Origin: Hirschia sp.
Lineage (GTDB): Bacteria; Pseudomonadota; Alphaproteobacteria; Caulobacterales; Hyphomonadaceae
Assembly (NCBI GenBank): GCA_002709235.1
Contig: PAQI01000024.1
Span: 83,581 to 147,580, forward strand
DNA length: 64,000 bases
Direction of reading: 5' to 3'
A program made the translations under genes and the position numbers. A model generated the notes under the pieces. The model saw only the letters and a program-made list of their open reading frames with translations, had not been told where the DNA came from and made no database searches. Positions 1-64,000 of this stretch are shown piece after piece. Positions within the stretch are counted from its first letter, which is position 1, and each line of letters begins with the position of its first letter.

Positions 1-772
1 CCCCTGGGCACATCGCACGCTGATAATGCGCAAGTTGAAGGGGCTGGAGGAACTGATCCCCTATTCCGTGGTTCACCCCGACATGCTGGACAAGGGCTGG
101 ACACTGGCAGATGACTTTCCCGGTGCCACGGGTGACCCGCTTTACGACAAGGCCTTCCTGCATGAAGTCTATTCGCTCGCCAAAGCCGATTATTCTGGCA
201 AGGTGACCGTGCCCGTGCTCTGGGACCGGCAGGAGCAGACCATCGTCAACAATGAAAGCTCTGAAGTGATCCGAATCTTCAACACGGCTTTCAACCAGAT
301 GACCGGCAATACGCTGGACTTCTACCCCGAAGCATTGCGCGAGGAGATCGACGACCTCAACGCGCGCATCTATGAGCCTGTGAACAATGGCGTCTACAAA
401 TGCGGGTTTGCTGAAACCCAGACGGTCTATGACAAGAACATCAAGCCATTGTTTGACACGCTGGACTGGCTGGATGCGCGCCTGTCGGATGGCCGCCCCT
501 ATCTGACCGGCGATGATCTGACCGAAGCGGATATCCGCCTGTTCACCACGCTGGTACGCTTTGATCCGGTCTATTACGTCCACTTCAAGTGCAATCTGAA
601 GCTGATCCGCACTTATGAGCACCTGTCAGCCTATACGCGCCGGTTATTCGACCAGCCCGCATTTGGCGAGACCACGCATTTTGATCACATCCAGAGGCAC
701 TATTTTTACTCCCACAATCACATCAACCCGTTCCGGATCGTGCCTGCCGGTCCGCGTGACATGGTGGGGTGA
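1..772 (+). CDS. Glutathionyl-hydroquinone reductase (ECM4/YqjG-type GST), 5' truncated
   Basis: Xi/omega-class glutathione transferase family; members reduce glutathionyl-hydroquinones using a catalytic Cys. The frame is open from base 2 and reads PWAHR before the first internal Met at 26. That is the tail of the family's CPWAHR active site, and base 1 (c) fits the last base of a Cys codon, so the gene begins before the window. The remaining 256 or so residues include the middle of the N-terminal thioredoxin fold and an all-alpha C-terminal domain (LTEADIRLF motif; a conserved HFDHIQRHYF stretch near the end). Full-length members are about 310-330 residues, so roughly 60 are missing. The call rests on the motif and the C-terminal half; the physiological substrate is not evident. 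Confidence 0.88.
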   Translation, partial: PWAHRTLIMRKLKGLEELIPYSVVHPDMLDKGWTLADDFPGATGDPLYDKAFLHEVYSLAKADYSGKVTVPVLWDRQEQTIVNNESSEVIRIFNTAFNQMTGNTLDFYPEALREEIDDLNARIYEPVNNGVYKCGFAETQTVYDKNIKPLFDTLDWLDARLSDGRPYLTGDDLTEADIRLFTTLVRFDPVYYVHFKCNLKLIRTYEHLSAYTRRLFDQPAFGETTHFDHIQRHYFYSHNHINPFRIVPAGPRDMVG

Positions 773-777
773 CACCG

Positions 778-1188
778 TCAGTTGTTCGAGAGCCGATCAA
801 CTTCCAGCGTGTCCATATATTCACGCAGGGATGTGATCTTTCCATCGCAGATGGTGACGAGGAAATGGTAGGTGTTGTGATAGGCGCGCCCATCCACCCA
901 GTCACCTTCTGCGACAGCCTCGACCGCCACCCGATCGCCTTCCACCGTTGTGCCGATGATCTCATGGCGCATACCATCGGGGAGCACCTTGTGCATGTTC
1001 CGGATCATTCTCCTGGCGGCCTGTGGTTCAAGCATGCCGGAAATTCTCAGCCGGTCTGGATTGCCCAGGACCCACCAGTGAAAATCGTCATGAAGCATGG
1101 CGATCACCTCTTCGACACGGCCGGAGAATGAATGGTCGAGAAATGTGAGAGCCAAGGCACGCTTGGCTTCGTGTTGTTCACTGCACAT
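778..1188 (-). CDS. SnoaL/NTF2-like protein
   Basis: A 136-residue protein with the look of a single NTF2/SnoaL-like cone: an N-terminal helix, then alternating helices and strands ending in REYMDTLEV, which is the usual SnoaL-like closing strand. Such proteins may be small isomerases, cyclases or ligand-binding proteins, and no specific reaction can be assigned. The reading frame stays open upstream, but that extension runs into the 3' end of the next gene. I start at Met 1188, which has ACGAGG about ten bases upstream. It lies just downstream of and co-directional with the DUF2306 gene, with which it may be co-transcribed. Confidence 0.7.
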   Translation of the reverse strand: MCSEQHEAKRALALTFLDHSFSGRVEEVIAMLHDDFHWWVLGNPDRLRISGMLEPQAARRMIRNMHKVLPDGMRHEIIGTTVEGDRVAVEAVAEGDWVDGRAYHNTYHFLVTICDGKITSLREYMDTLEVDRLSNN

Positions 1189-1303
1189 GTGAAGGTCTGA
1201 CCTCGTGATATGGACTCTGGCTTGTCGCAGGTATCCCGATGTCCAATCCTTCCTGCGCCCGGCCTTCATTTTGTCAGAGACATATTCGAAGACAAAATGA
1301 AAG

Positions 1304-2125
1304 TCACATATGTGGCAGCCACAGGATGGACATGGCCCCGAACACGCCCACCGCCATGAGAAGACTTCCAACCAGGACAAGCATGGCCGTACCCGCCTTG
1401 ACCCATGGCAAATTTGAACGTTTCGCCAGGAAATAGACCTCCAATATCGCCAGGGGGATCAGGTAACTACCGTAATCCAGAAAGATGTCCGCCGGGCCAG
1501 ACATCTTGCCATTCATGCCCACGGGTCCACCATTGATGATGAGCCAGGCCATGAGGCTGAGCCGAAGGAACCACACACCGCTGACGACGATAAAGGTCCT
1601 CATTGCCCATCTGGAATGCGCCACGAAATCGCGCTTGAGTGCATATACCAGCGCCAGTATCGCAAAGACGAGGATCAGGATGCCATTCAGCGAAACCGCG
1701 AAGCCTGCTACCAATGACAGATAGGATCCCCGCACCCAGGTGAGCCACAATCCACCCAGCGACATCAATATCGCCATCGCGATGAAAGCACGCCCATTCC
1801 AGCGATGCAGTCGTGGGGCGCGCTGGCGGATGGCGGGTATCAACTGGATCAGACCAGACAAGGTCAGGAGGGCAGCTCCGCAGACATGAATGGCAAACAT
1901 GGTATTGCCAGTATCATCCCCCGCGACATAGCCCGTGATCAGGCGCTTCTCACTCCAGCCAGCAATGTTTCCGGCCAGTATATGCCGGACAAAAAATCCG
2001 AGAATGAAGGCGACAAAGGCCAATTGGCCGGCCAGCACGGTGAGGAAGAACACGCGTGAAGACCAATGCAACAACCTGCGGGCAAATCCCGCATCCAGCG
2101 CGGGGCGGTGATGTGTAACGTCCAT
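1304..2125 (-). CDS. DUF2306 multi-pass membrane protein
   Basis: A 273-residue integral membrane protein with about seven to eight hydrophobic helices; the pattern (His in TM, APRLHRWNGR between helices, HSRWAMRTF) is that of DUF2306 proteins. Function is unknown; the conserved His residues suggest haem or metal binding, but that is inference. Met 2125 is chosen because TGAGG sits six bases upstream; the open frame continues about 86 residues further without support. Divergent from an AraC-type regulator at 2310, with an 18-bp palindrome between them, so it is a plausible regulatory target. Confidence 0.75.
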   Translation of the reverse strand: MDVTHHRPALDAGFARRLLHWSSRVFFLTVLAGQLAFVAFILGFFVRHILAGNIAGWSEKRLITGYVAGDDTGNTMFAIHVCGAALLTLSGLIQLIPAIRQRAPRLHRWNGRAFIAMAILMSLGGLWLTWVRGSYLSLVAGFAVSLNGILILVFAILALVYALKRDFVAHSRWAMRTFIVVSGVWFLRLSLMAWLIINGGPVGMNGKMSGPADIFLDYGSYLIPLAILEVYFLAKRSNLPWVKAGTAMLVLVGSLLMAVGVFGAMSILWLPHM

Positions 2126-2219
2126 TTGAAACCTCATTATCAAGCCAAACGATGAATGGGTGCAGGCCTGAAACCTGTGCCTTGAATGGCTGATTAGGCG
2201 CATGCAGCAGCGCAATCTC

Positions 2220-2237
2220 GCCGATTTGGAAATCGGC
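2220..2237. promoter_or_regulatory. 18-bp perfect palindrome between divergent genes
   Basis: GCCGATTT-GG-AAATCGGC, an 8-bp dyad around a two-base centre, lies in the 184-bp gap between the DUF2306 gene and the AraC-type regulator. There is no T tract, so an operator is more likely than a terminator. Which protein binds is unknown; AraC proteins more often bind direct repeats. Confidence 0.45.
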
Positions 2238-2309
2238 CAGTCTTTTGCTTGCAGGCTTTTCGATATATCCTGAAGATGAGGCCATGCTGATGCTGGCACT
2301 ATTTGCAGG

Positions 2310-3404
2310 ATGACCGGAATGACAGGACCGAGCGGTCTTGAAACTGTCGCCATTGCATCGCCGCTGGCTGCGATTGCGGCCATGGTGCCATATGTGCGTT
2401 CGGGGTTTATCGCTCGCTTGAAAGCACATCACATCTACTGGCTGCTGTTTGCGGTCGCCACTGCCTTCTTCATGCTCGAGACGGCCTTCGGCGCGCGGCT
2501 GGGGCTTTTCTGGCCGATTGCATCCTTCATGAGTCTTGCGACCTGTGGCTGGTCCTGGTTGTTGGCGCGATCCCTGTTCCGAGGCAGCGATGGTGAGACC
2601 GCATGGCCATTCGTGGTGGTCGGGCTGATTGTCATCTCCCATGGCACCGCAGACCTTTTGATGCTTGCGGATGGGTCGAGTGCCTGGCGCGGCATGCTGA
2701 TAAGGATGCTGCGCAACACGGGTAGCCTGACAAGTTCGGCCGTACTGGTTCTGGCAGCCATTGAAGCTGTCCGGAACTACAGTCCGGACCTGCCTGCCCC
2801 TGAACGCCGTTTTCGCCAGATCTTCGTTGCCGGGTATTGCGGGCTGGTCCTGGTGGCGGTGATCCTGTTCAACCGAGCCGCTCAGCAGGGTGTTGAAGCC
2901 CGCCTGGGAGATGCCGTTCGGATCTGTTGTGCATGCCTTGCACTGGCCGGTGCGACGCTTAGCGTATATGTGCGCGACCGCCTGCCGCTGCCTGCCTCCC
3001 TTTCTGGCCGCAAGACCATGCGGCGGCGCGCTGCAATCATCGCAGATGACGATATGCAGGGGCTTGGTGTCCGAATCGAGCGTCTGATCGGGGAACAGGT
3101 CTACACGCGAAATGACCTGAAGGTTGCCGATATAGCCCGCCTGCTGGGGGAACCGGACTACAAGGTGACTCAATGCATTACCGGTGTGCTCGGGTTTTCC
3201 AATTTCAACAGGTTCATCAATCATCACCGAATCAGCCACGCCCGAACGGCCCTGACGGATCCCGCGCAACGCTCAACCTCCATACTGACCATCGCACTTG
3301 ATAGCGGATTCGGATCGATCGGCCCCTTCAATCGCGCCTTCAAGGCCGAGACCGGCCAGACTCCGCGTGATTACCGCAATGCGCGCATGACTGCTCAGCA
3401 GTGA
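2310..3404 (+). CDS. Membrane-anchored AraC-family regulator
   Basis: 364 residues. Residues 1-230 form about six to seven hydrophobic helices; residues 250-360 are an AraC-type double helix-turn-helix with the family pattern (VADIARLLGEPDYKVTQCI, then ILTIALDSGFGSIGPFNRAFKAE, then TPRDYR). It is therefore a membrane-embedded sensor fused to a DNA-binding domain, a one-component layout known in alphaproteobacteria and Bacteroidetes. Divergent from the DUF2306 gene with a palindrome in the gap. The ligand is unknown. A short hairpin follows the stop codon. Confidence 0.85.
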   Translation: MTGMTGPSGLETVAIASPLAAIAAMVPYVRSGFIARLKAHHIYWLLFAVATAFFMLETAFGARLGLFWPIASFMSLATCGWSWLLARSLFRGSDGETAWPFVVVGLIVISHGTADLLMLADGSSAWRGMLIRMLRNTGSLTSSAVLVLAAIEAVRNYSPDLPAPERRFRQIFVAGYCGLVLVAVILFNRAAQQGVEARLGDAVRICCACLALAGATLSVYVRDRLPLPASLSGRKTMRRRAAIIADDDMQGLGVRIERLIGEQVYTRNDLKVADIARLLGEPDYKVTQCITGVLGFSNFNRFINHHRISHARTALTDPAQRSTSILTIALDSGFGSIGPFNRAFKAETGQTPRDYRNARMTAQQ

Positions 3405-3433
3405 CCGCCATTTCCACGCCCAAGCATCACTCA

Positions 3434-3450
3434 AAGTCGGCAAGCGACTT
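3434..3450. other. Short hairpin after AraC gene
   Basis: AAGTCG-gcaag-CGACTT, a 6-bp stem with a 5-base loop about 30 bases after the AraC stop and 57 bases before the uridine kinase start. There is no T run, so it is at best a weak terminator or an mRNA end structure. Confidence 0.25.
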
Positions 3451-3507
3451 GATGTGGCGTGAAAACTCAACTCAAATGCACATCTTCATTCTCACCCGGG
3501 CCGCATC

Positions 3508-4191
3508 ATGACGTTACCTTTTCTTATTGCCATAACCGGCGGCTCCGGCTCGGGCAAATCAACGCTTGCCGATGTGCTGTTCAATCGGCTCGGCCCGGAA
3601 AAGGTGTTGCGGTTTTCAGAGGATGCCTATTACCAGCCACGCGAGTTTCACGGAACGGATGCCCCCCTATGGAGCGCTGCGGAGATGGAGGCGAATGTCG
3701 ATTTCGACGATCCGCGCTCCAAGGACATGGATTTGTTCGAAGACCAGCTTTCGGCGTTGAAGCGCGGCGAGAGCGTGATGCAGCCCTATTATGACTTCGA
3801 GCTACATGACCGCGTCATGGGACGTCATGAGCAACTTGATCCACGCCCCATCATCATTGCCGAAGGCGTGCATGTACTCAGCCAGTTGCGCTATTTCGAT
3901 CTGTTCGATCTGACCGTCTATGTCGATACGCCGCCGGACCTGCGCCTTGCCCGGCGGATCATGCGCGACACCAAGGAACGCGGGCGCGCCGTTGATCGCG
4001 TGATTTCACAATATCTGACCTATGTTCGTCCTGCGCATGGCAGGTTTACAGAGCCTGCCAAGTTTCGGTGTGACCTGGTGATACAGGATGAAGGACCGCT
4101 GGCCATGCTGATCGGAAAGCCGGACAAACGCGCACAGGACCGTCTGGCAGCGCCGGTCTGGTCCTTCCTGCAGGATGAGGGCGTGGTTTAG
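3508..4191 (+). CDS. udk: Uridine kinase
   Basis: Phosphorylates uridine (and cytidine) with ATP or GTP in pyrimidine salvage. 227 residues, normal for the family. Walker A GGSGSGKS at residues 11-18; SEDAYYQP follows as the substrate-side loop; NVDFDDPRS and EGVHVL match the uridine kinase/PRK family; RRIMRDTKERGR is the lid with its arginines. It stands alone, with the tail-to-tail methyltransferase gene ending 24 bases away. Confidence 0.85.
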   Translation: MTLPFLIAITGGSGSGKSTLADVLFNRLGPEKVLRFSEDAYYQPREFHGTDAPLWSAAEMEANVDFDDPRSKDMDLFEDQLSALKRGESVMQPYYDFELHDRVMGRHEQLDPRPIIIAEGVHVLSQLRYFDLFDLTVYVDTPPDLRLARRIMRDTKERGRAVDRVISQYLTYVRPAHGRFTEPAKFRCDLVIQDEGPLAMLIGKPDKRAQDRLAAPVWSFLQDEGVV

Positions 4192-4215
4192 GGCGATCGC
4201 TTCTGCAAGGTGCGC

Positions 4216-5043
4216 TCAGGCGCGAGCGCGGACAACCCAGACCCCGGATTTCAAACAGGCAGAACCACTATCATCACGGCGGTCCTCCAATGCCGCAGTG
4301 AAGGCAGCGCGTATCGGGCCTTCATCCAGTTCCTGCGCGTCCACCAATGCCGGAAGCGGGGTATTGTTGTAAAAATCCCTGATATGCTCCGGCGCAACCT
4401 TGAGGACCAGATCCTGCGCGGTGATGCTGATATCCGACCAACCTGCCTGTTCAAGCACTTTGCGCGTATAGACTTCATCTGACAATCCAAACGGACCGGG
4501 CTCATAAAGATTCTGGGCGGGTGGTGGATATTTCAGAAATGGCGAGATCACCTGCTTGGGCAGAGAGAACAGCTCGGCGAGTTCCGGCCTGTTCCATGTA
4601 ATTGCGACCATTTCACCACCAGGCTTCAGGGCCTTGCGGATATTGGCGAAGGCCCCAGGCGGATCGTCAAAAAACATCACCCCGAAGCGTGACATCGCAA
4701 TATCATAAGGTGCAGGCGCAGACCAATGGGCGGCATCGCCATGCTCGAATGTGGCATTGGTCAGCTTCGCGTTTGCCAGACGCCTGCGGGCCTCACCAAT
4801 GAGTGGACCGGAAACATCAAGCCCCGTGACCATGCCATCAGGGACGACAATCCGGGCTGCGCGCAGGCTGGTCGCCCCTGCCCCGCAGCCAATATCCAGC
4901 ACGTATTTTCCTGAGGTCGGCCCAGCCTGTTGCAACAAGAGATCACCTGCAGGTGCCAGGACGCTGTCCATCATGTCCGACATGCGAACCCATCGTTCGC
5001 CGGTTTCTCCATTCCATGCCGCCGCGTCGTGAACATTCGCCAT
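4216..5043 (-). CDS. Class I SAM-dependent methyltransferase
   Basis: 275-residue Rossmann-type methyltransferase. Motif I is VLDIGCGAG (residues 48-56); acidic motif II GLDVSG; motif III region FEHGDAAHW; motif IV MSRFGVMFF. The N-terminus (WNGETGERWV) and the long C-terminal helical cap are like UbiE/ArsM-type small-molecule methyltransferases. The substrate is unknown. Four bases downstream of the metallo-beta-lactamase stop; its ribosome-binding site (GGAGG) lies inside the end of that gene, so the two are a tight operon. Confidence 0.8.
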   Translation of the reverse strand: MANVHDAAAWNGETGERWVRMSDMMDSVLAPAGDLLLQQAGPTSGKYVLDIGCGAGATSLRAARIVVPDGMVTGLDVSGPLIGEARRRLANAKLTNATFEHGDAAHWSAPAPYDIAMSRFGVMFFDDPPGAFANIRKALKPGGEMVAITWNRPELAELFSLPKQVISPFLKYPPPAQNLYEPGPFGLSDEVYTRKVLEQAGWSDISITAQDLVLKVAPEHIRDFYNNTPLPALVDAQELDEGPIRAAFTAALEDRRDDSGSACLKSGVWVVRARA

Positions 5044-5047
5044 GTGA

Positions 5048-5830
5048 TCAATCCTCCATGATATCTGTCGCTAGTAGCTGCGTATGGTTCAGAAGGTCCC
5101 GGCCCGCAGGATCACCATGGCTGGGCAGAACGATGGTGGCATCTGGAAACCTGGAATCGACATTGGCGATTGCCTGAGCCCAATAACCCAGATCCGCATC
5201 ATTGGTGTTGCCAAGATTATCGCTAGGTCCTGGCCGGATCAGGCAGCCACCAAACAGGAGCCGGTTTTCGGGATCATAGACAACGATGTTATCCTGGGTA
5301 TGGCCGCCACCGGGATAAAAGATCTCCAACCCGTCCAGGATCGTCGATGCGCCGATATCACCAAGTGGCAGGTCTTCTTCCGCCGGGCTCACACCGTGCC
5401 AAGGCGCATTGGCATTGGATAGCGGATGGGCCAATGTGCGGATACCGCCACGCAAGCGGATCGCGTCAACTCCGCCCATCTTGTCCGAATGGGCATGGGT
5501 GAACACGGCTAACGTTATGGGCTGGCCTAGATCCTGTTCGGCCCAGTCGAGAATATCCGTCGTCTGTGCGTCATTCCAGGCAGAATCGATCAGCACGGCA
5601 TGATCGCCCCGCTCCACAATCATACCGTGAGAGACAACATCGCCCCAGGATTCGACCCGCTTGTAGCTGGTGTGCATCCAGATACCGGGTGCAAGTTCTT
5701 CAAAGCTGATCTCGCCGCGTTGAGCGGCGATCTGCGCGGTGGGTATTTGTTCAAGATTGGCAGGCTCTGTCTGCGCGGGCGCACATGCCACAAGACCAGC
5801 AACCAGGATCACTCCAACCAGCCTACGCAT
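5048..5830 (-). CDS. Subclass B1-like metallo-beta-lactamase lipoprotein
   Basis: 260-residue zinc hydrolase with a full B1 signature: HAHSD (His112, His114, Asp116), His177 in GGGHTQDN, Cys196 in GGCLIRPG, then LGNTNDA, and His238 in PSHGD. Cys196 and the flanking LGN are hallmarks of class B1 beta-lactamases rather than glyoxalase II-type hydrolases. The N-terminus is a lipoprotein signal ending LVAC (Cys16), so the protein should be anchored facing the periplasm. I chose ATG 5830 over a GTG two codons upstream because GGAGG sits five bases before it. No mobile element is near and composition matches its neighbours, so it appears chromosomal. Activity on beta-lactams is inference from family. 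Confidence 0.88.
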   Translation of the reverse strand: MRRLVGVILVAGLVACAPAQTEPANLEQIPTAQIAAQRGEISFEELAPGIWMHTSYKRVESWGDVVSHGMIVERGDHAVLIDSAWNDAQTTDILDWAEQDLGQPITLAVFTHAHSDKMGGVDAIRLRGGIRTLAHPLSNANAPWHGVSPAEEDLPLGDIGASTILDGLEIFYPGGGHTQDNIVVYDPENRLLFGGCLIRPGPSDNLGNTNDADLGYWAQAIANVDSRFPDATIVLPSHGDPAGRDLLNHTQLLATDIMED

Positions 5831-5856
5831 GTGCACCTCCGCAAATGATAAAAAGA

Positions 5857-6672
5857 TCAGCCTTCTTCGGATGGTTCCGGGACACCCACAACATGGAAAC
5901 CAGCATCGACGTGCAGGACTTCACCGGTAATGGACTGGCCGATCGGGGACAGGAGGTAGAGCGCAGCACCTGCGACGCCTTCCATTGTCGTGTCTTCCTT
6001 CAGGAGCGACCATTCGCGCCCTGTGCTCATCAGGCTCTTGGAGCCCTTGATGCCCATCAGCGCCAATGTGCGCATGGGGCCAGCGGAAATCGCGTTGACA
6101 CGAATGCCCTGGGTTCCCAGATCGCGTGCGGCATAGCGGGTGGAGGCTTCCAGCCCGGCCTTGGCAACACCCATGACATTATAGGACGGGATCACGCGCT
6201 CACTGCCCAGATAGGTCATGTTGATGATGGAACCGCCATCCGGCATCATTTCGGACGCACGGCGGCAAGCATCGATGAAGGAGAAGACAGAGATGTCCAT
6301 GGCGCGGCGAAAACCCTCACGCGTGGTGTTGGCAACCATGGAACCCTGAAGCTCATCCTTGCCAGCAAAAGCGATGGCGTGGACGAGAAAATCGATCTTG
6401 CCCCATTTTTCCTTCAGCGTGGCGAAGGCTGCATCCATCTCTTCATCATTGGTCACGTCTGCGGAGATCATTGTATCCATGCCGATGGATTCAATGAGCG
6501 GTCGCACCCGACGCTCAAGAGCTTCACCCTGATAAGTGAACGCCATTTCCGCGCCCTGCGCCGCCAATTGCTGGCTGATCCCCCAGGCAATGGAGTTCTG
6601 GTTCGCAACACCCATGACGAGGCCACGCTTGCCCGCCATCAGATCGCCCTTTGGAAACGTCCACTCAGCCAT
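5857..6672 (-). CDS. fabI: Enoyl-ACP reductase (NADH), FabI
   Basis: Catalyses the last reduction of each fatty-acid elongation cycle. 271 residues, typical. Short-chain dehydrogenase fold with FabI-specific features: GVANQNSIAWGI nucleotide loop (residues 21-32), ADVTNDEEM, HAIAFAGKDEL, and the Y-x6-K pair in YNVMGVAKAG with the extra upstream Tyr in TYLGSER; the GPMRTLA loop and the C-terminal GEVLHVDAGFH are also present. Good ribosome-binding site (AGGAGA) before Met 6672. Triclosan-sensitive FabI class by family, not tested here. Confidence 0.95.
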   Translation of the reverse strand: MAEWTFPKGDLMAGKRGLVMGVANQNSIAWGISQQLAAQGAEMAFTYQGEALERRVRPLIESIGMDTMISADVTNDEEMDAAFATLKEKWGKIDFLVHAIAFAGKDELQGSMVANTTREGFRRAMDISVFSFIDACRRASEMMPDGGSIINMTYLGSERVIPSYNVMGVAKAGLEASTRYAARDLGTQGIRVNAISAGPMRTLALMGIKGSKSLMSTGREWSLLKEDTTMEGVAGAALYLLSPIGQSITGEVLHVDAGFHVVGVPEPSEEG

Positions 6673-6939
6673 GTCATGCTTCTCCTGTCGAATAGTTTCT
6701 CAACTGGCTAGAAGCGCCCGCCCTCCGCGTCAAGCGCGCTGACATGTTTCGCTTTGTTGGCTAACGCTCCATTCAGGCGATTCAAGCATGGGATTGCCCG
6801 GGTTAATGCAAAAGCGGATTTTGCTAACTGCTTGGCAACGCTCCGAAAAGACGGCGTTAAACCTTTTGATCTAACTCTGTTGCTCAGAACAAGCCGCAAA
6901 CAAGCGGAAGCAGTCGTCCAAGAGGCCCCAGCTATTGTC

Positions 6940-9099
6940 ATGCTGAAATTTTTCGACCAACTCCCCATGTCACAAAAACTCATGGCAATGATCGTCGGTT
7001 CAGGTGCCGCGCTCAGCATTGCACAAGGTGCATCCAGCGTGCTGCAGGTGACCGACAAGGTAACTGATGACATACATCACACACTTGAGGGCGTAGCTGA
7101 CAGCCGCCGGGATGCCCTGAAGGCCTATATGTCCTCCCTTGATCAGGACATGAGCACGGTCGCCTCAAATCCCTATACACTGAATGCATTGCGCAGTTTC
7201 GAGGAAGGTTGGGATTCACTCCGATCCGCCCAGACCCGCAAACTTCAGCAACTCTATATCAGTGACAACCCACATATCCGCGGTGAAAAACAAAAGCTTG
7301 AGGCGGCCGAAGACGGCTCCCTCTATTCAGCTGCGCATGCCGATTTCCACCCCTGGTTTCGTCAGTTCATGGAAGAGCGCGGCTATGCAGATGTCATGAT
7401 GTTCTCCACACAGGGTAATCTGGTCTATTCTGTCGCCAAAGAGCAGGATTTCGCGACCAATCTGAAAACCGGAGAATGGAAAGACACGGATCTCGGCAAG
7501 GCCTTTCAGGCTGGATTGTCCGGAAAACCGGGTGATGTTTTCTTCTTTGACTTCAAACCCTATATACCCAGCAACAATGCACCGAACAGTTTTCTGTCAA
7601 GCGCGGTATTGGACGAGAGTGGCAAGGTCGCTGGCGTCATGGTCTTCCAGATGCCGATTGATGGTGTGAACAGCGTCATGTCCTCGATTGGCGGGCTCGG
7701 AAAAACCGGCGAAAGTTATGCCGTGGGTCGCGACAATCTGATGCGCACACAGGCTCCGCGCGCCGAAGCGAAGACGCTGCTCAAGGCTGAAGTCAATCCA
7801 GAGCTCCTGTCCTGGGATGTCCGGGACACAGTGATTTCCAAGGGCGTCAACTATGATGGCGACACTGTCATCGCCGCCACTGCACCGCTGTCATTCCATG
7901 GCACTGAATGGCGTGTTGTGGCCGAGCAGTCAGAAACGGAAACCCTCAGTGCCATTGAGGAAATCCGAAACAAGACAGCCATGCTGGCGCTGGCGATCCT
8001 GGCGATCACGACATTGGGCGGATTCCTGCTCTCGCGCCGGATCAGCAAACCGATCTCCCAACTTGCAGACGCAACCAACGCCATCGCCAATGGTGACAAG
8101 ACGAGACAAGTGCCGGGAACGAACCGCAAGGACGAACTGGGTGCCCTGTCCACTGCGGTTGAATTCTTCCGCAATGAAATGATGGCTGCCGAGAAAAAGG
8201 CCGAGCAGGAAAAAGATGACGCTGACATGCGCGCGCTGAATTCTGCCGCCAAGGCCAAGCAGATGGAAGACCTGATCCGCCAGTTCGAGGAAAAGGTCAC
8301 GACCACGCTCAACCATGTCTCCATTGCGACCGACAATCTGGACAATAATGCCATGTCCATGTCGGCACTGGCGAAGCAATCAGAATCCCAGTCGACTGCA
8401 GTGGCGCGGGCATCTCAGTCGGCGTCTGCCAATGTACAGAGCGTCGCAGCAGCGACCGAGGAACTGACGGCCTCGATCGGCGATATCAGTTCCAAGATCG
8501 AAGCGTCCGACCGCGCAACCACTCAGGCATCCAAACGCGCCGAGGAAATGCAGGCACGGATCTCCAGCCTGGAAGCCTCGACCAGCTCGATTGGCGAAGT
8601 GGTCGAATTGATCACCAATATTGCCGCGCAAACCAATCTTCTGGCGCTCAACGCAACCATTGAGGCCGCGCGCGCTGGTGAAGCCGGCAAGGGGTTTGCC
8701 GTGGTAGCATCCGAGGTCAAGACGCTTGCCACACAGACTGCAAAGGCGACCGAAGACATCCAGATGCAGGTCAATGGCATTCAAGGTACAACCAAGGAAA
8801 CTGTCACAGGTATTCGCGAGATCATGGAGGTTATCCGCGAGCTGGGTGACGCCTCAACAGAGATCGCCGCCGCGATGAGCCAGCAGGCCGCTGCAACATC
8901 AGAAATCGCCACATCTGTTCAGCATGCCGCTCAGGGTGTGCAGGATGTCGATTCAAATATCGGTTCAGTAAACAATGCCGCACGCGATGTCGGCGTGAGT
9001 TCCAATCAGGTCAAGGATGCAAGCCAGACCTTGTCCGGCCAGTCGAACGAACTACGTGTGACCATAGAAGGCTTCCTCAAATCGATCCGAGCGGCCTGA
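6940..9099 (+). CDS. Methyl-accepting chemotaxis protein, Cache-type sensor
   Basis: 719-residue chemoreceptor. TM1 about residues 12-35; a periplasmic region of some 310 residues that looks like a double-Cache sensor ([12 protein letters not shown] and [21 protein letters not shown] are Cache-like strands); TM2 about 346-366; HAMP to about 420; coiled-coil signalling domain with the conserved hairpin [20 protein letters not shown] near residue 560-580. No C-terminal NWETF-type tether. I start at Met 6940; the frame is open about 62 residues upstream, but that part is not receptor-like. The candidate ribosome site AAGAGG is rather far (14 bases), so the start is uncertain. Ends in a strong terminator; no che genes adjoin. 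Confidence 0.88.
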
Positions 9100-9155
9100 T
9101 TCAGTCTTGCAATATCGGGCCCGGCTCGAACAAGTTTCCTCCCCGGAAATATTGA

Positions 9156-9193
9156 CCCCTCTCAGGCTTCGGCATGAGGGGGGATTTTTTTTT
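9156..9193 (+). terminator. Rho-independent terminator after chemoreceptor
   Basis: Nine-bp stem (9156-9164 with 9175-9183, one G-T pair) capped by a GC-closed TTCG tetraloop and followed by nine T residues (9185-9193). Ends the chemoreceptor transcript before the convergent rimM gene. Confidence 0.85.
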
Positions 9194-9203
9194 GGCTCAA
9201 GCA

Positions 9204-9767
9204 TCAGCTTTCGCCGCTCTCCTCACCTGCATCCGTTTCCCGCTGAAGGCTGTCAGGTAGCAGGGCCTCATCCGCGTCACAGACAAGGTGGCGAGCTGTC
9301 ATGTCTATCTCCGGCACATTCTCACGGGTGAACGCCAACATCCAGCCTTCGCCATTGGGGGCCTCGATATCCAGCAGATCATCAGAACCAAAATTATGGA
9401 CGTGGCGCACCTCGCCCAGCATACGACCATCAGCGTGAACGATGGTACAGCCAATCAGGTCCTCGATATAGAATTCATCTTCATCGGGTTCTGGCAAATT
9501 CTGACGCGGAACATGAAGGTTGGTGCCCTTGAGCGCCTCCCATTCCTCTCGCGTGCGGTCTTCTTGCGGTTCGACGATGAACAGAGCATCTTTCTGCCAG
9601 CGGACATGTTCTGGAGTGACCAAGACCTCCCCCTCTGCACTCAGGAGAGGGCCATAGCTGAAACAATCCTCGACCTGATCGGTATAGGAACGGACCTTCA
9701 TATCGCCGCGCACACCGTGGGCACCTGCGATTTGCGCAATGACGACGAGGTCAGTTACGTCCGCCAT
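9204..9767 (-). CDS. rimM: Ribosome maturation factor RimM
   Basis: Helps 16S rRNA processing and 30S head assembly by binding S19. 187 residues: N-terminal beta-barrel starting VVIAQIAGAHGVRGDMKVRS (residues 8-27, with the diagnostic GAHGVRGD), then a PRC-barrel domain (EFYIEDLIGCTIVHAD onward). Six bases after the GNAT gene on the same strand, in the ffh-rpsP-rimM line. The usual next genes trmD and rplS are not here; a convergent chemoreceptor gene follows instead. Confidence 0.92.
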   Translation of the reverse strand: MADVTDLVVIAQIAGAHGVRGDMKVRSYTDQVEDCFSYGPLLSAEGEVLVTPEHVRWQKDALFIVEPQEDRTREEWEALKGTNLHVPRQNLPEPDEDEFYIEDLIGCTIVHADGRMLGEVRHVHNFGSDDLLDIEAPNGEGWMLAFTRENVPEIDMTARHLVCDADEALLPDSLQRETDAGEESGES

Positions 9768-9773
9768 ATTGTG

Positions 9774-10286
9774 TCAGCCTGCCGCCTGTGGGTTCAGAAC
9801 CTTGCGTGTGAGCATGGCGACATGTTTGCCATCGGGCAGCTGCTGATCACCGATGCGGGAAAAGCCCATGCGCTCATGAAATGCCATCGAGACCGGGTTG
9901 GGGGGTGTGATGTTCACTTCGGCGGCCAGTTGATCCGCGCCATGTTGTTCGGCCAGTTCCAGTGCTTCGGCATACAGCGCAACGCCCACACCTTTGCGAC
10001 GGCCGGATTCAGCGACCATTACCCGATCGATATATAGGAAGCTGTCGAGCTCACGCTCGAACCAGCGATAGTTCAGGCTGAAATACTCTCTGCCAGGTGC
10101 CAGCACGACCAGTGCGCCAAGGCGTTCACCCTGCCCGTCCTCGGCGATCATCACAGCATGGGACTGATCTTCCAGCGCGCGCAGGCGATCAATATCCAGC
10201 GGACCAACAGCCGGTGTATTGGCGGCATTAAGCGCGAGGAACCAGTCTGCGTCCTCTAAAACTGCTTCGCGGATAGTGAGGTCCAT
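9774..10286 (-). CDS. GNAT-family N-acetyltransferase
   Basis: 170 residues. Acetyl-CoA-binding motif A is DRVMVAESGRRKGVGVALYAEAL (Q/RxxGxG/A form), and the C-terminal NPVSMAFHERMGFSRIG is GNAT motif B. Substrate unknown. Met 10286 is used because the open frame upstream has no family match and enters the intergenic region. It is inserted between rpsP and rimM, six bases before rimM, so it is probably co-transcribed with ribosome-assembly genes. Confidence 0.8.
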   Translation of the reverse strand: MDLTIREAVLEDADWFLALNAANTPAVGPLDIDRLRALEDQSHAVMIAEDGQGERLGALVVLAPGREYFSLNYRWFERELDSFLYIDRVMVAESGRRKGVGVALYAEALELAEQHGADQLAAEVNITPPNPVSMAFHERMGFSRIGDQQLPDGKHVAMLTRKVLNPQAAG

Positions 10287-10440
10287 GATGGCGACCCTGT
10301 ATGTCTGGATAAGCGAAAATATCATCCGGGCACGAATGAACGCGCCGGATGCTTCGCCCTCTTTCATCAGCGAATCTGCTGACGTCAAAGGTGGAAGCAT
10401 CCGGCGACGCTGTAACCGGTTTGGATGGACTTTAGAAGTC

Positions 10441-10908
10441 CTAGCCTTCAGCTTTTTCTTCAGAAGCGGCCTCTTCAGCAGGTGCTTCTTCAGCCGGGGC
10501 TTCTTCTTCGGCAGGCGCAGCAGCGGCAGCAGCGGCGGCTTCCTTGGCGTCGGCTTCAGCCTGCTTCCTGGCTTCTTCCTTTTCCTTCTGCTCTTCGATG
10601 CGTTCCATTGCTTTCTGGCCCGGCTTGCCCTTGTTCGGGTTGTTGCCGTGCTCCCACTTCACCAGACCCATGTCTGCGAGGAAACGCGCAACGCGGTCAG
10701 TTGGCTTGGCACCTTTTTCGATCCAGGCCTTGGCGGCATCTGCATCGATCTGCACGCGCTCTTCGGAGCCCTTGGGAAGCAGCGGGTTGTAGGTACCGAT
10801 CTTCTCGATGAAACGACCATCACGCGGTGCGCGGCTGTCGGCGATGACAACACGGTAGAATGGACGCTTCTTGGAGCCACCACGGGCCAGACGGATTTTC
10901 AGGGACAT
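10441..10908 (-). CDS. rpsP: 30S ribosomal protein S16 with acidic/Ala tail
   Basis: 155 residues. The first 85 or so are canonical S16 ([22 protein letters not shown]-type start, [23 protein letters not shown]). The rest is a low-complexity tail, first Lys/Glu/Gln-rich and then runs of Ala and EEAPAEEA repeats. Such tails are common in alphaproteobacterial S16. Met 10908 matches the S16 N-terminus; the longer open frame upstream overlaps the chorismate mutase gene and is not real. Confidence 0.95.
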
Positions 10909-11005
10909 ATTGGTTTCTTTCTCTTGGCTTCGTTCGTTTGTTTCAATCTTGGTATGAGCACGATGGCTCAAATTCGGTGGGTTGACGGCAGATGGGATGA
11001 AAAGA

Positions 11006-11299
11006 TCATTCATCTCCCCGCAATTGCTCATGGTGGCGGATGACTTCCGTCACGATGAAATTCAGGAATTTCTCGGCAAATTCCGGGTCGAGATCGGCAT
11101 CCTGTGCCATCTGGCGAAGGCGTTCGATCTGGGCGGTTTCGCGGGTCTTGTCCGAGGGCGGCAGATTGTGGGTCGCCTTCAACACACCAACGGCCTGTGT
11201 GCACTTGAAGCGTTCGGCCAGCATATGGATCAGCGCATTGTCGATATTGTCGATCGAGGCGCGCAGGCGGGTGAGTTCTTCTGGAATTTGCGTTGTCAT
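11006..11299 (-). CDS. Chorismate mutase, AroQ type
   Basis: Converts chorismate to prephenate for Phe/Tyr synthesis. 97 residues, the monofunctional all-helical AroQ domain: [23 protein letters not shown] (Arg and Asp pattern of helix 1), VGVLKATH with the active-site Lys, and R-x-R-Q-M-A region with [20 protein letters not shown] in helix 3. Three bases downstream of the zinc-ribbon gene, ribosome site AAGGGG. A chorismate mutase between ffh and rpsP is a familiar alphaproteobacterial order. Confidence 0.88.
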
Positions 11300-11302
11300 C
11301 GC

Positions 11303-11596
11303 CTACCCCTTCTCGAATTTCAGCATGCGCATGGCCAGCGCGCCGAGAAACATCAGCGCCGTGACCGAACCGATGACGCCCATGGCGATGCCGATGCCGG
11401 ATTTCGGATCGAGCCCGTTCTGCGCAAGGATCGGCACAAGGAAGACCGGGCCGAACAGAATGCCGAAGAAAACCGCCGCATAAAGCCAGAGCTTTGAAGT
11501 ACCCGTGGCGCGGTAAGGCCCGCTGCAGGCTTCGCACTTGCCGACAAGCGCGATGGAACCCAGCTCAGCCTGGCAATAGGGACACTGGTGGGTCAT
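11303..11596 (-). CDS. Zinc-ribbon membrane protein
   Basis: 97 residues. N-terminal zinc ribbon with CPYC (5-8) and CEAC (21-24), then two hydrophobic helices (about 35-57 and 68-88) and a short basic tail. Function unknown. Its ATG overlaps the ffh stop by four bases, so it is translationally coupled to ffh. The ribbon would face the cytoplasm or act as a small membrane-bound adaptor; this is inference. Confidence 0.6.
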   Translation of the reverse strand: MTHQCPYCQAELGSIALVGKCEACSGPYRATGTSKLWLYAAVFFGILFGPVFLVPILAQNGLDPKSGIGIAMGVIGSVTALMFLGALAMRMLKFEKG

Positions 11597-13110
11597 TTCT
11601 TCTTCTTCCCTCCGCCTAGGCCGGGAAGACCCCCGCCGAGACCTGGAAGACCACCGGGCATTCCTCCCCCTAGGCCGGGCATGCCGCCGGGCAGTTTGCC
11701 TGCCATTTTCGAGGCAGCCTCCTGCATGGCCGCCGGATCCATGGACTGACCACCCGGCAAGCCGCCAGCACCCATCGCGCCCATGGCCTTGGCCATCTTG
11801 GCCATGCCGCCCTTGCCCATCTTCTTCATCATGCCCGCCATCTGCTTGTGCATTTTCAGCACCTTGTTGACTTCGGACACTTCCACGCCGGACCCCGCGG
11901 CAATGCGGCGACGGCGTGAGGCATTGAGAAGCGCGGGTTTGGCGCGTTCCTGTCTGGTCATCGAGAGGATGATGGCTTCCTGGCGCTTGAGCACCTTGTC
12001 ATCCATGCCTTGTGCGGCCATTGCAGCCTTGGCCTGTTTTGCGCCGGGCATCATGCCCATCAGGCCCTGAAGCCCGCCCATGCGCTGCATCTGCTTGAAC
12101 TGTTCGAGCATGTCTTCAAGATCGAAGACGCCCTTGGCCATTTTCTCGGCGGTCTTCTTCGCCTTTTCCTCGTCGATCTCGGAGGCGGCCTTTTCCACCA
12201 GAGAGACGATATCGCCCTGCCCCAGAATGCGGCCTGCGATACGGCGGGCATCAAAGACTTCCAGCCCGTCGGATTTCTCGCCCGTACCGAGGAACTTGAT
12301 CGGCAGGCCGGTCACCGCGCGCATGGAGAGCGCCGCACCGCCACGTCCGTCACCATCCATACGAGTGAGGATCAGCCCGGTAAGCTTGAGACGCTCATCA
12401 AAACGGCGTGCTGTCTCGACTGCATCCTGACCGGTCAGCGCATCGGCCACGAGCAGAGTTTCAGACGGGCTGGCGATGCGCGCAATATCTGCGGCCTCAC
12501 TCATCATCTGCTCATCCAGCGTGGTGCGACCCGCCGTGTCGAGGATCAACACGTCATAGCCGCCCAGCTTGGCCGCATTGACGGCGCGCTTGGCGATATC
12601 CTGCGGAAGTTGTCCGGTGATGATCGGCAGGCTGTCGACGCCGATCTGCTCACCCAGCACCTTGAGTTGTTCCATCGCGGCGGGGCGTCGCACGTCCAGC
12701 GAGGCGACGAGTACCTTCTTGCGCTCTTTTTCCTTGAGGCGCTTTGCCAGCTTGCCGGTGGTGGTTGTCTTACCCGAGCCCTGAAGACCGGCCATCATGA
12801 TGATGGATGGCACATTATCGATGCGCAGGCCTTCGGGTTCACCCTCACCGCCCAGCATCTCGACCAGCGCGTCATGAACGATCTTGACGACCTGCTGGCC
12901 CGGCTTGACCGAACGGATGACATTCTCGCCAACGGCCTTGGGGCGTACATCCTCGATGAACTTGCGCACAACCTCCAGCGCGACATCGGCTTCCAGCAGC
13001 GCCACGCGGATTTCGCGCAGGGCGGCGCTGACGTCCTTTTCCGAAAGGGCACCCTTGCCGGTCAGGCCGTCAAATACGCCTGAAAGCCTGTCTGTCAGCG
13101 CGTCGAACAT
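11593..13110 (-). CDS. ffh: Signal recognition particle GTPase Ffh
   Basis: SRP54 homologue that binds 4.5S RNA and signal peptides and docks on FtsY. 505 residues: N domain 1-85, GTPase with GLQGSGKTTT (G1), DTAGRT (G3), TRMDGDGRGGAAL (G4/G5 region), then the Met-rich M domain with SGVEVSEVNKVLKMHKQM. The last 80 or so residues are a Gly/Pro/Met-rich repeat (GLGGG and PGG units) ending in four Lys. Start set at ATG 13110 because GGAGG lies six bases upstream; the earlier ATG at 13116 abuts it directly. Confidence 0.97.
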   Translation of the reverse strand: MFDALTDRLSGVFDGLTGKGALSEKDVSAALREIRVALLEADVALEVVRKFIEDVRPKAVGENVIRSVKPGQQVVKIVHDALVEMLGGEGEPEGLRIDNVPSIIMMAGLQGSGKTTTTGKLAKRLKEKERKKVLVASLDVRRPAAMEQLKVLGEQIGVDSLPIITGQLPQDIAKRAVNAAKLGGYDVLILDTAGRTTLDEQMMSEAADIARIASPSETLLVADALTGQDAVETARRFDERLKLTGLILTRMDGDGRGGAALSMRAVTGLPIKFLGTGEKSDGLEVFDARRIAGRILGQGDIVSLVEKAASEIDEEKAKKTAEKMAKGVFDLEDMLEQFKQMQRMGGLQGLMGMMPGAKQAKAAMAAQGMDDKVLKRQEAIILSMTRQERAKPALLNASRRRRIAAGSGVEVSEVNKVLKMHKQMAGMMKKMGKGGMAKMAKAMGAMGAGGLPGGQSMDPAAMQEAASKMAGKLPGGMPGLGGGMPGGLPGLGGGLPGLGGGKKKK

Positions 13111-13274
13111 GCGCATCCTCCATCAATTGCCTGAACCAGTATCGGTCCGGCGCGATATCCAGTTCGCGCCGAAGACCATTCATGACCTAGAATGGTGATT
13201 GACGCGACCCGCTGCCACCCTGCTCCGCCTGAATTTCAGAAATCCCGCCCATGCACAAAGCACACAAAGCAAGA

Positions 13275-13409
13275 GAGCCCCGCTGGGCGCAATGCGCTGA
13301 GCGAGGGTCCTTCTGCCGGGCTCATCTGTCTGTGACAGGGTCGTCCCGGTTCAAGGCGTAGCTGTGACTACGCGGAAAGTTGAGGGTGAATAGGCGCAAT
13401 GCACCCTCA
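13275..13409. other. Cluster of strong dyads, possible structured RNA or leader
   Basis: No gene lies between ffh and the aminotransferase (13111-13623). Within it I see: GAGCCC 13275-13280 paired with GGGCTC 13318-13323, enclosing CGCT/AGCG and GCGC/GCGC stems; CTGTC-tgt-GACAG at 13326-13338; GCGTAG/CTACGC at 13356-13373; and TGAGGGTG/CACCCTCA at 13381-13409. GCCGGG 13315-13320 can instead pair with CCCGGT 13345-13350, which excludes the first outer stem. It does not match the SRP RNA, tmRNA or RNase P consensus as I know them. Strand is undecided. Confidence 0.4.
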
Positions 13410-13623
13410 GAGTCAAGCTGGCTGGGGATAAAGCAAGCCATATCATGCGCTGTTGCCGGTGGAGACCCGCCCACGCTTTGAGCAATCACGTAACGACCTT
13501 CATCGCAAATGCTCAAAAGGTTAACAAAGTTTACCTTTACGTCATCTGTTCATTGACCAGCCCCCCCTCAGCGCGCGCTGCAATGAGGACTGGCGAGCAT
13601 CAGATGGGCTGGAGGCAATCACC

Positions 13624-14769
13624 ATGGACGCGCGGAATATCCTTACATCCAACCGGCGGGAATTGTTTATTGGTGCCGGCCTGACGGCGGCGGCAGGATT
13701 GTTGTCAGCCTGTTCGCGTGAGGCAGTATCAGCCGAAATGTCGGCACCTGCCGCTCAGGATGGCCTTGCACGACTGGACCTGCGAGAAAATCCGTGGGGA
13801 TGTTCGCCAGAAGCCGTCGAGGCGGTTCTGGCTCATGCGGACGCCTTGCACCTCAACCGCTATGCCGGAGATGAAAAGCAGGCGCTGATTTCCCATATCG
13901 CCACGCAAAACGGTTTGACAGATGACCAGATCGTGCTGGGCAATGGGTCAAAGCCGATATTATCGGCCATGGGTGCCGTATTGGCGCGCAAGGGCGGCGA
14001 TCTCGTCACGGCAGACCGCACCTACAAGGTACTCTATGAATCGGCCGAAGCCTTTGGTGCCAATCTCGTCCAGATACCGCTCAACGCAGAGCATGACTGG
14101 GATTTTGCCACTATGGCCGACAAGCTGGGCCCGCAGACATGCGGCGTTTATCTGTGCAACCCCAATGGCTCGACCGGCCGTCTTGCCGATCATGAGACAC
14201 TGAAAGCATTCGTCATTCAGGCATCCGAATTTGCACCGGTTGTTGTCGATGAGGCCTATATCGACATGACGCCGGACTATCCGAACAATTCCATGGTGTC
14301 GCTGGTGGCTGAGGGGCGCAATGTCGTTGTATCCCGCACATTATCAAAGAAGCACGGACTGGCAGGTCAACGGCTTGGCTATGCCATGGGACCGCCCGAG
14401 CTTGTCGAACTGACGCACAAGCTGCTCACAAATCATGTCAATCGCGCCGGGCTGGTCGCCGGACTGGCGAGCCTGCAGGATACAGGCTTTCAAAGCGAGA
14501 TGGTCACGCGTTTTGATGCTGGTCGTGCCCGACTGGTCAGACTGATCGATGCGGCCGGGTTCGATTATGTTCCCGGCACAATGCATAATGGCGTCTCGTT
14601 CAATGCCGGTATGGAAGTGGAGGAATTTCACAAGCTGATGATGGCCGAAAATATCCTCACACCTGCCAAGGGCGATCCACGCTTTCCGGGCATGACGGGA
14701 CTGTGCGTCGGCACTGAACCGGATATGGACCGACTGGAAACCGCGCTGAAGAAGATCGTGGCTGCCTGA
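13624..14769 (+). CDS. Tat-exported histidinol-phosphate aminotransferase-like lipoprotein
   Basis: 381-residue fold-type I PLP enzyme of the HisC/aminotransferase class I-II group: RENPWGCSPEA near the start, LGNGSKPIL, CNPNGSTGR, DEAYIDM, SRTLSKKHGLAGQRLGYA with PLP Lys242, and ends with a cofactor-phosphate Arg region. The first 30 residues form a twin-arginine signal (RR at 11-12, then hydrophobic) that ends LLSAC, a lipobox with Cys30. A folded PLP enzyme exported by Tat is consistent with that signal. Ribosome site GGAGG. Role in amino acid metabolism outside the cytoplasm is unknown. Confidence 0.82.
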   Translation: MDARNILTSNRRELFIGAGLTAAAGLLSACSREAVSAEMSAPAAQDGLARLDLRENPWGCSPEAVEAVLAHADALHLNRYAGDEKQALISHIATQNGLTDDQIVLGNGSKPILSAMGAVLARKGGDLVTADRTYKVLYESAEAFGANLVQIPLNAEHDWDFATMADKLGPQTCGVYLCNPNGSTGRLADHETLKAFVIQASEFAPVVVDEAYIDMTPDYPNNSMVSLVAEGRNVVVSRTLSKKHGLAGQRLGYAMGPPELVELTHKLLTNHVNRAGLVAGLASLQDTGFQSEMVTRFDAGRARLVRLIDAAGFDYVPGTMHNGVSFNAGMEVEEFHKLMMAENILTPAKGDPRFPGMTGLCVGTEPDMDRLETALKKIVAA

Positions 14770-14782
14770 GCGGCACCGCTCC

Positions 14783-15730
14783 CTAGAAGACGGCCAAAGT
14801 CTCGACCTCTTCCGGTGTCAGGCTGATTGATGCCGCCTTGACCAGGCTTTCCAGATGTTGGGCCTTGGTGGCGCTGGCAATTGGCGCGGTCACACCCTCA
14901 CGGTGGAGCAACCAGGCGATCGCGACTTCCGCCATGGTCGCGGACTTGTTCGACGCCACTTCCTCAAGAACATTGAGAACCTCGATCCCGCCTGTATCGA
15001 GATATTTTTCGACCATGCCACCACGCGCATGGTTTGCGACATCCGACTTGCTGCGATATTTTCCGGACAGAAAACCCGAAGCGAGCGAAAAATAGGTGAC
15101 AACGCCCAGGCCATTATCGATGCAAAATCGCTGAAGTGGGCCTTCAAAGGTGGCGCGGGAGACGAGTGAATATTCCGGCTGCATGACCTGATAGGCCGGA
15201 AGGTCTTGCGCCCTGGCAATGTTCAACGCGTCTTCGAGCTGTCCTTCGGTGAAATTGGATGCTCCAATGGCGCGTATCTTTCCTTCATCAATCAGGTCCT
15301 TATAGGTGCCCAACGTGTCTTCATGGGGCGTATCGGGATCAAATCGATGCGAGAAATAAAGGTCGATATAATCCGTCTTCAGCCGTGACAGGGACTCTTC
15401 GACCGCCTGACGGATCCAGTGAGGCGAGAGGCCGGTCTTGCCTTCCCCCATATCCATGCCGACCTTGGTGAAGATCTGCATCTTCTCGCGCTTGCCCGGA
15501 TTGGAGGCCAGCCAGTTGCCAATCTGCGTTTCGCTTTCCCCGCCGTGATTACCGGGTTTCCAGCGCGAATAGACGTCAGCTGTATCAATCGTGGTGATCC
15601 CGTTGTCATGACAGGCATCGAGCATGGCGAAGCTTTGCGGGCTATCCAATGTCCATCCGAATACATTGCCGCCGAAAACAATTGACGAGATCTCCATGCC
15701 GGTGGTGCCGAGTGTGCGTGTCTTCATCAT
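14783..15730 (-). CDS. Aldo/keto reductase
   Basis: 315-residue NAD(P)H-dependent reductase, TIM barrel. Catalytic tetrad visible: Asp52 and Tyr54 (DTADVYS), Lys89 (IFTKVG), His128 (YFSHRFDP). The NADP-binding end PIASATKAQHLESLV is also present. Most like the AKR11/12 YajO/Tas group; substrate unknown. ATG 15730 has AAGGG five bases upstream. Convergent with the aminotransferase (13 bases between stops). Confidence 0.85.
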   Translation of the reverse strand: MMKTRTLGTTGMEISSIVFGGNVFGWTLDSPQSFAMLDACHDNGITTIDTADVYSRWKPGNHGGESETQIGNWLASNPGKREKMQIFTKVGMDMGEGKTGLSPHWIRQAVEESLSRLKTDYIDLYFSHRFDPDTPHEDTLGTYKDLIDEGKIRAIGASNFTEGQLEDALNIARAQDLPAYQVMQPEYSLVSRATFEGPLQRFCIDNGLGVVTYFSLASGFLSGKYRSKSDVANHARGGMVEKYLDTGGIEVLNVLEEVASNKSATMAEVAIAWLLHREGVTAPIASATKAQHLESLVKAASISLTPEEVETLAVF

Positions 15731-15895
15731 GTGGCCCTTCATTTTGAACTGCTATCAACACGAGATAGGCATTGGCATTGCCCGTTGCGGGTGTCAGGGC
15801 GATCACAATTTCCTGAACGCGGAGCACTCCTTGGATCACTCTTCAATTTACCACGGCCGGACAACAGAATAGACTGGCACCGGGAGGACGCCAAA

Positions 15896-17125
15896 ATGTT
15901 CATGTCACGAATGATGATCGCTGCGCTGTGTCTGATGACCTGCGCGTGTTCGGGTGAAAAGACCGAGACCCCGACACCAGATGATGTGGCTGCACTCCGT
16001 GCGCAGGCTGATCGTCTGGAAGCGCAGATGCGCCAGAACAGCCAAACCGGACCTGCAAAGGCTTCCCCGGCGAAGGATCCCGTCAAGGCAGAGGCCCCCA
16101 AGGGCCTGCCAGACAATGCGATACGTCTGGCCCCAAGCGTCATTATGGATTGGACCGGATTCAACCAGCCCATGGTGGCCGCGACAATGTTCGTCCCGCA
16201 TGGCTGGGTCGCGGAAGGGGGAATCGAATGGGGCAATGACTATGCCTGCACAAATGGCTATGGCTATAAATGGCAATCCAGCTCTCCAGACAAGCTGAAG
16301 GGCGTGGTGATCCTGCCGCAACAGAAATGGGAATGGAACGCCACGGGTGCTCCCATGCAACCCGGTTGCCCGGTCGCGCAGATCTCCACGGTGGAAGATT
16401 ACATCACCACGCTGGTTTCCATTGTCATGCCCGATGCCAGGGTGCTCAAGACCTATCCCCGACCGGATATCGAACGTGAGAATGCGTCGGTCAATTCCCA
16501 GAACAATACCGGCTTTCAATACATGAAGACTCAGCTGGATGCCGGTGAAGCCATCATCAGCTATACCGAGAACGGGGTGGAGATGCGCGGCGTTGTCACA
16601 GCGGCCGTCGTCTACAACTATATTCGAACGGGCGGTGGGCAGTATGGACCCGCAATCGAATCCTGGTCGGGATATGCTGTTCCGACCTTTGCCGGATTCG
16701 CACCCGCCAAGTCGTTCAACCAATCCATGTTTGAGGGCATCAGACACTCATTCACGCCCGATCCGAACTGGGAAGCCGCGATTGCAGGCCATAACGCAAC
16801 CATGGGCCGGATTGCCAGCAAGGGCATCATGGATCGCGCCCAGATCTCTCGTCAGACCTATGAGGATATTCGTCAGATCAGTCAGTCAGCCTGGGAAAGC
16901 CAGCAGAAAAGCTCAGACATACGCGCACGGGAGTTTTCCGAGTATATTCGCGATGTGGAGACCTATGACGATGCTTCTTCAATGACAGGACGCACGGAAC
17001 TGAACTCAGGATATAACCATGCCTGGCGGATGAATGATGGCACCTATGTGCTGACCGATGACCCCTCCTTCAACCCCTATGGGGCGCTAGGCATGGATGG
17101 CCAAGAGCTTGGAATCACGCGTTAA
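15896..17125 (+). CDS. Lipoprotein of unknown function
   Basis: 409 residues. Signal peptide ending in MTCACSG, a lipobox giving an acylated Cys near residue 18. Residues 20-70 are a short coiled/Pro-Ala linker (LRAQADRLEAQM). The rest is a soluble domain rich in Trp, Tyr and Gly (WGNDYACTNGYGYKWQSS; GYAVPTFAGFAPAKSF) with a helical C-terminal part and a closing MNDGTYVLTDDPSFNPY. I do not recognise the fold. Start is fixed by GGGAGGA 8-14 bases upstream. The TerB-like gene follows after 64 bases. Confidence 0.6.
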   Translation: MFMSRMMIAALCLMTCACSGEKTETPTPDDVAALRAQADRLEAQMRQNSQTGPAKASPAKDPVKAEAPKGLPDNAIRLAPSVIMDWTGFNQPMVAATMFVPHGWVAEGGIEWGNDYACTNGYGYKWQSSSPDKLKGVVILPQQKWEWNATGAPMQPGCPVAQISTVEDYITTLVSIVMPDARVLKTYPRPDIERENASVNSQNNTGFQYMKTQLDAGEAIISYTENGVEMRGVVTAAVVYNYIRTGGGQYGPAIESWSGYAVPTFAGFAPAKSFNQSMFEGIRHSFTPDPNWEAAIAGHNATMGRIASKGIMDRAQISRQTYEDIRQISQSAWESQQKSSDIRAREFSEYIRDVETYDDASSMTGRTELNSGYNHAWRMNDGTYVLTDDPSFNPYGALGMDGQELGITR

Positions 17126-17189
17126 GCCCACTTTAATGCAAACCGGTCATTTTAACCGACAACACCCCTTCAAACCGGGACCAGACACA

Positions 17190-17600
17190 ATGACCCCAGA
17201 ATTTCGAAGCTCCGCCGCCACCCTGATCATGAGCCTTATCAAGGCTGACGGTGAAATCCGCCGTGAAGAGATCAAGGCCGGATATGACTATCTCGACGCC
17301 GATGAAGCATGGGCACCAGGTGCCAATGCTGTTCTCGGTCAACGCAACCAGGGAAACCGCCTGGCAGACGCGCTCGGCTCGCTGCGCTTTTCTCCAGAAG
17401 AAGACCGGCTCGATCTGCTAGCCGCTCTATGGGATGTCGCAGGTGCTGATGGCGAAGTCTGCGAATATGAGATGGAATTCGTGGAAAGTGCCGCCGAAGC
17501 GCTGGATCTGCCTATGAGCTATGTTGAAATCGTGCGTCCTGCCGGTTTTGCAAAGCTTCTTGCCGCTTCGACCAACGACACTCAACGCGCAGCGAACTGA
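17190..17600 (+). CDS. TerB-like (tellurite-resistance/DjlA N-domain) protein
   Basis: 136 residues, all-helical, with two copies of the TerB acidic signature: IKADGEIRREEI and VAGADGEVCEYEMEFVE. TerB-like domains bind metal through such acidic loops and appear in stress and envelope proteins; the name does not prove tellurite resistance. There is no J domain. Follows the lipoprotein gene on the same strand and may share its transcript. Confidence 0.7.
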   Translation: MTPEFRSSAATLIMSLIKADGEIRREEIKAGYDYLDADEAWAPGANAVLGQRNQGNRLADALGSLRFSPEEDRLDLLAALWDVAGADGEVCEYEMEFVESAAEALDLPMSYVEIVRPAGFAKLLAASTNDTQRAAN

Positions 17601-17621
17601 TCTGCAAGGACGGCAAGGTAT

Positions 17622-18254
17622 TCAGCCCCTCGCCGTGCCCCAGTAAAGAAATGAGGCCGGTGCCGACAATTTCGGCGCGCCCTCCATGAAGCCTGTCTGA
17701 AGGCTCTCAAAGTGAAAGCCCGCTGCTTCGAACATCTGCCTGGGCGAGCGGGTAAGATGGCAGCCCCCTGCAATGATCTTCTGGATCGGCTCCAACCGTC
17801 TTTGCCATCTGGCGATACCTTCATCGGGCGTCAGCCCATGTTCAATGAACAATATCTTGCCGTCCGGCCTCAATACCCTGCGGGCTTCATCCAGTGTTGC
17901 CCGCCAGTTCGGTATCGTGCAGAGCACGAAGGTAAAGACCACTGTGTCCACGCTCTTGTCGGCAAATGGCAGAGCTTCTCCACCCGTCTTCATCAACAGG
18001 ATATCAGGCCGGGTGGTCAGGCTGTCCAGGTGGCGCCTTGCCCGACGCAGCATTTGCGCATTCGGGTCCACGGCATAGACGCGATTGACCTTTAGCGGAT
18101 CATATAGCGCAAAGTTCGGTCCCGCACCGCAGCCCACTTCCAGTACATCTCCGGTTGCATCCGGCACGACGCGATTTCGCTCTTTCTTGATGAAACTCAT
18201 CCCGCACGCGCAGTCGATCACTGCTGGCAGGACAAACCGTTCATACAATCCCAT
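17622..18254 (-). CDS. Class I methyltransferase (phospholipid/UbiE-like)
   Basis: 210 residues. Motif I VLEVGCGAGPNF, motif II YAVDPN, motif III GEALPFADKSVDTVVFTFVLCTI with the UbiE/PmtA-like SVD-T-V pattern, and FIEHG after it. Close in style to phosphatidylethanolamine N-methyltransferases and to METTL7-like proteins; the substrate is not certain. ATG 18254 chosen for the GGGAGG site just before it. Confidence 0.75.
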   Translation of the reverse strand: MGLYERFVLPAVIDCACGMSFIKKERNRVVPDATGDVLEVGCGAGPNFALYDPLKVNRVYAVDPNAQMLRRARRHLDSLTTRPDILLMKTGGEALPFADKSVDTVVFTFVLCTIPNWRATLDEARRVLRPDGKILFIEHGLTPDEGIARWQRRLEPIQKIIAGGCHLTRSPRQMFEAAGFHFESLQTGFMEGAPKLSAPASFLYWGTARG

Positions 18255-18372
18255 TGGCACCTCCCAGTGCTCAGCCCCTAACAGGCTTCTCGGAGGGAAA
18301 ATGGACACGGAAACGATCTATGTCGAGCGACTTGTGCAGCGCTGGTTCAGCCGCAATAGGCATGTCGGCGGA

Positions 18373-19119
18373 TCAATTGGCGTCCTGACCGGACGTGATG
18401 GAAACGGCATTACCCGGCTTACCCGAAGGCGCGCCCCATTTGAGTGCTGCTGCGCGGGCGGCTTCATTCTGAGGGCGTGGCACGAGCCCCGACTGCGTGG
18501 CCATCATGTCATAGACCGCCCCGTCTGCCATTGGCGCATAAGACCCGGCACCATAGATCGCATCGACGGCATTGAATTTCTTCATCATCTCATTCTGGCG
18601 GGAGAGTTGATAGATATCCAGCCCCGCAGAACGCGCTTCCGGTGCGAGGTCATACGCGATGGGTGGTGTTGCATTTTCCATGGACACCTCATCGAACCGC
18701 CCCTGAATACGATCCAGCCGGTAGATCGCATCATAGCCAGCCACATTCGCCCAGGGCCGCCACTTCAGGAAGCGTGCATCCATGCGCATGGCATCTCCGG
18801 TCAGCTCGTAATAGCGCGGTTCCCCCATCACGCCTTTGTCATTGGGCACGACGACACTGGCCCGATAAAGGCGCGGACCCAGCTCTTCGAGTGTCACCTG
18901 TGCGGCGATGCGTTCATGGGTCAGTCGGGCATAGGTCTGCAGATTCATACCAAACAGCGCCGTAACCATGGCCCCAGCCAGAAACACGCCGCCAAACAGG
19001 AACCGTGAGAGACCTGAGGCCATGCGAAGCTTGAACAGACGACCTACCCCGCCAAGAAAAATGACCAGACCGATCAGGCCTGTCAGCGCGGGTATTGTCC
19101 ACCATATTGAAACGTTCAT
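18373..19119 (-). CDS. Membrane protein of unknown function
   Basis: 248 residues. Two N-terminal transmembrane helices (about 7-27 and 38-58) followed by a 190-residue extracytoplasmic domain (LGPRLYRASVVVPNDKG, RYYELTGDAMRMDARFLKW, YDAIYRLDRIQGRF). Similar proteins occur widely in alpha- and gammaproteobacteria without known function. A CtrA-like box lies 59-73 bases upstream of its start. Confidence 0.55.
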   Translation of the reverse strand: MNVSIWWTIPALTGLIGLVIFLGGVGRLFKLRMASGLSRFLFGGVFLAGAMVTALFGMNLQTYARLTHERIAAQVTLEELGPRLYRASVVVPNDKGVMGEPRYYELTGDAMRMDARFLKWRPWANVAGYDAIYRLDRIQGRFDEVSMENATPPIAYDLAPEARSAGLDIYQLSRQNEMMKKFNAVDAIYGAGSYAPMADGAVYDMMATQSGLVPRPQNEAARAAALKWGAPSGKPGNAVSITSGQDAN

Positions 19120-19177
19120 CTTGCCTGCACCCCGAAAGCCTGTTCACTGACGCGACCACCCCCCTTCAGTCTCGCTG

Positions 19178-19192
19178 TTAACCTTGCATTAG
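19178..19192. promoter_or_regulatory. CtrA-like box
   Basis: TTAA, seven bases, TTAG: one base off the CtrA consensus TTAA-N7-TTAA. It lies upstream of the minus-strand membrane-protein gene that starts at 19119. The site fits the spacing of Caulobacterales cell-cycle promoters, but short AT motifs arise by chance. Confidence 0.3.
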
Positions 19193-19264
19193 CACGCATT
19201 GGATGCAGTTTTCCACTGCGCTTTTACATATAGCGCAGTAGAGCTTCACTTGTTGCATGAACGA

Positions 19265-20005
19265 TCAGAACGCCTGAGGACGTCGTGGCTGGGCTTTTTC
19301 AACGTGAATGCCGCATTCGGTCTTGTCCTGTCCGGCCCAACGACCGGCACGGGCATCTTCGCCTTCCTTTACCGGCGAGGTGCAGGGCCAGCATCCGATA
19401 GAGGGATAGCCCTGCTCCACCAATGGGTGTTGTGGTAGGTTACGGGTCTTGAAGAACAGGTTCACGTCTTCAGGAGTCCAGGATGCCAACGGGTTCACCT
19501 TGAAGCGCCCATCTGCATATTCAAACACCGGCAGGCGCATGCGGGTTGATCCCTGAAACCGCTTGCGGCCCGTGATCCAGGCATCAAACCCTTCCAGAGC
19601 GGGTTCAAGTGAACGCACCTTGCGCAGGGCACAGCAGGCATCCGTGTCGGTCTTCCAAAGATCATTGTTGGGGTCTGTGGCCAGTCGGTCTTCCTCGATG
19701 GGATCGATTGTCCGAACATTGGTCAGACCCAGCTTCTCTATCAATTCATCTCGATATTGAAGCGTCTGGAAGAAGTGCATGCCGGTGTCGATGAACAGGA
19801 CCGGAAAATCCGGGTTCACATCAGCAATGAGCGAGAGCATGACAGCGCTCTCGGCACCAAAGGACGAGACATAGCAGACGCGGTCGCCAAACTCTTCCTG
19901 AGCGGCGTGAATGATCGACTGGGCCGGGGCTTCGCGCAACAATTTGTTGAGGCGCGCAAGACGGTGATCGACCGATTCATCGGAGGTGGCTTCAGCATAG
20001 GCCAT
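19265..20005 (-). CDS. cysH: Phosphoadenylyl/adenylyl-sulfate reductase CysH
   Basis: Reduces APS or PAPS to sulfite. 246 residues with the P-loop-like YVSSFGAESAVMLSL, the cysteine pairs CCALRK and CWPC that hold a [4Fe-4S] cluster in the APS-type enzymes, and the catalytic C-terminal ECGIH. The cluster cysteines favour adenylyl-sulfate as substrate. Start 20005 has GAGGGA upstream; the frame also runs five codons further. Last gene of the minus-strand sulfur operon. Confidence 0.92.
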   Translation of the reverse strand: MAYAEATSDESVDHRLARLNKLLREAPAQSIIHAAQEEFGDRVCYVSSFGAESAVMLSLIADVNPDFPVLFIDTGMHFFQTLQYRDELIEKLGLTNVRTIDPIEEDRLATDPNNDLWKTDTDACCALRKVRSLEPALEGFDAWITGRKRFQGSTRMRLPVFEYADGRFKVNPLASWTPEDVNLFFKTRNLPQHPLVEQGYPSIGCWPCTSPVKEGEDARAGRWAGQDKTECGIHVEKAQPRRPQAF

Positions 20006-20016
20006 TGCGCATTCCC

Positions 20017-20556
20017 TCATTGTGCCGTGGATCTGGCACGCGAGCGGGCATGGCGCAGACCGAAGATCGGCGTCGCTCCATTGGCCGCAGGTTGATAGAC
20101 ATTGGCGTAACGTGATGCTTCCTTGATCACGACATCCGCCGGCGCATTGACATCATCTGACAGTTCGAACGCGTCAAATCCGCATCGCACCATCTTGTCG
20201 ATCTCGTCGCGCAGGACCTGCCCGACGGCTCGGATCTCGCCAGTATAACCATAACGACGGCGCAGCAGCTGGGCCTGCGAAAAACCCCGCCCATCGACAT
20301 ATTTCGGAAAGGTGATCTCGATCAGTTGCAGGCTTTCCAGATGTGGCTCCAGCAGGCTTGCATCATCATCGGGAGCCAGGCGCACGCCGACACTGTTGGT
20401 GCCGATGGGCTGAACGCTGTCGTCGAGATAATGCGCGAGCGGCATTGTCACGCCCAGACCTTCCGGCGGCGTCTCGTCCATGTTCTCCAGCGACATGAAT
20501 GTCCAGGATTGCGCGATGGCTTCTGCGCCTTTTTGCGTCAGCTTAATCAGCGGCAT
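20017..20556 (-). CDS. DUF934 sulfite-reduction accessory protein
   Basis: 179 residues of the DUF934 family (COG3749), which almost always lies between cysI and cysH in proteobacteria and is presumed to assist sulfite reduction. Conserved end part: VDGRGFSQAQLLRRRYGYTGEIRAVGQVLRDEI and MVRCGFDAFEL. ATG 20556 has AAGGAGG seven bases upstream and overlaps the cysI 3' end by 14 bases. Biochemical role unknown. Confidence 0.88.
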   Translation of the reverse strand: MPLIKLTQKGAEAIAQSWTFMSLENMDETPPEGLGVTMPLAHYLDDSVQPIGTNSVGVRLAPDDDASLLEPHLESLQLIEITFPKYVDGRGFSQAQLLRRRYGYTGEIRAVGQVLRDEIDKMVRCGFDAFELSDDVNAPADVVIKEASRYANVYQPAANGATPIFGLRHARSRARSTAQ

Positions 20557-22198
20557 AGAGGGCCTCCTTGAATGGGTCGTGCCCTTCGCGTTCGAGAACG
20601 TCGATAAATGCATCATCTGGTGATTTGCGCAGCGCCATGTAGCGATCGACAACACGCGCAAGTGCGGGCGTCACATCTTCCTGTTTCAGGCCAGGACCGG
20701 CGATATCACCAATGGTCGCTTTCTCATCGGCGCGGCCGCCAAAGGTGATCTGGTAGAATTCCTCACCCTTCTTGTCGACGCCAAGAATGCCGATATGGCC
20801 AACATGGTGATGCCCGCAGGCATTGATGCAGCCGGATATGTTGATGTGCAGTTTGCCCAGCTCCTTGTCGCGCGGGGCCAGCATGTTCTGAATATCCATC
20901 GCAACCGGGATCGAGCGCGCATTGGCAAGGTTGCAATAGTCCAGGCCCGGACAGCAGATCAGGTCCGAGCCGTGATCGACATTGGCTGCACCCAGCCCGG
21001 CATCATCCAGCGCCAGGAAGACATTATAAAGATCATCCAGCTTAACATGCGCCAGAACGAGGTTCTGGATGTGGGTCACGCGGATATCATCAAAGCTGTA
21101 GGCCTTGGCGATATCCGCCATGACGCGCATCTGATCGGAGGTGGCATCGCCCGGTGCGATACCCAGCGGCTTGAGTGAGATGGTGACGGATGTATAGCCG
21201 GGCACCTTGTGGGGCTGAAGGTTCATCTCCGCCCAGATTGCGAAGGCCTCATCCTTTGCCTTTGCTTCTTCAAAAGCGGCAGAAGTTTCCGGCAGGGTCT
21301 CGAAGGCAGGCGGTGCGAAATAGGCCGCGATGCGATCGATCTCGTCCTGTGGCAGGGCGATCTTCTCATGGTCACGCTGGGCGGCATATTCCGCCTCGAC
21401 CTGACGGGTGAATTCCTCGGGCGTCAGCTCGTTCACGAGGATCTTGATACGCGCCTTGTACTTGTTGTCACGGCGGCCATGCAGGTTGTAGACGCGCATG
21501 ATAGCTTCAAGATAGTCCAGCAATTCAGCCTGCGAGACCCAGTCCTTGATTGTCACGCCGATATAGGGTGTACGGCCCAGCCCACCGCCGACGATGACCT
21601 CGAAACCGATCTCACCAGCTGCGTTCTTCTTCATGTGCAGGCCGATATCATGCACGCGCACGGCGGCGCGGTCATGCTCGGCTGCGGTCACGGCGATCTT
21701 GAACTTGCGCGGCAGAGCGGCAAATTCCGGGTGCACCATCGACCATTGACGCAGGATTTCACACCAGGGGCGCGGGTCCTCGATCTCGTCGGCTGCAGCG
21801 CCAGCGAACTGATCCGATGTGACGTTGCGAATGCAGTTTCCGGAAGTCTGGATAGCGTGCATCTCGACAGTTGCAAGCTGTTCCAGAACGTCGGGAATGT
21901 CCTTCAGGGCAATCCAGTTATACTGGATGTTCTGGCGGGTGGTGAAATGGCCATAGCCCTTGTCATATTTGTCAGCGATATCCGCCAGCGTGCGAAGCTG
22001 GACCGATGACAGCTGGCCATAGGGAATGGCCACCCGCAACATATAGGCATGCAGCTGAAGGTAGACGCCATTTTGCAGGCGTAGCGGCTTGAAGTGCGCC
22101 TCGTCCAGCTCACCGGACAGGCGACGTGACACCTGATCGCGAAACTGTGCGACGCGGTCACGGACAAAGCCTTGGTCAAATTCATCGTAGCGATACAT
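20543..22198 (-). CDS. cysI: Sulfite reductase hemoprotein (CysI/nitrite-sulfite reductase)
   Basis: Six-electron reduction of sulfite to sulfide using siroheme and a [4Fe-4S] cluster. 551 residues with two ferredoxin-like half domains; cluster/siroheme cysteines in CCPGLDYCNLA and SGCINACGHH. Siroheme-contact TTRQNIQY at residues 86-93. Ferredoxin- or flavoprotein-dependent type; no cysJ in the window. Upstream genes supply siroheme precursor. Confidence 0.93.
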   Translation of the reverse strand: MYRYDEFDQGFVRDRVAQFRDQVSRRLSGELDEAHFKPLRLQNGVYLQLHAYMLRVAIPYGQLSSVQLRTLADIADKYDKGYGHFTTRQNIQYNWIALKDIPDVLEQLATVEMHAIQTSGNCIRNVTSDQFAGAAADEIEDPRPWCEILRQWSMVHPEFAALPRKFKIAVTAAEHDRAAVRVHDIGLHMKKNAAGEIGFEVIVGGGLGRTPYIGVTIKDWVSQAELLDYLEAIMRVYNLHGRRDNKYKARIKILVNELTPEEFTRQVEAEYAAQRDHEKIALPQDEIDRIAAYFAPPAFETLPETSAAFEEAKAKDEAFAIWAEMNLQPHKVPGYTSVTISLKPLGIAPGDATSDQMRVMADIAKAYSFDDIRVTHIQNLVLAHVKLDDLYNVFLALDDAGLGAANVDHGSDLICCPGLDYCNLANARSIPVAMDIQNMLAPRDKELGKLHINISGCINACGHHHVGHIGILGVDKKGEEFYQITFGGRADEKATIGDIAGPGLKQEDVTPALARVVDRYMALRKSPDDAFIDVLEREGHDPFKEALYAAD

Positions 22199-22224
22199 GT
22201 CGCGTGCAATCCCTTGAAATAGAG

Positions 22225-22857
22225 TCAGGCGGCCTGAGCGTGTTCAATGTCGAGATCGGTCTCGACGCGCGACACCCAACGGCGCACTGCAGGAAATTCG
22301 GAAAGGTCAAAGCCCCCTTCATGGGCCCATCTTGTATAGGCAACGAGCGCCACATCGGCGAGCGTCAGGCTCTCTCCGACCATATAATCGGTATAGGTCA
22401 GCTGAAGCTCCATCACACCCAGAGCGCGTCGCCCCTTTGGCAGGAGGCCCGGATCGATATCGTCATCGGACTTGCCCAGCAGATGCTTGTGATAACGACG
22501 CACGGCGATAGCGGTTTCATGGGAATATTGTTCCCAGAACAACCAGCTCATCATCTGCCCTCTTGCAAATGGGTCACTGGGTATGAAGCGTTCACCGCCC
22601 GGCGTGGTTTCGGCCAGGTAAAGCATGATCGCATTGGACTGGGGCAATATGCGGCCATTGGGCCAACGCGCCAGCGGCACCTGCCCGGCAGGGTTTATCG
22701 CCAGGAACTCATCCGTCTGGGTTTCCTTGCCGACGACATTGATTTCGACCCAGTCATAATCCACACCCAGCGCATCGGCGATGAAGCGAGTCTTCATGCA
22801 GTTACCGCTTGCGCAGTCACCATAGAGCGTCAGTTTCGTTATCTCGCGCGCTGGCAT
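22225..22857 (-). CDS. Glutathione S-transferase
   Basis: 210 residues: N-terminal thioredoxin fold (LTLYGDCASGNCMKTRF, where the SGNCMK segment holds the likely catalytic Ser/Cys; INPAGQVPLARWPNG with cis-Pro; SNAIMLYLAE) and C-terminal helical domain with LTLADVALVAYTRWAHEGGF. Inserted within the sulfur operon between DUF2849 and cysI; its ATG overlaps the DUF2849 stop. A role in sulfur or glutathione metabolism is suggested only by position. Confidence 0.85.
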   Translation of the reverse strand: MPAREITKLTLYGDCASGNCMKTRFIADALGVDYDWVEINVVGKETQTDEFLAINPAGQVPLARWPNGRILPQSNAIMLYLAETTPGGERFIPSDPFARGQMMSWLFWEQYSHETAIAVRRYHKHLLGKSDDDIDPGLLPKGRRALGVMELQLTYTDYMVGESLTLADVALVAYTRWAHEGGFDLSEFPAVRRWVSRVETDLDIEHAQAA

Positions 22858-23177
22858 CAGGCATTCCCCGCTTGCTTGCCCAGATCAGGATGAATTGTCG
22901 GACCTTTGGCGCGAATGGTTTCACGCAGAACCTCCCGTCCCGCGATCTGACCATTCTCGTCGACTTCGGTCACATAAGGATCGTTGACGCGCGTCTGGTC
23001 TTCTTCAGCAAAGGTCAGCGCGTGATCCGCTGCATCGCCGGTGAAGACCGCTGCATCAGCGATATCCTCTGACCAATCCTCCTGCGCTGTCAGATAGACA
23101 GTGCGACCGGTCTGCGTGTTCCAGCCGGTAACAACCTTTGGAATGGCAGGTTTCAGCTTTGGACGTACGGAACTCAT
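22857..23177 (-). CDS. DUF2849 protein
   Basis: 106 residues. DUF2849 proteins lie next to cysI in many alphaproteobacteria. Visible features: VVTGWNTQTGRTVYLT strand pair, followed by ADAAVFTGDAADHALTFAEEDQ and DPYVTEVDE. No catalytic motif. Overlaps the SUMT stop and the GST start by a few bases each, so it is coupled on both sides. Confidence 0.82.
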   Translation of the reverse strand: MSSVRPKLKPAIPKVVTGWNTQTGRTVYLTAQEDWSEDIADAAVFTGDAADHALTFAEEDQTRVNDPYVTEVDENGQIAGREVLRETIRAKGPTIHPDLGKQAGNA

Positions 23178-23977
23178 GCCTGAGCCTCCTGAATGATGTT
23201 TTTCAACGCGCCCTTGCCCAATGTGGCCACCTCTCCGATGATCAGCAGTGCCGGGCCCGTAATGTCGTTATCCGCCAGCAATGTCGCCAGGTCACCCAGC
23301 GTGCCATGAACTGTCTTTTCATCTGCGCGCGTGCCATTTTCGATGGCTGCAACGGGCGCATCAGCAGCGCGACCCGCGGCAATGAGGCGGTCGGCAATCA
23401 TCGGAGCAGCGCCCACACCCATGAAAACCACCACGGTCTGGTTCCCGCGTGCGAGCGCCGCCCAGTCAAGATCCGGTGCTTCTCCCAGCCGGGCATGGCC
23501 GGTCACGAAGGTAACAGCCTGCGCCAGCCCGCGATGGGTCAGTGGAATTTCCTGTGATGCCGCACATCCAAGTGCAGAAGTGATACCGGGAATGACTTCA
23601 GTGGAGATGCCAGCAAGACGCAGCGCCTCGACCTCTTCTCCGCCGCGCCCGAAGATGAACGGATCACCGCCCTTGAGACGCATAACGCGCTTACCAGAGC
23701 GAGCGGCCGCGATCAGGCGCTCATGAATTTCTTCCTGCGGAACGGAATGTTCGCCCTTGGATTTGCCAACATAAACCTGCCTGGCATCTGGATTGATAAA
23801 GGCGCGAATGTCATCGGCCACCAGACGATCGCAAAACACGATTTCAGCCTGGGCCATGCGATTGACAGCTTTGAGCGTGAGCAATTCAGGATCGCCCGGC
23901 CCGGCACCCACAAGGCATACGCTGCCTGGCGTAAAACCAGCCTTTGCGCCCTTGCCTGAGATGGCGGATACCGACAT
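23174..23977 (-). CDS. cobA: Uroporphyrinogen-III C-methyltransferase (SUMT)
   Basis: Methylates uroporphyrinogen III at C2 and C7 to precorrin-2, the siroheme precursor. 267 residues: VGAGPGDPELLTLKA, LVADDI, VGKSKGEHS, RLKGGDPFIFGRGGEE, GITSALG and the closing VFMGVG all match CobA/CysG-C. No dehydrogenase/ferrochelatase domain is attached. ATG 23977 preferred to an upstream TTG; AAGGA seven bases before. First gene of the operon, divergent from a LysR regulator. Confidence 0.92.
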   Translation of the reverse strand: MSVSAISGKGAKAGFTPGSVCLVGAGPGDPELLTLKAVNRMAQAEIVFCDRLVADDIRAFINPDARQVYVGKSKGEHSVPQEEIHERLIAAARSGKRVMRLKGGDPFIFGRGGEEVEALRLAGISTEVIPGITSALGCAASQEIPLTHRGLAQAVTFVTGHARLGEAPDLDWAALARGNQTVVVFMGVGAAPMIADRLIAAGRAADAPVAAIENGTRADEKTVHGTLGDLATLLADNDITGPALLIIGEVATLGKGALKNIIQEAQA

Positions 23978-24148
23978 ATTCAAATCCTTTAGTTTTGCTC
24001 AACTGAGCGAGGCGTTTTCGACAGTGTGACAAATATGGGAAACAGGTCCGCTTTTCGGAGCCATTCACCCTTCCCGATTTAACTTGGCCCATGACCGGGC
24101 ACTGAACAATGCAAACCTGCTAAGCAGAACTATTAGGTCACCTACACC

Positions 24149-25090
24149 ATGAGCAATTCAGGCTTTCCACCAGAGCTGCTTCCGCCCCTCAACGCCCTGC
24201 GCGCCTTTGAGGCTGCGGCGCGGCGATTGTCCTTTACCAAGGCCGCAGAAGAACTGAAAGTGACGCCGGGTGCGATTTCCCAGCAGATCCGCCAGCTGGA
24301 GGACTTTGCTGGTGCCCCCCTGTTTCGACGTACAGGGCGGCAGGTTTTCCTGACTGAAACCGGGCAGGCTGCCCTACCCCTTCTGACGACCGCGTTCGAA
24401 CAGATGACCGAAGCTGCGCACATGATGCGCGCACCCAAGCGCCGCAACCGGCTGATGGTATCCTGCGCCCCCTCTTTCGCGGCCAAATGGCTGACACACA
24501 GGCTGGATAATTTCCAGACGCGCTTTCCGGATGCGGAGATCTGGATCTCCGCAGATCTTGCACTGGTGGACTTTTCAGGACCGGACATAGACCTGGCCAT
24601 TCGATATGGGCCGGGAGCTTATGAAGGGCTGAAATTTGAAAAGCTGATGTCGGAAAGTGTCCTGCCGGTCTGCTCTCCACAATTATTGACCGGTGAACAC
24701 AAGATACGCACGCCCGAAGATCTCCAGCACCATGTTCTGCTGCATGATCAGAGCCCGGAGACGGACCCCTCCTGCCCGGATTGGAAAAGCTGGCTGGCGG
24801 CCCGCAATGTCAGCGATGTCGATGGTGGGCGCGGCCCGCGCTTCAATCAGGCAGCGCTGGTTGTGGAAGCGGCAGTTGCCGGGCGCGGAGTCGCACTGGC
24901 AAAACGGGCAATTGCAGCAGCTGATCTTGAATCTGGCAGGCTGGTGGCCCCCTTTGCTGACGGAGCCCTTGATATCGCCTTCGCCTACTGGACAGTCTGG
25001 CCACGCGGGCGGACACAATCGCGTATTGCGCGAGAATTCATCAAATGGCTCAAGTCCGAAGCAGAAGACGAGCAAGTCGTCGGCGTGTGA
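24149..25090 (+). CDS. LysR-family regulator (GcvA-like)
   Basis: 313 residues. N-terminal winged helix with the GcvA-group pattern PPLNALRAFEAAARRLSFTKAAEELKVTPGAISQQIRQLE, then a periplasmic-binding-fold effector domain (APSFAAKWLTHRLDNFQ, DIDLAIRYGPG, VVEAAVAGRGVALA). Divergent from the cobA-cysH operon with a 171-base gap, so it may control that operon in response to a sulfur metabolite; this is inference from position. Confidence 0.85.
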   Translation: MSNSGFPPELLPPLNALRAFEAAARRLSFTKAAEELKVTPGAISQQIRQLEDFAGAPLFRRTGRQVFLTETGQAALPLLTTAFEQMTEAAHMMRAPKRRNRLMVSCAPSFAAKWLTHRLDNFQTRFPDAEIWISADLALVDFSGPDIDLAIRYGPGAYEGLKFEKLMSESVLPVCSPQLLTGEHKIRTPEDLQHHVLLHDQSPETDPSCPDWKSWLAARNVSDVDGGRGPRFNQAALVVEAAVAGRGVALAKRAIAAADLESGRLVAPFADGALDIAFAYWTVWPRGRTQSRIAREFIKWLKSEAEDEQVVGV

Positions 25091-25284
25091 CAATTCCCCA
25101 ATGAATTGTAAAAATGACCATTAGTCGCCCTGAAATGCGTCTTGTAGAGGCATAAGAGCAACAGGTCTGACTATCTAACCTGAGTTTCACTAGGCGATGT
25201 CCCGCATTGGGATTAACCTTATCTAATGGTTATGTTAACTCTGACCTCACGAATTCCACTCAGCGGGCTGTATGGGCGGCGATC

Positions 25285-28200
25285 ATGGCATTTTGGAAGA
25301 AATCTGACGAGAATGGTGCACTTGGCAACAAGTTGGTCCGGACTCAGCCAAATTCTGAATATTGGGGAGCGAAGGCAGAAGGCGAAGATGCCGATACGCC
25401 CGACATGACCGATATCCCCGCCGATTCCGCAGGCACATCCATGTTCAAGTCGGTGACACCGACCAGCACGCAGGATGATCACCTTCTGGAAGCGTCCGCA
25501 TATCGTGATGACTCTGACGAACAAAAGGATGACACGATCGGGGACGCCGAATCATTGGCAGAATCGAACGAGGTTGACGAACATCTTGCCGAAGAAGTTG
25601 AAGTTCCCGCAGACAATGAGCATTCCGACGATTACTGGGACCACGACGAAGCCGTCGAGGACGAAACCTCAGAAGCAGAATATGCGACTGCTGATACTGA
25701 GGCCGGTGACACAGTGCCTTACGCTGCAGCTGTCGAGCCAGACTTTGTTTCAGAGGATGATTACTGGGAAGACGACCAGCCCGAAATCGCGACAACCGAG
25801 ACGAATGAAAGCCTAGGTCCTTCGACCGAATATGATGATTCAGATGATAGCTCTGATGAATATTGGGATGAACCCACCGAAGCGCAGAAAACAGACATAT
25901 CCGAAGAGCCAGCAGAATACGCTCCTCAAGAGTTCGAAGCAGAAGCCATTGAGGAAGCGGATAAGATCGGCGACTATGTCGACGAGGAAGCTGACACTGG
26001 GGATGTCGAGATTGCAACATCCACCAGCGACCATGGCGACGTCACAGAGGGCTACCTTGACGACGAAGACAATGAGTTTGCTGACGAACCCCAACCCTAT
26101 CAGTCTGATGCCGACACCACAGTCCACCAGGCAATTGGTGACTATGCTGATGCCGATGCTGATGTCGATGAAGTTGCGCCCGAAGATTATGATGCTTCTG
26201 AATATGACGCTGAGGAATCAATCGCCGGTGTCGATAACGACGCGACCGAAGTCGAAACCGTGTATGCTGCAGATGATGTAATCGATGAAGCTGTCATCGA
26301 ACACGAAACCGCTTCAGATTGGCAGTCTCCTTCCGTCGCTTATGAAGATGATGCGATGGATACAGAGTTGGAAACATCTGCTGAATTTGATGATGGCGAA
26401 TATTCCGAGACCGAGACCCCGTCCCATGAATCAGCTGATGACTATTACGGTCTCTCCGAAGACGGTGATGAAGCAACCGGCGAGTGGTCGGATGACGCCG
26501 ATACAGAGTATAGTGATACTGACGGTGAGTATCATGATGATGCGGATGACGCAGATGTCGAGGCCGTAGCTGAAGACACTGACGAAGCCACACAAACCGA
26601 CGAAAACGCCAATATCATCGCCTGGCCCCTCAACCGCTCGGATGCCACCGATGACGATGGAGATGCGCTTTCGGATGAAGAACGCACCGCAATCGCGTCC
26701 GTCTCTGATGATGCAGAGGATGAGAGCGCCGTTGCCTTTGCTCCACCCGTAGAAGACACCGCTGATTTTACCGACGAGCCGGAATATGATTATCGTACAA
26801 GTGCGATCGCTGGAGTCGAAGCGGACCAGATCAAAGGCGAAGACAGTAGTGAATATTACTACAGTACAGCTAAGACAGAGCCTCTGACCGCATCGCAAAC
26901 CGGAGGTGGCGGCGGTCGACGTGCAGCGCTATATCTGGCTGGTGCAGCATCCCTGTCGACCATTTGTGCTGTTGGATATTTCCTCCTCCAGAACGGGGAC
27001 GGAGACGATGCCAACGCAACAATCCAGACAACGGATGTCACACCAGATTCCGGTTCACCAACCCAGACGGCGAGCAATGAAACCGGCGCGGTTGTAACAC
27101 CTGAATCCGCCAAGCCGGAAGCGGCGAGCATTCCTGAATTCGATTTCGGGTCCCTGAAGACAACTGATGCAGACAGCGGCGATGCTGTTACTGTGGATGA
27201 AGCAGACATTATCGGCACGCAGGATCCAGTCGTCGAAAAAGCGACAACCGGCGCACCCAAAGTGGCCGAACGCGAACTTTCAGGTCCACAGGTTGCACTA
27301 TCCATTCCGAAGGCTGACAAGCCTGCAGCAACTGCTGATACTGTAGTCGAGAAGGAAGTGCCTCCAACAGTCGTGATGCCCGCACCGGTCGCATCGCCCT
27401 CTCCCAAACCTGCACCACCCAAGACACAATTGGCCGACAACCGGACAGCACCGATTGCGCCAAAAGTCGAAAGCAAGCCTGCGCCTGCTCCATCGCCCAA
27501 GCCGGTTGCGCCAAGGGTGCCAACAGCTCAGAAAACACCCCCGGTTTCAGTGGCATCCGCGCCCAAGGTTTCGTCGCAGAGCGTAACATCACCCGTTGCG
27601 CCACGCGTTCCAGCTGCATCTACGCTTCGTGCTAGCAGCCTGCCTGCTTTTCCTGGCCTGCTGAGCCCCGATTCAATTGCGGCACAAACACTGGATCGTC
27701 TTTCAGGTGCCAATGGTTCATTGACATCGGCCCAGCGTGAGAAATTCGCGCAGGACATGCACCGGTCCTTCGAGACCACACGAGACTACGAAAGAACTGC
27801 CGTTACCACCGCAAAAGGCGACCGCGCGGTCCTCGATTTTGGTGTGTCACGTTCACAAATGCAGACCATGTCGGTTGAACGTGCAGCGAATACTGCACAA
27901 TTGCCAATTGGCATGCAGACCAGTTCTGGTTGGTACCAGGCCAATGGCAATGTCCCGCTCATGCTTGAGCCAAGCCGCTCTGCAATGGCCACGACACGCC
28001 TTGCGCCCGGTGTAAAGGTTCACCGACTTGGTGTCATTGAGCAAGCCAATGGCGACCGCTGGTATGTCATCGGTCAGGATGGCGTAATCGTCGGATATGC
28101 TCACGCATCGGACTTGTCGCCTGCAAGCGCATCAGCGATGACATCCGGTTCCAGTGTGTTGAAACTTCCTGTCGCATCGACTGTTCAGCAGACAGTAATG

Positions 28201-28716
28201 GTTGAAACGCCTTGCCGTGACCTTACAGTCTCGACAAATAGCGGTGCCATGGCGACAACTGGCTGCCTGTCTGCGTCTGGTCAATGGATCACAACCCGCC
28301 CACCTCAGACAGATCTTGCTGCAGCCACCAGTAATTACAGTGGCGGAGTAGCAGGAATTTCTGAAGATGTAGCCGGAATTCTCTTCAGTCCTGTCAGCGA
28401 ACGGCGCAATCAACGTCACGCACGGACCGAAACCTATGACAGGCTGAGCGACATGATTGGTGCCGGTCGTCCAGTGGCGGTTGCAAATGCAGACGGATCT
28501 CAATCCTTGGTTCGGATCACAACAGCAAGTGATGAATCCCTTCGTCCGGTTTCCGAAGCGCAAGCCATCAAGCAGGCTACCTGCCGGACTGCAGCCTATG
28601 TTACCGTTGCCGAAACCAAGGAGATCACAGCCTGCCTCCAGCCAAATGGATCGTGGCGCACTGTGTCGCGCCGTGGTGGAGCCTACAAGATGCGCACACT
28701 GGCGCGTCTGGGCTAA
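25285..28716 (+). CDS. Large acidic membrane protein with periplasmic SH3-like domain
   Basis: 1143 residues. Residues 1-540 are extremely Asp/Glu-rich and low in complexity, with a recurring [DE]-Y-W motif (SEYWGA, DDYWDH, DDYWED, DEYWDE). One transmembrane helix near 545-567 (LYLAGAASLSTICAVGYFLL). Then a Pro/Ala/Lys linker, an SH3-like domain about 885-942 (VHRLGVIEQANGDRWYVI, VGYAHASDL), and two Cys-pair segments (CRDLTVS...GCL near 975; CRTAAYV...ACL near 1100). Topology is probably acidic half inside, SH3 half in the periplasm. A TTG at 25207 would add 26 residues; MAFWKKSDENG at 25285 looks like the natural start. I know no named homologue. Confidence 0.7.
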   Translation: MAFWKKSDENGALGNKLVRTQPNSEYWGAKAEGEDADTPDMTDIPADSAGTSMFKSVTPTSTQDDHLLEASAYRDDSDEQKDDTIGDAESLAESNEVDEHLAEEVEVPADNEHSDDYWDHDEAVEDETSEAEYATADTEAGDTVPYAAAVEPDFVSEDDYWEDDQPEIATTETNESLGPSTEYDDSDDSSDEYWDEPTEAQKTDISEEPAEYAPQEFEAEAIEEADKIGDYVDEEADTGDVEIATSTSDHGDVTEGYLDDEDNEFADEPQPYQSDADTTVHQAIGDYADADADVDEVAPEDYDASEYDAEESIAGVDNDATEVETVYAADDVIDEAVIEHETASDWQSPSVAYEDDAMDTELETSAEFDDGEYSETETPSHESADDYYGLSEDGDEATGEWSDDADTEYSDTDGEYHDDADDADVEAVAEDTDEATQTDENANIIAWPLNRSDATDDDGDALSDEERTAIASVSDDAEDESAVAFAPPVEDTADFTDEPEYDYRTSAIAGVEADQIKGEDSSEYYYSTAKTEPLTASQTGGGGGRRAALYLAGAASLSTICAVGYFLLQNGDGDDANATIQTTDVTPDSGSPTQTASNETGAVVTPESAKPEAASIPEFDFGSLKTTDADSGDAVTVDEADIIGTQDPVVEKATTGAPKVAERELSGPQVALSIPKADKPAATADTVVEKEVPPTVVMPAPVASPSPKPAPPKTQLADNRTAPIAPKVESKPAPAPSPKPVAPRVPTAQKTPPVSVASAPKVSSQSVTSPVAPRVPAASTLRASSLPAFPGLLSPDSIAAQTLDRLSGANGSLTSAQREKFAQDMHRSFETTRDYERTAVTTAKGDRAVLDFGVSRSQMQTMSVERAANTAQLPIGMQTSSGWYQANGNVPLMLEPSRSAMATTRLAPGVKVHRLGVIEQANGDRWYVIGQDGVIVGYAHASDLSPASASAMTSGSSVLKLPVASTVQQTVMVETPCRDLTVSTNSGAMATTGCLSASGQWITTRPPQTDLAAATSNYSGGVAGISEDVAGILFSPVSERRNQRHARTETYDRLSDMIGAGRPVAVANADGSQSLVRITTASDESLRPVSEAQAIKQATCRTAAYVTVAETKEITACLQPNGSWRTVSRRGGAYKMRTLARLG

Positions 28717-28734
28717 CTAGGTGTGACATTCAAT

Positions 28735-28778
28735 ATATGAAAAAGCCGCTGCACATCACTGCAGCGGCTTTTTCATAT
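28735..28778. terminator. Bidirectional terminator, 19-bp perfect stem
   Basis: Perfect 19-bp inverted repeat with a six-base loop (CATCAC, 28754-28759). A5 on one side and T5 on the other let it work in both directions, ending the acidic-protein transcript and the convergent patatin gene. Confidence 0.93.
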
Positions 28779-28798
28779 GCGCTTGTATAAGCTGAAGA

Positions 28799-29983
28799 TC
28801 AGAAAAACAGATCCTCTTCCGTCACTTCAGTGGAAAGAGAGCACCCCATGCGATAACAGTTGAGGAGATTTTGCGCGCGTCCATTGGCCATGTCGCGCAG
28901 ACCTTCGACAATCTTGTCGATCTCCTGCCCTGTCGCGTTCTGTAGATGCAGATATTTTCGGACATCATCATTTTCGATTTGCACATCGACATGACGAAAG
29001 TTCACAAGCGCCTTCTCACCCACCAGTTCACCATCAAGGCCACCGACCTCGCTGTTCAGGGTCCAGGGTTTGTGGGAATGAGAGATTGATTGCATCACCA
29101 TGATGGTGTTTTTCTGGCTCTCATTGATCATGCCCTTCAGCGCTTCGATCCCCTGCTGGGCCGGGGTCTTGTCGATATAGTCTTCCCAATTGTGCCGGTT
29201 ACGAAATTCGCCTGTGCCAATGGACAGTACAGACAAGTGCTCGGGTCCTGTCTTCCAGTTGAATTTGTAGGACGGCAATGTCGCCACTTTCAACGCAGCG
29301 AGTGCCGGGCAATTATGGCCCGAAATTGCACCATCAACAAAGACTCCCCACTCTTCTTCAAATCCTTCACGGCCATCAGAAATCTTGATCTTCACCGATT
29401 CCAGAAAACTGGGAGCGGCGGTAGAGGCGCGGATCAGGGACTTGAGCGTATAAAGCCTGTTGGGCAACCAAGTCTGACCAGGCCCCGCATCATAATATTT
29501 TGAATCGGGATGATTGGTCAGGATCCAGGCGCTATCAGTATCGATGCGCTTGGCACAGATCAGCAACCCCGTCACAAGTTCAGGCGAACCCAATTTGATC
29601 AGATCACCTTTTGCATCCTTCAAATGTTCATCCAGCTTCTTTTCCAGATGTTTGGCATCAAAGCGGAATTTCAGGATCCCTTTAATCCGGTTTGGCTTGA
29701 ACAGAATCGGGCATAACTCATCATACAGCGCTTTGATCTGGTCCACCGTCCAACCCAGCGCCAGGCCAGTCGCGATGATTGATCCGGTCGACGTACCCGC
29801 AATCAGGTCGAAATGATCTGCCAGGACGGCATCAGGATCTCCCGTGGACTCGCGAAAAATGTCTTCCACTCGCTTCAGAACGCCGAGTGTGACCAATCCC
29901 CGTACACCGCCACCCGCGAGCGACAGAACACGCTTGTGACCCGAATCCGGGTCCAGATGCTCCTTGAGTGTTCGTTTCACCAC
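28799..29983 (-). CDS. Patatin-like phospholipase
   Basis: 394 residues. Serine-Asp dyad lipase: oxyanion-hole GGGVRG at 24-29, nucleophile Ser65 in GTSTGS, and Asp217 in DGA. The following conserved helix STAAPSFL matches patatins. No signal peptide, so cytoplasmic or peripheral. GTG start with AGAGGGG upstream. Resembles the CapV/CBASS effector class in size and motif, but no nucleotide cyclase, Cap2 or Cap3 gene is near, so a defence role is not supported here. Substrate would be membrane phospholipid acyl chains. Confidence 0.85.
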   Translation of the reverse strand: MVKRTLKEHLDPDSGHKRVLSLAGGGVRGLVTLGVLKRVEDIFRESTGDPDAVLADHFDLIAGTSTGSIIATGLALGWTVDQIKALYDELCPILFKPNRIKGILKFRFDAKHLEKKLDEHLKDAKGDLIKLGSPELVTGLLICAKRIDTDSAWILTNHPDSKYYDAGPGQTWLPNRLYTLKSLIRASTAAPSFLESVKIKISDGREGFEEEWGVFVDGAISGHNCPALAALKVATLPSYKFNWKTGPEHLSVLSIGTGEFRNRHNWEDYIDKTPAQQGIEALKGMINESQKNTIMVMQSISHSHKPWTLNSEVGGLDGELVGEKALVNFRHVDVQIENDDVRKYLHLQNATGQEIDKIVEGLRDMANGRAQNLLNCYRMGCSLSTEVTEEDLFF

Positions 29984-30090
29984 CGAACCGACCCCTCTTA
30001 CATGCCCCTGTTAACGCTATAGCAAGGCCGCAGTACACTTGACCATCTTCTTCGCCTATATGGCTTCTTTAGGGTAGAATGTGTGCTGTT

Positions 30091-30444
30091 TCAGCCGATA
30101 ACGTCAAAGCGCCGCTTGTCGAATATGCGCAAGACCTGAGACAGTTCATGGCCCCGTTTGAGAATCTGACCCGTAGCATTGATGACGGCATACGCCCCCT
30201 GCCTTCGCGCGAGGTCCGGGCGTTTTTCAATGACATAGCTTGGCGCTTCCGATGAACGGCGAAATATCGAGAACACTGCCCTGTCCTTCAATCCGTCAAT
30301 GGCATAATCGCGCCACTCACCTGCCGACACCATGCGGCCATACACCCTTAAAATCTGATCGAGTTCTTTTCGTTGAAACCAGATGGTCGGCTTTATCTTC
30401 TGTAATTTCTGCTTGTCCGATACTTGCGAATGCAGTTGATTCAT
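30091..30444 (-). CDS. DUF2794 protein
   Basis: 117 residues. DUF2794 is a small family almost confined to alphaproteobacteria. Features: FQRKELDQILRVYGRMVSAGEWRDYAIDGL, FSIFRRSSEAPSYVIEKRP, and a C-terminal ILKRGHELSQVLRIFDKR. No function known. ATG 30444 has AAGGA eight bases upstream. Confidence 0.82.
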   Translation of the reverse strand: MNQLHSQVSDKQKLQKIKPTIWFQRKELDQILRVYGRMVSAGEWRDYAIDGLKDRAVFSIFRRSSEAPSYVIEKRPDLARRQGAYAVINATGQILKRGHELSQVLRIFDKRRFDVIG

Positions 30445-30566
30445 CACAATTCCTTCTCGTCCGGGCGTAAATTCGTAATATGGATACGAATTAATGCTTC
30501 AAGTCCCGAATTGACGCAGTTTTAGCCTGAACAGCTCTTCCATTTACCCGAATCTCATCCCACATT

Positions 30567-30662
30567 AAATGCGTCAGGCGGATCAGGGACGAAACCGGCC
30601 TTGGACCTAACAGCCCCCCAGCCCCCCCGAGGCTACTTCCACCAGATCTGCCTGACGCATTT
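30567..30662. repeat. Long inverted repeat around a C-rich spacer
   Basis: Arms at 30567-30584 and 30645-30662 (AAATGCGTCAGGC plus GATC, one mismatch) are separated by 60 bases containing two C runs. It lies in the 411-base gap between DUF2794 and the ABC operon, where I find no gene. Could form an 18-bp hairpin RNA or be a decayed mobile-element pair of ends. Confidence 0.4.
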
Positions 30663-30855
30663 TGCCAGACAATCCATCCATGACATTTAGTCAGCTCCTG
30701 ACATTCCTTGGCAAGCCCTTGCGGTGAGCATTTGTCAGAACGATCAAAACTGATCGAATTAAGGACATGTCATGTGGATCCTTCTTTGATTAATCGAGCA
30801 ATCGCGTTAAGCCTGCTCTCGCTTGCAAGGGACGCTGCGCGGAAGAAGTAAATGC

Positions 30856-31599
30856 ATGGACCTGCTTAAAGTTGACCGGCTTGTAAAACGTTTTGGCGCA
30901 GGCGCGAATCTCAAACATGCGGTTCGCGGCGTCAGCTTCACCGTACCTCGTGGAGAGGTGCTGGCTTTTCTGGGTCCCAATGGCGCAGGCAAGTCCACAA
31001 CCATGCGCATGGTCACCGGATATCTGGAGCCAGATAGTGGCGATGCATTGATTGCCGGTGCCTCGATCACGCAGGAGCGCCGCGATGCTCAGCTTTCCCT
31101 GGGCTATCTGGCCGAAGGCGCGCCTCTATATGGCGACCTGACAGCGCGCGCCTTCCTGATCTTTCTGGCGGGTGCCCATGGGCTGACCAAATCCCAGACG
31201 CGCTGGGCTCTGGACCGGGTGATACAGGATGCACGGATTGATAAAGTAATAGACAGGCCAATCGAGACATTGTCGAAGGGGTATAAACGCCGGGTTGGAC
31301 TGGCAGGCGCGCTGATCCATGATCCGCCTGTGCTGGTGCTGGACGAGCCCACTGACGGGCTTGACCCCAATCAGAAACAGGCTGTGCGTCAGCTGATCGC
31401 GCGCATGTCCGAAGACAAGGCAATCCTGATATCCACCCACCAGCTGGATGAGGTCTCCGCCATGTGCCATCGCGCCGTGGTGATCGATGGCGGCTCGATC
31501 GTAGCTGACGGAGCGCCCGCGGAACTGATACGTCAGTCGGGTGCTGATACGCTGGAAGGCGCATTCCAGACGCTGACCCGGGAAGAAATCATCTCATGA
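30856..31599 (+). CDS. ABC transporter ATPase (GldA-type)
   Basis: 247 residues. Walker A GPNGAGKST (40-48), signature LSKGYKRRVGLA, Walker B VLVLDEPTDGLD, H-loop STHQLDE. Belongs to the ABC-2 export group and, with the next two genes, matches the GldA-GldF-GldG triad. ATG 30856 follows GGAAGAAG. Its stop overlaps the permease start by four bases (ATGA). Confidence 0.88.
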   Translation: MDLLKVDRLVKRFGAGANLKHAVRGVSFTVPRGEVLAFLGPNGAGKSTTMRMVTGYLEPDSGDALIAGASITQERRDAQLSLGYLAEGAPLYGDLTARAFLIFLAGAHGLTKSQTRWALDRVIQDARIDKVIDRPIETLSKGYKRRVGLAGALIHDPPVLVLDEPTDGLDPNQKQAVRQLIARMSEDKAILISTHQLDEVSAMCHRAVVIDGGSIVADGAPAELIRQSGADTLEGAFQTLTREEIIS

Positions 31600-32441
31600 C
31601 GCAGGCTCAGTCCGAAACCATGGGCGCAAACCTGAAGACGCCCCCACTGTCTGTGTCGCCAGACAACCATCCACATATGGGCGCCGAGTCGCGTAGACGG
31701 TCGACCATTGCCGCCATGACCTCAATTTTCGGTCGCGAGTTGCGAGCCTATTTCTACACGCCACTGGCCTATGTGTTCATTTCAGTATTCCTGTTGGCGC
31801 TGGGAGCCTTCACCTTCGAGATCGGACGTTTCTTTGATGCCAATCGTGCTGATCTGTCGATCTTCTTCCTGTTCCACCCCTGGCTCTACCTGGTGTTCCT
31901 GCCTGCCGTGTCCATGCGATTATGGGCAGAGGAGATACGCGCAGGAACGCTCGAACTGTTATTGACCCTGCCTGCGCCTGTGTGGTCGCTGGTGGTTGGC
32001 AAGTTTCTGGCGGGATGGGCCGTGGCAGGGGCGGCACTTTTATTAACCACCCCGATGTGGATTACGGTCAACTATCTGGGATCACCCGATAATGCCGCCA
32101 TTGCGCTGGCCTATCTGATGAGTTTCCTGATGGCTGGCGGTTACGTGGCGATGTCCACGGCTTTGTCTGCGCTGGCGGGCAATCAGGTTGTGGCCTTCGT
32201 GTTGGCGGTGACAACCGGATTTGTATTCACAGCCATGGGACTGCCACTGGTAGCATCCGGGGTGGCGGAATTGTTCGGACCCACCGCAGCGGAAACCACG
32301 CGATTATTTTCCTTCCTCACCCATTTTGAAGCCGCGCAACGTGGCGTCCTGGAATTGCGTGCCCTGCTCTTTTATGTCGGCGTGATCGTACTCTGGCTGG
32401 GCCTCAACACGCTTTGGGTGTCACGGCGGAGGGCGAACTGA
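31596..32441 (+). CDS. ABC-2 permease (GldF-type)
   Basis: 281 residues. An N-terminal cytoplasmic stretch of about 50 residues, then six transmembrane helices; LRAYFYTPLAYVFISVFLLALG and RLWAEEIRAGTLELLLTLPA are characteristic of the GldF/NosY-like permease family. Overlaps its neighbours at both ends. The first Met of the open frame is used because of coupling; a later Met (MTSIFGRELRAYF) is also possible. Confidence 0.85.
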   Translation: MTQAQSETMGANLKTPPLSVSPDNHPHMGAESRRRSTIAAMTSIFGRELRAYFYTPLAYVFISVFLLALGAFTFEIGRFFDANRADLSIFFLFHPWLYLVFLPAVSMRLWAEEIRAGTLELLLTLPAPVWSLVVGKFLAGWAVAGAALLLTTPMWITVNYLGSPDNAAIALAYLMSFLMAGGYVAMSTALSALAGNQVVAFVLAVTTGFVFTAMGLPLVASGVAELFGPTAAETTRLFSFLTHFEAAQRGVLELRALLFYVGVIVLWLGLNTLWVSRRRAN

Positions 32442-34315
32442 TGGGGCCGCGTGGTTTCACATTTCTGGCATCCTTGATGTCTCTGGCGATCTTTGCCGGC
32501 CTGAATATCGCCGCACAGAACTGGCTTTCGCCTGCGCGGCTGGATATGACGCAGAACCATCTCTACACGCTGTCTGATGCAGCACGCGAGGTAACGCAGG
32601 ATCTGAGCGAACCGGTCGAGCTGGAGCTGGTCTATTCGCGCCAGCTTGCCGCGGAATTTCCTGACATTCGCGCCTATGGTGCGCGCGTGAGAGAGCTGCT
32701 GACCGAGATCTCCGCCCGCAGCAATGGCAATGTGCGCATTGTCGAGACCGACCCCGCCCCCTTCACACCGGATGAAGACAGGATCACGGATGCCGGTCTG
32801 GAATCGGCACCGACAGCCAAGGGGGACCCCCTGTATTTCGGCATTATCGGGCGCAATTCTGTCGATGACCAGATCATCATTCCATTCCTGGAACCCCAAC
32901 GCGAAGCGCTGTTGGAATACGATCTAGTCAAGCTGATCTCGCAGCTGGATGATCCCACGCCTCCGCGTGTTGGAATAATCACAGATCTACGCAGCCTGAC
33001 CGGATATGGACGCAATGCGCGCGACCCTTATATCCTGCGGGAAATGGCGCGCAGTTTCGAGATCGAGCAGATCCCCGAAAATTTTCAGGTTCTGCCCCGG
33101 GATCTCGACGCGATCATGATCATCCACCCCCCTGAACTGACTTTGCGCCAGCAATATGAGCTGGACCAGTTCATTTTGCGCGGCGGGCATGCCCTGATTG
33201 CGCTGGATCCTGCATCGCGCAGCGTCCTGACATCGCGCGGCCGGCGCACCCGCTTGTCATCCGGACTGGGCAAGGTAGAGACAACCCTTGGCCTGTTACC
33301 CTTGCATGACGTTGTGATAGATCGCGAAATCGGCCTTCCAGTTGAGCGTATCGAGAATGGTCGTCGCATTGTCGAGGCCCAGCCCCTGTTCATTGCGCCA
33401 CCTCCTGCGAACATGTCCAAGACGGACCCTGTGACGACAGAGCTGAGCCGATCCATCAATTTCGGGGCAGCCGGTCGGCTGGTAGCTACCCCACCCATGG
33501 AAGCCAGCTTTGAACCGCTGATCTGGACATCTGACGACGCCGCTCTGATCTCATCCCAGAAAGGCGGACGGGATCTGGCACCGCGTGACCTGCTGACCGA
33601 TTATGCGGCAATCGGTGAAAGCCAGGTACTGGCCGGGCGCCTGTCGGGTCGTTTCACATCCACGTTTACCGCCGATGACATTCCGCCGATAAAGATACCC
33701 GATGACCCGGTTGAGGCACGACTTTTGAACATTCCTGAAGTGCTGCCTGAGCACCTGGCCACGGCCGAAGCGGATGCTCAGATCATTCTAGTGAGCGACG
33801 CTGACCTTTTTTCTGATGAGTTCTATATTAGCCCGGCCAATGACACCCCCGCAGCCGACAATGCCGCCTTCGTCCTGAATGCAATGGATAATCTGGCGGG
33901 TGACGCTGCCCTGGTCCGGCTACGCTCACGCGCCCCCTCGTCGCGGTCCATGACACGTATTGACGGAATGAGGGACGAGGCGCGCAACCGTCTCTACGAA
34001 GAACAATCTGTTCTCGAAGACCAGTTGGCGGCTACCGAAGCGCGACTGGAAGAGCTGAAAGCGCAAGGCGCGGCTGGCGGCTTCCTGTCGCAGTCTCGTA
34101 ACCTGGATGAAGCCCAGGCCGAGGAAATGGCCCGCTTTCGTGCCGATGCCATCGACATTCGTGACCGACTGCGTGGTATCGAACGTGCCTTTCGCGCAGA
34201 CATAGACCGACTTGAACAACGCATCGTTTTCTTCAACATGTGGCTTCCGCCGATTCTGACAGCATTGCTCGGCATGCTGGTCGTCTTCTGGCGCGCTCGC
34301 AGGAAGGGACGATAG
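32441..34315 (+). CDS. GldG-type ABC-associated substrate-binding/accessory protein
   Basis: 624 residues. N-terminal signal anchor (TFLASLMSLAIFAGLNI), DMTQNHLYTLSDAAREV, then a large extracytoplasmic domain with the GldG/ABC-type uncharacterised family pattern (LDPASRS, LIPE region, VVSDADLFSD), a coiled coil about 505-590, and a C-terminal transmembrane helix. One-base overlap (TGATG) with the permease stop. In Bacteroidetes GldG is needed for gliding; in alphaproteobacteria its role is unknown and motility is not implied. Confidence 0.8.
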   Translation: MGPRGFTFLASLMSLAIFAGLNIAAQNWLSPARLDMTQNHLYTLSDAAREVTQDLSEPVELELVYSRQLAAEFPDIRAYGARVRELLTEISARSNGNVRIVETDPAPFTPDEDRITDAGLESAPTAKGDPLYFGIIGRNSVDDQIIIPFLEPQREALLEYDLVKLISQLDDPTPPRVGIITDLRSLTGYGRNARDPYILREMARSFEIEQIPENFQVLPRDLDAIMIIHPPELTLRQQYELDQFILRGGHALIALDPASRSVLTSRGRRTRLSSGLGKVETTLGLLPLHDVVIDREIGLPVERIENGRRIVEAQPLFIAPPPANMSKTDPVTTELSRSINFGAAGRLVATPPMEASFEPLIWTSDDAALISSQKGGRDLAPRDLLTDYAAIGESQVLAGRLSGRFTSTFTADDIPPIKIPDDPVEARLLNIPEVLPEHLATAEADAQIILVSDADLFSDEFYISPANDTPAADNAAFVLNAMDNLAGDAALVRLRSRAPSSRSMTRIDGMRDEARNRLYEEQSVLEDQLAATEARLEELKAQGAAGGFLSQSRNLDEAQAEEMARFRADAIDIRDRLRGIERAFRADIDRLEQRIVFFNMWLPPILTALLGMLVVFWRARRKGR

Positions 34316-35356
34316 ATGGCGCAAGCCTCCACGCGGAAGAGAAACCTGATGGTGCTGGCAGGCGTAACAGCCATTGCCGCACTGATGGGCATGTTGTCCA
34401 TGCTGGACTTTTCCCGCCATGAACAGGCCGAGGAGATTGGCCAGATCGTCCTGCCGCAATTCGAGGCGGATGTGACGCGGGCTGACCGGATCACCGTTAA
34501 GACTGCCGAAGAATCCTACACGCTGAGCCGCGATGCGGATGAATGGCTGATGGAGGAAAAGGGCCGCTATCCGATCAAGCTTTCCATGCTGGCAGACCTC
34601 TCTGAAGCCCTGGCGGCCATGACCTATTCTCGCGAGATGACGCGCGATCCCCGAAAATTCGACCAATTGGGCCTGGGAGACCCCGAGACAGGCGGTGCAG
34701 GCGCCCATATGACGGTGTGGAATGTCCAGAACGAAGAGATTGTCGACCTGATTGTCGGCTTCAAGAATGAAGGGGTGTTTGTCAGGCGTCCTGATGAAAC
34801 ACGCGCATGGGCAGTCGATACCATCTCATTCCCACCCCTTCAGCGGGCTGCACGCTGGCTTGATCTGGATGTGGTGCAGATCGCGGCGGACAATATTGCC
34901 AAGGTGGAAATAGAAACCGGTGCTGACCCTATCTACACGTTGGATGCCAAACCGGAATTACCCGGTGAGTTCGTGCTGGGTGCGCCCTACCAGGACAAGG
35001 AACTTGTGGCGGACTATGCGCCAAATGCGCCCGGTGCCGCGATGACAGGCTTTGCGCCTCTGGATGTCGTCCCCATGGACAATATGCACGGCAGCTATAC
35101 GGGGCGTCACCGGGTCTACACCCATGACGGGCTCGTCATCGAAGCCGAATTGTTCGTCGGGGATGATGGCAAGTTCTGGGTGGCTTTTTCGGAAGGTATT
35201 GAAGCAGAAACGCCCCAGGCACAGGAAAAGCTGGACGAGATCGAATCTCGAGTGGCCGGCTGGGCGTTTCAGATCTCACGGCTTGATTATTCGATCCTGC
35301 AGACCCGCATCACCGATCTGGTAGCTGATCCGCAAGGCGTTCTAACTGACAAATAA
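34316..35356 (+). CDS. DUF4340 protein of the GldAFG-type operon
   Basis: 346 residues. Signal-anchor helix about residues 10-30, then a DUF4340 extracytoplasmic domain (DEWLMEEKGRYPIKLSMLADLSEALAAMTYSREMTRDP is the family opening). DUF4340 proteins accompany GldG in ABC export operons. Starts one base after the GldG stop, and the four genes form one operon. Role unknown. Confidence 0.82.
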   Translation: MAQASTRKRNLMVLAGVTAIAALMGMLSMLDFSRHEQAEEIGQIVLPQFEADVTRADRITVKTAEESYTLSRDADEWLMEEKGRYPIKLSMLADLSEALAAMTYSREMTRDPRKFDQLGLGDPETGGAGAHMTVWNVQNEEIVDLIVGFKNEGVFVRRPDETRAWAVDTISFPPLQRAARWLDLDVVQIAADNIAKVEIETGADPIYTLDAKPELPGEFVLGAPYQDKELVADYAPNAPGAAMTGFAPLDVVPMDNMHGSYTGRHRVYTHDGLVIEAELFVGDDGKFWVAFSEGIEAETPQAQEKLDEIESRVAGWAFQISRLDYSILQTRITDLVADPQGVLTDK

Positions 35357-35368
35357 AGCGTGGCACGA

Positions 35369-36052
35369 CTAACCGAATATCCTCTGCAATACGCCCAGAA
35401 CGCCCGTGAATTTCAGGCCCGCATCCGTGACGGCCAGAACCAGACACACACCATCTTCATCCGCGACCGGCCGGTGCATGACATCTGAATCTGCAACGGA
35501 CAACTCACCCGGCCCGTAAGACCCGCGCTCATCTGAAAATCCGCCCTGAAGACAGAGTGTATATTCGCTACCGCCATGCGTATGAAGCGGTACACCCTGC
35601 CCCGGTTGCAGACGGATGATCTGGACATGGGTATCGCCTCCCAGATCCAGATCCATCGAGCGAATACCGGGCCCCGCAAATTTCCAGTCGCGGCTTCCCG
35701 TTTGTTCAAGCACGATCTCGCGCAGTGGATCAGGTAGGCGGATGATCTCGTCCAGCGCTGATACCGCTGAACTCGCCGCCTTGCGTTGCGCTGCGGGCCG
35801 AGATTCCGGTAGGGCGTCGATGCGCGCCATGACGGTTTCCAGTGCATCGGCAGCGATACTTGCGGGAACCTCCATTTCCAGCAGGGCACCGCTAACGATA
35901 TCGGCCTGTGCACCAATATCAGGCTTCATCGCAACCATTGTATCGACAAGCAGGGCCACGCCCGGATCGGCGCGACCTGCCATCAGGGCATCACGATCAT
36001 TCTTTTCAAGTCTGTTGAGAATGTCAGGCGTCATTCTTCTTCCAACTTTCAT
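35369..36052 (-). CDS. ChrR-like cupin anti-sigma factor lacking the N-terminal zinc ligands
   Basis: 227 residues. The C-terminal half is a ChrR-type cupin (HTHGGSEYTLCLQGGFSDERGSYGPGE; His pair and Glu visible). In classical ChrR the first 85 residues form a zinc anti-sigma domain with an H-x3-C-x2-C site; here that region has no His or Cys (VDTMVAMKPDIGAQADIV). So the fold may be kept without zinc. Directly downstream of an ECF sigma gene by 39 bases, as in rpoE-chrR pairs that answer to singlet oxygen or photo-oxidative stress. Confidence 0.82.
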   Translation of the reverse strand: MKVGRRMTPDILNRLEKNDRDALMAGRADPGVALLVDTMVAMKPDIGAQADIVSGALLEMEVPASIAADALETVMARIDALPESRPAAQRKAASSAVSALDEIIRLPDPLREIVLEQTGSRDWKFAGPGIRSMDLDLGGDTHVQIIRLQPGQGVPLHTHGGSEYTLCLQGGFSDERGSYGPGELSVADSDVMHRPVADEDGVCLVLAVTDAGLKFTGVLGVLQRIFG

Positions 36053-36091
36053 TCGCGCCGACCTTTGATTTCAAGGCTGAACAGGCGCATT

Positions 36092-36691
36092 TCACAACTC
36101 TTCAGTTCCTAATCTTGATCGAAGCTTCTCGAAGGCAAGTCTGATTCGTGATTTTACTGTTCCAAGCGGCATATCGTACCGCTTTGCGATCTCACTTTGG
36201 CTGAGCCCTTCATAATAGGCGGCCCTGACAAGATCGGCCTGCTCTGCGGGCAGCTCAGACAAGGCGGCGCGCACACTTGTCTCGATCTGTGAAAGCGAAA
36301 CAAGCACATCGGGTTGCGCCAGCTCCGTCGGTTGGAGTGCGGGTTCATGCTCATCCAGGGCCGGTTTGTTATCCCGCCTTGCGATATCAATCCGTCGATT
36401 GCGTGCAATCCTGAAAATCCAGGTCCCAACAGACGCCTGACGGCGATCAAACTGTCTTGCCTTGCGCCAGACATTGACCATGACATCCTGTGACAGCTCC
36501 TCGGCCTGTGCATCCGAGCATCCCATGCGCAGGAGAAAGCTCTTCACGCGCGGAGTATAATAAGAAAATAGTTCGGCATAAGCTGTCCGATCAGCAAACG
36601 CGGCGACACGTTCCAGCAAAAGCGCGAATCGATCCCGCGTGGCAGCATCCAGCCCCTGCCCGGTCGCAGCCTGAACATGATTGTCTTTCAT
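36092..36691 (-). CDS. ECF RNA polymerase sigma factor (RpoE/ChrR-linked)
   Basis: About 199 residues from Met 36691. Sigma region 2: AELFSYYTPRVKSFLLRMGCSDAQAEELSQDVMVNVWRKARQF; FRIARNRRIDIARR (2.4-like); region 4: LPAEQADLVRAAYYEGLSQSEIAKRYDMPLGTVKSRIRLAFEKLR. Next to a ChrR-like gene, so probably of the ECF11/RpoE group. The frame is open about 68 residues upstream without sigma features. No clear ribosome site marks the start, so 36691, 36700 or 36715 are all possible. Confidence 0.85.
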   Translation of the reverse strand: MKDNHVQAATGQGLDAATRDRFALLLERVAAFADRTAYAELFSYYTPRVKSFLLRMGCSDAQAEELSQDVMVNVWRKARQFDRRQASVGTWIFRIARNRRIDIARRDNKPALDEHEPALQPTELAQPDVLVSLSQIETSVRAALSELPAEQADLVRAAYYEGLSQSEIAKRYDMPLGTVKSRIRLAFEKLRSRLGTEEL

Positions 36692-36750
36692 TCGTGTCAT
36701 GGGACGGTCACACATGGCTGCAATTACAGGACACCCGAAAAGCAGGGCCT

Positions 36751-36764
36751 GCCTAAAATTAGGC
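36751..36764. promoter_or_regulatory. 14-bp dyad upstream of sigma factor gene
   Basis: GCCTAA-AA-TTAGGC, a perfect 6-bp dyad about 60 bases upstream of the sigma-factor start and in the 243-base gap shared with the divergent IalB gene. Operator candidate; the binding protein is unknown. Confidence 0.35.
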
Positions 36765-36885
36765 AATCGGCAGCATTTGACCAGAGCAGGACAAGCGAAT
36801 GCCACCTTAGCACTGCTGTCTATTGGATATTTAAGTTTCGCCAAAGGGTCTTCATGGTTATTCCATTGTCTGGGGGGTGGGGTCA

Positions 36886-36909
36886 CCCATATCAATCCCC
36901 ATATCAGTC
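36886..36909 (+). repeat. Tandem 12-bp repeat in the ialB leader
   Basis: CCCATATCAATC directly followed by CCCATATCAGTC (one difference), 26-49 bases before the IalB-like start codon. The position fits an operator or a leader-RNA element. Confidence 0.4.
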
Positions 36910-36934
36910 CAAGGCGACAAGCGGAGACATCGTG

Positions 36935-37447
36935 ATGAAATCATCTGTCCAACGGCTATTTGCTGCGGCCCTGTTAGCGGGTTCGGCGTTTATTCCATTC
37001 AACGCCAGTGCCGATGCAAATGCAGTGGCCAGTATCAAGGACTGGAAAGTGTTCACCGAAGCGGTCGGCGGAGACACAATCTGCTTTGCCGTGACCGAGG
37101 CACGCGACAAGGCCCCGCGTGACGTAACGCATGGGCCCGTGCATTTTTATGTGTCGGCGTGGAAGTCAGGACGCTCCAAGGGCCAGCCATCGCTTCGGGT
37201 CGGATATGATCTGCGCGGCGACATGCCACCAGAAGTGGTCGTCTCCGGCAAGAGATGGCGCATGTATGCCGCTGGCGAGGAAGCCTTTCTGGAGGATCGC
37301 TTCGAAAAGGATGTGATCAATGCCCTCAAGCGCGGTAGTGAATTGCGGATTGAAGCCGTTTCAGACAAGAACACCCGCACAGCCTATCACTTCTCCCTAT
37401 CGGGCTCATCTGCCGCTATCGACCGGGCGCTGGAGTCCTGCAAATAG
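36935..37447 (+). CDS. Invasion-associated locus B (IalB)-like periplasmic protein
   Basis: 170 residues. Sec signal peptide (cleavage near NASADA), then an IalB domain: WKVFTEAVGGDTICFAVTEARDKAP, RDVTHGPVHFYVSAWK, and a Cys at residue 51 that can pair with the C-terminal CK. IalB proteins are named from Bartonella but are general envelope proteins in alphaproteobacteria. ATG 36935 has GGAGA upstream. Divergent from the sigma gene. Confidence 0.82.
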   Translation: MKSSVQRLFAAALLAGSAFIPFNASADANAVASIKDWKVFTEAVGGDTICFAVTEARDKAPRDVTHGPVHFYVSAWKSGRSKGQPSLRVGYDLRGDMPPEVVVSGKRWRMYAAGEEAFLEDRFEKDVINALKRGSELRIEAVSDKNTRTAYHFSLSGSSAAIDRALESCK

Positions 37448-37463
37448 GCGCGCTTAGTCGGAA

Positions 37464-39149
37464 TCAACTTGCTTTCAGCCGACCTATGAAATCCGTGGCG
37501 CGCTGTTGCACATTGGCTGCCTGATCACTCATCCGGGCGGTTTCTTCTGAAATGCGCTGAGACGCATCCTGAGTCGTCTTTGCGATTTCAGCGACCTGAG
37601 AAATGCTGTCGGATACCGTTCCAGCGGCCTGAGCTGCACCTTCAACACTGCCAGCGATTTCCCGCGTCGTGGCGCTCTGTTCTTCCATCGCAGAGGCGAT
37701 TGAAGAGGAAATTTCGTTCATCCGCCGAACCACGCTGTCGACCAGTTCGACAGACGTCACCACGCTGTTCGTTGACATGCGTACTTCATTGATCTGGCGC
37801 GCCACGTCCTCGGTCGCTCTCGCTGTCTGGGAGGCCAGGCTTTTGACCTCACTTGCAACAACAGCGAAACCACGTCCGGATTCACCCGCCCTTGCCGCCT
37901 CGATGGTAGCGTTCAGCGCCAGCAGATTTGTTTGCTCAGCAATGTCCGAGATCAGGCTGACCACAGATTCGATCCGTTCCACCACGCCTGTCAGGGCACC
38001 CAGTTGAGATGTCACAGCGGCGTTGGCGTCGGTTCCTTCCAATGCGACTTGGGCGGCCTTGTGCACCTGGCTGGCGATTTCAGCAATGGTCGCAGACATT
38101 TCCTCAGCTGCACCTGCAACCGCCGTGATGTTCTGACTGGAAACCTCGGTGGCACCCGTCACCTCGATCGCGCGGTGGCCTGTGATATTGGCACCTTCTG
38201 TGAGTTCTTCGGACATTGATTGCAGTGTCATGATTGCCGATGACATGGAGGAGATGGACCCCATCACATCCTGTTCGAAGCTGTTGGCGATGCGCTGCAT
38301 TGTCTCGCGTTTCTCGGCGTCAGCGCGGGCCTTCGATTCGGTTTGTTCAGCTTCAAGTTGGCGTGTTCGGGATAAGTTGATCTGGAAAACGGCGAGCGCA
38401 CGAGATAAATCACCAATTTCGTCACCGCGATCCGTTTCGGGGATCTCAACATCCAGTTCACCTTTGGATAGATCCTTCGTGAAGCCGCTGATCCGCGATA
38501 GCGGGCGCGAAACGATTCGGTGCATCATGAATCCCATGCCAATTGACGCCGCCAGCGTAGCCAGGACAGCGAAGATTGCGATGAGGAAGATCTGGTGGAG
38601 ACTGCCTTCGGCAAGGTTAGCGGCATCGGCCGTTCGCGTTGCAAGCCCACCGAGAAGTTCATTCAACGAGTTTGAAACAACGGTCAGGCGCCGACGGCCC
38701 TCGCCCTCACCTTCGCGAGCACGTGCAAGGTCGATCCCGTCGGGACGGTTCATCAGCGCGAACTGCTCGCCCATCCACTCATAAGAATAGGCCCGCCAGG
38801 CCTCATGTGTGGATTCCATGAGCGTTGTCAGTTCTGGCGCAATCTTCGAGATTTCACGGGTCGCCGCAATGAAACCCTGATCGAGATCGTCCCGAGCCTG
38901 TTCATAAGCTATCTGGGCGTCGGCATCAGAGGTCAGAAGGAAGCTGTCACCTTCGAAGGCGTGGCGATTGAGAGCTCTCTCCAGCCCGCCCAGAGTGTCA
39001 AGCGTACCTCGAAACGATGCGATATGTTCATTTTGTTGCTTGGCGGAGTTCACATTCATCAATGTCGCTGCGCCGGTCGTGGCGCAAATGGTTGCGATGA
39101 TGGCAAAGGCTCCAGACGATTTTTGCGTCACCGTAAGTTTGTTCAGCAT
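37464..39149 (-). CDS. Methyl-accepting chemotaxis protein with four-helix sensor
   Basis: 561 residues. TM1 about 10-32, a short helical periplasmic part (about 150 residues; CHASE3/4HB-like, with no Cache fold), TM2 about 188-208, HAMP about 210-262, and a signalling domain with [20 protein letters not shown] near 405-425. No NWETF end. Starts one base after the stop of the secreted Cache-like gene, so they are translated together. The receptor may read ligand through that partner; this is inference. Confidence 0.87.
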
Positions 39150-39150
39150 G

Positions 39151-39783
39151 TCAGGAAAGTCCCAAAGCGCGACGTCGTTGAAGTTCGGTCAGATTGATTT
39201 CAATAGTGCCGGACCCAACAGGTTCACCAGCACTGTCCAATGTAAGATTGACTTGTGCGACCCATATCCCGCGTTCTGAATTGTATTCAGCTTCGTCGAT
39301 GAAAACCACGCCGGCCCCGACATCAAATGTCTTCTGAACCTTGGCTTCATCGCCCTGCCAATAGTCGCTGGTGACAGTACTCTGCCCGACATTCAGGCCG
39401 TTGGCATCCATCACGAAGATTTCAGAATACAGACCACCTGACGCAGATTGAACCCGCAAGAGATAGGTGGATACCGGACTCCCAAGCGCTGTTGCAATCA
39501 AGGGCTGCGCACCATCGGCATCGCGCTCCTTGCGCCATTGTGCATCGAGCGACAGTATTTCTTCCTGGGAAATGCCGCTGCGGCGCTTGTTTGCCGCTTT
39601 CAGGGACAACGAAACGACTTCATTGCCAAGAAATGTCCGAATATCCTGAATGACCCGATCATTGATCAGAGCGATCGATGGTGTAGTGCTCTCCTGAGCG
39701 GCAGCTGTCACGGGTAACCCGATCACGGTGATCAGTGGAAGCGCGAGCAAGAGACGCCGCAAGCCGGTCCTGAAATGGTACAT
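39151..39783 (-). CDS. Secreted Cache/PDC-like sensor protein
   Basis: 210 residues. Sec signal peptide ([20 protein letters not shown]), then a single PDC/Cache-like module: a helix ([30 protein letters not shown]), [52 protein letters not shown], and [31 protein letters not shown] is the typical Cache ligand-loop pattern. No transmembrane or output domain. Sits between an outer-membrane porin and a chemoreceptor gene. ATG 39783 preferred to a TTG two codons upstream. Confidence 0.75.
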
Positions 39784-39802
39784 TGCCAATGACTCCCTCG
39801 TA

Positions 39803-40912
39803 TCAGCCGATTTCGAACTGCGCTCTTATCACGACGGCGTCAGCGGTTTCATTTCCGTAAATTGGGCTGTCTTCCAGCTCCGAATGTGAATAATTGAGCA
39901 TGATGCGAAGGTTATTATCGCGATACCATGTCCCACCGAGCACCACTGTATCCTGGCGACCGCCCTGAATGTTGGCATCATTCAAGTCAGCGACATCATA
40001 TCTGATGGACAATGCATAGGCACCGCCCGGACCGTCCACAACATCGCGCTTGAACAGTCCCGCCTTGTATTTGCGGTGACCGCCCCACATGTAGCTGGCG
40101 TCAAGGTAATAGGCCTGCATGATAGGGTCATCAGTGCAAAGCTGATCGCGACAATCGATGGTGGTGTAACCATATTCCGACTGGAATGACAGGCCGCCCA
40201 GCACATAGGCACCTTCCAGACCGAGAAAGATGTCACTGTCAGAAATGGCCGGCGTCTTGATTGTCTTTGGCGTGCTTGCAGCGAACGGCTTCTGGGAAAA
40301 GCTGAAGGGCGCATCTTCCGCGCCGGTCTTGCGATACCGCGTCGATATCCCCAGGTGCAATACGCTGTCCTTGCCGCTTGGCTGCACGGAATATGTCACC
40401 CGGCCGGACGCTGAGAGGACATCCTGATCTCCGGTGTCATTGGCATCTGGCCCGAACAATCCTGCAGAAAAATTGAACGCCCCCTTGCTACGAAACGCAC
40501 CCACACCGAGCGAACGACCAATGCCATTGATCTTGGCGACCGATGACGCCTCTGTGAATGTGGTTGAATACAGCGACGAGCTCTGCTCCAGTCCGTTCAT
40601 GACCTTGAAATTGCCGACGCGCAGATTGGTGTCGCCGGAAAATTCGAAGAAAAGATCCTTTATACTGACGGAATCGCCTGCAAAATCGACATTGCTCTTG
40701 AATGTTAGATTGTCCTTGCTTCCATTCAGGTCGACACGAAAAACGCGTAGATTGACACCATTTACGAGCTCCTCACCATCTATGGCTGCGTTTTCATAGT
40801 CCATGAACGCATGTGCGCCGACCGAGATGTCGACTTCTTCAGCCTGTGCGAGACCGGCGCTCAAGCCGGTAAGCAATCCGAGCACTGCAAATTTTTGTGT
40901 GACGTTTGTCAT
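39803..40912 (-). CDS. Outer-membrane porin, OprO/OprP-like
   Basis: 369 residues. Sec signal (cleavage after AQA), then a beta-barrel of about 16 amphipathic strands with a C-terminal Phe-rich end (VVIRAQFEIG); FKSNVDFAGDSVSIKDLFFEFSGDTNLRVGNFK is the family opening of the phosphate-selective/OprO-P group. Selectivity is unknown. Transcribed with the Cache protein and chemoreceptor, spacing 19 bases to the first. Its upstream gap is AT-rich and carries a CtrA-type box. Confidence 0.83.
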   Translation of the reverse strand: MTNVTQKFAVLGLLTGLSAGLAQAEEVDISVGAHAFMDYENAAIDGEELVNGVNLRVFRVDLNGSKDNLTFKSNVDFAGDSVSIKDLFFEFSGDTNLRVGNFKVMNGLEQSSSLYSTTFTEASSVAKINGIGRSLGVGAFRSKGAFNFSAGLFGPDANDTGDQDVLSASGRVTYSVQPSGKDSVLHLGISTRYRKTGAEDAPFSFSQKPFAASTPKTIKTPAISDSDIFLGLEGAYVLGGLSFQSEYGYTTIDCRDQLCTDDPIMQAYYLDASYMWGGHRKYKAGLFKRDVVDGPGGAYALSIRYDVADLNDANIQGGRQDTVVLGGTWYRDNNLRIMLNYSHSELEDSPIYGNETADAVVIRAQFEIG

Positions 40913-41061
40913 GTCTACCTCTGATAGGGGAGGATCAATTTCCTACCGTGAGTAGCAGGAGCTTGTTTAAGCACATGTTAAAAATTCAAACTTTAATATT
41001 AATAAACTATAGATAATTTGAAAATATGGACGCGCTCAATTACGTATATTTAAGTACAGAT

Positions 41062-41076
41062 TTAATTTTTACTTAA
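41062..41076. promoter_or_regulatory. Perfect CtrA-type box TTAA-N7-TTAA
   Basis: TTAA at 41062-41065, seven bases, TTAA at 41073-41076, in a 266-base AT-rich gap between the divergent porin operon and rlmN. Matches the CtrA consensus exactly, but the local AT content raises the chance of a random match. Nothing else is recognisable in this gap. Confidence 0.35.
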
Positions 41077-41178
41077 TCATACTTCAACTTGCTTTCTTCA
41101 ATCGATTGTGAGCAGTGACACGTCCCAGTCAGCAATCCTGCGTGACGTCACATGCATCTCGCGTTATAAGCTTGACCC

Positions 41179-42351
41179 ATGTCCACAGAACTCGATCTTT
41201 CTCGTCGGTCGGCCAGCGCCGCTCCTGCAACACCTGTAAACCTTGCCGGTCTCGGCATTGAGCGCCTGCGCACGCGCCTGGCGGAAATCGGCATTGAACC
41301 ACGCAAGGTGAAGATGCGCGCCAATCAGGTCTCACGCTGGATCTATCATTACGGCGTGACAAATTTCGATGAGATGACCGATATCGCCAAGGACATGCGC
41401 GCTAAACTGGCCGCCGATCATGTGCTGGAGCGCCCGCAGATCGTCGAGCACAAGGTGTCTGTGGACGGCACCCAGAAATGGTTGACGCGCTATGGGCCGA
41501 ATGTGGAAGGCGAAAGCGTCTATATTCCCGACGTCGGCAAGTCCGGTGCACTATGTGTGTCGTCGCAGGTCGGTTGCACGCTGAACTGCACCTTCTGCCA
41601 TACGGGAACGCAAAAGCTGGTGCGCAATCTGACGGCTCAGGAAATTGTCAGCCAGGTGCTTATTGCGCGCGATGCGCTGGGCGAATGGCCGACCTCCAAT
41701 GAAGACCGCAAGCTCACCAATATCGTGTTCATGGGCATGGGTGAGCCGCTCTACAACCTGGACAATGTGGTGGAAGCCATCGACACGCTGAACGATCCTG
41801 AAGGCCTGTCCATTGGTCGTCGCCGGATTACAGTCTCAACGGCGGGTGTGGCTCCGAAGATCCCGGAACTGGGAGCGCGCACCAATGCCATGCTGGCAAT
41901 TTCGCTGCATGCGGTACGTGACGACCTGCGCAATGAGATTGTGCCGATCAACAAGAAATATGACCTCAAAACCCTGTTCGAAGCGATCCGCGCCTATCCG
42001 GAAATCGGCAATTCGCGCCGCGTGACCTTTGAATATGTGATGCTCAAGGGTGTGAATGACAGCATGGCCGAAGCGCGTGATCTTGTGCGCCTGCTCAAGG
42101 GTGTCCCGGCCAAGATCAATTTGATCCCGTTCAACCCCTGGCCGGGCTCGCCCTATAAATGTTCCGACTGGGAGACCATCGAGACATTCGCGGAAGTGCT
42201 CAACCGGGCAGGCTATGCCTCCCCCATCCGCACCCCACGCGGGCGCGATATCTTCGCCGCGTGCGGTCAACTGCGCAGCGAGAGCGTGAAAGAACGCGCA
42301 AGCGACAAGCTGAAAGCACGGTTGGCGCAGAGCGAGTCGGCAGCGGAATAG
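41179..42351 (+). CDS. rlmN: 23S rRNA/tRNA (adenine-C2)-methyltransferase RlmN
   Basis: Radical SAM enzyme that methylates A2503 of 23S rRNA and A37 of some tRNAs. 390 residues. Cluster motif C133-x3-C137-x2-C140 (GCTLNCTFC), Gly-rich GMGEPL, and the catalytic Cys region (IFAACGQL) near the C-terminus. N-terminal helical domain includes [17 protein letters not shown]. Single gene. Confidence 0.95.
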
Positions 42352-42379
42352 TCAGCGACGCTAGTATGAGGGGGAATCG

Positions 42380-43303
42380 ATGGTCAAAGGCGTTTTTACG
42401 CACAGTTCTGAATCAAGATACAATGACCAGCCTGAGCTTCGCTATCACTTTCCTCAGAGATATCTGAAAGCCGCCAATGCCTGCGTGGACGATTGGATAG
42501 TATACTATAGTCCTAAGCGAAACTTGGGTCGTGGTACCCTCGGTTATGAAGCAATAGCAAAGCTATCTGACATCAGCAAAGACGTCGAAGACCCTGATAT
42601 GTTTTATGCAAACATAGCTCCAGGCTCTTTCCTGCCATTTGAATCCTTCGTTCCATATAAAGATGAAAGGGTAGGTTATTTGGAAAGCGGCCTCAACAAA
42701 GAAGATGGGTCTGTAAATAAAGGAAAAATGGGCTGGTCTATACGAAGCGTATCTGATTTGGATTTCTTTCGAATAGTCGCCCGGGGCTTTCCCGAAGAAG
42801 CGGCAATCCTTCCAAGAGCCGATAATGTCGACTCTGGTCGCTTTCCGACCGTCGGTTTCAAAGAAGAACAAGCTCCATTTGTATTTGAAACAGAACGTAC
42901 ACGCATCGAGCAAACCATCACACGTCCCGTGCGGGATCGAGTTTTCAGAAGTCGTGTTCTCGATGCGTATGATAGCCGTTGCGCGCTTTCAGGTTTCAAA
43001 TTCATCAATGGGGGTGGACGTGCAGAAGCGGAGGCCGCGCATATCAAACCAGTTCAAGATAATGGACCGGACGCCGTTCAGAACGGAATCGCTCTGTCAG
43101 GCACGGTCCACTGGATGTTCGACAGAGGGCTAATTGGGCTGAGGGACAATCTTGAAATCCTCGTTTCAAGACAAGTGAACAACCCCAATGAGATCTGGCA
43201 GTTATTCAATGAAGACAAAAAGGCAAGAGCTCCGGCTGACCCCAGTTTAAGGCCCCATCCAAGCTACCTGGCCTGGCACAGAGAAAACTGCTTCAAACAT
43301 TGA
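42380..43303 (+). CDS. HNH endonuclease with an N-terminal reader-like domain
   Basis: 307 residues. C-terminal HNH: DSRCALSG, AHIKP (His221), NGIALS (Asn235), HWMFDRG (His244), in the HNH_2-like layout of restriction-type nucleases. Residues 1-100 (ELRYHFPQRYLK, DDWIVYYSPKR, MFYANIAPGSFLPF) look like a PUA/EVE-type fold that may read modified bases; that is inference. Strong ribosome site GAGGGGGAA. The gene is about 42% GC in the two 60-base rows I counted against about 57% in rlmN, so it was probably acquired. Confidence 0.8.
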   Translation: MVKGVFTHSSESRYNDQPELRYHFPQRYLKAANACVDDWIVYYSPKRNLGRGTLGYEAIAKLSDISKDVEDPDMFYANIAPGSFLPFESFVPYKDERVGYLESGLNKEDGSVNKGKMGWSIRSVSDLDFFRIVARGFPEEAAILPRADNVDSGRFPTVGFKEEQAPFVFETERTRIEQTITRPVRDRVFRSRVLDAYDSRCALSGFKFINGGGRAEAEAAHIKPVQDNGPDAVQNGIALSGTVHWMFDRGLIGLRDNLEILVSRQVNNPNEIWQLFNEDKKARAPADPSLRPHPSYLAWHRENCFKH

Positions 43304-43370
43304 ACAGTCACAATTTCATTCACCAGTCTCACTCATACGCCTACTGGCAAAAATGTCGGGAGAGTTCAAC

Positions 43371-44075
43371 ATGACATCGCCGCGTTTTGTCCGCCTGACG
43401 GGTCTCGTCTATCTTACGCTCGCCATTATTGGTGGATTTGCCTTTTTCACGGTTTCCGAAACGCTTTATTTTCGTGGCGATGCATCCGCTACCGCGATGG
43501 CTATTACTGCCAATGAGAGCCTGTTTCGATGGGGCATAGCGGCATACTGGATCATTCTGGGCATTGATGTGCTGTTGGCCTGGATGCTTTTTCGGGTCTT
43601 TCGGGACCATGCGCCGGACCTGGCAATATTGGCCGCCTGGTTTCGCCTGGCCTATGTGGCAATTCACGGGGCGGCGATCCTGGAACTGACCAAAATCCTC
43701 GCTTTACTGGACGGTGCCATGGCCAGCCAGTCACCAACACTGCGTACAGATTTAATCCAGCACTATATGCAAGCGCATCTGGATGGCTTCCTGTTGTCGC
43801 TGATCATATTCGGGCTGCACCTGAACATGATGGGCTGGATCATCATCAGGACACGCCCCCTGCCCGCAATCATTGGTGGATTGGTGATGCTGGCCGGGAG
43901 CGCCTATATCATTGACGGCATGGCCTTCATCCTTCTGGAAGACTACGCCGCCTTTTATGCCGCAACGCAAATATGGATCGCCATCATCGCGACTGTCGGG
44001 GAAGTTTCATTCCTGTTGTGGCTGCTTGTACGCGGCATTCGAGCACCCATAGGGCGGGTTGAAGCCAAAGGCTGA
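43371..44075 (+). CDS. DUF4386 multi-pass membrane protein
   Basis: 234 residues, about six transmembrane helices. Opening RFVRLTGLVYLTLAIIGGFA and the later LDGFLLSLIIFGLHLNMMGWIII match DUF4386. Function unknown. ATG 43371 follows GGGAGAG; an in-frame ATG 18 bases upstream is less well placed. Sits after the acquired HNH gene, with normal base composition. Confidence 0.78.
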   Translation: MTSPRFVRLTGLVYLTLAIIGGFAFFTVSETLYFRGDASATAMAITANESLFRWGIAAYWIILGIDVLLAWMLFRVFRDHAPDLAILAAWFRLAYVAIHGAAILELTKILALLDGAMASQSPTLRTDLIQHYMQAHLDGFLLSLIIFGLHLNMMGWIIIRTRPLPAIIGGLVMLAGSAYIIDGMAFILLEDYAAFYAATQIWIAIIATVGEVSFLLWLLVRGIRAPIGRVEAKG

Positions 44076-44112
44076 TACCCGCCGATGTCGCCACATCGCC
44101 TTTCCCGAGATT

Positions 44113-44214
44113 GGGAGAGGGGCAAGGGGTGAGGGTAGAGCTCTTTTCGCCACCACCGCTTGTTGGGAAACATTTCACCCTCATCCCTGACCCTTCTCCC
44201 TCAAGGGAGAAGGG
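44113..44214. repeat. REP-like inverted repeat element
   Basis: A block at 44113-44136 is the approximate complement of 44176-44200 (both rich in GGGAGA/TCTCCC), and a perfect 10-bp hairpin with a TCAA loop lies at 44191-44214. Highly similar palindromic units recur between genes in many proteobacterial genomes. It fills most of the 214-base gap between DUF4386 and DUF2200. Confidence 0.7.
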
Positions 44215-44289
44215 GTTCGTTCCGCAGCGCATTTCATTTTGCGTGATGTCATTCTATGATGTCCCGGCAATCATAGCTGAAGTACACCC

Positions 44290-44646
44290 ATGACTCACCG
44301 CATCTATTCCATGCGTTTTGGTGGCGTTTATGACGCCTATATCGCCAAGGCTGAGCGCAAGGGGCGCACCAGGGCCGAAGTGGATGAGATTCTGGCCTGG
44401 CTGACGGGATATGGTGCCGAACAACTCGCCGCGATCCATGAGGGCGACACAACAGTCGAGGCTTTCTTCGATCAGGCCCCCACCATGAATCCGAACCGCG
44501 AACTGATCAAGGGCGTCGTCTGCGGCGTGCGGGTAGAAAATGTCGAAGAGCCGCTCATGCGGGAGATCCGCTATCTCGACAAGCTCATCGATGAACTGGC
44601 CAAGGGCAAGGCCATGGAAAAGATCCTGCGCGCATCTGCTTTGTGA
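44290..44646 (+). CDS. DUF2200 protein
   Basis: 118 residues. DUF2200 opening [39 protein letters not shown] and the later [21 protein letters not shown] are diagnostic. Small soluble cytoplasmic protein; function unknown. Often found as a single gene. Its last 60 bases overlap a broken gene on the other strand. Confidence 0.88.
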
Positions 44647-45030
44647 AACGATTGTGCGATGCTTTCACCTTGAAGACAGTGCCCAACCGATACGACTGGT
44701 CCTTGAATGCGCCGACGGAATTTGGGCGGTTGAAGCCGGAAAAGAGCTGCGCACCGAGCCGGTCATCCGGGCTCAGCGGCGCAGTGATTTCCGTACGTGC
44801 CGCAAGCGCAAGACCACGAGCCTGCCGCGCCATCGGGCCGACCATCCATGCTGGACATGCAGGCGATAGCGTTCCCGGTTGGCATCAAGGTCGAAGGCGG
44901 CGCGCATATCCAACACGGTCACGCCCGGGTTGATGTCAGGCGAAAGCACCCTGCCGGTTGATTGTGCCTGTGCTGCCCCGCAGAGGACCGCAAAGCCCAG
45001 TAACCCGGCCGTCAGGTGAATCCTCGTCAT
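44585..45030 (-). pseudogene. Frameshifted barrel-like secreted protein remnant
   Basis: Met 45030 starts a good Sec signal (LTAGLLGFAVLCGAAQAQ) and a strand-rich stretch (FDLDANRERYRLHVQHGW). Near 44845 the sense moves to the next frame (LALAARTEITAPLSPDDRLGAQLFSGF...YRLGTVFKVKA), which runs into the DUF2200 gene and stops without a usual end. One indel in a GGATGG tract explains the shift. Starts one base after the PLA2-like stop. A sequencing error is possible. Confidence 0.55.
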
Positions 45031-45031
45031 G

Positions 45032-45838
45032 TCAGTCCGCGTCCACATCGGTCAGTGTGATCTCGATGACGTCCACAATCACCATGTCGTCGGAAATGGC
45101 AAAGCTGTCGGGTGTATCGGCCCGCACGGAGATGCGTAGTTTTTCCGAAAGGTCCGACCGGCTCCATCTGGGCGACCAATTGGTGCTGACACAAAACTCG
45201 GCTTGTTCGCCGGACCGTACATTGCGTTCGTGAAGGTCGGGTTCGCGGTCAATCCGGCGACCATCCGCATGATGAAGTTCTACATCATATTCCTGCATGA
45301 GCCGGGTATCATTGAGAACGTCCACGCAGATCGTGACTTCATCATCGCTTATTGCATCCTCGATCAGTGAAATGCGATGCGCGATGATACGACCGCCCGG
45401 TCCACCCCCATAGGCGAAGCCGCCATATGTGTTGTTGATCGCTCCAAAATACATGCGCGCATGATGGCGACAAAAGCTAGCCCCTACCAATGGGGCACTA
45501 TAAAGCCCGCCCGCATTGCCGGTGTCGCAGATCGCATACATTTCATCGCGCATCCGGTCATCGCACCAGGCCTGCGGTTTTTCGCCGAGGCGATAACAGG
45601 CATCATGACGCTCACACACCGGGCGAAATGGGCCGTCCGCGAGAGGCTGGACCGCTTTTGCCAGAGCAGCGGGCAGACTGGACTGAATGAACTCCGGGCC
45701 GCAGCTGTCGCCATCCACCATCTGTGCCGCTTCGCGTTCGGCATAATCCGCATCTAGCGTTAGTGGCGCATCGATCGTTGCGCATCTGGACAAGCAGAAA
45801 ATGGCGGCAAACACGACAATCAGAACAGCGATACGCAT
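45032..45838 (-). CDS. Secreted phospholipase A2-like protein
   Basis: 268 residues. N-terminal signal (IVVFAAIFCLSRCA; the lipobox is imperfect). Residues 46-104 have a PLA2-type active site: CERHDACY (Cys75, His78-Asp79, Cys81), with WCDDRMRDEMYAIC as the facing helix that carries a partner Asp and Cys104. The C-terminal 120 residues are a beta-rich domain (EVTICVDVLNDTR; RISVRADTPDSF). Calcium loop not clear. Lipase activity is inference from motif. Ribosome site AAGGGGAG. Confidence 0.72.
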   Translation of the reverse strand: MRIAVLIVVFAAIFCLSRCATIDAPLTLDADYAEREAAQMVDGDSCGPEFIQSSLPAALAKAVQPLADGPFRPVCERHDACYRLGEKPQAWCDDRMRDEMYAICDTGNAGGLYSAPLVGASFCRHHARMYFGAINNTYGGFAYGGGPGGRIIAHRISLIEDAISDDEVTICVDVLNDTRLMQEYDVELHHADGRRIDREPDLHERNVRSGEQAEFCVSTNWSPRWSRSDLSEKLRISVRADTPDSFAISDDMVIVDVIEITLTDVDAD

Positions 45839-45920
45839 GAGGGCTCCCCTTGGCCTGAAAGGAAGCCTATCGTGATATGATCATGCTGCACAGGGATGAG
45901 ATGGCAAAGAACCCGTCCGC

Positions 45921-47144
45921 TCACTCGGCCTTGTAGACGCGGATATTGTCAAAACACATCACCTGTTCCGGCGTGGCATACTGGCCGGTCGGGGCCGACC
46001 CGCCAAAGAAATTGCCCATGTAGAAACCGGAGACACCCTGTACGGGGTCCTTGGTCACACCACCGCAGGATTGGGTTTGCGGTGCCGTGTGAGCGGCTGC
46101 ATATTTGCCATCGATCCAGGATTCAAACAGGTTTTCTTCAGGATCCACAGAGATTGTCATCTTCGTCCAGTCACCGGCATCCGGCAGATTGCACATGGAG
46201 ACCTCACTGCCGGAACGCCCGCCCCATTGGCTCTGCTGGGCCTTCCAGTAATAGATATACATCTGGAGATTCAGCCGTTCACCCTTGTCATGGCCATTGC
46301 GCACTTCGCAGGCTTCATTGCGGCCGACATAATCATCGCCCCTGAAATTGGAATCGATGATCCCCGGGTTCAGCCACATCACACGATAGCTCATGCCATT
46401 GAAGGCGGATTCACTACCGCCGGGATAGCCACGCTTCCACGCCACATCAGAGATCGCGCACGCATCACCGCCGCCAGCGCTGGTATAGCCATGACCGAGG
46501 CCGGCCATCTTGCCACCCCACTCCGCCGTGCAATTGCGATTGTCGCCCATGCATTCGGGTACAATGAAATCCCACTCAGCAACGACCTTGTCACTGGAAG
46601 GCTCACCATCATCGGCCCAGTGCATATGAAGGAAGTTTTCCTCGATCTTCTCCTGCGCACAATGACGTACACACATCATGCGACCCTGTTCAGGATTCTC
46701 ATCAAGAAAGACCACATCCTTGCCATTGGGACACTTGCCACCGAAACCGCGATTTCGGGGTCCATTGGTGACTTTTGAGTCTTCATGCAGGTTGTAGGGA
46801 TCAATGAAGATGGATCGCGCCTTTTCCTCATCTATGGCCTGACCGACCCAATTGTCTGGCAGGTTCTCGAAATCCACGGTGAAGATTTCCTCACGTGCCT
46901 GTGGATAGGATGGATCTGCCTCGTCACCATTGTCCTCATCGCCGCCGGTGGGATCGGAACTCGGCGTCGGAGTTGGCGTAGGCGTAGGCGTAGGTGTTGG
47001 AGTCGGCGACGCTTCTGCGATGACTATCGGCGTCTCGGTGGCATCCGATGATCCAGAGCCACACGATGACAGTGCAGTGGTCAGCGCCAGAACAGCCACA
47101 GATACACAGCTAGCGCCCAAGGTGCGCGGGAAAATACTATACAT
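45921..47144 (-). CDS. Polysaccharide-lyase-like (ConA-fold) lipoprotein
   Basis: 407 residues. Lipoprotein signal with LSSC (Cys28), a Thr-Pro repeat linker (about residues 46-62), an acidic spacer, then a single beta-sandwich domain. WGGKMAGLGHGYTSAGGGDAC, FNGMSYRVMWLNPG, DGKYAAAH and the closing FDNIRVYKAE resemble alginate-lyase PL14-type and related concanavalin-fold enzymes. Catalytic residues are not certain. A surface polysaccharide-active role is likely; the exact glycan is unknown. Confidence 0.6.
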   Translation of the reverse strand: MYSIFPRTLGASCVSVAVLALTTALSSCGSGSSDATETPIVIAEASPTPTPTPTPTPTPTPSSDPTGGDEDNGDEADPSYPQAREEIFTVDFENLPDNWVGQAIDEEKARSIFIDPYNLHEDSKVTNGPRNRGFGGKCPNGKDVVFLDENPEQGRMMCVRHCAQEKIEENFLHMHWADDGEPSSDKVVAEWDFIVPECMGDNRNCTAEWGGKMAGLGHGYTSAGGGDACAISDVAWKRGYPGGSESAFNGMSYRVMWLNPGIIDSNFRGDDYVGRNEACEVRNGHDKGERLNLQMYIYYWKAQQSQWGGRSGSEVSMCNLPDAGDWTKMTISVDPEENLFESWIDGKYAAAHTAPQTQSCGGVTKDPVQGVSGFYMGNFFGGSAPTGQYATPEQVMCFDNIRVYKAE

Positions 47145-47476
47145 GAGGTTACATCCGTCTTTGTCACGGGAACCTTATTGTTAACCATGACCCTGAACCA
47201 GATAAGTCCATGTAATGCGGTCGGAGACACACGCTGAAGACCCTATAACATGCTGAATTTATGATGATTTATGCATTATTTTGGGTTATATTATATTTTT
47301 GTAGTCGACTAACCTGCAAACCGGATGGATTAATTTTCAGATATATCATGATCGCAGATATCTTATGGGGTGACTTGCATCCATACTCGGTGAAATTCTG
47401 TCGCATTCCTGTGTAATAAGCACTCACAGGAAATTGCGGCATGACCTCAACCTGGACACTATAAGGGAGACAAGAC

Positions 47477-47974
47477 ATGGCCTGCTGGAAGACATCTGGT
47501 GCCATTCTGATATTGGCCGTTGTGGCAGCCTGCTCGGCCCGTGAGACAGAAAGTGCAAATGTGCAGACCCCAGACCTCACCAAGGTGCCTGTTGCCAGTT
47601 CTGCAACCTCTGAACCTGTCGCAAACCCAGAAACGGATTGCCCGGTTATCGACAGCCGTAACTGGCACGCCTGGGTTGATGTACGCCATGAGGATGGCGA
47701 GAAATCCTATGTTCTCAAGGTAGCTGGTCAGGTGGACCTGCCCAAGCCTGGATATACGGTGTCCCTGAAAACCGGGCCGACTGATCGCATGATGCCACCT
47801 GGCCAAAGACTGATCATGGAACTTGTGGAGCCTGAAGGCATGGTTGCGCAGGTCATTACGCCAACAGACGTGATGTATAGCGATGCGACATCGTTTCCAG
47901 TCTTCAGCCGTGTCATTGTCGGATGCGGTGAAAAGGTGATCGCCGAAATGGTCGATGTAACGCCCATGGAATAA
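47477..47974 (+). CDS. Small lipoprotein of unknown function
   Basis: 165 residues. Lipobox VAAC (Cys near 19), a Ser/Thr/Pro-rich linker, then a beta-rich domain of about 110 residues (WHAWVDVRHEDGEKSYVLKVAGQVDLP; VSLKTGPTDRMMPPGQRLIMELVEPEG). No fold recognised. Ribosome site GGGAGA. The 332-base gap before it is AT-rich and holds no gene that I can see. Confidence 0.65.
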   Translation: MACWKTSGAILILAVVAACSARETESANVQTPDLTKVPVASSATSEPVANPETDCPVIDSRNWHAWVDVRHEDGEKSYVLKVAGQVDLPKPGYTVSLKTGPTDRMMPPGQRLIMELVEPEGMVAQVITPTDVMYSDATSFPVFSRVIVGCGEKVIAEMVDVTPME

Positions 47975-47994
47975 TGGCCAGTGTCGGCTTTCTG

Positions 47995-48369
47995 TCAGAA
48001 CAGAACTGGTGTGATCAGGCACAAGCCGACAAATGCTTCCAACAGCAGATTGTAGCGATTGAGCCGTGTGTAGGCGTCATCATAGACAAAGGACAACCCA
48101 CGGCCAAAGCAGGCTCCCAACCACCCCGCGCCTACGGTTGCAGCGCTGACATCCGCGCAAGAGTTCCGGGTCAGCAGCAATATTGCCACTACTGTATGAA
48201 GCGCGAAAAACAAGCCCGCAAAACTGGCCCTGAACTCCGAGCGCCCCTCCGGGGCTGTCGCCTGCAACCGTGTGATCTGGGCGATCCATTCAGGTTTGAA
48301 CAGGCCGTATAGCCCCATTCCGCCCCCGATGAAGCAAGCCAGTAGCGGGGGAAAATCTGACAGTTCCAT
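47995..48369 (-). CDS. Small multi-pass membrane protein (DUF4345-like)
   Basis: 124 residues with three to four transmembrane helices (GGGMGLYGLFKPEWIAQI, FAGLFFALHTVVAILLL, LGACFGRGLSFVYDD, LLEAFVGLCLITPVLF). Pattern of short GRxxS and FxxFD-like inner loops is similar to DUF4345. Function unknown. Confidence 0.55.
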   Translation of the reverse strand: MELSDFPPLLACFIGGGMGLYGLFKPEWIAQITRLQATAPEGRSEFRASFAGLFFALHTVVAILLLTRNSCADVSAATVGAGWLGACFGRGLSFVYDDAYTRLNRYNLLLEAFVGLCLITPVLF

Positions 48370-48434
48370 TGCTCTTGTTACCCATGGCCAATGCGTGATT
48401 GCAACTGATCATACGACGGGCTGGCTGTGATGGA

Positions 48435-49259
48435 TCAGTCTTCCGCGCGCGCTATCGACCAGCGCAATATATCCATATTGGTGATCCAGCCGATAACAGG
48501 GGCGTTGGCTTCACCGGTTGACGTCACAAACACATCCTGGGCACCGCGGGCATTGTTCTGCATACGTGCCTTGGCATCTTCCAACGTCGCGTTTTGAGAT
48601 ACGAAGGCAGTCGAATCTGCAGCTCGTTCCCGATAGATGTCACTTTCCAGAAAATCTGCAATGCTCACACTATCCGGATGCTTACCCTTGTCCCGAATGA
48701 TACTCTCATATTTGTAGATGACACTTTCATGCGCGATCGCCCTGAAGAAGAGCGACGCCCCCTTCTGCACGAACATCGGTGCTCTCGTGAAACCACGCGA
48801 CGACACCACATCTCTTAGCTCGCTAAAGTTGTTTCCTGATCCTGGACGAAGATCTGTGTCTGTGGTTTTGAGAATGATCTTCTTGATACGATCCCGCACC
48901 ACCATGACTTCCGTCACTGGCACTTGGCGCAGTTTTTCAGACAATGGAATTCCACCGTTCTGAGCCTGCAAAATCTGCTCGCCTCGCGCTTCCGCGGCTC
49001 GATCAGAAAAGTAAAACCCCAACACGCCACCGACCCATCCTGACAGAATCGGTAATACGGCCATATAGATGTCCTTGTGATTGAGCGTCGTTTCGTCGAT
49101 TGAGGCGGCCTTGGCGATGAACGGAAAAAACAACACCAGCAGCGTCATCACGGCAATGAAGCCGAACGACCACTGAAACACTGTGAGACTGAGTTTTTCC
49201 CGGAACTCCCGCGACGCACCGGGATCACCGGTCTTGGCTTTTGATGATGTGTCCGTCAT
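48435..49259 (-). CDS. Membrane-anchored CBS-domain-like protein
   Basis: 274 residues from Met 49259 (GAGGAG upstream; the frame extends 13 residues further). Two N-terminal transmembrane helices (about 28-48 and 62-82), then a cytoplasmic region with CBS-pair appearance (SQNATLEDAKARMQNNARGAQDVFVTSTGEANAPVIGWITNMDIL). Such modules usually bind adenine nucleotides. Convergent with nothing; divergent from the TauE gene by 49 bases. Confidence 0.6.
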   Translation of the reverse strand: MTDTSSKAKTGDPGASREFREKLSLTVFQWSFGFIAVMTLLVLFFPFIAKAASIDETTLNHKDIYMAVLPILSGWVGGVLGFYFSDRAAEARGEQILQAQNGGIPLSEKLRQVPVTEVMVVRDRIKKIILKTTDTDLRPGSGNNFSELRDVVSSRGFTRAPMFVQKGASLFFRAIAHESVIYKYESIIRDKGKHPDSVSIADFLESDIYRERAADSTAFVSQNATLEDAKARMQNNARGAQDVFVTSTGEANAPVIGWITNMDILRWSIARAED

Positions 49260-49308
49260 ACCCCAACTCCTCATGCCCCTGAAATAACACCGGGCCATTA
49301 TTCGTCCT

Positions 49309-50100
49309 GTGGAAAAGTTTCACAAGCACGCGCCCAAGCAAACTGGAATTGCCTTGCCGCTTCCCATTATCGCTCTGATCCTGTGCACGACGCTGGGCAC
49401 ATCCTTCCTGTCTGGAATTTTCGGGATGGCAGGTGGACTGATTCTGATGGGTGTTCTGATTGCGGTCATGCCGGTCAGCCAGGCGATGATCGTACATGGC
49501 GTCATCCAGATGTTCGCAAATGGATGGCGTGCATTCCTGTTGAGGGATCATATCAAATGGACGCTGATCGTCAGATATTCTGCGGGTGCATCAACAGCAT
49601 TTGTCGGATTGCTATTCGTGTCCTGGACGCCGGACAAACACTTGCTTTACCTGTTCCTCGGCCTGATACCGATGATCATCTGGCTGCCCAGGCAGTTCTT
49701 TCATCTGGATATTTCAAGACGCAATGATGCGCTTCTGGCAGGTCTTGTAGTGTCGGGGCTCAATACGATTGCAGGTGTTGCAGGACCCGTGCTGGACATC
49801 TTCTTTGTGCAAAGCGAGATGACGCGGAAGGAGATCGTCGCAAACAAGTCCTTCACCCAGTTGATCGCCCATCTGGTCAAGATAGTTGTGTGGACGGGCC
49901 CTGCCATCGCAGCGGCAAAGCAGACGCCACCGCCTCCGCTCTGGCTTTTCATCACCGCGATCCCGATCACCATGCTGGGAACCTGGTTGGGCGGGCGCGT
50001 GCTACATCACATGAATGACGTCAATTTCAAGCGCTACATGAAATGGCTTGTGACAGCTATTGGCGTGGTCTTTCTGGGACGAGCGGTGGCATTGTGGTGA
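49309..50100 (+). CDS. TauE/SafE-family sulfite exporter-like permease
   Basis: 263 residues, about seven to eight transmembrane helices with the family repeat GTSFLSGIFGMAGGLILMG (first half) and SGLNTIAGVAGPVLDIFF (second half). Members export sulfite or organosulfonates; substrate here is unknown. Starts at GTG 49309; no good ribosome site is seen, so the start is uncertain. Stop overlaps the next ATG (TGATG). Confidence 0.82.
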   Translation: MEKFHKHAPKQTGIALPLPIIALILCTTLGTSFLSGIFGMAGGLILMGVLIAVMPVSQAMIVHGVIQMFANGWRAFLLRDHIKWTLIVRYSAGASTAFVGLLFVSWTPDKHLLYLFLGLIPMIIWLPRQFFHLDISRRNDALLAGLVVSGLNTIAGVAGPVLDIFFVQSEMTRKEIVANKSFTQLIAHLVKIVVWTGPAIAAAKQTPPPPLWLFITAIPITMLGTWLGGRVLHHMNDVNFKRYMKWLVTAIGVVFLGRAVALW

Positions 50101-51329
50101 TGGATACTGACAAGCGAATTGCCATTATCGGCGCAGGCCCTGCCGGCTTGATGGCGGCACAGACTCTGGCCGAGCGCGGTTTTGGTGTGGACGTTTACGA
50201 CGCCATGCCATCCATGGGCCGCAAGTTCCTGATGGCGGGCAAGAGCGGGTTGAACATCACGCATGGAGAAGATGCCGACAGCTTCCTGTTACGATACATG
50301 TCACCGGACGACCGCCTGACCGGTATGGTACGAACCTTCGGTTCCCGGGATGTGATCGCCTGGATGGAAGATCTGTGCATCGGCACCCTGACAGGACCAA
50401 CCGGGCGTGTTTTTCCATCCATGATGAAGGCCTCTCCCCTGCTGCGCGCATGGCTGTATCTTCTTCAGGAAAAGGGGGTGCGCCTTTTCACACGCCACCG
50501 TTGGACCGGATGGACGCCGGAGGGTGCCCTATCCTTCAGGACGCCAGAGGGTGATCGCCTCATTTCAACTGCAGCGACTGTCTTCGCCATGGGCGGAGGT
50601 AGCTGGAAGCGCCTTGGATCGGACGGGGCATGGGCCCCGATACTATCTGAAAGAGGCGCATTCATCACGCCCTTCAAACCATCAAATTGCGGATTTGATA
50701 TCGCGTGGTCGAATCGCATGATGGAGGAATTTGACGGCGCGCCGGTCAAGAACATCCGCATGTCCACCTATACCGAGGATGGAAATGTCGTTAGCCGCGC
50801 GGAATTCGTGATCACCAAGCGAGGCGTGGAAAGTGGCGGGATCTACATGCTCTCGTCTGCACTACGGGCCCAGCTTGAGGATCAAGGCACAGCCACCCTC
50901 AATATTGATCTGCTACCAGATATTTCCCACGCAGATCTTGCCGCGAGGCTGCACCGTTCACGTGGCAAGCAATCCCGCAGCAATTTCCTCCGCAAGGTGA
51001 CGGGCCTGACGCGGGTCAAGATGGCGCTGCTGCACGAATTCACACCGAGGGAGGTGATGGATGACACATACGCCCTGGCTGCAGCCATCAAATCTCTGCC
51101 CTTGTTCCTGACAGGAACAGCACCATTGGATCAGGCCATTTCAACGGCGGGCGGTGTAGACTGGGCAGCGCTGGACGACAATCTGATGCTCACCGCACTG
51201 CCCGGCTGTTTTTGCGCCGGGGAAATGATCGACTGGGATGCACCCACAGGCGGCTATCTGATCACCGCATGCCTGGCAACAGGCCGTGCGGCCGGGATGG
51301 GCGTTGCCAACTGGCTGTCACAGAATTGA
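50100..51329 (+). CDS. HI0933/TIGR03862-type flavoprotein oxidoreductase
   Basis: 409 residues. FAD Rossmann motif GAGPAGLMAA at 11-20; KFLMAGKSGLNITHGED is the family signature; later GGVDWAALDDNLML and GGYLITACLATGRAAGMGVA. Close to YhiN/BaiN-like proteins of unclear reaction. Coupled to the TauE gene. Confidence 0.85.
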   Translation: MDTDKRIAIIGAGPAGLMAAQTLAERGFGVDVYDAMPSMGRKFLMAGKSGLNITHGEDADSFLLRYMSPDDRLTGMVRTFGSRDVIAWMEDLCIGTLTGPTGRVFPSMMKASPLLRAWLYLLQEKGVRLFTRHRWTGWTPEGALSFRTPEGDRLISTAATVFAMGGGSWKRLGSDGAWAPILSERGAFITPFKPSNCGFDIAWSNRMMEEFDGAPVKNIRMSTYTEDGNVVSRAEFVITKRGVESGGIYMLSSALRAQLEDQGTATLNIDLLPDISHADLAARLHRSRGKQSRSNFLRKVTGLTRVKMALLHEFTPREVMDDTYALAAAIKSLPLFLTGTAPLDQAISTAGGVDWAALDDNLMLTALPGCFCAGEMIDWDAPTGGYLITACLATGRAAGMGVANWLSQN

Positions 51330-51333
51330 CGTT

Positions 51334-51801
51334 CTATTTCTTTCGGCGTGAACGGAAAAAATCTTTCAACATGGCTGCTGCCGCTTCAGCATGGGCCTGA
51401 TCCTGTTCGATCTCAGGTCGCCAATGGCAGGTGGGCTGCGCGAAAAATTGCGGGCCATGCAGCACCGCCCCGCCCTTGGGGTCGTCTGCTGCGAAAACCA
51501 GCTTGCGGATGCGCGCAAAGCTGATCGCTCCCGCACACATGGCGCAGGGCTCCAGCGTGACATAAAGATCGAGCCCCGGCAGGCGATAGTTTTCAAGTCT
51601 CGCCGCAGCTGCCCTCAGGGCCATGATCTCGGCATGGGCGGTCGGATCACTGCCCGCGATCGGGCGGTTATGACCTTCGCCGACAATATCGCCCGTCTGC
51701 GGGTCGACAATGACTGCTCCGACCGGGACCTCTCCTTCGCTGGCAGCCACCTGCGCAAGTTCCAGGGCACGAGACATGAAATGCGACGTCTGATCACTCA
51801 A
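51334..51801 (-). CDS. tadA: tRNA adenosine(34) deaminase TadA
   Basis: Makes inosine at the wobble base of tRNA-Arg(ACG). 155 residues: zinc deaminase motif HAE (56-58) and PCAMC (Cys86, Cys89), DPTAHAEIMALR, GAISFARI and VLHGPQFF all standard. Convergent with the flavoprotein gene (4 bases between stops). Confidence 0.93.
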   Translation of the reverse strand: MSDQTSHFMSRALELAQVAASEGEVPVGAVIVDPQTGDIVGEGHNRPIAGSDPTAHAEIMALRAAAARLENYRLPGLDLYVTLEPCAMCAGAISFARIRKLVFAADDPKGGAVLHGPQFFAQPTCHWRPEIEQDQAHAEAAAAMLKDFFRSRRKK

Positions 51802-51849
51802 GGATTTTTTCTCTTTTCCAGACCGTTATGCTGGTGCTAATCCACCTCA

Positions 51850-52413
51850 ATGCGCATCGTATCAGGAAAACTCAAGGGCCGCGCCATCGTCACGCCGGAT
51901 GGCCGCACCACGCGACCGACATCTGACCGGGCACGTGAGGCCATGTTCAACGTGCTCACTCATGCAGATTGGGGTGTGAGCATGGAGGGGCTGCGCGTGA
52001 TGGACCTTTATGCCGGATCTGGCGCATTGGGGCTTGAAGCGATCTCTCGTGGGGCAGCACATGCCCTGTTTGTCGAAACCGACACACGTGCCCGAGGCAT
52101 TATTCGCGAGAATATCGAAAAATATGCACTGTTTGGCATTACCCGCATTCACCGGCGCTCGGCCACTGATCTAGGGCCAAAGCCAGCTGGTGCGGGTGAT
52201 CGCTATGATATCGCCTTCATGGACCCACCCTATGGCTATGACCTGGTCGGCCCCACGCTCGCCCAGCTGGTCAAGGGCAACTGGCTAAAGCCTGATGCAC
52301 TGATTGTCGCGGAAACATCCAAGGACGAGGCCGTTCCCGAGATGGATGGCTATGAGTTGATGGACAGCCGCGACTATGGAGCCGCGCGGGTATTGTTCCT
52401 TCGGCGGATTTGA
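51850..52413 (+). CDS. rsmD: 16S rRNA (guanine966-N2)-methyltransferase RsmD
   Basis: 187 residues. Opens MRIVSGKLKGR, has RPTSDRAREAMFNVL, motif I VMDLYAGSGALGLEA, motif IV DPPYGY. Methylates G966 of 16S rRNA in the assembled 30S subunit. Divergent from tadA. Confidence 0.93.
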   Translation: MRIVSGKLKGRAIVTPDGRTTRPTSDRAREAMFNVLTHADWGVSMEGLRVMDLYAGSGALGLEAISRGAAHALFVETDTRARGIIRENIEKYALFGITRIHRRSATDLGPKPAGAGDRYDIAFMDPPYGYDLVGPTLAQLVKGNWLKPDALIVAETSKDEAVPEMDGYELMDSRDYGAARVLFLRRI

Positions 52414-52453
52414 TGGGAATGCCGCTGCACTAGGATCGCGAAAAGTATCTGGA

Positions 52454-52471
52454 TCCCAGCTTTCGCTGGGA
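52454..52471. repeat. Intergenic hairpin of a common alphaproteobacterial repeat type
   Basis: TCCCAGC-tttc-GCTGGGA, 7-bp stem. The sequence TGGATCCCAGCTTTCGC is the form of a repeat often scattered in sphingomonad- and Caulobacter-type genomes. Lies between rsmD and the convergent pyrF. Confidence 0.45.
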
Positions 52472-52503
52472 AAGTGGCCATCACGCGGACTAGCTGGGTT
52501 CGC

Positions 52504-53424
52504 CTAACCTACCCGCACCGCCCCAATCAAATCAGCTTGTGCTTCGGCAATGGCAGTAGCGATCGCCACATCCCAATCCTTTGCTGTGGCCGCCTCTTGT
52601 GCAGCTTGGGGCATAGTTGCGGAGCGTGAGGCATTGACGAGCCCGCCCATCAGCATGTCGTCTTCCGTGACAAATCCAGCAACCGCTTCAGATGCCCCTG
52701 CCCCCTGTGCGCCATAGCCGGGCACGAGGAAGGGGCAATCTGGTGTGGCGGCACGCAGGGCCCGCGCTTCTTCCGGTCCGGTCGCACCCGCTACCAGCAT
52801 CAGTCCGGACCAGTGCGTGTTTTTTCCCTGCAAGCGCTTCGACAGGGGCGCAAGCGCTTCAGCGACCCGCATATAGAGTGGTGCGCCCTCAAGATCACGC
52901 GCCTGAAAATCTGCCGAGCCGGGATTGGATGTACGCGCCAGTACCGCAACGCCCTTGTCATACCGCTCGGCGGCATCAATGAAGGGCTCCAAAGTATCGA
53001 GGCCCATATAAGGGTTCACTGTGATCGCATCACAATAGGCATCGGCATTGGGACGCATATAGGCTTCGGCATAGCCCACGGCAGTCGAGCCGATATCGCC
53101 ACGCTTGGCATCCAGCATCACGATCAGCCCGGCTTTATGGGCGGCCTGGCACACTGATTCCAGAGCCGCGACACCCGCAGCCCCCCAACGCTCGAACAAA
53201 CCAGCCTGGGGCTTCACCATTGCGACCCTGCCCTGGCATTGTGCGACAATTGCCTTGCCCCAGATCGAGATGGCACCGGGCCCCTCAGGTCCGAAGATCT
53301 TCGGGATCTTACCGTAATGCGGATCGATACCCACGCATAGCGGGCCCAGCGCGCGAACACTGGTCATCATGCGGTCAGCGAAGCGGTCTTGTGTTGGAGA
53401 CGGATTGTCGTTTGCGGAGCTCAT
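52504..53424 (-). CDS. pyrF: Orotidine 5'-phosphate decarboxylase, type 2
   Basis: Converts OMP to UMP. 306 residues, the longer type-2 form. Catalytic DAKRGDI at 105-111 with the Lys between Asp residues; VGIDPH at the start, KPQAGLFERWG, TVNPYMGLDTL, and the phosphate-loop end GLVNASRS. Overlaps the protease stop by four bases on the same strand. Confidence 0.93.
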   Translation of the reverse strand: MSSANDNPSPTQDRFADRMMTSVRALGPLCVGIDPHYGKIPKIFGPEGPGAISIWGKAIVAQCQGRVAMVKPQAGLFERWGAAGVAALESVCQAAHKAGLIVMLDAKRGDIGSTAVGYAEAYMRPNADAYCDAITVNPYMGLDTLEPFIDAAERYDKGVAVLARTSNPGSADFQARDLEGAPLYMRVAEALAPLSKRLQGKNTHWSGLMLVAGATGPEEARALRAATPDCPFLVPGYGAQGAGASEAVAGFVTEDDMLMGGLVNASRSATMPQAAQEAATAKDWDVAIATAIAEAQADLIGAVRVG

Positions 53425-54251
53425 GCCCCTTTTTCGGCCCGACAGAAGACTTTGACAACTGCCAATTCGGATCGAAGCATATCTGCCTGTGCACCATAAT
53501 TGTTGATATCGAATGCATAGCGTGTATCGCCGTGGGTTTCTGCCATGCCCGCCAATGAGATAACCTCGTCCAGGCTTTCCGGAGCGGTGGTGTAGATACG
53601 GCCTCGACGCGGGCTTTCGGCTACGGTGACACCAATGATCCCGCCATTCTGGTCGAATACCGGCCCACCGCTGATCCCGGCCAGTGTTCCGCGAATATCA
53701 CGCGTACGGCCCATTTCGGCCCAGGCGAGCACATTCTCTTCATTCCGATAGCGGCCACGCGTGATCAGGCGCGAGCGTGCCAGAAGGCGCGAAGTCGCCT
53801 CTCCGGGTCGTCCTTGCGGGAAGCCAACATGAAAGCCCGATTCGCCAACGCGAAGATCTTCGCGATGGGCCAGTTCCAATGCCTTTGGCGCGCGCAATGT
53901 GTAAAGCACAGCGATATCAGCATGGGTATCCGTCACCACACGCGTGACGGGCAGCAGGCGGCCATTGGAAACCTGAAGGCCAACATCCGCACAGCCATCC
54001 ACAACATGGCGGGCTGTCAGCCAGACGCCACGACGATCCATCGCGAAGGCTGTGCCGATCCCATCAGCGGTTTCACCCACCTGCACCAGAACTTCATCGT
54101 CAAACTGATTGGGCCCCGGCAGCATCGGGCCGGTTGCTTCCTGCATGATCGGAGGCGCTTCGGGCGCATCGGCGTTCTTGTCGCCGGAAAACAGGGCCCA
54201 GAGCACGACACCCAGGATCAGGGAAAAGACGATCCAGTCGGGTATCCGCAT
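53421..54251 (-). CDS. Trypsin-like serine protease, membrane-anchored
   Basis: 276 residues. Signal-anchor helix at 6-22, then a chymotrypsin-fold domain with His82 (TARHVVDGC), Asp112 (HADIAVL) and Ser194 (GISGGPVF). GISGGP replaces the usual GNSGGP; Cys87 and Cys near the end may form a disulfide. No PDZ domain, so it is shorter than DegP. Its start codon overlaps the DUF350 stop; it overlaps pyrF by four bases. Confidence 0.82.
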   Translation of the reverse strand: MRIPDWIVFSLILGVVLWALFSGDKNADAPEAPPIMQEATGPMLPGPNQFDDEVLVQVGETADGIGTAFAMDRRGVWLTARHVVDGCADVGLQVSNGRLLPVTRVVTDTHADIAVLYTLRAPKALELAHREDLRVGESGFHVGFPQGRPGEATSRLLARSRLITRGRYRNEENVLAWAEMGRTRDIRGTLAGISGGPVFDQNGGIIGVTVAESPRRGRIYTTAPESLDEVISLAGMAETHGDTRYAFDINNYGAQADMLRSELAVVKVFCRAEKGA

Positions 54252-54685
54252 CAGCTGAGCCGTGAAAGATTAGGGTCCCACAATGCCGCCGAAATCAGCA
54301 ATGCAGACGCCAGTTTGACAGCGATCAACAAGATAGCCGCACCTGCTTCATCATTTTCAATGCGACGCGGCAGGTCTCGCAGAAGCAGATCAACAAACCG
54401 GAATGCCAATATCTGGATAAGAAGCGACACAACGCCCCAGATCAGAAGATCGGTGAGTGAAACAGACGATGCCAGACAAGACGCCATGGGGATCGCCAGT
54501 CCGATAATCACCCCGGCCAGCGCCAGACCGGCGGAGGAATTTCCCGCGCGCAGAAGCTCCAGCTCTTTTTGAGGCGTCAGGGCGATATACAGGACGCAAC
54601 CAGCAATCAGGAGCGCGCCCGCAGCGCCGGTATAGATAAGAAATGCCGGAAAACCCGCCACAAAGGACTCTACCGCAGCGTTCAT
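54251..54685 (-). CDS. DUF350 membrane protein
   Basis: 144 residues, four transmembrane helices, in the DUF350 pattern (LYIALTPQKELELLRAGNSSAGLALAGVIIGLAIPM). DUF350 proteins are often found in envelope-stress or phage-shock gene sets. Stop overlaps the protease start by one base, so they are coupled. The 203-base gap upstream holds no further gene that I see. Confidence 0.83.
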   Translation of the reverse strand: MNAAVESFVAGFPAFLIYTGAAGALLIAGCVLYIALTPQKELELLRAGNSSAGLALAGVIIGLAIPMASCLASSVSLTDLLIWGVVSLLIQILAFRFVDLLLRDLPRRIENDEAGAAILLIAVKLASALLISAALWDPNLSRLS

Positions 54686-54888
54686 TCCGACCCCTTTTAT
54701 ACAATACTCACGCTTTGAACCGGGTCACGACCGCACCCGAAAGTGGACGTACTCAACAGGCCTGATGTGTTCAGGTCAAGGCGCTGACCGCAGCAAAATG
54801 TGAACTTGAGTCAAGATTACGGCGAACTGCGGGTCGATGATGAATTCAGCATAGCCTGACCTCGACGAAGCAAGCCGAATGCTGTTGA

Positions 54889-55305
54889 TCAAAAACCCAT
54901 TGCAGCCAGAACCGCTGCTGCGGCTGCCATGAGGGTCATAATAAGGGTCAGCGATACAGCCACCACACGCTTGCCCTTACGATTTTCTCTCACTCCAGTG
55001 ACACGAGGCCCTTTTCGAGGTGCCAGTGTCCAGACATTCGTGAGAAAACCCAAGGCTGTCAGCAGGCTGACAACCATTGCAGCTATGGCTCCGCCAAAAA
55101 TTGCACAAACCGCGGCTCCTCCCAACAGGATGGCCTGGAATGATGCTGCGACCAGCAGAACGCGGCGCAATTGCCGGTCAGCACGGTTATAGTCAAGCCC
55201 ATCAAAGGCAACATTGGCCACGATCACAGCAACCGTCCAACCTGAAGCAGCTGCGCCCCCTGCAAGCGCTGCACTCATGCCCTGGAAGAAACCGGAAATA
55301 TCCAT
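54889..55305 (-). CDS. Hypothetical membrane protein
   Basis: 138 residues, four hydrophobic helices (ASGWTVAVIVANVAFDGL; AILLGGAAVCAIFGGAIAAMVVSLLTALGFL; AVSLTLIMTLMAAAAAVLA) and a basic cytoplasmic loop (RKGPRVTGVRENRKGKR). No family recognised. Met 55305 or Met 55281 could be the start. Confidence 0.5.
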   Translation of the reverse strand: MDISGFFQGMSAALAGGAAASGWTVAVIVANVAFDGLDYNRADRQLRRVLLVAASFQAILLGGAAVCAIFGGAIAAMVVSLLTALGFLTNVWTLAPRKGPRVTGVRENRKGKRVVAVSLTLIMTLMAAAAAVLAAMGF

Positions 55306-55563
55306 GACCTGTCTTACCTTCCATTCTCAAATTCGCACCAGCCAGGATGCGCATTCCGGTCGTACACGTTTGCCTTGAACCGGTCGATCACACCTCTGCT
55401 ATGGTTTCACGGCGTTAAGGAAAACAAAACCTTTGGAAGATTCCTCGGAATTTTCTTGTTTCAAGCACGCTTGCTCAACACCTGATGCGTAGTGTCGTAG
55501 ATGAACGGTGTGGATGCAAAACAACTTTAGCGTCCCTTTCCGTGGCTTGAAACTGTCCCCAAC

Positions 55564-55580
55564 GTCGCTCGTCCAGCGAC
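55564..55580. other. Short hairpin in a 770-base gap
   Basis: GTCGCT-cgtcc-AGCGAC, 6-bp stem, in the gap between 55306 and 56075. I see no convincing gene in that gap; the only longer frame there (55508-55711) lacks a clear ribosome site and has no homologue-like features. Confidence 0.3.
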
Positions 55581-55741
55581 AAGAAAACAGGTCACGTAAT
55601 GTCCGAAGTCATGTCCCCCCGCGTTTTGATCCACGCCGTTCATTTTCCATCATCTCCATAACGTCAGTGTACGGTCCTGTCATTTCGTTGATCCACCTAT
55701 CAATGATTTGACGGAGCGGTGAGCTCAACTGTTCATTGACA

Positions 55742-55860
55742 CCTCCCTGGCAGCGTTCCTGGTTCCTCTCTTCTCCCCACCCATCCCAAGAGAACCGGTG
55801 CGCCGCTCAGGACCTCCAGGAATACACCCGGAAAGACATGTGCTTTCCGGGTGTTTTCTT
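55742..55860 (+). ncRNA. Possible small RNA ending in a strong terminator
   Basis: A rod-like fold precedes the terminator: CCTGG (55746-55750) with CCAGG (55816-55820), AGCG (55752-55755) with CGCT (55804-55807), GGTTC (55761-55765) with GAACC (55792-55796) and TCTT/AAGA inside. A TTGACA hexamer lies at 55736-55741 but no matching -10 is clear. There is no coding frame, so a terminated non-coding transcript is the simplest reading. Confidence 0.3.
55824..55860 (+). terminator. Rho-independent terminator
   Basis: 12-bp perfect stem (55824-55835 with 55843-55854), seven-base loop, followed by TTTTCTT. It terminates a plus-strand transcript for which no gene is seen within 500 bases upstream. 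Confidence 0.85.
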
Positions 55861-56075
55861 GTTTGGCGCAACCTTAACAAATTAGGTTCAATGTATTGTT
55901 TTCATTAAATAGTCCCGAAAGATCATAGGCGCATAATTTAAGAAGAAGCGTCGAACGATTAAGGTTTCGGCGATTCTTCTGCGCTTAGCTCAACAAGCTG
56001 GCCTGGATATCTTAATACCCAAAGGCTCCTGCAAATCGAGCCGCACCAGATGAGACAATACCAAGAGTTTTCGCC

Positions 56076-56435
56076 ATGCCCATAAACCCAGCAGAGACAC
56101 CAATCGCTCAACCGCTTCTTTATTCGGAAGCAATGAAACGCATCAATACAGGTGCCAGGCCGGAACCGCTGGGCAAGGACTATGCACGTGGGGTAAAGGA
56201 GCCTGCCATTCGCGTGGAGATTTCCGAAAAGGCCCAATTGGCGCAGGCTGCGATCACTGATCGACTGTCTGCTCTGAACGACACAGTGGCTGACAATCAA
56301 TCACGCCCGGAACTGGATCAGCCCCCCCGGCAGGTTGACACACAACCACAAAGACAGGTTTTCGTTCTTGAGAGTGGCGCACTGTCTTCTGACGCGGAAA
56401 CAGCTTACCGCTCAGCACAACAGGCCACCTACTAA
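56076..56435 (+). CDS. Small hypothetical protein
   Basis: 119 residues, hydrophilic, no signal peptide or transmembrane segment. Central helix (VEISEKAQLAQAAITDRLSALNDTV), then a Pro/Gln-rich disordered part. No family recognised. Normal base composition. Followed by a terminator at 56573-56605. Confidence 0.5.
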   Translation: MPINPAETPIAQPLLYSEAMKRINTGARPEPLGKDYARGVKEPAIRVEISEKAQLAQAAITDRLSALNDTVADNQSRPELDQPPRQVDTQPQRQVFVLESGALSSDAETAYRSAQQATY

Positions 56436-56572
56436 TCATCACGGCCTCGACAGATTACGGTGATTTAATCCCTAAAAGAGGTATAAATCACAATTCGCCG
56501 CAATCCATTCACTTTTCATACACCATTAGGGTGCTATGACTTTAACGCAGTAGAGTATGTGTAGATTGAGAG

Positions 56573-56605
56573 CGGCGGGGAAGTCCTGAATGGATGTCTC
56601 CGCCG
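56573..56605 (+). terminator. Hairpin terminator after small hypothetical gene
   Basis: CGGCGGGGA pairs with TCTCCGCCG (nine positions, one G-T) around a 15-base loop; T-rich TTTCTGTTTC follows. Lies between the hypothetical gene and convergent yciI. Confidence 0.6.
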
Positions 56606-56621
56606 TTTCTGTTTCCTGCCG

Positions 56622-56915
56622 CTATTTGGGCGGATTGATCGCCCAGCGATATGCCCTGACATCACATGACGCAAAAAGACCCGCTTTTGCATAAGGGTCA
56701 TTTTCCGCTATCGCGCGCGCTTCGTGGATATCGTCCACTTCAACCACGATCATGGATCCGGCGGATGTTTCGCCATCTTCCTGCAACATCATGCCTGCAA
56801 GCTTCACCTTGTCGCCAACACGACGCAGATATTCCAGGTGAGCAGGACGAGTTTCAGCGCGGATAGCCGGACCATCTGGCCGACGGTCCATGGCGTGTAT
56901 GACAAAATACGGCAT
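56622..56915 (-). CDS. YciI-like protein
   Basis: 97 residues of the YCII family: MPYFVIHAMDRRPDGPAIRAETRPAHLEYLRR, GAMMLQEDGETSAGSMIVVEVDD-like centre, and NDPYAKAGLFASCDVRAYRW. His/Asp pair typical of the dimeric alpha-beta barrel. ATG 56915 used rather than an upstream TTG. Downstream of gpsA, the usual alphaproteobacterial order. Confidence 0.85.
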   Translation of the reverse strand: MPYFVIHAMDRRPDGPAIRAETRPAHLEYLRRVGDKVKLAGMMLQEDGETSAGSMIVVEVDDIHEARAIAENDPYAKAGLFASCDVRAYRWAINPPK

Positions 56916-56927
56916 GATCAATTGCTC

Positions 56928-57926
56928 TTAGAATTCGGAACGGAATGGACGGTTTAAAAGCGCATCTACAGCTTCGGTCAAGGTGGCTTGTCCGCCAAGC
57001 ACTGCCGCGACCCCCTCACAGATCGGCATATCGACATCAAATCGTGAAGCTAACGACACCACGCCCGGCGCACTTGCCACACCCTCGGTGACCGACTGGC
57101 GCTCGGCGAGAATATCAGCTGCAATCCTTCCCTGCCCCAGCGCGTATCCAAAACTCATGTTCCGCGACTGCATCGAAGAGCATGTGAGGACCAGATCACC
57201 AAGACCACACAATCCCATCAGGGTTTCCTGCCTGGCACCCATGGCCACGGCCAGTCGAGTCATTTCCGCAAAGCCGCGAGAGATCAGGGCGGCATGAGCG
57301 GAACGACCCAATCCCATGCCTTCAACTGCACCACAGGCAATCGCCAGGACATTCTTCACCGCACCGCCAATTTCCGCCCCGATGACATCCGGTGCAAAAT
57401 AAGGACGAAACTCCGGGCGCCCGATCGCATTCACCCAGGCCTCGCCTTCATCTGTGGAATGTGAGGCCAGCGTCACCGCCGTGGGGAGCCCATGTGCCAC
57501 ATCAATCGCGAATGACGGACCAGACAGAACCGACCCTCTGGCTTCTGGCATGCATTCGGAGAGTACCTCACTCATCAATTTAAGTGTTCCGGCCTCAACT
57601 CCCTTGGAACACAACAATATCGACGCATCCTTCTTCACTATGGGTGCAAGTGATTCCATTGCAGCGCGCGCAAACTGAGCTGGCGTCACCATCATAATCG
57701 CATCGCATTCAGCCAGATCCTCCAGTCGATCGGTCGCCGAAATGGGCGGCATCGTGACTTCGGGAAAATACCTTGGGTTGCCCTCGCCCCGCGAAAGCTT
57801 GCGGGCGACATCAGCTTCACGCGCCCAGATTTTCACTTTGCGACCCGCACGATGAGCATTCAGTGCCAGTGCCGTTCCCCAGGCTCCCGCGCCGATTACG
57901 GCGATAGATTCAAATCGAACTGTCAT
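56928..57926 (-). CDS. gpsA: Glycerol-3-phosphate dehydrogenase [NAD(P)+]
   Basis: Makes sn-glycerol 3-phosphate for phospholipid synthesis. 332 residues: NAD motif GAGAWGTALA at 12-21, LCSKGVE, SGPSFAIDVAHGLPTAV, IGAEIGGAVKNVLAIACG with the catalytic Lys, and GLGDLVLTC. Genes usually next to it (tsaD) lie about 1 kb upstream, beyond an inserted tetR and a small gene. Confidence 0.95.
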   Translation of the reverse strand: MTVRFESIAVIGAGAWGTALALNAHRAGRKVKIWAREADVARKLSRGEGNPRYFPEVTMPPISATDRLEDLAECDAIMMVTPAQFARAAMESLAPIVKKDASILLCSKGVEAGTLKLMSEVLSECMPEARGSVLSGPSFAIDVAHGLPTAVTLASHSTDEGEAWVNAIGRPEFRPYFAPDVIGAEIGGAVKNVLAIACGAVEGMGLGRSAHAALISRGFAEMTRLAVAMGARQETLMGLCGLGDLVLTCSSMQSRNMSFGYALGQGRIAADILAERQSVTEGVASAPGVVSLASRFDVDMPICEGVAAVLGGQATLTEAVDALLNRPFRSEF

Positions 57927-57952
57927 CGCTATCCATTGAAAAAACTATTGAT

Positions 57953-57961
57953 TGTTCAGCG
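57953..57961. promoter_or_regulatory. TetR half-site before tetR gene
   Basis: TGTTCAGCG, 22 bases before the TetR start codon, matches (one base off) the right arm TGTTCAGTG of the dyad at 58649-58676. The left half here is degenerate. Suggests that the TetR protein controls its own gene. Confidence 0.4.
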
Positions 57962-57982
57962 TTCCATACTAAAGCTTGCGCC

Positions 57983-58573
57983 ATGTCAGAGAAACAAGAC
58001 ACCCGCGATACCATACTCGACGCCGCCATGAAGCGTTTTCTTCACTATGGTTACGCCAAAACGACAATGTCGGAAATCGCAACTGATTGCGACATGTCAG
58101 CTGGAAATATCTATCGCTTCTTCCCGTCCAAGCTGGATATCGCTGAAGCTATGGCGCGGCGCTTTCAGGCCACGATCAATCAGGAATTTGCTGCCATAGC
58201 CCGTGATGGCAACAGGTCAGCGAGTGAGAGGCTGAAAGCCATCTTCAATTATGAGATGGAACGAATTTTTTCTCAAATCCAGGATAATATCAATGTGGTC
58301 GCCGTTGTCAGGATCATGACAGACGAACGCCCGCAGTTCATGGAAGAAGGCTTCGCACAACAGCGGATGCATATATCGGCAATCCTGAAAGATGGCTCAA
58401 AATCTGGTGAATTCGTGGAAATGGCGGACCCGCTAAGAACAGCTGAAGCGATACAGTTTGCCATGACAAGCTTTACCTCGCCGGAAATGATGCGTGAATC
58501 TTCATTTGAAGTCCTTCAGCGCAATCTGGACACGACTCTCGAGCTTCTGCTCAATGGCCTGTACAACCGCTAA
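57983..58573 (+). CDS. TetR-family regulator
   Basis: 196 residues. N-terminal HTH: TRDTILDAAMKRFLHYGYAKTTMSEIATDCDMSAGNIYRFFPSKLDIAEAM, a strong TetR match. The C-terminal ligand domain (residues 75-196) is of unknown specificity. Located between gpsA and the 44-residue membrane protein; shared motifs upstream of both suggest that the two genes form one regulatory unit. Confidence 0.88.
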   Translation: MSEKQDTRDTILDAAMKRFLHYGYAKTTMSEIATDCDMSAGNIYRFFPSKLDIAEAMARRFQATINQEFAAIARDGNRSASERLKAIFNYEMERIFSQIQDNINVVAVVRIMTDERPQFMEEGFAQQRMHISAILKDGSKSGEFVEMADPLRTAEAIQFAMTSFTSPEMMRESSFEVLQRNLDTTLELLLNGLYNR

Positions 58574-58648
58574 GCCGCTTCAATTACCTTAAAATTCCCG
58601 CGTGTCATTCTTTGGTTAGAATACCAAATCTGGCCTGTGACAATTTAT

Positions 58649-58676
58649 CACTGAACATTATGCTTATTGTTCAGTG
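58649..58676. promoter_or_regulatory. Operator-like 9-bp dyad before the 44-residue gene
   Basis: CACTGAACA, ten bases, TGTTCAGTG: a perfect inverted repeat 109 bases before the small membrane-protein gene and 76 bases after the tetR stop. A third TGTTCA lies at 58683-58688. Its size and symmetry fit a TetR operator. Confidence 0.6.
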
Positions 58677-58784
58677 TTTAATGTTCACATTTCGTGTATA
58701 GTGGGTGTCATTGGATCGGAGATGTAAATTCTGACTTCTCCAAAACACCTCACCGCCCCAAGGGGCACTGCTAGGAGCACGAAC

Positions 58785-58919
58785 ATGACTTTCAAGAATA
58801 TTCTGGAGACAGATACAGGTCGCGGTATCGCTGGCGCAGCACTTACTTTTCCCATGCTCGGGATCGCGCTTACAGTTATGGCCATCATTCTGGAATTTGC
58901 CACGCGCCCGACACTCTAG
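58785..58919 (+). CDS. 44-residue single-pass membrane protein
   Basis: MTFKNILETD, then a hydrophobic helix about residues 16-39 (GAALTFPMLGIALTVMAIILEF), and an end of ATRPTL. AGGAG lies eight bases upstream of the ATG. A TetR operator-like dyad lies upstream and a terminator downstream, so this is a proper transcription unit. No homologue is known to me. Confidence 0.7.
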   Translation: MTFKNILETDTGRGIAGAALTFPMLGIALTVMAIILEFATRPTL

Positions 58920-58944
58920 AACGTCACGCGCATCTACAAGCCCC

Positions 58945-58974
58945 GAAGGGCGCTCAGGCTTTAGCGCCCTTCTT
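58945..58974. terminator. Bidirectional terminator of small gene and tsaD
   Basis: GAAGGGCGCT, eight-base loop, AGCGCCCTTC: a perfect 10-bp stem that overlaps the last codons of tsaD. It serves the convergent small membrane-protein gene and tsaD. Confidence 0.7.
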
Positions 58975-60051
58975 GCCTGAACCGTAAACCGGCGAGGCGT
59001 TAGCAGAGCTGTGATCGAGCGGCCACCTGGCCCGGGCAGGCGTATCCAATACGTCGCTCATGCCTGCTGTCAGTCGCTCTGCGCCCGCCAGCGCAATCAT
59101 CGCAGCATTGTCCGTACACCACTTCATGGGTGGAACATTGAATTGAAATCCGGCAGCTTTCGCAGCCTCTTCCAGGCATGACCTGATTGTCTGATTGGCC
59201 GCCACTCCGCCTGCCACAACGAAACGGCGTGATTGATCAGCGCCCTGTTCAGCCATCATAGCCATGGCCCTGGATGCGCGTTGGCTGAGAATATCCGCCA
59301 CGGCCATCTGGAAGCTCGCGCATATATCGCTAACACGTTGATCGGTGAGCGGCTCCGCCTGAGCTGCGCGCAGAACAGCGGTTTTCAAGCCCGCAAAGGA
59401 CATGTCCAGCGTATCTGGTCGATTCATCAGGGGACGCGGCAATGTTACTGCCTTCGAATCCCCCTTTGCCGCAGCGCGTTCGACCGCCGGACCGCCTGGA
59501 AACCCAAGCCCCAGCAATTTCGCTGTCTTGTCGAATGCTTCGCCCACAGCATCGTCGATCGTCGACCCCAACCGGCTGTACTGTCCCAGTCCATCTACGC
59601 GCAAAAACTGGCAATGACCGCCCGAAACCAGCAAGAGCAGATATGGAAATCCAACAACTTCTGACAATCTTGGTGAGAGCGCGTGCCCTTCAAGATGGTT
59701 TGCCGCAATGAAGGGTAAGTCATGCGCCGCCGCAATGGCCTTGCCCGTCATCAACCCGACCATTACGCCACCGATCAAACCTGGTCCGGCCGTAGCTGCG
59801 ACACCATCGAGATCGGACCAGACAAGACCTGCGTCCGCCATGACCCGCCTGATCAGAAGGTCGACCTTTTCGACATGCGCCCGCGCAGCGATCTCGGGAA
59901 CGACACCGCCAAATTCGGAATGTTCGGCAATCTGGCTCGCCACCTGCTCGGCCAATACTGTACATTCGCCATTCGCGGAGCGGCGAATGAGCGCGGCGGC
60001 GGTTTCGTCGCAGCTGGTTTCGATACCGAGTATGGTGACTGTGTCTTGCAT
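58954..60051 (-). CDS. tsaD: tRNA threonylcarbamoyladenosine synthesis protein TsaD
   Basis: Transfers the threonylcarbamoyl group to A37 of ANN-decoding tRNAs. 365 residues: [16 protein letters not shown] start, [15 protein letters not shown], metal motif HLEGHALSP (H-x3-H), [41 protein letters not shown]. Met 60051 (or adjacent 60054) fits the family N-terminus. Divergent from hemC. Confidence 0.95.
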
Positions 60052-60297
60052 CATGGCCAGCGCGCTTGTACCTCCCAGTGAAGCAAAGGCCAAGCGCTGG
60101 ACGACATACTGTAGTCCATGAGACGAACACAACTTGCACGAGCTGGCAAAACAGGTCACCTCTCAACGAGATGCATCGGGACGAAACGCGTGTCGAGAAC
60201 CAATTCTGAACCCAAGACCAATACCCGCACGCAAACCGGCGTAACCACGCGCAAATCTGCGTCGCGCAAGTCACGCACGACCAAGGCCCGCAAGGTC

Positions 60298-61248
60298 ATG
60301 CGCCCCAAACCCCATATCGTGAAAGTCGGCACACGCGGTTCTCCACTGGCACTGGCGCAGGCGGAGACCTTTTCCCGTTTGCTGGAAAGTGTCTCCGGCG
60401 GTTTGATCTATTGTGAAATCGAAACCTACAAGACTCAAGGCGACCAAATCCAGGACCGCCGCCTGCAGGATGCCGGCGGCAAAGGGCTCTTCACGCGAGA
60501 ACTGGATATTGTCCAGCAGACCAGTGAAGTCGATGTCTGCGTTCATTCTCTCAAGGATGTTCCTAATGAGCTCGCTGAAGGTCTTGTCATTGGCTGCTAT
60601 CTGGAACGCGAGGACCCGCGCGACGCATTGATCGGCCCCTACTCTGCGCTGCGTGATCTGCCTCCGGGAGCCCGCTTGGGCACAGCCAGCTTGCGCCGTG
60701 CATCTCAGGCATTGTATATTCGCCCTGACCTCGAGATCGTCATGTTTCGCGGATCCGTCCAGACCCGACTAAAAAAGCTTCAGGATGGACTGGCCGACGC
60801 GACATTGCTCGCAGCAGCCGGCCTGAACCGGCTGGGTATGACCAACCAGGCCGCAGGCTTCATCCCCGTCACCGACATGATACCCGCTGTAGGTCAGGGT
60901 ATAGTCTGCGCAACGATCCGCGCAGACGCGCCTGACTGGCTGAAAACGGCCTGCACCGCGATTGACGACAATGCCGCCAGATTGGCTGCAACGGCGGAAC
61001 GTGCCTTTCTCAAACGGCTGGATGGGTCCTGTCGTACGCCGATTGCAGGCCATTTCTGTCTCACAGACACTGGTGCACACATGGTCGGGGAAGTCCTCGC
61101 CGATGATGGATCCACCCGCTGGTGGGCCGAGGGCGTCCTGGACAGAACACCATCCGAACTGGATGCGGCAGAGCTGGGCCTGTGGGTTGCCGAAGATATC
61201 GCTGAAGCCCGCAACCGCAAACCGGAGGGAAAGGAACCAACGCCATGA
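60298..61248 (+). CDS. hemC: Hydroxymethylbilane synthase (porphobilinogen deaminase)
   Basis: Polymerises four porphobilinogens to hydroxymethylbilane. 316 residues from Met 60298; the frame is open about 60 Lys/Arg-rich residues further up, and a GTG at 60190 is also possible. KVGTRGSPLALAQAE, TQGDQIQDRRL, HSLKDVPNEL, GTASLRRASQAL, GQGIVCATIR and dipyrromethane Cys245 in DGSCRTPI all match. Its stop overlaps the hemD start (ATGA). Confidence 0.94.
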   Translation: MRPKPHIVKVGTRGSPLALAQAETFSRLLESVSGGLIYCEIETYKTQGDQIQDRRLQDAGGKGLFTRELDIVQQTSEVDVCVHSLKDVPNELAEGLVIGCYLEREDPRDALIGPYSALRDLPPGARLGTASLRRASQALYIRPDLEIVMFRGSVQTRLKKLQDGLADATLLAAAGLNRLGMTNQAAGFIPVTDMIPAVGQGIVCATIRADAPDWLKTACTAIDDNAARLAATAERAFLKRLDGSCRTPIAGHFCLTDTGAHMVGEVLADDGSTRWWAEGVLDRTPSELDAAELGLWVAEDIAEARNRKPEGKEPTP

Positions 61249-61976
61249 CCACCTCCCGCCGAGTCCTTGTTACGCGCGCCATGCCGGGCGCCAATGCAAC
61301 GGCAGGTCGATTGAAGGAAGCGGGCCTGTCTCCCGTTGTACTGCCACTGCTTCAGCTTCGTCCGCTGCATATTTCCGAATCCCAGGCGAATACCCTGTCC
61401 GATTTCGAGGCTGATCTGATATTTACCAGCGCAAATGGCATACGTTTCGCGCCCGGTGATCTGGCAGGTCGTGCCCAACGCGTCTGGTGTGCGGGAGATG
61501 CAACCGCTGAAGCCGCGCGTAATGCCGGCTATGACAATGTAATCAGTGCCCATGGTACAGCCCGGGACCTGATAGAGCTCATTCAAAACGAATGTGACCC
61601 GAGACTGGTGTCGTTCATCCACCTTGGACACTCCCATCCACGTGGACACATTGTGGAAACGCTGGATGGATTGGGATTTCAGGCAGAGCACATCCCTATC
61701 TATGGTGCCCAACCAACACCCAGATATGCATCCCGGCTTGGAAACGAGATTGAAGGGAAATCTGCTATAGATGTCGTGATGATCCATTCTCCTGCAGCCG
61801 GACAACGATTTGCCGACCTCTGGAAGGAGAACGATTTGTCGCAGATTGTGACCGGCCTGATTGCCACAATCTCGGAAGCTGCAGCCGAACCATTGCGTCC
61901 GTTTGCAGGTCGGCGCATCAAGGTAGCAGAACGCCCGAACGAAACTGCGCTGATTGGCCTGATCCAGACGGGTTGA
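61245..61976 (+). CDS. hemD: Uroporphyrinogen-III synthase
   Basis: Closes and inverts ring D to make uroporphyrinogen III. 243 residues with the family layout: VLVTRAMPGANATAGRLKEAGL, LIFTSANGIRFA, and GLIATISEAAAEPLRPFAGRRIKVAERPN near the end. The family is poorly conserved, and position right after hemC supports the call. Confidence 0.88.
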   Translation: MTTSRRVLVTRAMPGANATAGRLKEAGLSPVVLPLLQLRPLHISESQANTLSDFEADLIFTSANGIRFAPGDLAGRAQRVWCAGDATAEAARNAGYDNVISAHGTARDLIELIQNECDPRLVSFIHLGHSHPRGHIVETLDGLGFQAEHIPIYGAQPTPRYASRLGNEIEGKSAIDVVMIHSPAAGQRFADLWKENDLSQIVTGLIATISEAAAEPLRPFAGRRIKVAERPNETALIGLIQTG

Positions 61977-62033
61977 GCCGACAGGACTCCGTCCTCTATG
62001 CTGTGTTGAATTAGACATTCCGGAACCGCCGAC

Positions 62034-63626
62034 ATGACCAGTTCGAACGAAACGCCTGAAACCGAGACAACCGAGGGAACTCCCACGGAGCCCGAACCCA
62101 TTGATGCCGAGTTCGAACCCGCTGACGGACCAGAGCCAGAAGCTGAAAAGCCCGTAAAGTCAGGCATCGGGATGGCAACGCTTGCTGCCTGGAGCATCGG
62201 CGCGGCCCTGGCCGGTGGTACGATCGGTGTGATCGGATCAGGTTCGACCAATATCGATACGGCCAAATTCGCGCCCGCTGAACTCGAAACTGACCTGAAG
62301 GACCTGTCTTCCAAACAGGGTAACGTTTCCGAAAAGCTCGACAAGGCTTGGGAAACACTCAGCGTGACCGAAGCCCGGCTTGAAGGCCAGGTTGAAAAGT
62401 TGAACGCGGAACTGGAAGCTCGAGAGGAAAGCCAGGCCCTGTTGCAATCGGAATTCGATGCACTTGTAGCGCAGTTGGATGCGCTGGTCGGCAGCTCCGG
62501 TGACACCGCAAAACTTGCCGAGGGCGAGACGGCTACAGCAGCAGGCAATACCGGTGACACCGCAGGCGCTGCGACAATTCCTCCCCTGCAACGACTGATG
62601 ACGCGTATCACCTATCTGGAAGAGCGGTTGGCTGAGAGTGACGCCAGCCCTGAAACATCTGGTCAGCTTAAACGCGCACTGACTGATGTATCTGCGCGGG
62701 TAGAAAGCCTTGAAGGCGCGAATGACGAAGTTCAACGTGCCATGACAAAACGCGAAGAAGCACTGGCCTCGTTGCAGGCAGGACTGTTCAACGCCAATCA
62801 AGCTATCGCTGATGTCGAGGACCGTGTCGTCGAGCTTGCCAAGACTAAAAACTCTGCACCCGAATCCGCCAGTACCAGTGATGTAGAAAAGGAGCTTGCT
62901 GCGCTTCGTGAGCAAGTCGCAACGCTTGGCATCGCATCGACAGCAAAAGAGCAACCAGTTCCAAAGCCGACATCATCTGCATCTTCCGGAACCACCCCTG
63001 AAACAAAGGTCAGTCCTACACCACAAGACAGCGCAAGCACTGGAATGGCACCTGTGCAACCGGCGTCATCCGACACTACCGATACCCAGACCGCCAAGGC
63101 CGCCAAACAGATTTCTGATGCTGCTTTGGCCATGTCGGCACTAGAAAGCCAGTCTGCACGTGGCAAGCCATTCCCATCTGCCTGGGACCGCTTGGATGAG
63201 GCCATGCCGGACAATGCCAATGTTCAGGCTATCAAATCCATTTCCCGTCGGGGTGCACCACCCCTATCCGATTTGCGGACCAGTTTCGCTGATGTGAATT
63301 CGGTACTCAACAAGCGTATTCAGGATGAAGGCAAGGGCGATGGACTGGACTGGGCCCGGCGAGCATTTGGTGGTGTTGTTTCTGTTCGCAGAACAGATGT
63401 AGACGGCGACACACCCGAAGCAGTTCTCAACCGCATCCGCAATGCCCTAGATGATGCCGACCTGACCACCGCCATTGAAAATGCCGACCTGTTGGAAGGT
63501 TTCAGCGATACCGAATTTGATGAATGGCTCACGGCAGCGCGGGCACGCCTGACGCTCGATACCAATGTTGCAGCGGTGCGTGAGGAGATTCTTGACAAGA
63601 GCGCCGAGCTCTCGGGAAGGAATTAG
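62034..63626 (+). CDS. Mitofilin/Mic60-like inner-membrane protein (COG4223)
   Basis: 530 residues. Acidic Pro/Glu-rich N-terminus, one transmembrane helix about 45-66 (GMATLAAWSIGAALAGGTIGVI), long coiled coil about 85-290, then a C-terminal mitofilin-type domain (KPFPSAWDRLDEAMPDNANV, RRGAPPLSDLRTSFADV). Alphaproteobacterial Mic60 homologues lie in heme operons before hemY, as here, and shape intracytoplasmic membranes or tether the envelope. Confidence 0.82.
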   Translation: MTSSNETPETETTEGTPTEPEPIDAEFEPADGPEPEAEKPVKSGIGMATLAAWSIGAALAGGTIGVIGSGSTNIDTAKFAPAELETDLKDLSSKQGNVSEKLDKAWETLSVTEARLEGQVEKLNAELEAREESQALLQSEFDALVAQLDALVGSSGDTAKLAEGETATAAGNTGDTAGAATIPPLQRLMTRITYLEERLAESDASPETSGQLKRALTDVSARVESLEGANDEVQRAMTKREEALASLQAGLFNANQAIADVEDRVVELAKTKNSAPESASTSDVEKELAALREQVATLGIASTAKEQPVPKPTSSASSGTTPETKVSPTPQDSASTGMAPVQPASSDTTDTQTAKAAKQISDAALAMSALESQSARGKPFPSAWDRLDEAMPDNANVQAIKSISRRGAPPLSDLRTSFADVNSVLNKRIQDEGKGDGLDWARRAFGGVVSVRRTDVDGDTPEAVLNRIRNALDDADLTTAIENADLLEGFSDTEFDEWLTAARARLTLDTNVAAVREEILDKSAELSGRN

Positions 63627-63629
63627 ACC

Positions 63630-64000
63630 TTGATCCGCAAAGCGCTTTTACTGGCCCTCGTGATTGTCGCAGTGGGCGTCGCACTCTGGGCGGCAAATGC
63701 GCCCAAGGATGTGCTTGTCAGATTGCCCGGTTTCGAGGTCGAAACATCCAGAATCCTTCTAGCGCTTCTAATGTTGTTGCTGGGCGCAGTAATCGCATGG
63801 GTCTGGGGATTGTTGGCCTCGATATTCAACCTGCCCGGCAAGGTTGCGCGGTCCTCCCGGCAATCACGCATTAATAAGGCACGTGCGGCCCTGTCCGATG
63901 GCTTGATCGCTGCTGAAGGGGGTGATGCTGAAGAAGCTGCCAAGCAGGCCAAGCGTGCTGCGGCGCTGGCAAAAATCGGATCACCCGACCGAAAGCTGGC
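63630..64000 (+). CDS. hemY: HemY N-terminal part, cut by window end
   Basis: TTG start three bases after the Mic60-like stop. The first residues form a transmembrane helix (LLLALVIVAVGVALWAAN), followed by a second (ILLALLMLLLGAVIAWVWGLL) and RSSRQSRINKARAALSDGLIAAEGGDAEEAAKQAKRAAAL, the start of the TPR-like HemY repeat. 123 codons are visible. The protein is not the protoporphyrinogen oxidase of the same name. Confidence 0.82.
   Translation, partial: MIRKALLLALVIVAVGVALWAANAPKDVLVRLPGFEVETSRILLALLMLLLGAVIAWVWGLLASIFNLPGKVARSSRQSRINKARAALSDGLIAAEGGDAEEAAKQAKRAAALAKIGSPDRKL

Follow-up and report, generated by a model that had tools for sequence, protein, structure and literature searches.

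PstS-CtpL is one example of binding-protein-assisted chemosensing. Others are LsrB-Tsr and maltose-binding protein-Tar, for which a passage of PMC9602780 describes a soluble periplasmic protein being read by the sensor of a chemoreceptor (MCP). TorT-TorS and XylFII-LytS appear in a table of PMC6381276 among sensors with protein ligands. GlnX of Corynebacterium glutamicum, which spans the membrane and matches CHASE3 at borderline strength, has been proposed to interact with the periplasmic binding protein GlnH (PMC9769921), and in 2022 the function of CHASE3 as a sensor domain was given as unknown (PMC8846402). For Cache domains, a 2026 preprint (PMC12889525) gives more than 90% of family members as fused to signalling modules and stand-alone occurrence as atypical, with the stand-alone sCache_heme proteins being free Cache proteins. 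Our search of the open-access literature found no paper on a free Cache protein paired with a CHASE3 MCP.

The locus

The window is a stretch of 64,000 nucleotides from Hirschia sp. (contig PAQI01000024.1). Its ORF list has three minus-strand ORFs at 40912-39803 (369 aa), 39789-39151 (212 aa from a TTG) and 39149-37464 (561 aa). The middle ORF has an alternative in-frame ATG at 39783, downstream of the TTG at 39789. Counted from this ATG, the middle gene is 19 bases (39784-39802) from the gene before it and 1 base (39150) from the gene after it, in agreement with the head-to-tail arrangement and gaps that an earlier note on this DNA had given. We confirmed that a porin, an exported Cache-fold protein and an MCP with a four-helix sensor form a genuine head-to-tail gene trio. 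On one flank rlmN is divergent, at 41179, and on the other a convergent IalB-like gene ends at 37447 (its IalB match, 21.9 bits, is just below the cut-off of 22.1). A promoter scan gave 2 sites compared with 2.6 in shuffles, both of them within genes and on the opposite strand. The genome encodes CheW-domain proteins and flagellins.

The Cache protein

The middle gene (39151..39783, minus strand, from the ATG; the TTG at 39789 is a possible start) encodes a protein with zero Pfam or NCBIfam matches at E<=1, so calling it Cache-like rests on structure. Its AlphaFold2 model (pLDDT 95.7) is a single PDC domain without the two-lobed fold of solute-binding proteins. In the PDB it comes closest to extracellular PDC/Cache sensors, with vpHK1S-Z8 (3lid, Z 12.7, rmsd 3.7 over 135, with VIA-align) as well as DctB, KinD, WalK and Mlp24, and Foldseek returned 112 matches at E<=0.001. 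At the level of sequence, 13 of 87 relatives touch dCache_1 in Pfam at E<=1 and 10 of 87 touch MCP-like_PDC_1, the best E overall being 0.0011, and searching PDB sequences with a profile of the family gave a best E of 0.52.

By eye, the N-terminus looks like a Sec signal peptide (39697..39783, minus strand), with a basic start, a hydrophobic core and TAAAQ|E at its end, and we predict that the protein is exported. This agrees with the earlier note, which had called it a free Cache-like protein with a signal peptide. Free relatives have a hydrophobic segment ahead of the domain in 6/6 cases in the order-level search, 60/79 in the set of relatives fetched by similarity, 44/55 in the class sample and 20/23 in the phylum remainder, as counted with a crude hydropathy rule.

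A 20-residue hallmark of the family, containing DYWQGDE, lies at 39340..39399 on the minus strand, and ten of its positions are invariant across 87 aligned Cache sequences (79 of the 80 similarity-set loci are in the alignment, with L029 omitted). We take this to be the place where Cache folds close over their ligands, and the hallmark is perhaps the lid of a ligand pocket.

The same domain is also found inside histidine kinases, fused to Peripla_BP_5 binding proteins, and fused behind other periplasmic proteins, where two of the fusions (L152, L158) adjoin an MCP. For these longer relatives we inspected 16 distinct proteins and scanned 9 of them with Pfam. Of the 220 ORFs that match the Cache profile in the fetched loci, none joins the Cache domain to an MCP signalling domain in a single chain.

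The receptor

The third gene (37464..39149, minus strand) has Pfam matches to HAMP (E 7.6e-9) and MCPsignal (PF00015, E 1.2e-31; residues 363-523, 37581..38063), both after two transmembrane helices that hydropathy places at residues 13-31 and 190-208, and this combination is what we classed as an MCP. The periplasmic sensor between the two helices is helical in the model (pLDDT 94.9), and in the PDB it is most similar to four-helix sensor domains, which bears out the short helical sensor that had been proposed for this receptor. Its top match is 3va9 (Z 16.7, rmsd 1.9 over 127), a structure given as CHASE3 in PMC6381276. Also close to the sensor in fold are Vc1313 (8bsa, Z 16.5), PcaY_PP (6s33, Z 15.7) and McpN (6gcv, Z 12.7). 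LytS (5xsj, Z 15.8, rmsd 1.9 over 122) and TorS (3o1h, Z 12.8) match it too, although among helical bundles that may reflect just a common arrangement. The window's own sensor sequence has no Pfam CHASE3 match, with HAMP alone being found. In the alignment of partner-MCP sensors, for which 68 of the 80 similarity-set loci had a helical sensor that was complete and adjacent, CHASE3 is matched at E<=0.1 by 61 of 69 rows, with 4.2e-30 as the best value. Partner MCPs of the kind seen in the window resemble CHASE3.

Conservation of the pair

The conserved unit is the pair of Cache protein and MCP. Among the 80 relatives fetched by similarity, an MCP lies directly downstream on the same strand in 74, usually within 100 bases of the Cache gene, and just upstream in 2; a contig end cuts off the remaining 4. 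The class sample contains the Cache family in 44 of 385 genomes, and of its 55 free copies 43 precede an MCP, 5 adjoin one in some other arrangement and 7 have no MCP, one of these being the first gene of a tandem Cache-Cache-MCP. For the phylum remainder (44 rows, counted minus 8 that were already in the class sample), an MCP neighbour is missing for 9 of 24 free Cache genes. A length rule labelled L059 of the similarity set and L202 of the phylum remainder as fused, and we counted both as free, leaving the partner of L059 out of the counts of sensor type. The window's genome has 10 MCP matches in 3.8 Mb, so an MCP beside any given gene should be rare by placement alone, and the linkage counts make the neighbourhood of Cache protein and MCP more than chance. 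Many marine and soil bacteria seem to have a chemoreceptor that is split into a free sensor protein, located outside the inner membrane, and a membrane receptor. Co-occurrence in other genomes had been set as a test beforehand; the trio with the porin does recur, in 12 loci, and the pair is far more widespread.

Not every partner is built like the one in the window. The share of partner MCPs that lack this helical sensor is 18 of 43 for the class sample, 9 of 13 for the phylum remainder, 5 of 73 for the similarity set and 1 of 6 at order level. Several of these other sensors look Cache-like by eye, and Pfam names none in the eight that were scanned. The earlier idea of a receptor that lacks a Cache domain of its own holds for the conserved operon with its free Cache protein, but not all partners are without a sensor of their own, since 18 of the 43 in the class sample have a different one.

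The neighbouring genes are a weak and inconsistent clue to the ligand. In Ruegeria sp. TM1040 the pair lies among genes for formate dehydrogenase and a TRAP system, and three related loci (L018, L023, L034) have a formate-tetrahydrofolate ligase, recognised by eye, ahead of it. There were also 17 plasmid matches, of which we examined four.

A conserved sensor tip

Conservation in the periplasmic sensor is concentrated in two segments, with 24 of the 25 most conserved positions falling within residues 67-82 and 121-151. Tip segment 1 (MCP residues 66-80; 38910..38954, minus strand) has a conservation of 0.406 and tip segment 2 (residues 119-150; 38700..38795, minus strand) of 0.438, compared with 0.17-0.22 in the lower bundle, and among 127 sliding windows that of residues 119-150 comes 4th. 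Segment 1 forms the turn between helix 1 and helix 2, where the model has helix ends at 73/76, and the conserved helix ends are modelled as pointing away from the membrane. We propose segment 2 as the docking site of the Cache protein. Its pattern in relatives is W..Q...M..P.T.D.AR..E.

We trained a tip profile on the similarity-set loci and scored the results of a CHASE3 search of 22 genomes, whose 43 rows comprise 17 paired MCPs, with the other 26 rows coming from 19 further proteins. All 17 CHASE3-type MCPs that are paired with a Cache gene score between 30.3 and 63.1, and 13 of them are not identical to any training sequence. Of the 19 distinct unpaired CHASE3 proteins from the same genomes, 17 score -0.8 or lower and 2 fit the profile, where unpaired means that no Cache gene lies in the flanking 1.5 kb or so, or in a wider stretch for L255, L256 and L262-L266. 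These scores include L235, L263, L264, L265 and L266, which are beyond the reach of the helical-sensor profile, and L265 is an ORF of 159 residues that may be no receptor. The highest score in 600 shuffled sequences was 3.3. The two that fit are MCPs (L255, L256) with no Cache gene within 2.7-4.5 kb on each side. A regular-expression version of the motif matched 99 of 113 paired helical-sensor ORFs, 0 of 42 paired non-helical ones and 2 of 20 unpaired ones, and we relied on the profile instead because these counts include duplicate loci. There are also pairs that lack the motif: the partner MCP of Ruegeria sp. TM1040 scores -16.9, and one training pair has the lowest score in its set, -2.3. 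In the window itself the tip fits the motif weakly, with Y in place of W121 and G in place of T138, and its score of 31.3 is close to the lowest among paired MCPs.

A matrix test on 85 non-redundant pairs gave a correlation of 0.62 between Cache distances and sensor distances. With the signalling domain of the same MCP held constant the partial correlation is 0.44, against 0.23 for the reverse, although this test can be inflated as the signalling domain varies less.

Proposed mechanism and alternatives

The reading that we favour, with somewhat better than even confidence, is a two-piece chemoreceptor in which a small molecule is bound by the free Cache protein, which in turn docks on the sensor tip of the MCP, much as binding proteins dock on TorS and LytS. 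The exported Cache protein would bind its ligand in the periplasm and then dock on the membrane-distal tip of the four-helix, CHASE3-like sensor. Either the docking or the change from free to loaded Cache protein could move the helices of the sensor, a shift that HAMP and the MCP hairpin would relay to CheA, which is the direction we presume for the signal. In the lineage of the window an outer-membrane porin appears to have been added in front, probably letting the ligand through. The earlier note had the soluble Cache protein holding a ligand that the receptor then reads; the tie between tip motif and pairing and the matrix correlation favour the Cache protein as the input of the receptor. 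Tip docking cannot be the sole mode, because there are partner MCPs without a helical sensor.

It is unlikely, in our judgment, that the MCP bundle senses its ligand directly, like Tar, McpN and PcaY, while the Cache protein is a co-expressed periplasmic buffer or carrier. The sensor tip could bind a ligand itself. In favour of direct sensing, four-helix sensors with direct ligands (Vc1313, PcaY_PP, McpN) are among the nearest folds and two tip-motif MCPs have no Cache neighbour. However, direct sensing predicts neither the link of the motif to Cache pairing nor that sensor distances track Cache distances beyond what the signalling domain accounts for.

We give slightly less credence to ligand-free docking, in which the Cache protein, as constitutive subunit or as inhibitor, would signal the state of the envelope to the MCP (redox, ions or membrane stress, for instance). 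The extracellular domains of WalK/YycG rank with its top fold matches and speak for this, but DYWQGDE sits at the spot where ligands are enclosed in Cache folds, and the same domain is fused to Peripla_BP_5 binding proteins.

The first gene (39803..40912, minus strand) encodes an outer-membrane porin of the Porin_O_P family (PF07396, E 1.6e-38, 133.4 bits against a cut-off of 20.9). Our counts of upstream porins cover this family only, and across all samples it is found ahead of the pair in just 12 loci including the window's, namely 7/7 Cache-bearing genomes of the order sample plus L011, L025, L064, L081 and L121, and we rejected the triad as the functional unit on this ground. A Porin_O_P gene is ahead of the Cache gene in 6/6 loci of the order-level search and in 4 of the 80 similarity-fetched relatives. 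For the class sample the figure is 1 of 60 copies, that one being the window's, and for the phylum remainder it is 1 of 36. Roseibium aggregatum IAM 12614 (L029), for example, has the pair and no porin. These numbers do not support the earlier suggestion of the porin as an entry gate for the ligand, if taken as a general rule. The porin is an accessory to the pair. Phosphate sensing, which the name of the porin family might bring to mind, was also rejected: the window has 6 Pho-box-like matches where 6.29 are expected, none of them before the operon. That the three genes are one device with an essential porin passing ligand to the Cache protein is very improbable, even with the porin in every Cache-bearing genome of the order sample and with porin, Cache and matching MCP all present in 6 and all missing at that level in 12 of 18 genomes of the taxonomic family, since most pairs have no such porin, the porin of one triad genome (G289; L005/L217) reads as two ORFs next to an intact pair, and Pho-box-like sites are at chance level.

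Our preferred two-piece reading can be extended, tentatively and at slightly less than even confidence, to a whole class of alphaproteobacterial chemoreceptors whose Cache ligand-binding domain has become a separate protein. Their CHASE3-type bundle would then be a docking post for a diffusible Cache protein through its tip motif, not a ligand pocket, and one Cache protein may serve several motif-bearing receptors in trans. If the docking post is true, one branch of CHASE3 would have a function. The conserved operon of a free Cache protein and a CHASE3-like MCP provides a testable role for both, and a family present in 44 of the 385 class genomes is common enough to matter.

Comparison with known systems

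LsrB-Tsr and maltose-binding protein-Tar have in common with the window an exported soluble protein (by prediction in the window) that works for an MCP, with docking in the window being our proposal. Their helpers are transport binding proteins from solute-binding families, whereas the helper here is a stand-alone Cache/PDC protein that shares a two-gene operon with its receptor. TorS and LytS are four-helix sensors that dock a periplasmic protein, and they are fold matches of the window's sensor; they differ in having a kinase output and a binding protein as partner, where the window has a Cache protein. GlnX is no MCP, and GlnH is a binding protein and no Cache. The sCache_heme proteins have CXXCH and heme, whereas the window's Cache protein has no cysteine, which rules out a stand-alone heme Cache. 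PctA, Mlp24 and TlpA also use a Cache domain as the periplasmic input of an MCP, but they carry it within the receptor chain, and in the window it is a separate protein.

The operon in the window

The minus strand carries three genes in tandem: a Porin_O_P porin (40912-39803, by Pfam), a Cache-fold protein with predicted export (ATG at 39783 to 39151, from ORF reading) and a chemoreceptor (MCP; 39149-37464, by Pfam). The gaps are 19 bases and 1 base, in agreement with what the earlier note had read from the DNA. Because rlmN is divergent on one flank and an IalB-like gene convergent on the other, the three-gene operon looks complete. Just past its 3' side, genes for an ECF sigma factor and a ChrR-cupin protein form a pair at 35369-36895 on the minus strand, accompanied by an IalB-like gene. 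The same genome encodes CheW-domain proteins and flagellins, so a chemotaxis output is available. MCP and CheW-domain scores are identical between contigs C40 and C44 of this assembly (G000), and also between C19 and C45, which suggests that these contig pairs are redundant or duplicated.

The Cache protein has no match in Pfam or NCBIfam. Its AlphaFold2 model (pLDDT 95.7) is a PDC/Cache domain with extracellular sensor domains from kinases and chemoreceptors as its best PDB matches, and against 3lid it gave Z 12.7 and an rmsd of 3.7 over 135 residues. The free Cache-like protein that had been proposed thus holds on its fold, without Pfam support. Plasmid records name its relatives 'PDC sensor domain-containing protein' or 'hypothetical protein'. 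A stand-alone Cache protein described in preprint PMC12889525 binds heme, but we ruled out that identity because the window protein has no cysteine.

The Cache-MCP pair is a conserved unit

We scanned one genome per species and kept the best 80 of at least 562 relatives of the Cache protein. In 74 of these 80 an MCP follows directly in the same orientation, usually no more than 100 bases away. The MCP is upstream in 2. In 4 the contig runs out before any complete MCP; at three of those a further ORF either starts like an MCP or matches one. Since this set was picked by similarity, we added two samples drawn by taxonomy. In the class sample, 44 of 385 genomes had a match to the Cache family, for 60 matches (55 free and 5 fused copies). 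Among the free copies, 43 precede a same-strand MCP, 4 adjoin one in opposite orientation (divergent or convergent), 1 comes after an MCP and 7 have none nearby. The phylum sample had matches in 36 of 398 genomes and contributed 36 matches beyond those already counted, 24 free (L202 classed among them) and 12 fused; the free ones run Cache to MCP in 13 cases and MCP to Cache in 2, and 9 are without an MCP. Of the three families whose co-occurrence the earlier note had proposed to check, these two are therefore found together in both the similarity set and the class sample. At one class-sample locus counted as lacking a nearby MCP (L175, 3978-7087), two consecutive free Cache genes are followed by one MCP.

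Four of 17 plasmid hits were inspected for neighbours. An MCP is directly downstream in three, from Ruegeria sp. TM1040, Agrobacterium sp. MA01 (a conjugative plasmid) and Paroceanicella profunda; the Azospirillum brasilense plasmid has no annotated MCP within 4 kb of the Cache gene. On the Ruegeria megaplasmid (L258), the pair has a LysR/formate dehydrogenase group on one side and genes of a TRAP transporter on the other, possibly hinting at a small carboxylate ligand.

An MCP signalling profile shared an ORF with the Cache profile in none of the 220 Cache-profile ORFs in the fetched loci. In distant relatives the Cache domain is C-terminal in proteins of 404-475 aa with a binding-protein-like front (one of five scanned touches SBP_bac_3, weakly). 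Elsewhere it follows a Peripla_BP_5 binding protein (two scanned, E ~1e-145) or forms the sensor within the chain of membrane histidine kinases (two scanned). This fits an input module that may be part of a sensor chain, attached to a binding protein or a separate protein. At L152 (2655-6401) and L158 (2621-5648), fused proteins of ~430 aa, whose front resembles a binding protein and whose end is the Cache domain, directly follow an MCP; the L152 row is free Cache, MCP, fused Cache. At L156 (2571-6346) a Peripla_BP_5 protein with C-terminal Cache overlaps the following histidine kinase by 4 bases, and this kinase has HAMP plus a dCache_1 match just below cut-off.

The receptor sensor and its tip

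The sensor of the window MCP, which had been called helical, was modelled as a four-helix bundle (pLDDT 94.9). Its top PDB match is 3va9, a histidine-kinase sensor (Z 16.7, rmsd 1.9 over 127) classed as CHASE3 in PMC6381276. Other four-helix sensors are close behind, among them LytS in complex with XylFII; TorS in complex with TorT ranks lower. In the alignment of partner MCPs, 61 of 69 rows have a hit to the Pfam CHASE3 model at E<=0.1, the best at 4.2e-30; the window's own sensor has no match in this search.

Conservation of the sensor is uneven, at 0.41 for residues 66-80, 0.44 for 119-150 and 0.17-0.29 for other periplasmic stretches. Stretch 119-150 ranks fourth among 127 sliding windows. 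Of the 25 best-conserved periplasmic positions, 24 fall in 67-82 or 121-151. The model has helix breaks at 73/76, 133/136 and 147/150. With an up-down-up-down topology, residues ~67-82 and ~121-151 lie at the membrane-distal end of the bundle, which we call the tip.

A CHASE3 search of 22 genomes gave 43 rows, of which 17 are MCPs adjoining a Cache gene and the remaining 26 come from 19 other proteins. We scored them with a tip profile trained solely on loci of the similarity set (best 80 of at least 562). All 17 paired MCPs scored 30.3-63.1, including 13 that differ from every training sequence (the other 4 each match one exactly); 17 of the 19 unpaired proteins scored -0.8 or lower, and the maximum in 600 shuffles was 3.3. 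A hypergeometric test that ignores relatedness gives a probability of 2e-8, and of 3e-7 when the 13 new MCPs are used. The two unpaired exceptions (L230, 35.3, and L220, 38.5) are MCPs whose genomes carry a Cache gene elsewhere, and so may either rely on that Cache protein in trans or no longer require one. The window MCP is a weak case of the motif, as it scores 31.3. Two of the three plasmid partners have the motif (62.4, 51.3); the Ruegeria partner does not (-16.9).

How the pair may work

We consider it most likely, with some reserve, that the free Cache protein has a small-molecule ligand and docks at the tip of the MCP bundle, which would move the sensor helices and thereby HAMP and CheA. 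An alternative, which we judge improbable, is that the bundle senses ligand directly and the Cache protein is unrelated. Over 85 non-redundant pairs, Cache distances correlate at 0.62 with the sensor and 0.52 with the same MCP's signalling domain. The partial correlations are 0.44 versus 0.23 (reached by 0 and 2 of 2000 permutations), in a test open to bias because the signalling domain varies less than the sensor; the tip (0.31) is slightly above the stem (0.22). These sequence distances support Cache-sensor coupling but do not prove it. A further alternative is a Cache subunit that acts independently of any ligand, a reading to which we give slightly less credence than to direct sensing by the bundle.

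Against docking of a ligand-binding Cache protein, some free Cache genes have no MCP neighbour (7 of 55 in the class sample, 9 of 24 in the phylum remainder). Tip docking also cannot explain partner MCPs without a helical sensor. The class sample has 18 of these among 43 partners, the phylum remainder 9 among 13, the similarity set (best 80 of at least 562) 5 among 73 and the order sample 1 among 6. A Pfam scan of eight such receptors named no sensor domain; by eye, the sensors of several resemble Cache domains. These receptors mean either that the Cache protein has more than one docking mode or that something else accounts for the linkage.

A porin added in front of some pairs

Twelve loci have a same-family porin ahead of the pair (the window, L002-L007, L011, L025, L064, L081 and L121). 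This porin is present in all 7 Cache-bearing genomes of the order sample, in 4 of the best 80 of at least 562 relatives, in 1 of 60 class-sample copies and in 1 of 36 in the phylum remainder. Conservation of all three genes together, a check set by the earlier note, thus stands in part: the triad recurs, but few pairs outside the order sample have the porin, which is an addition to the pair. Within the window's family the triad was gained or lost as a block, since 6 of 18 genomes compared have the porin (at least 246 bits), the Cache gene and a matching MCP sensor (at least 207 bits), and the other 12 lack the Cache gene, with porin scores of no more than 100 bits and sensor scores of no more than 111 bits. 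An obligate three-part device that includes the porin would suit this block, but with so few porins elsewhere we regard it as very improbable.

In genome G289 (L217:4718-5828) the triad porin reads as two ORFs, either a pseudogene or a sequencing error, with Cache and MCP intact. In G965 (L249:2645-6259) a second same-family porin comes directly after another MCP, with a gap of ~160 bases and no Cache gene between, so porin-chemoreceptor linkage may recur on its own.

Comparison with known systems

A 2022 review (PMC8846402) calls the function of CHASE3 unknown, which makes testing worthwhile. In the portion of the open-access literature searched, we found no description of a stand-alone Cache protein read by a motif-marked CHASE3-like sensor from a dedicated, widespread operon. 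The general kind, in which a four-helix sensor responds to a periplasmic protein, is already known: LytS-XylFII and TorS-TorT are complexes of such sensors with another protein, and the window MCP sensor is similar to them in fold. What would be new here, as far as that literature goes, is that the protein read is a stand-alone Cache, with an operon and a sensor motif of its own.
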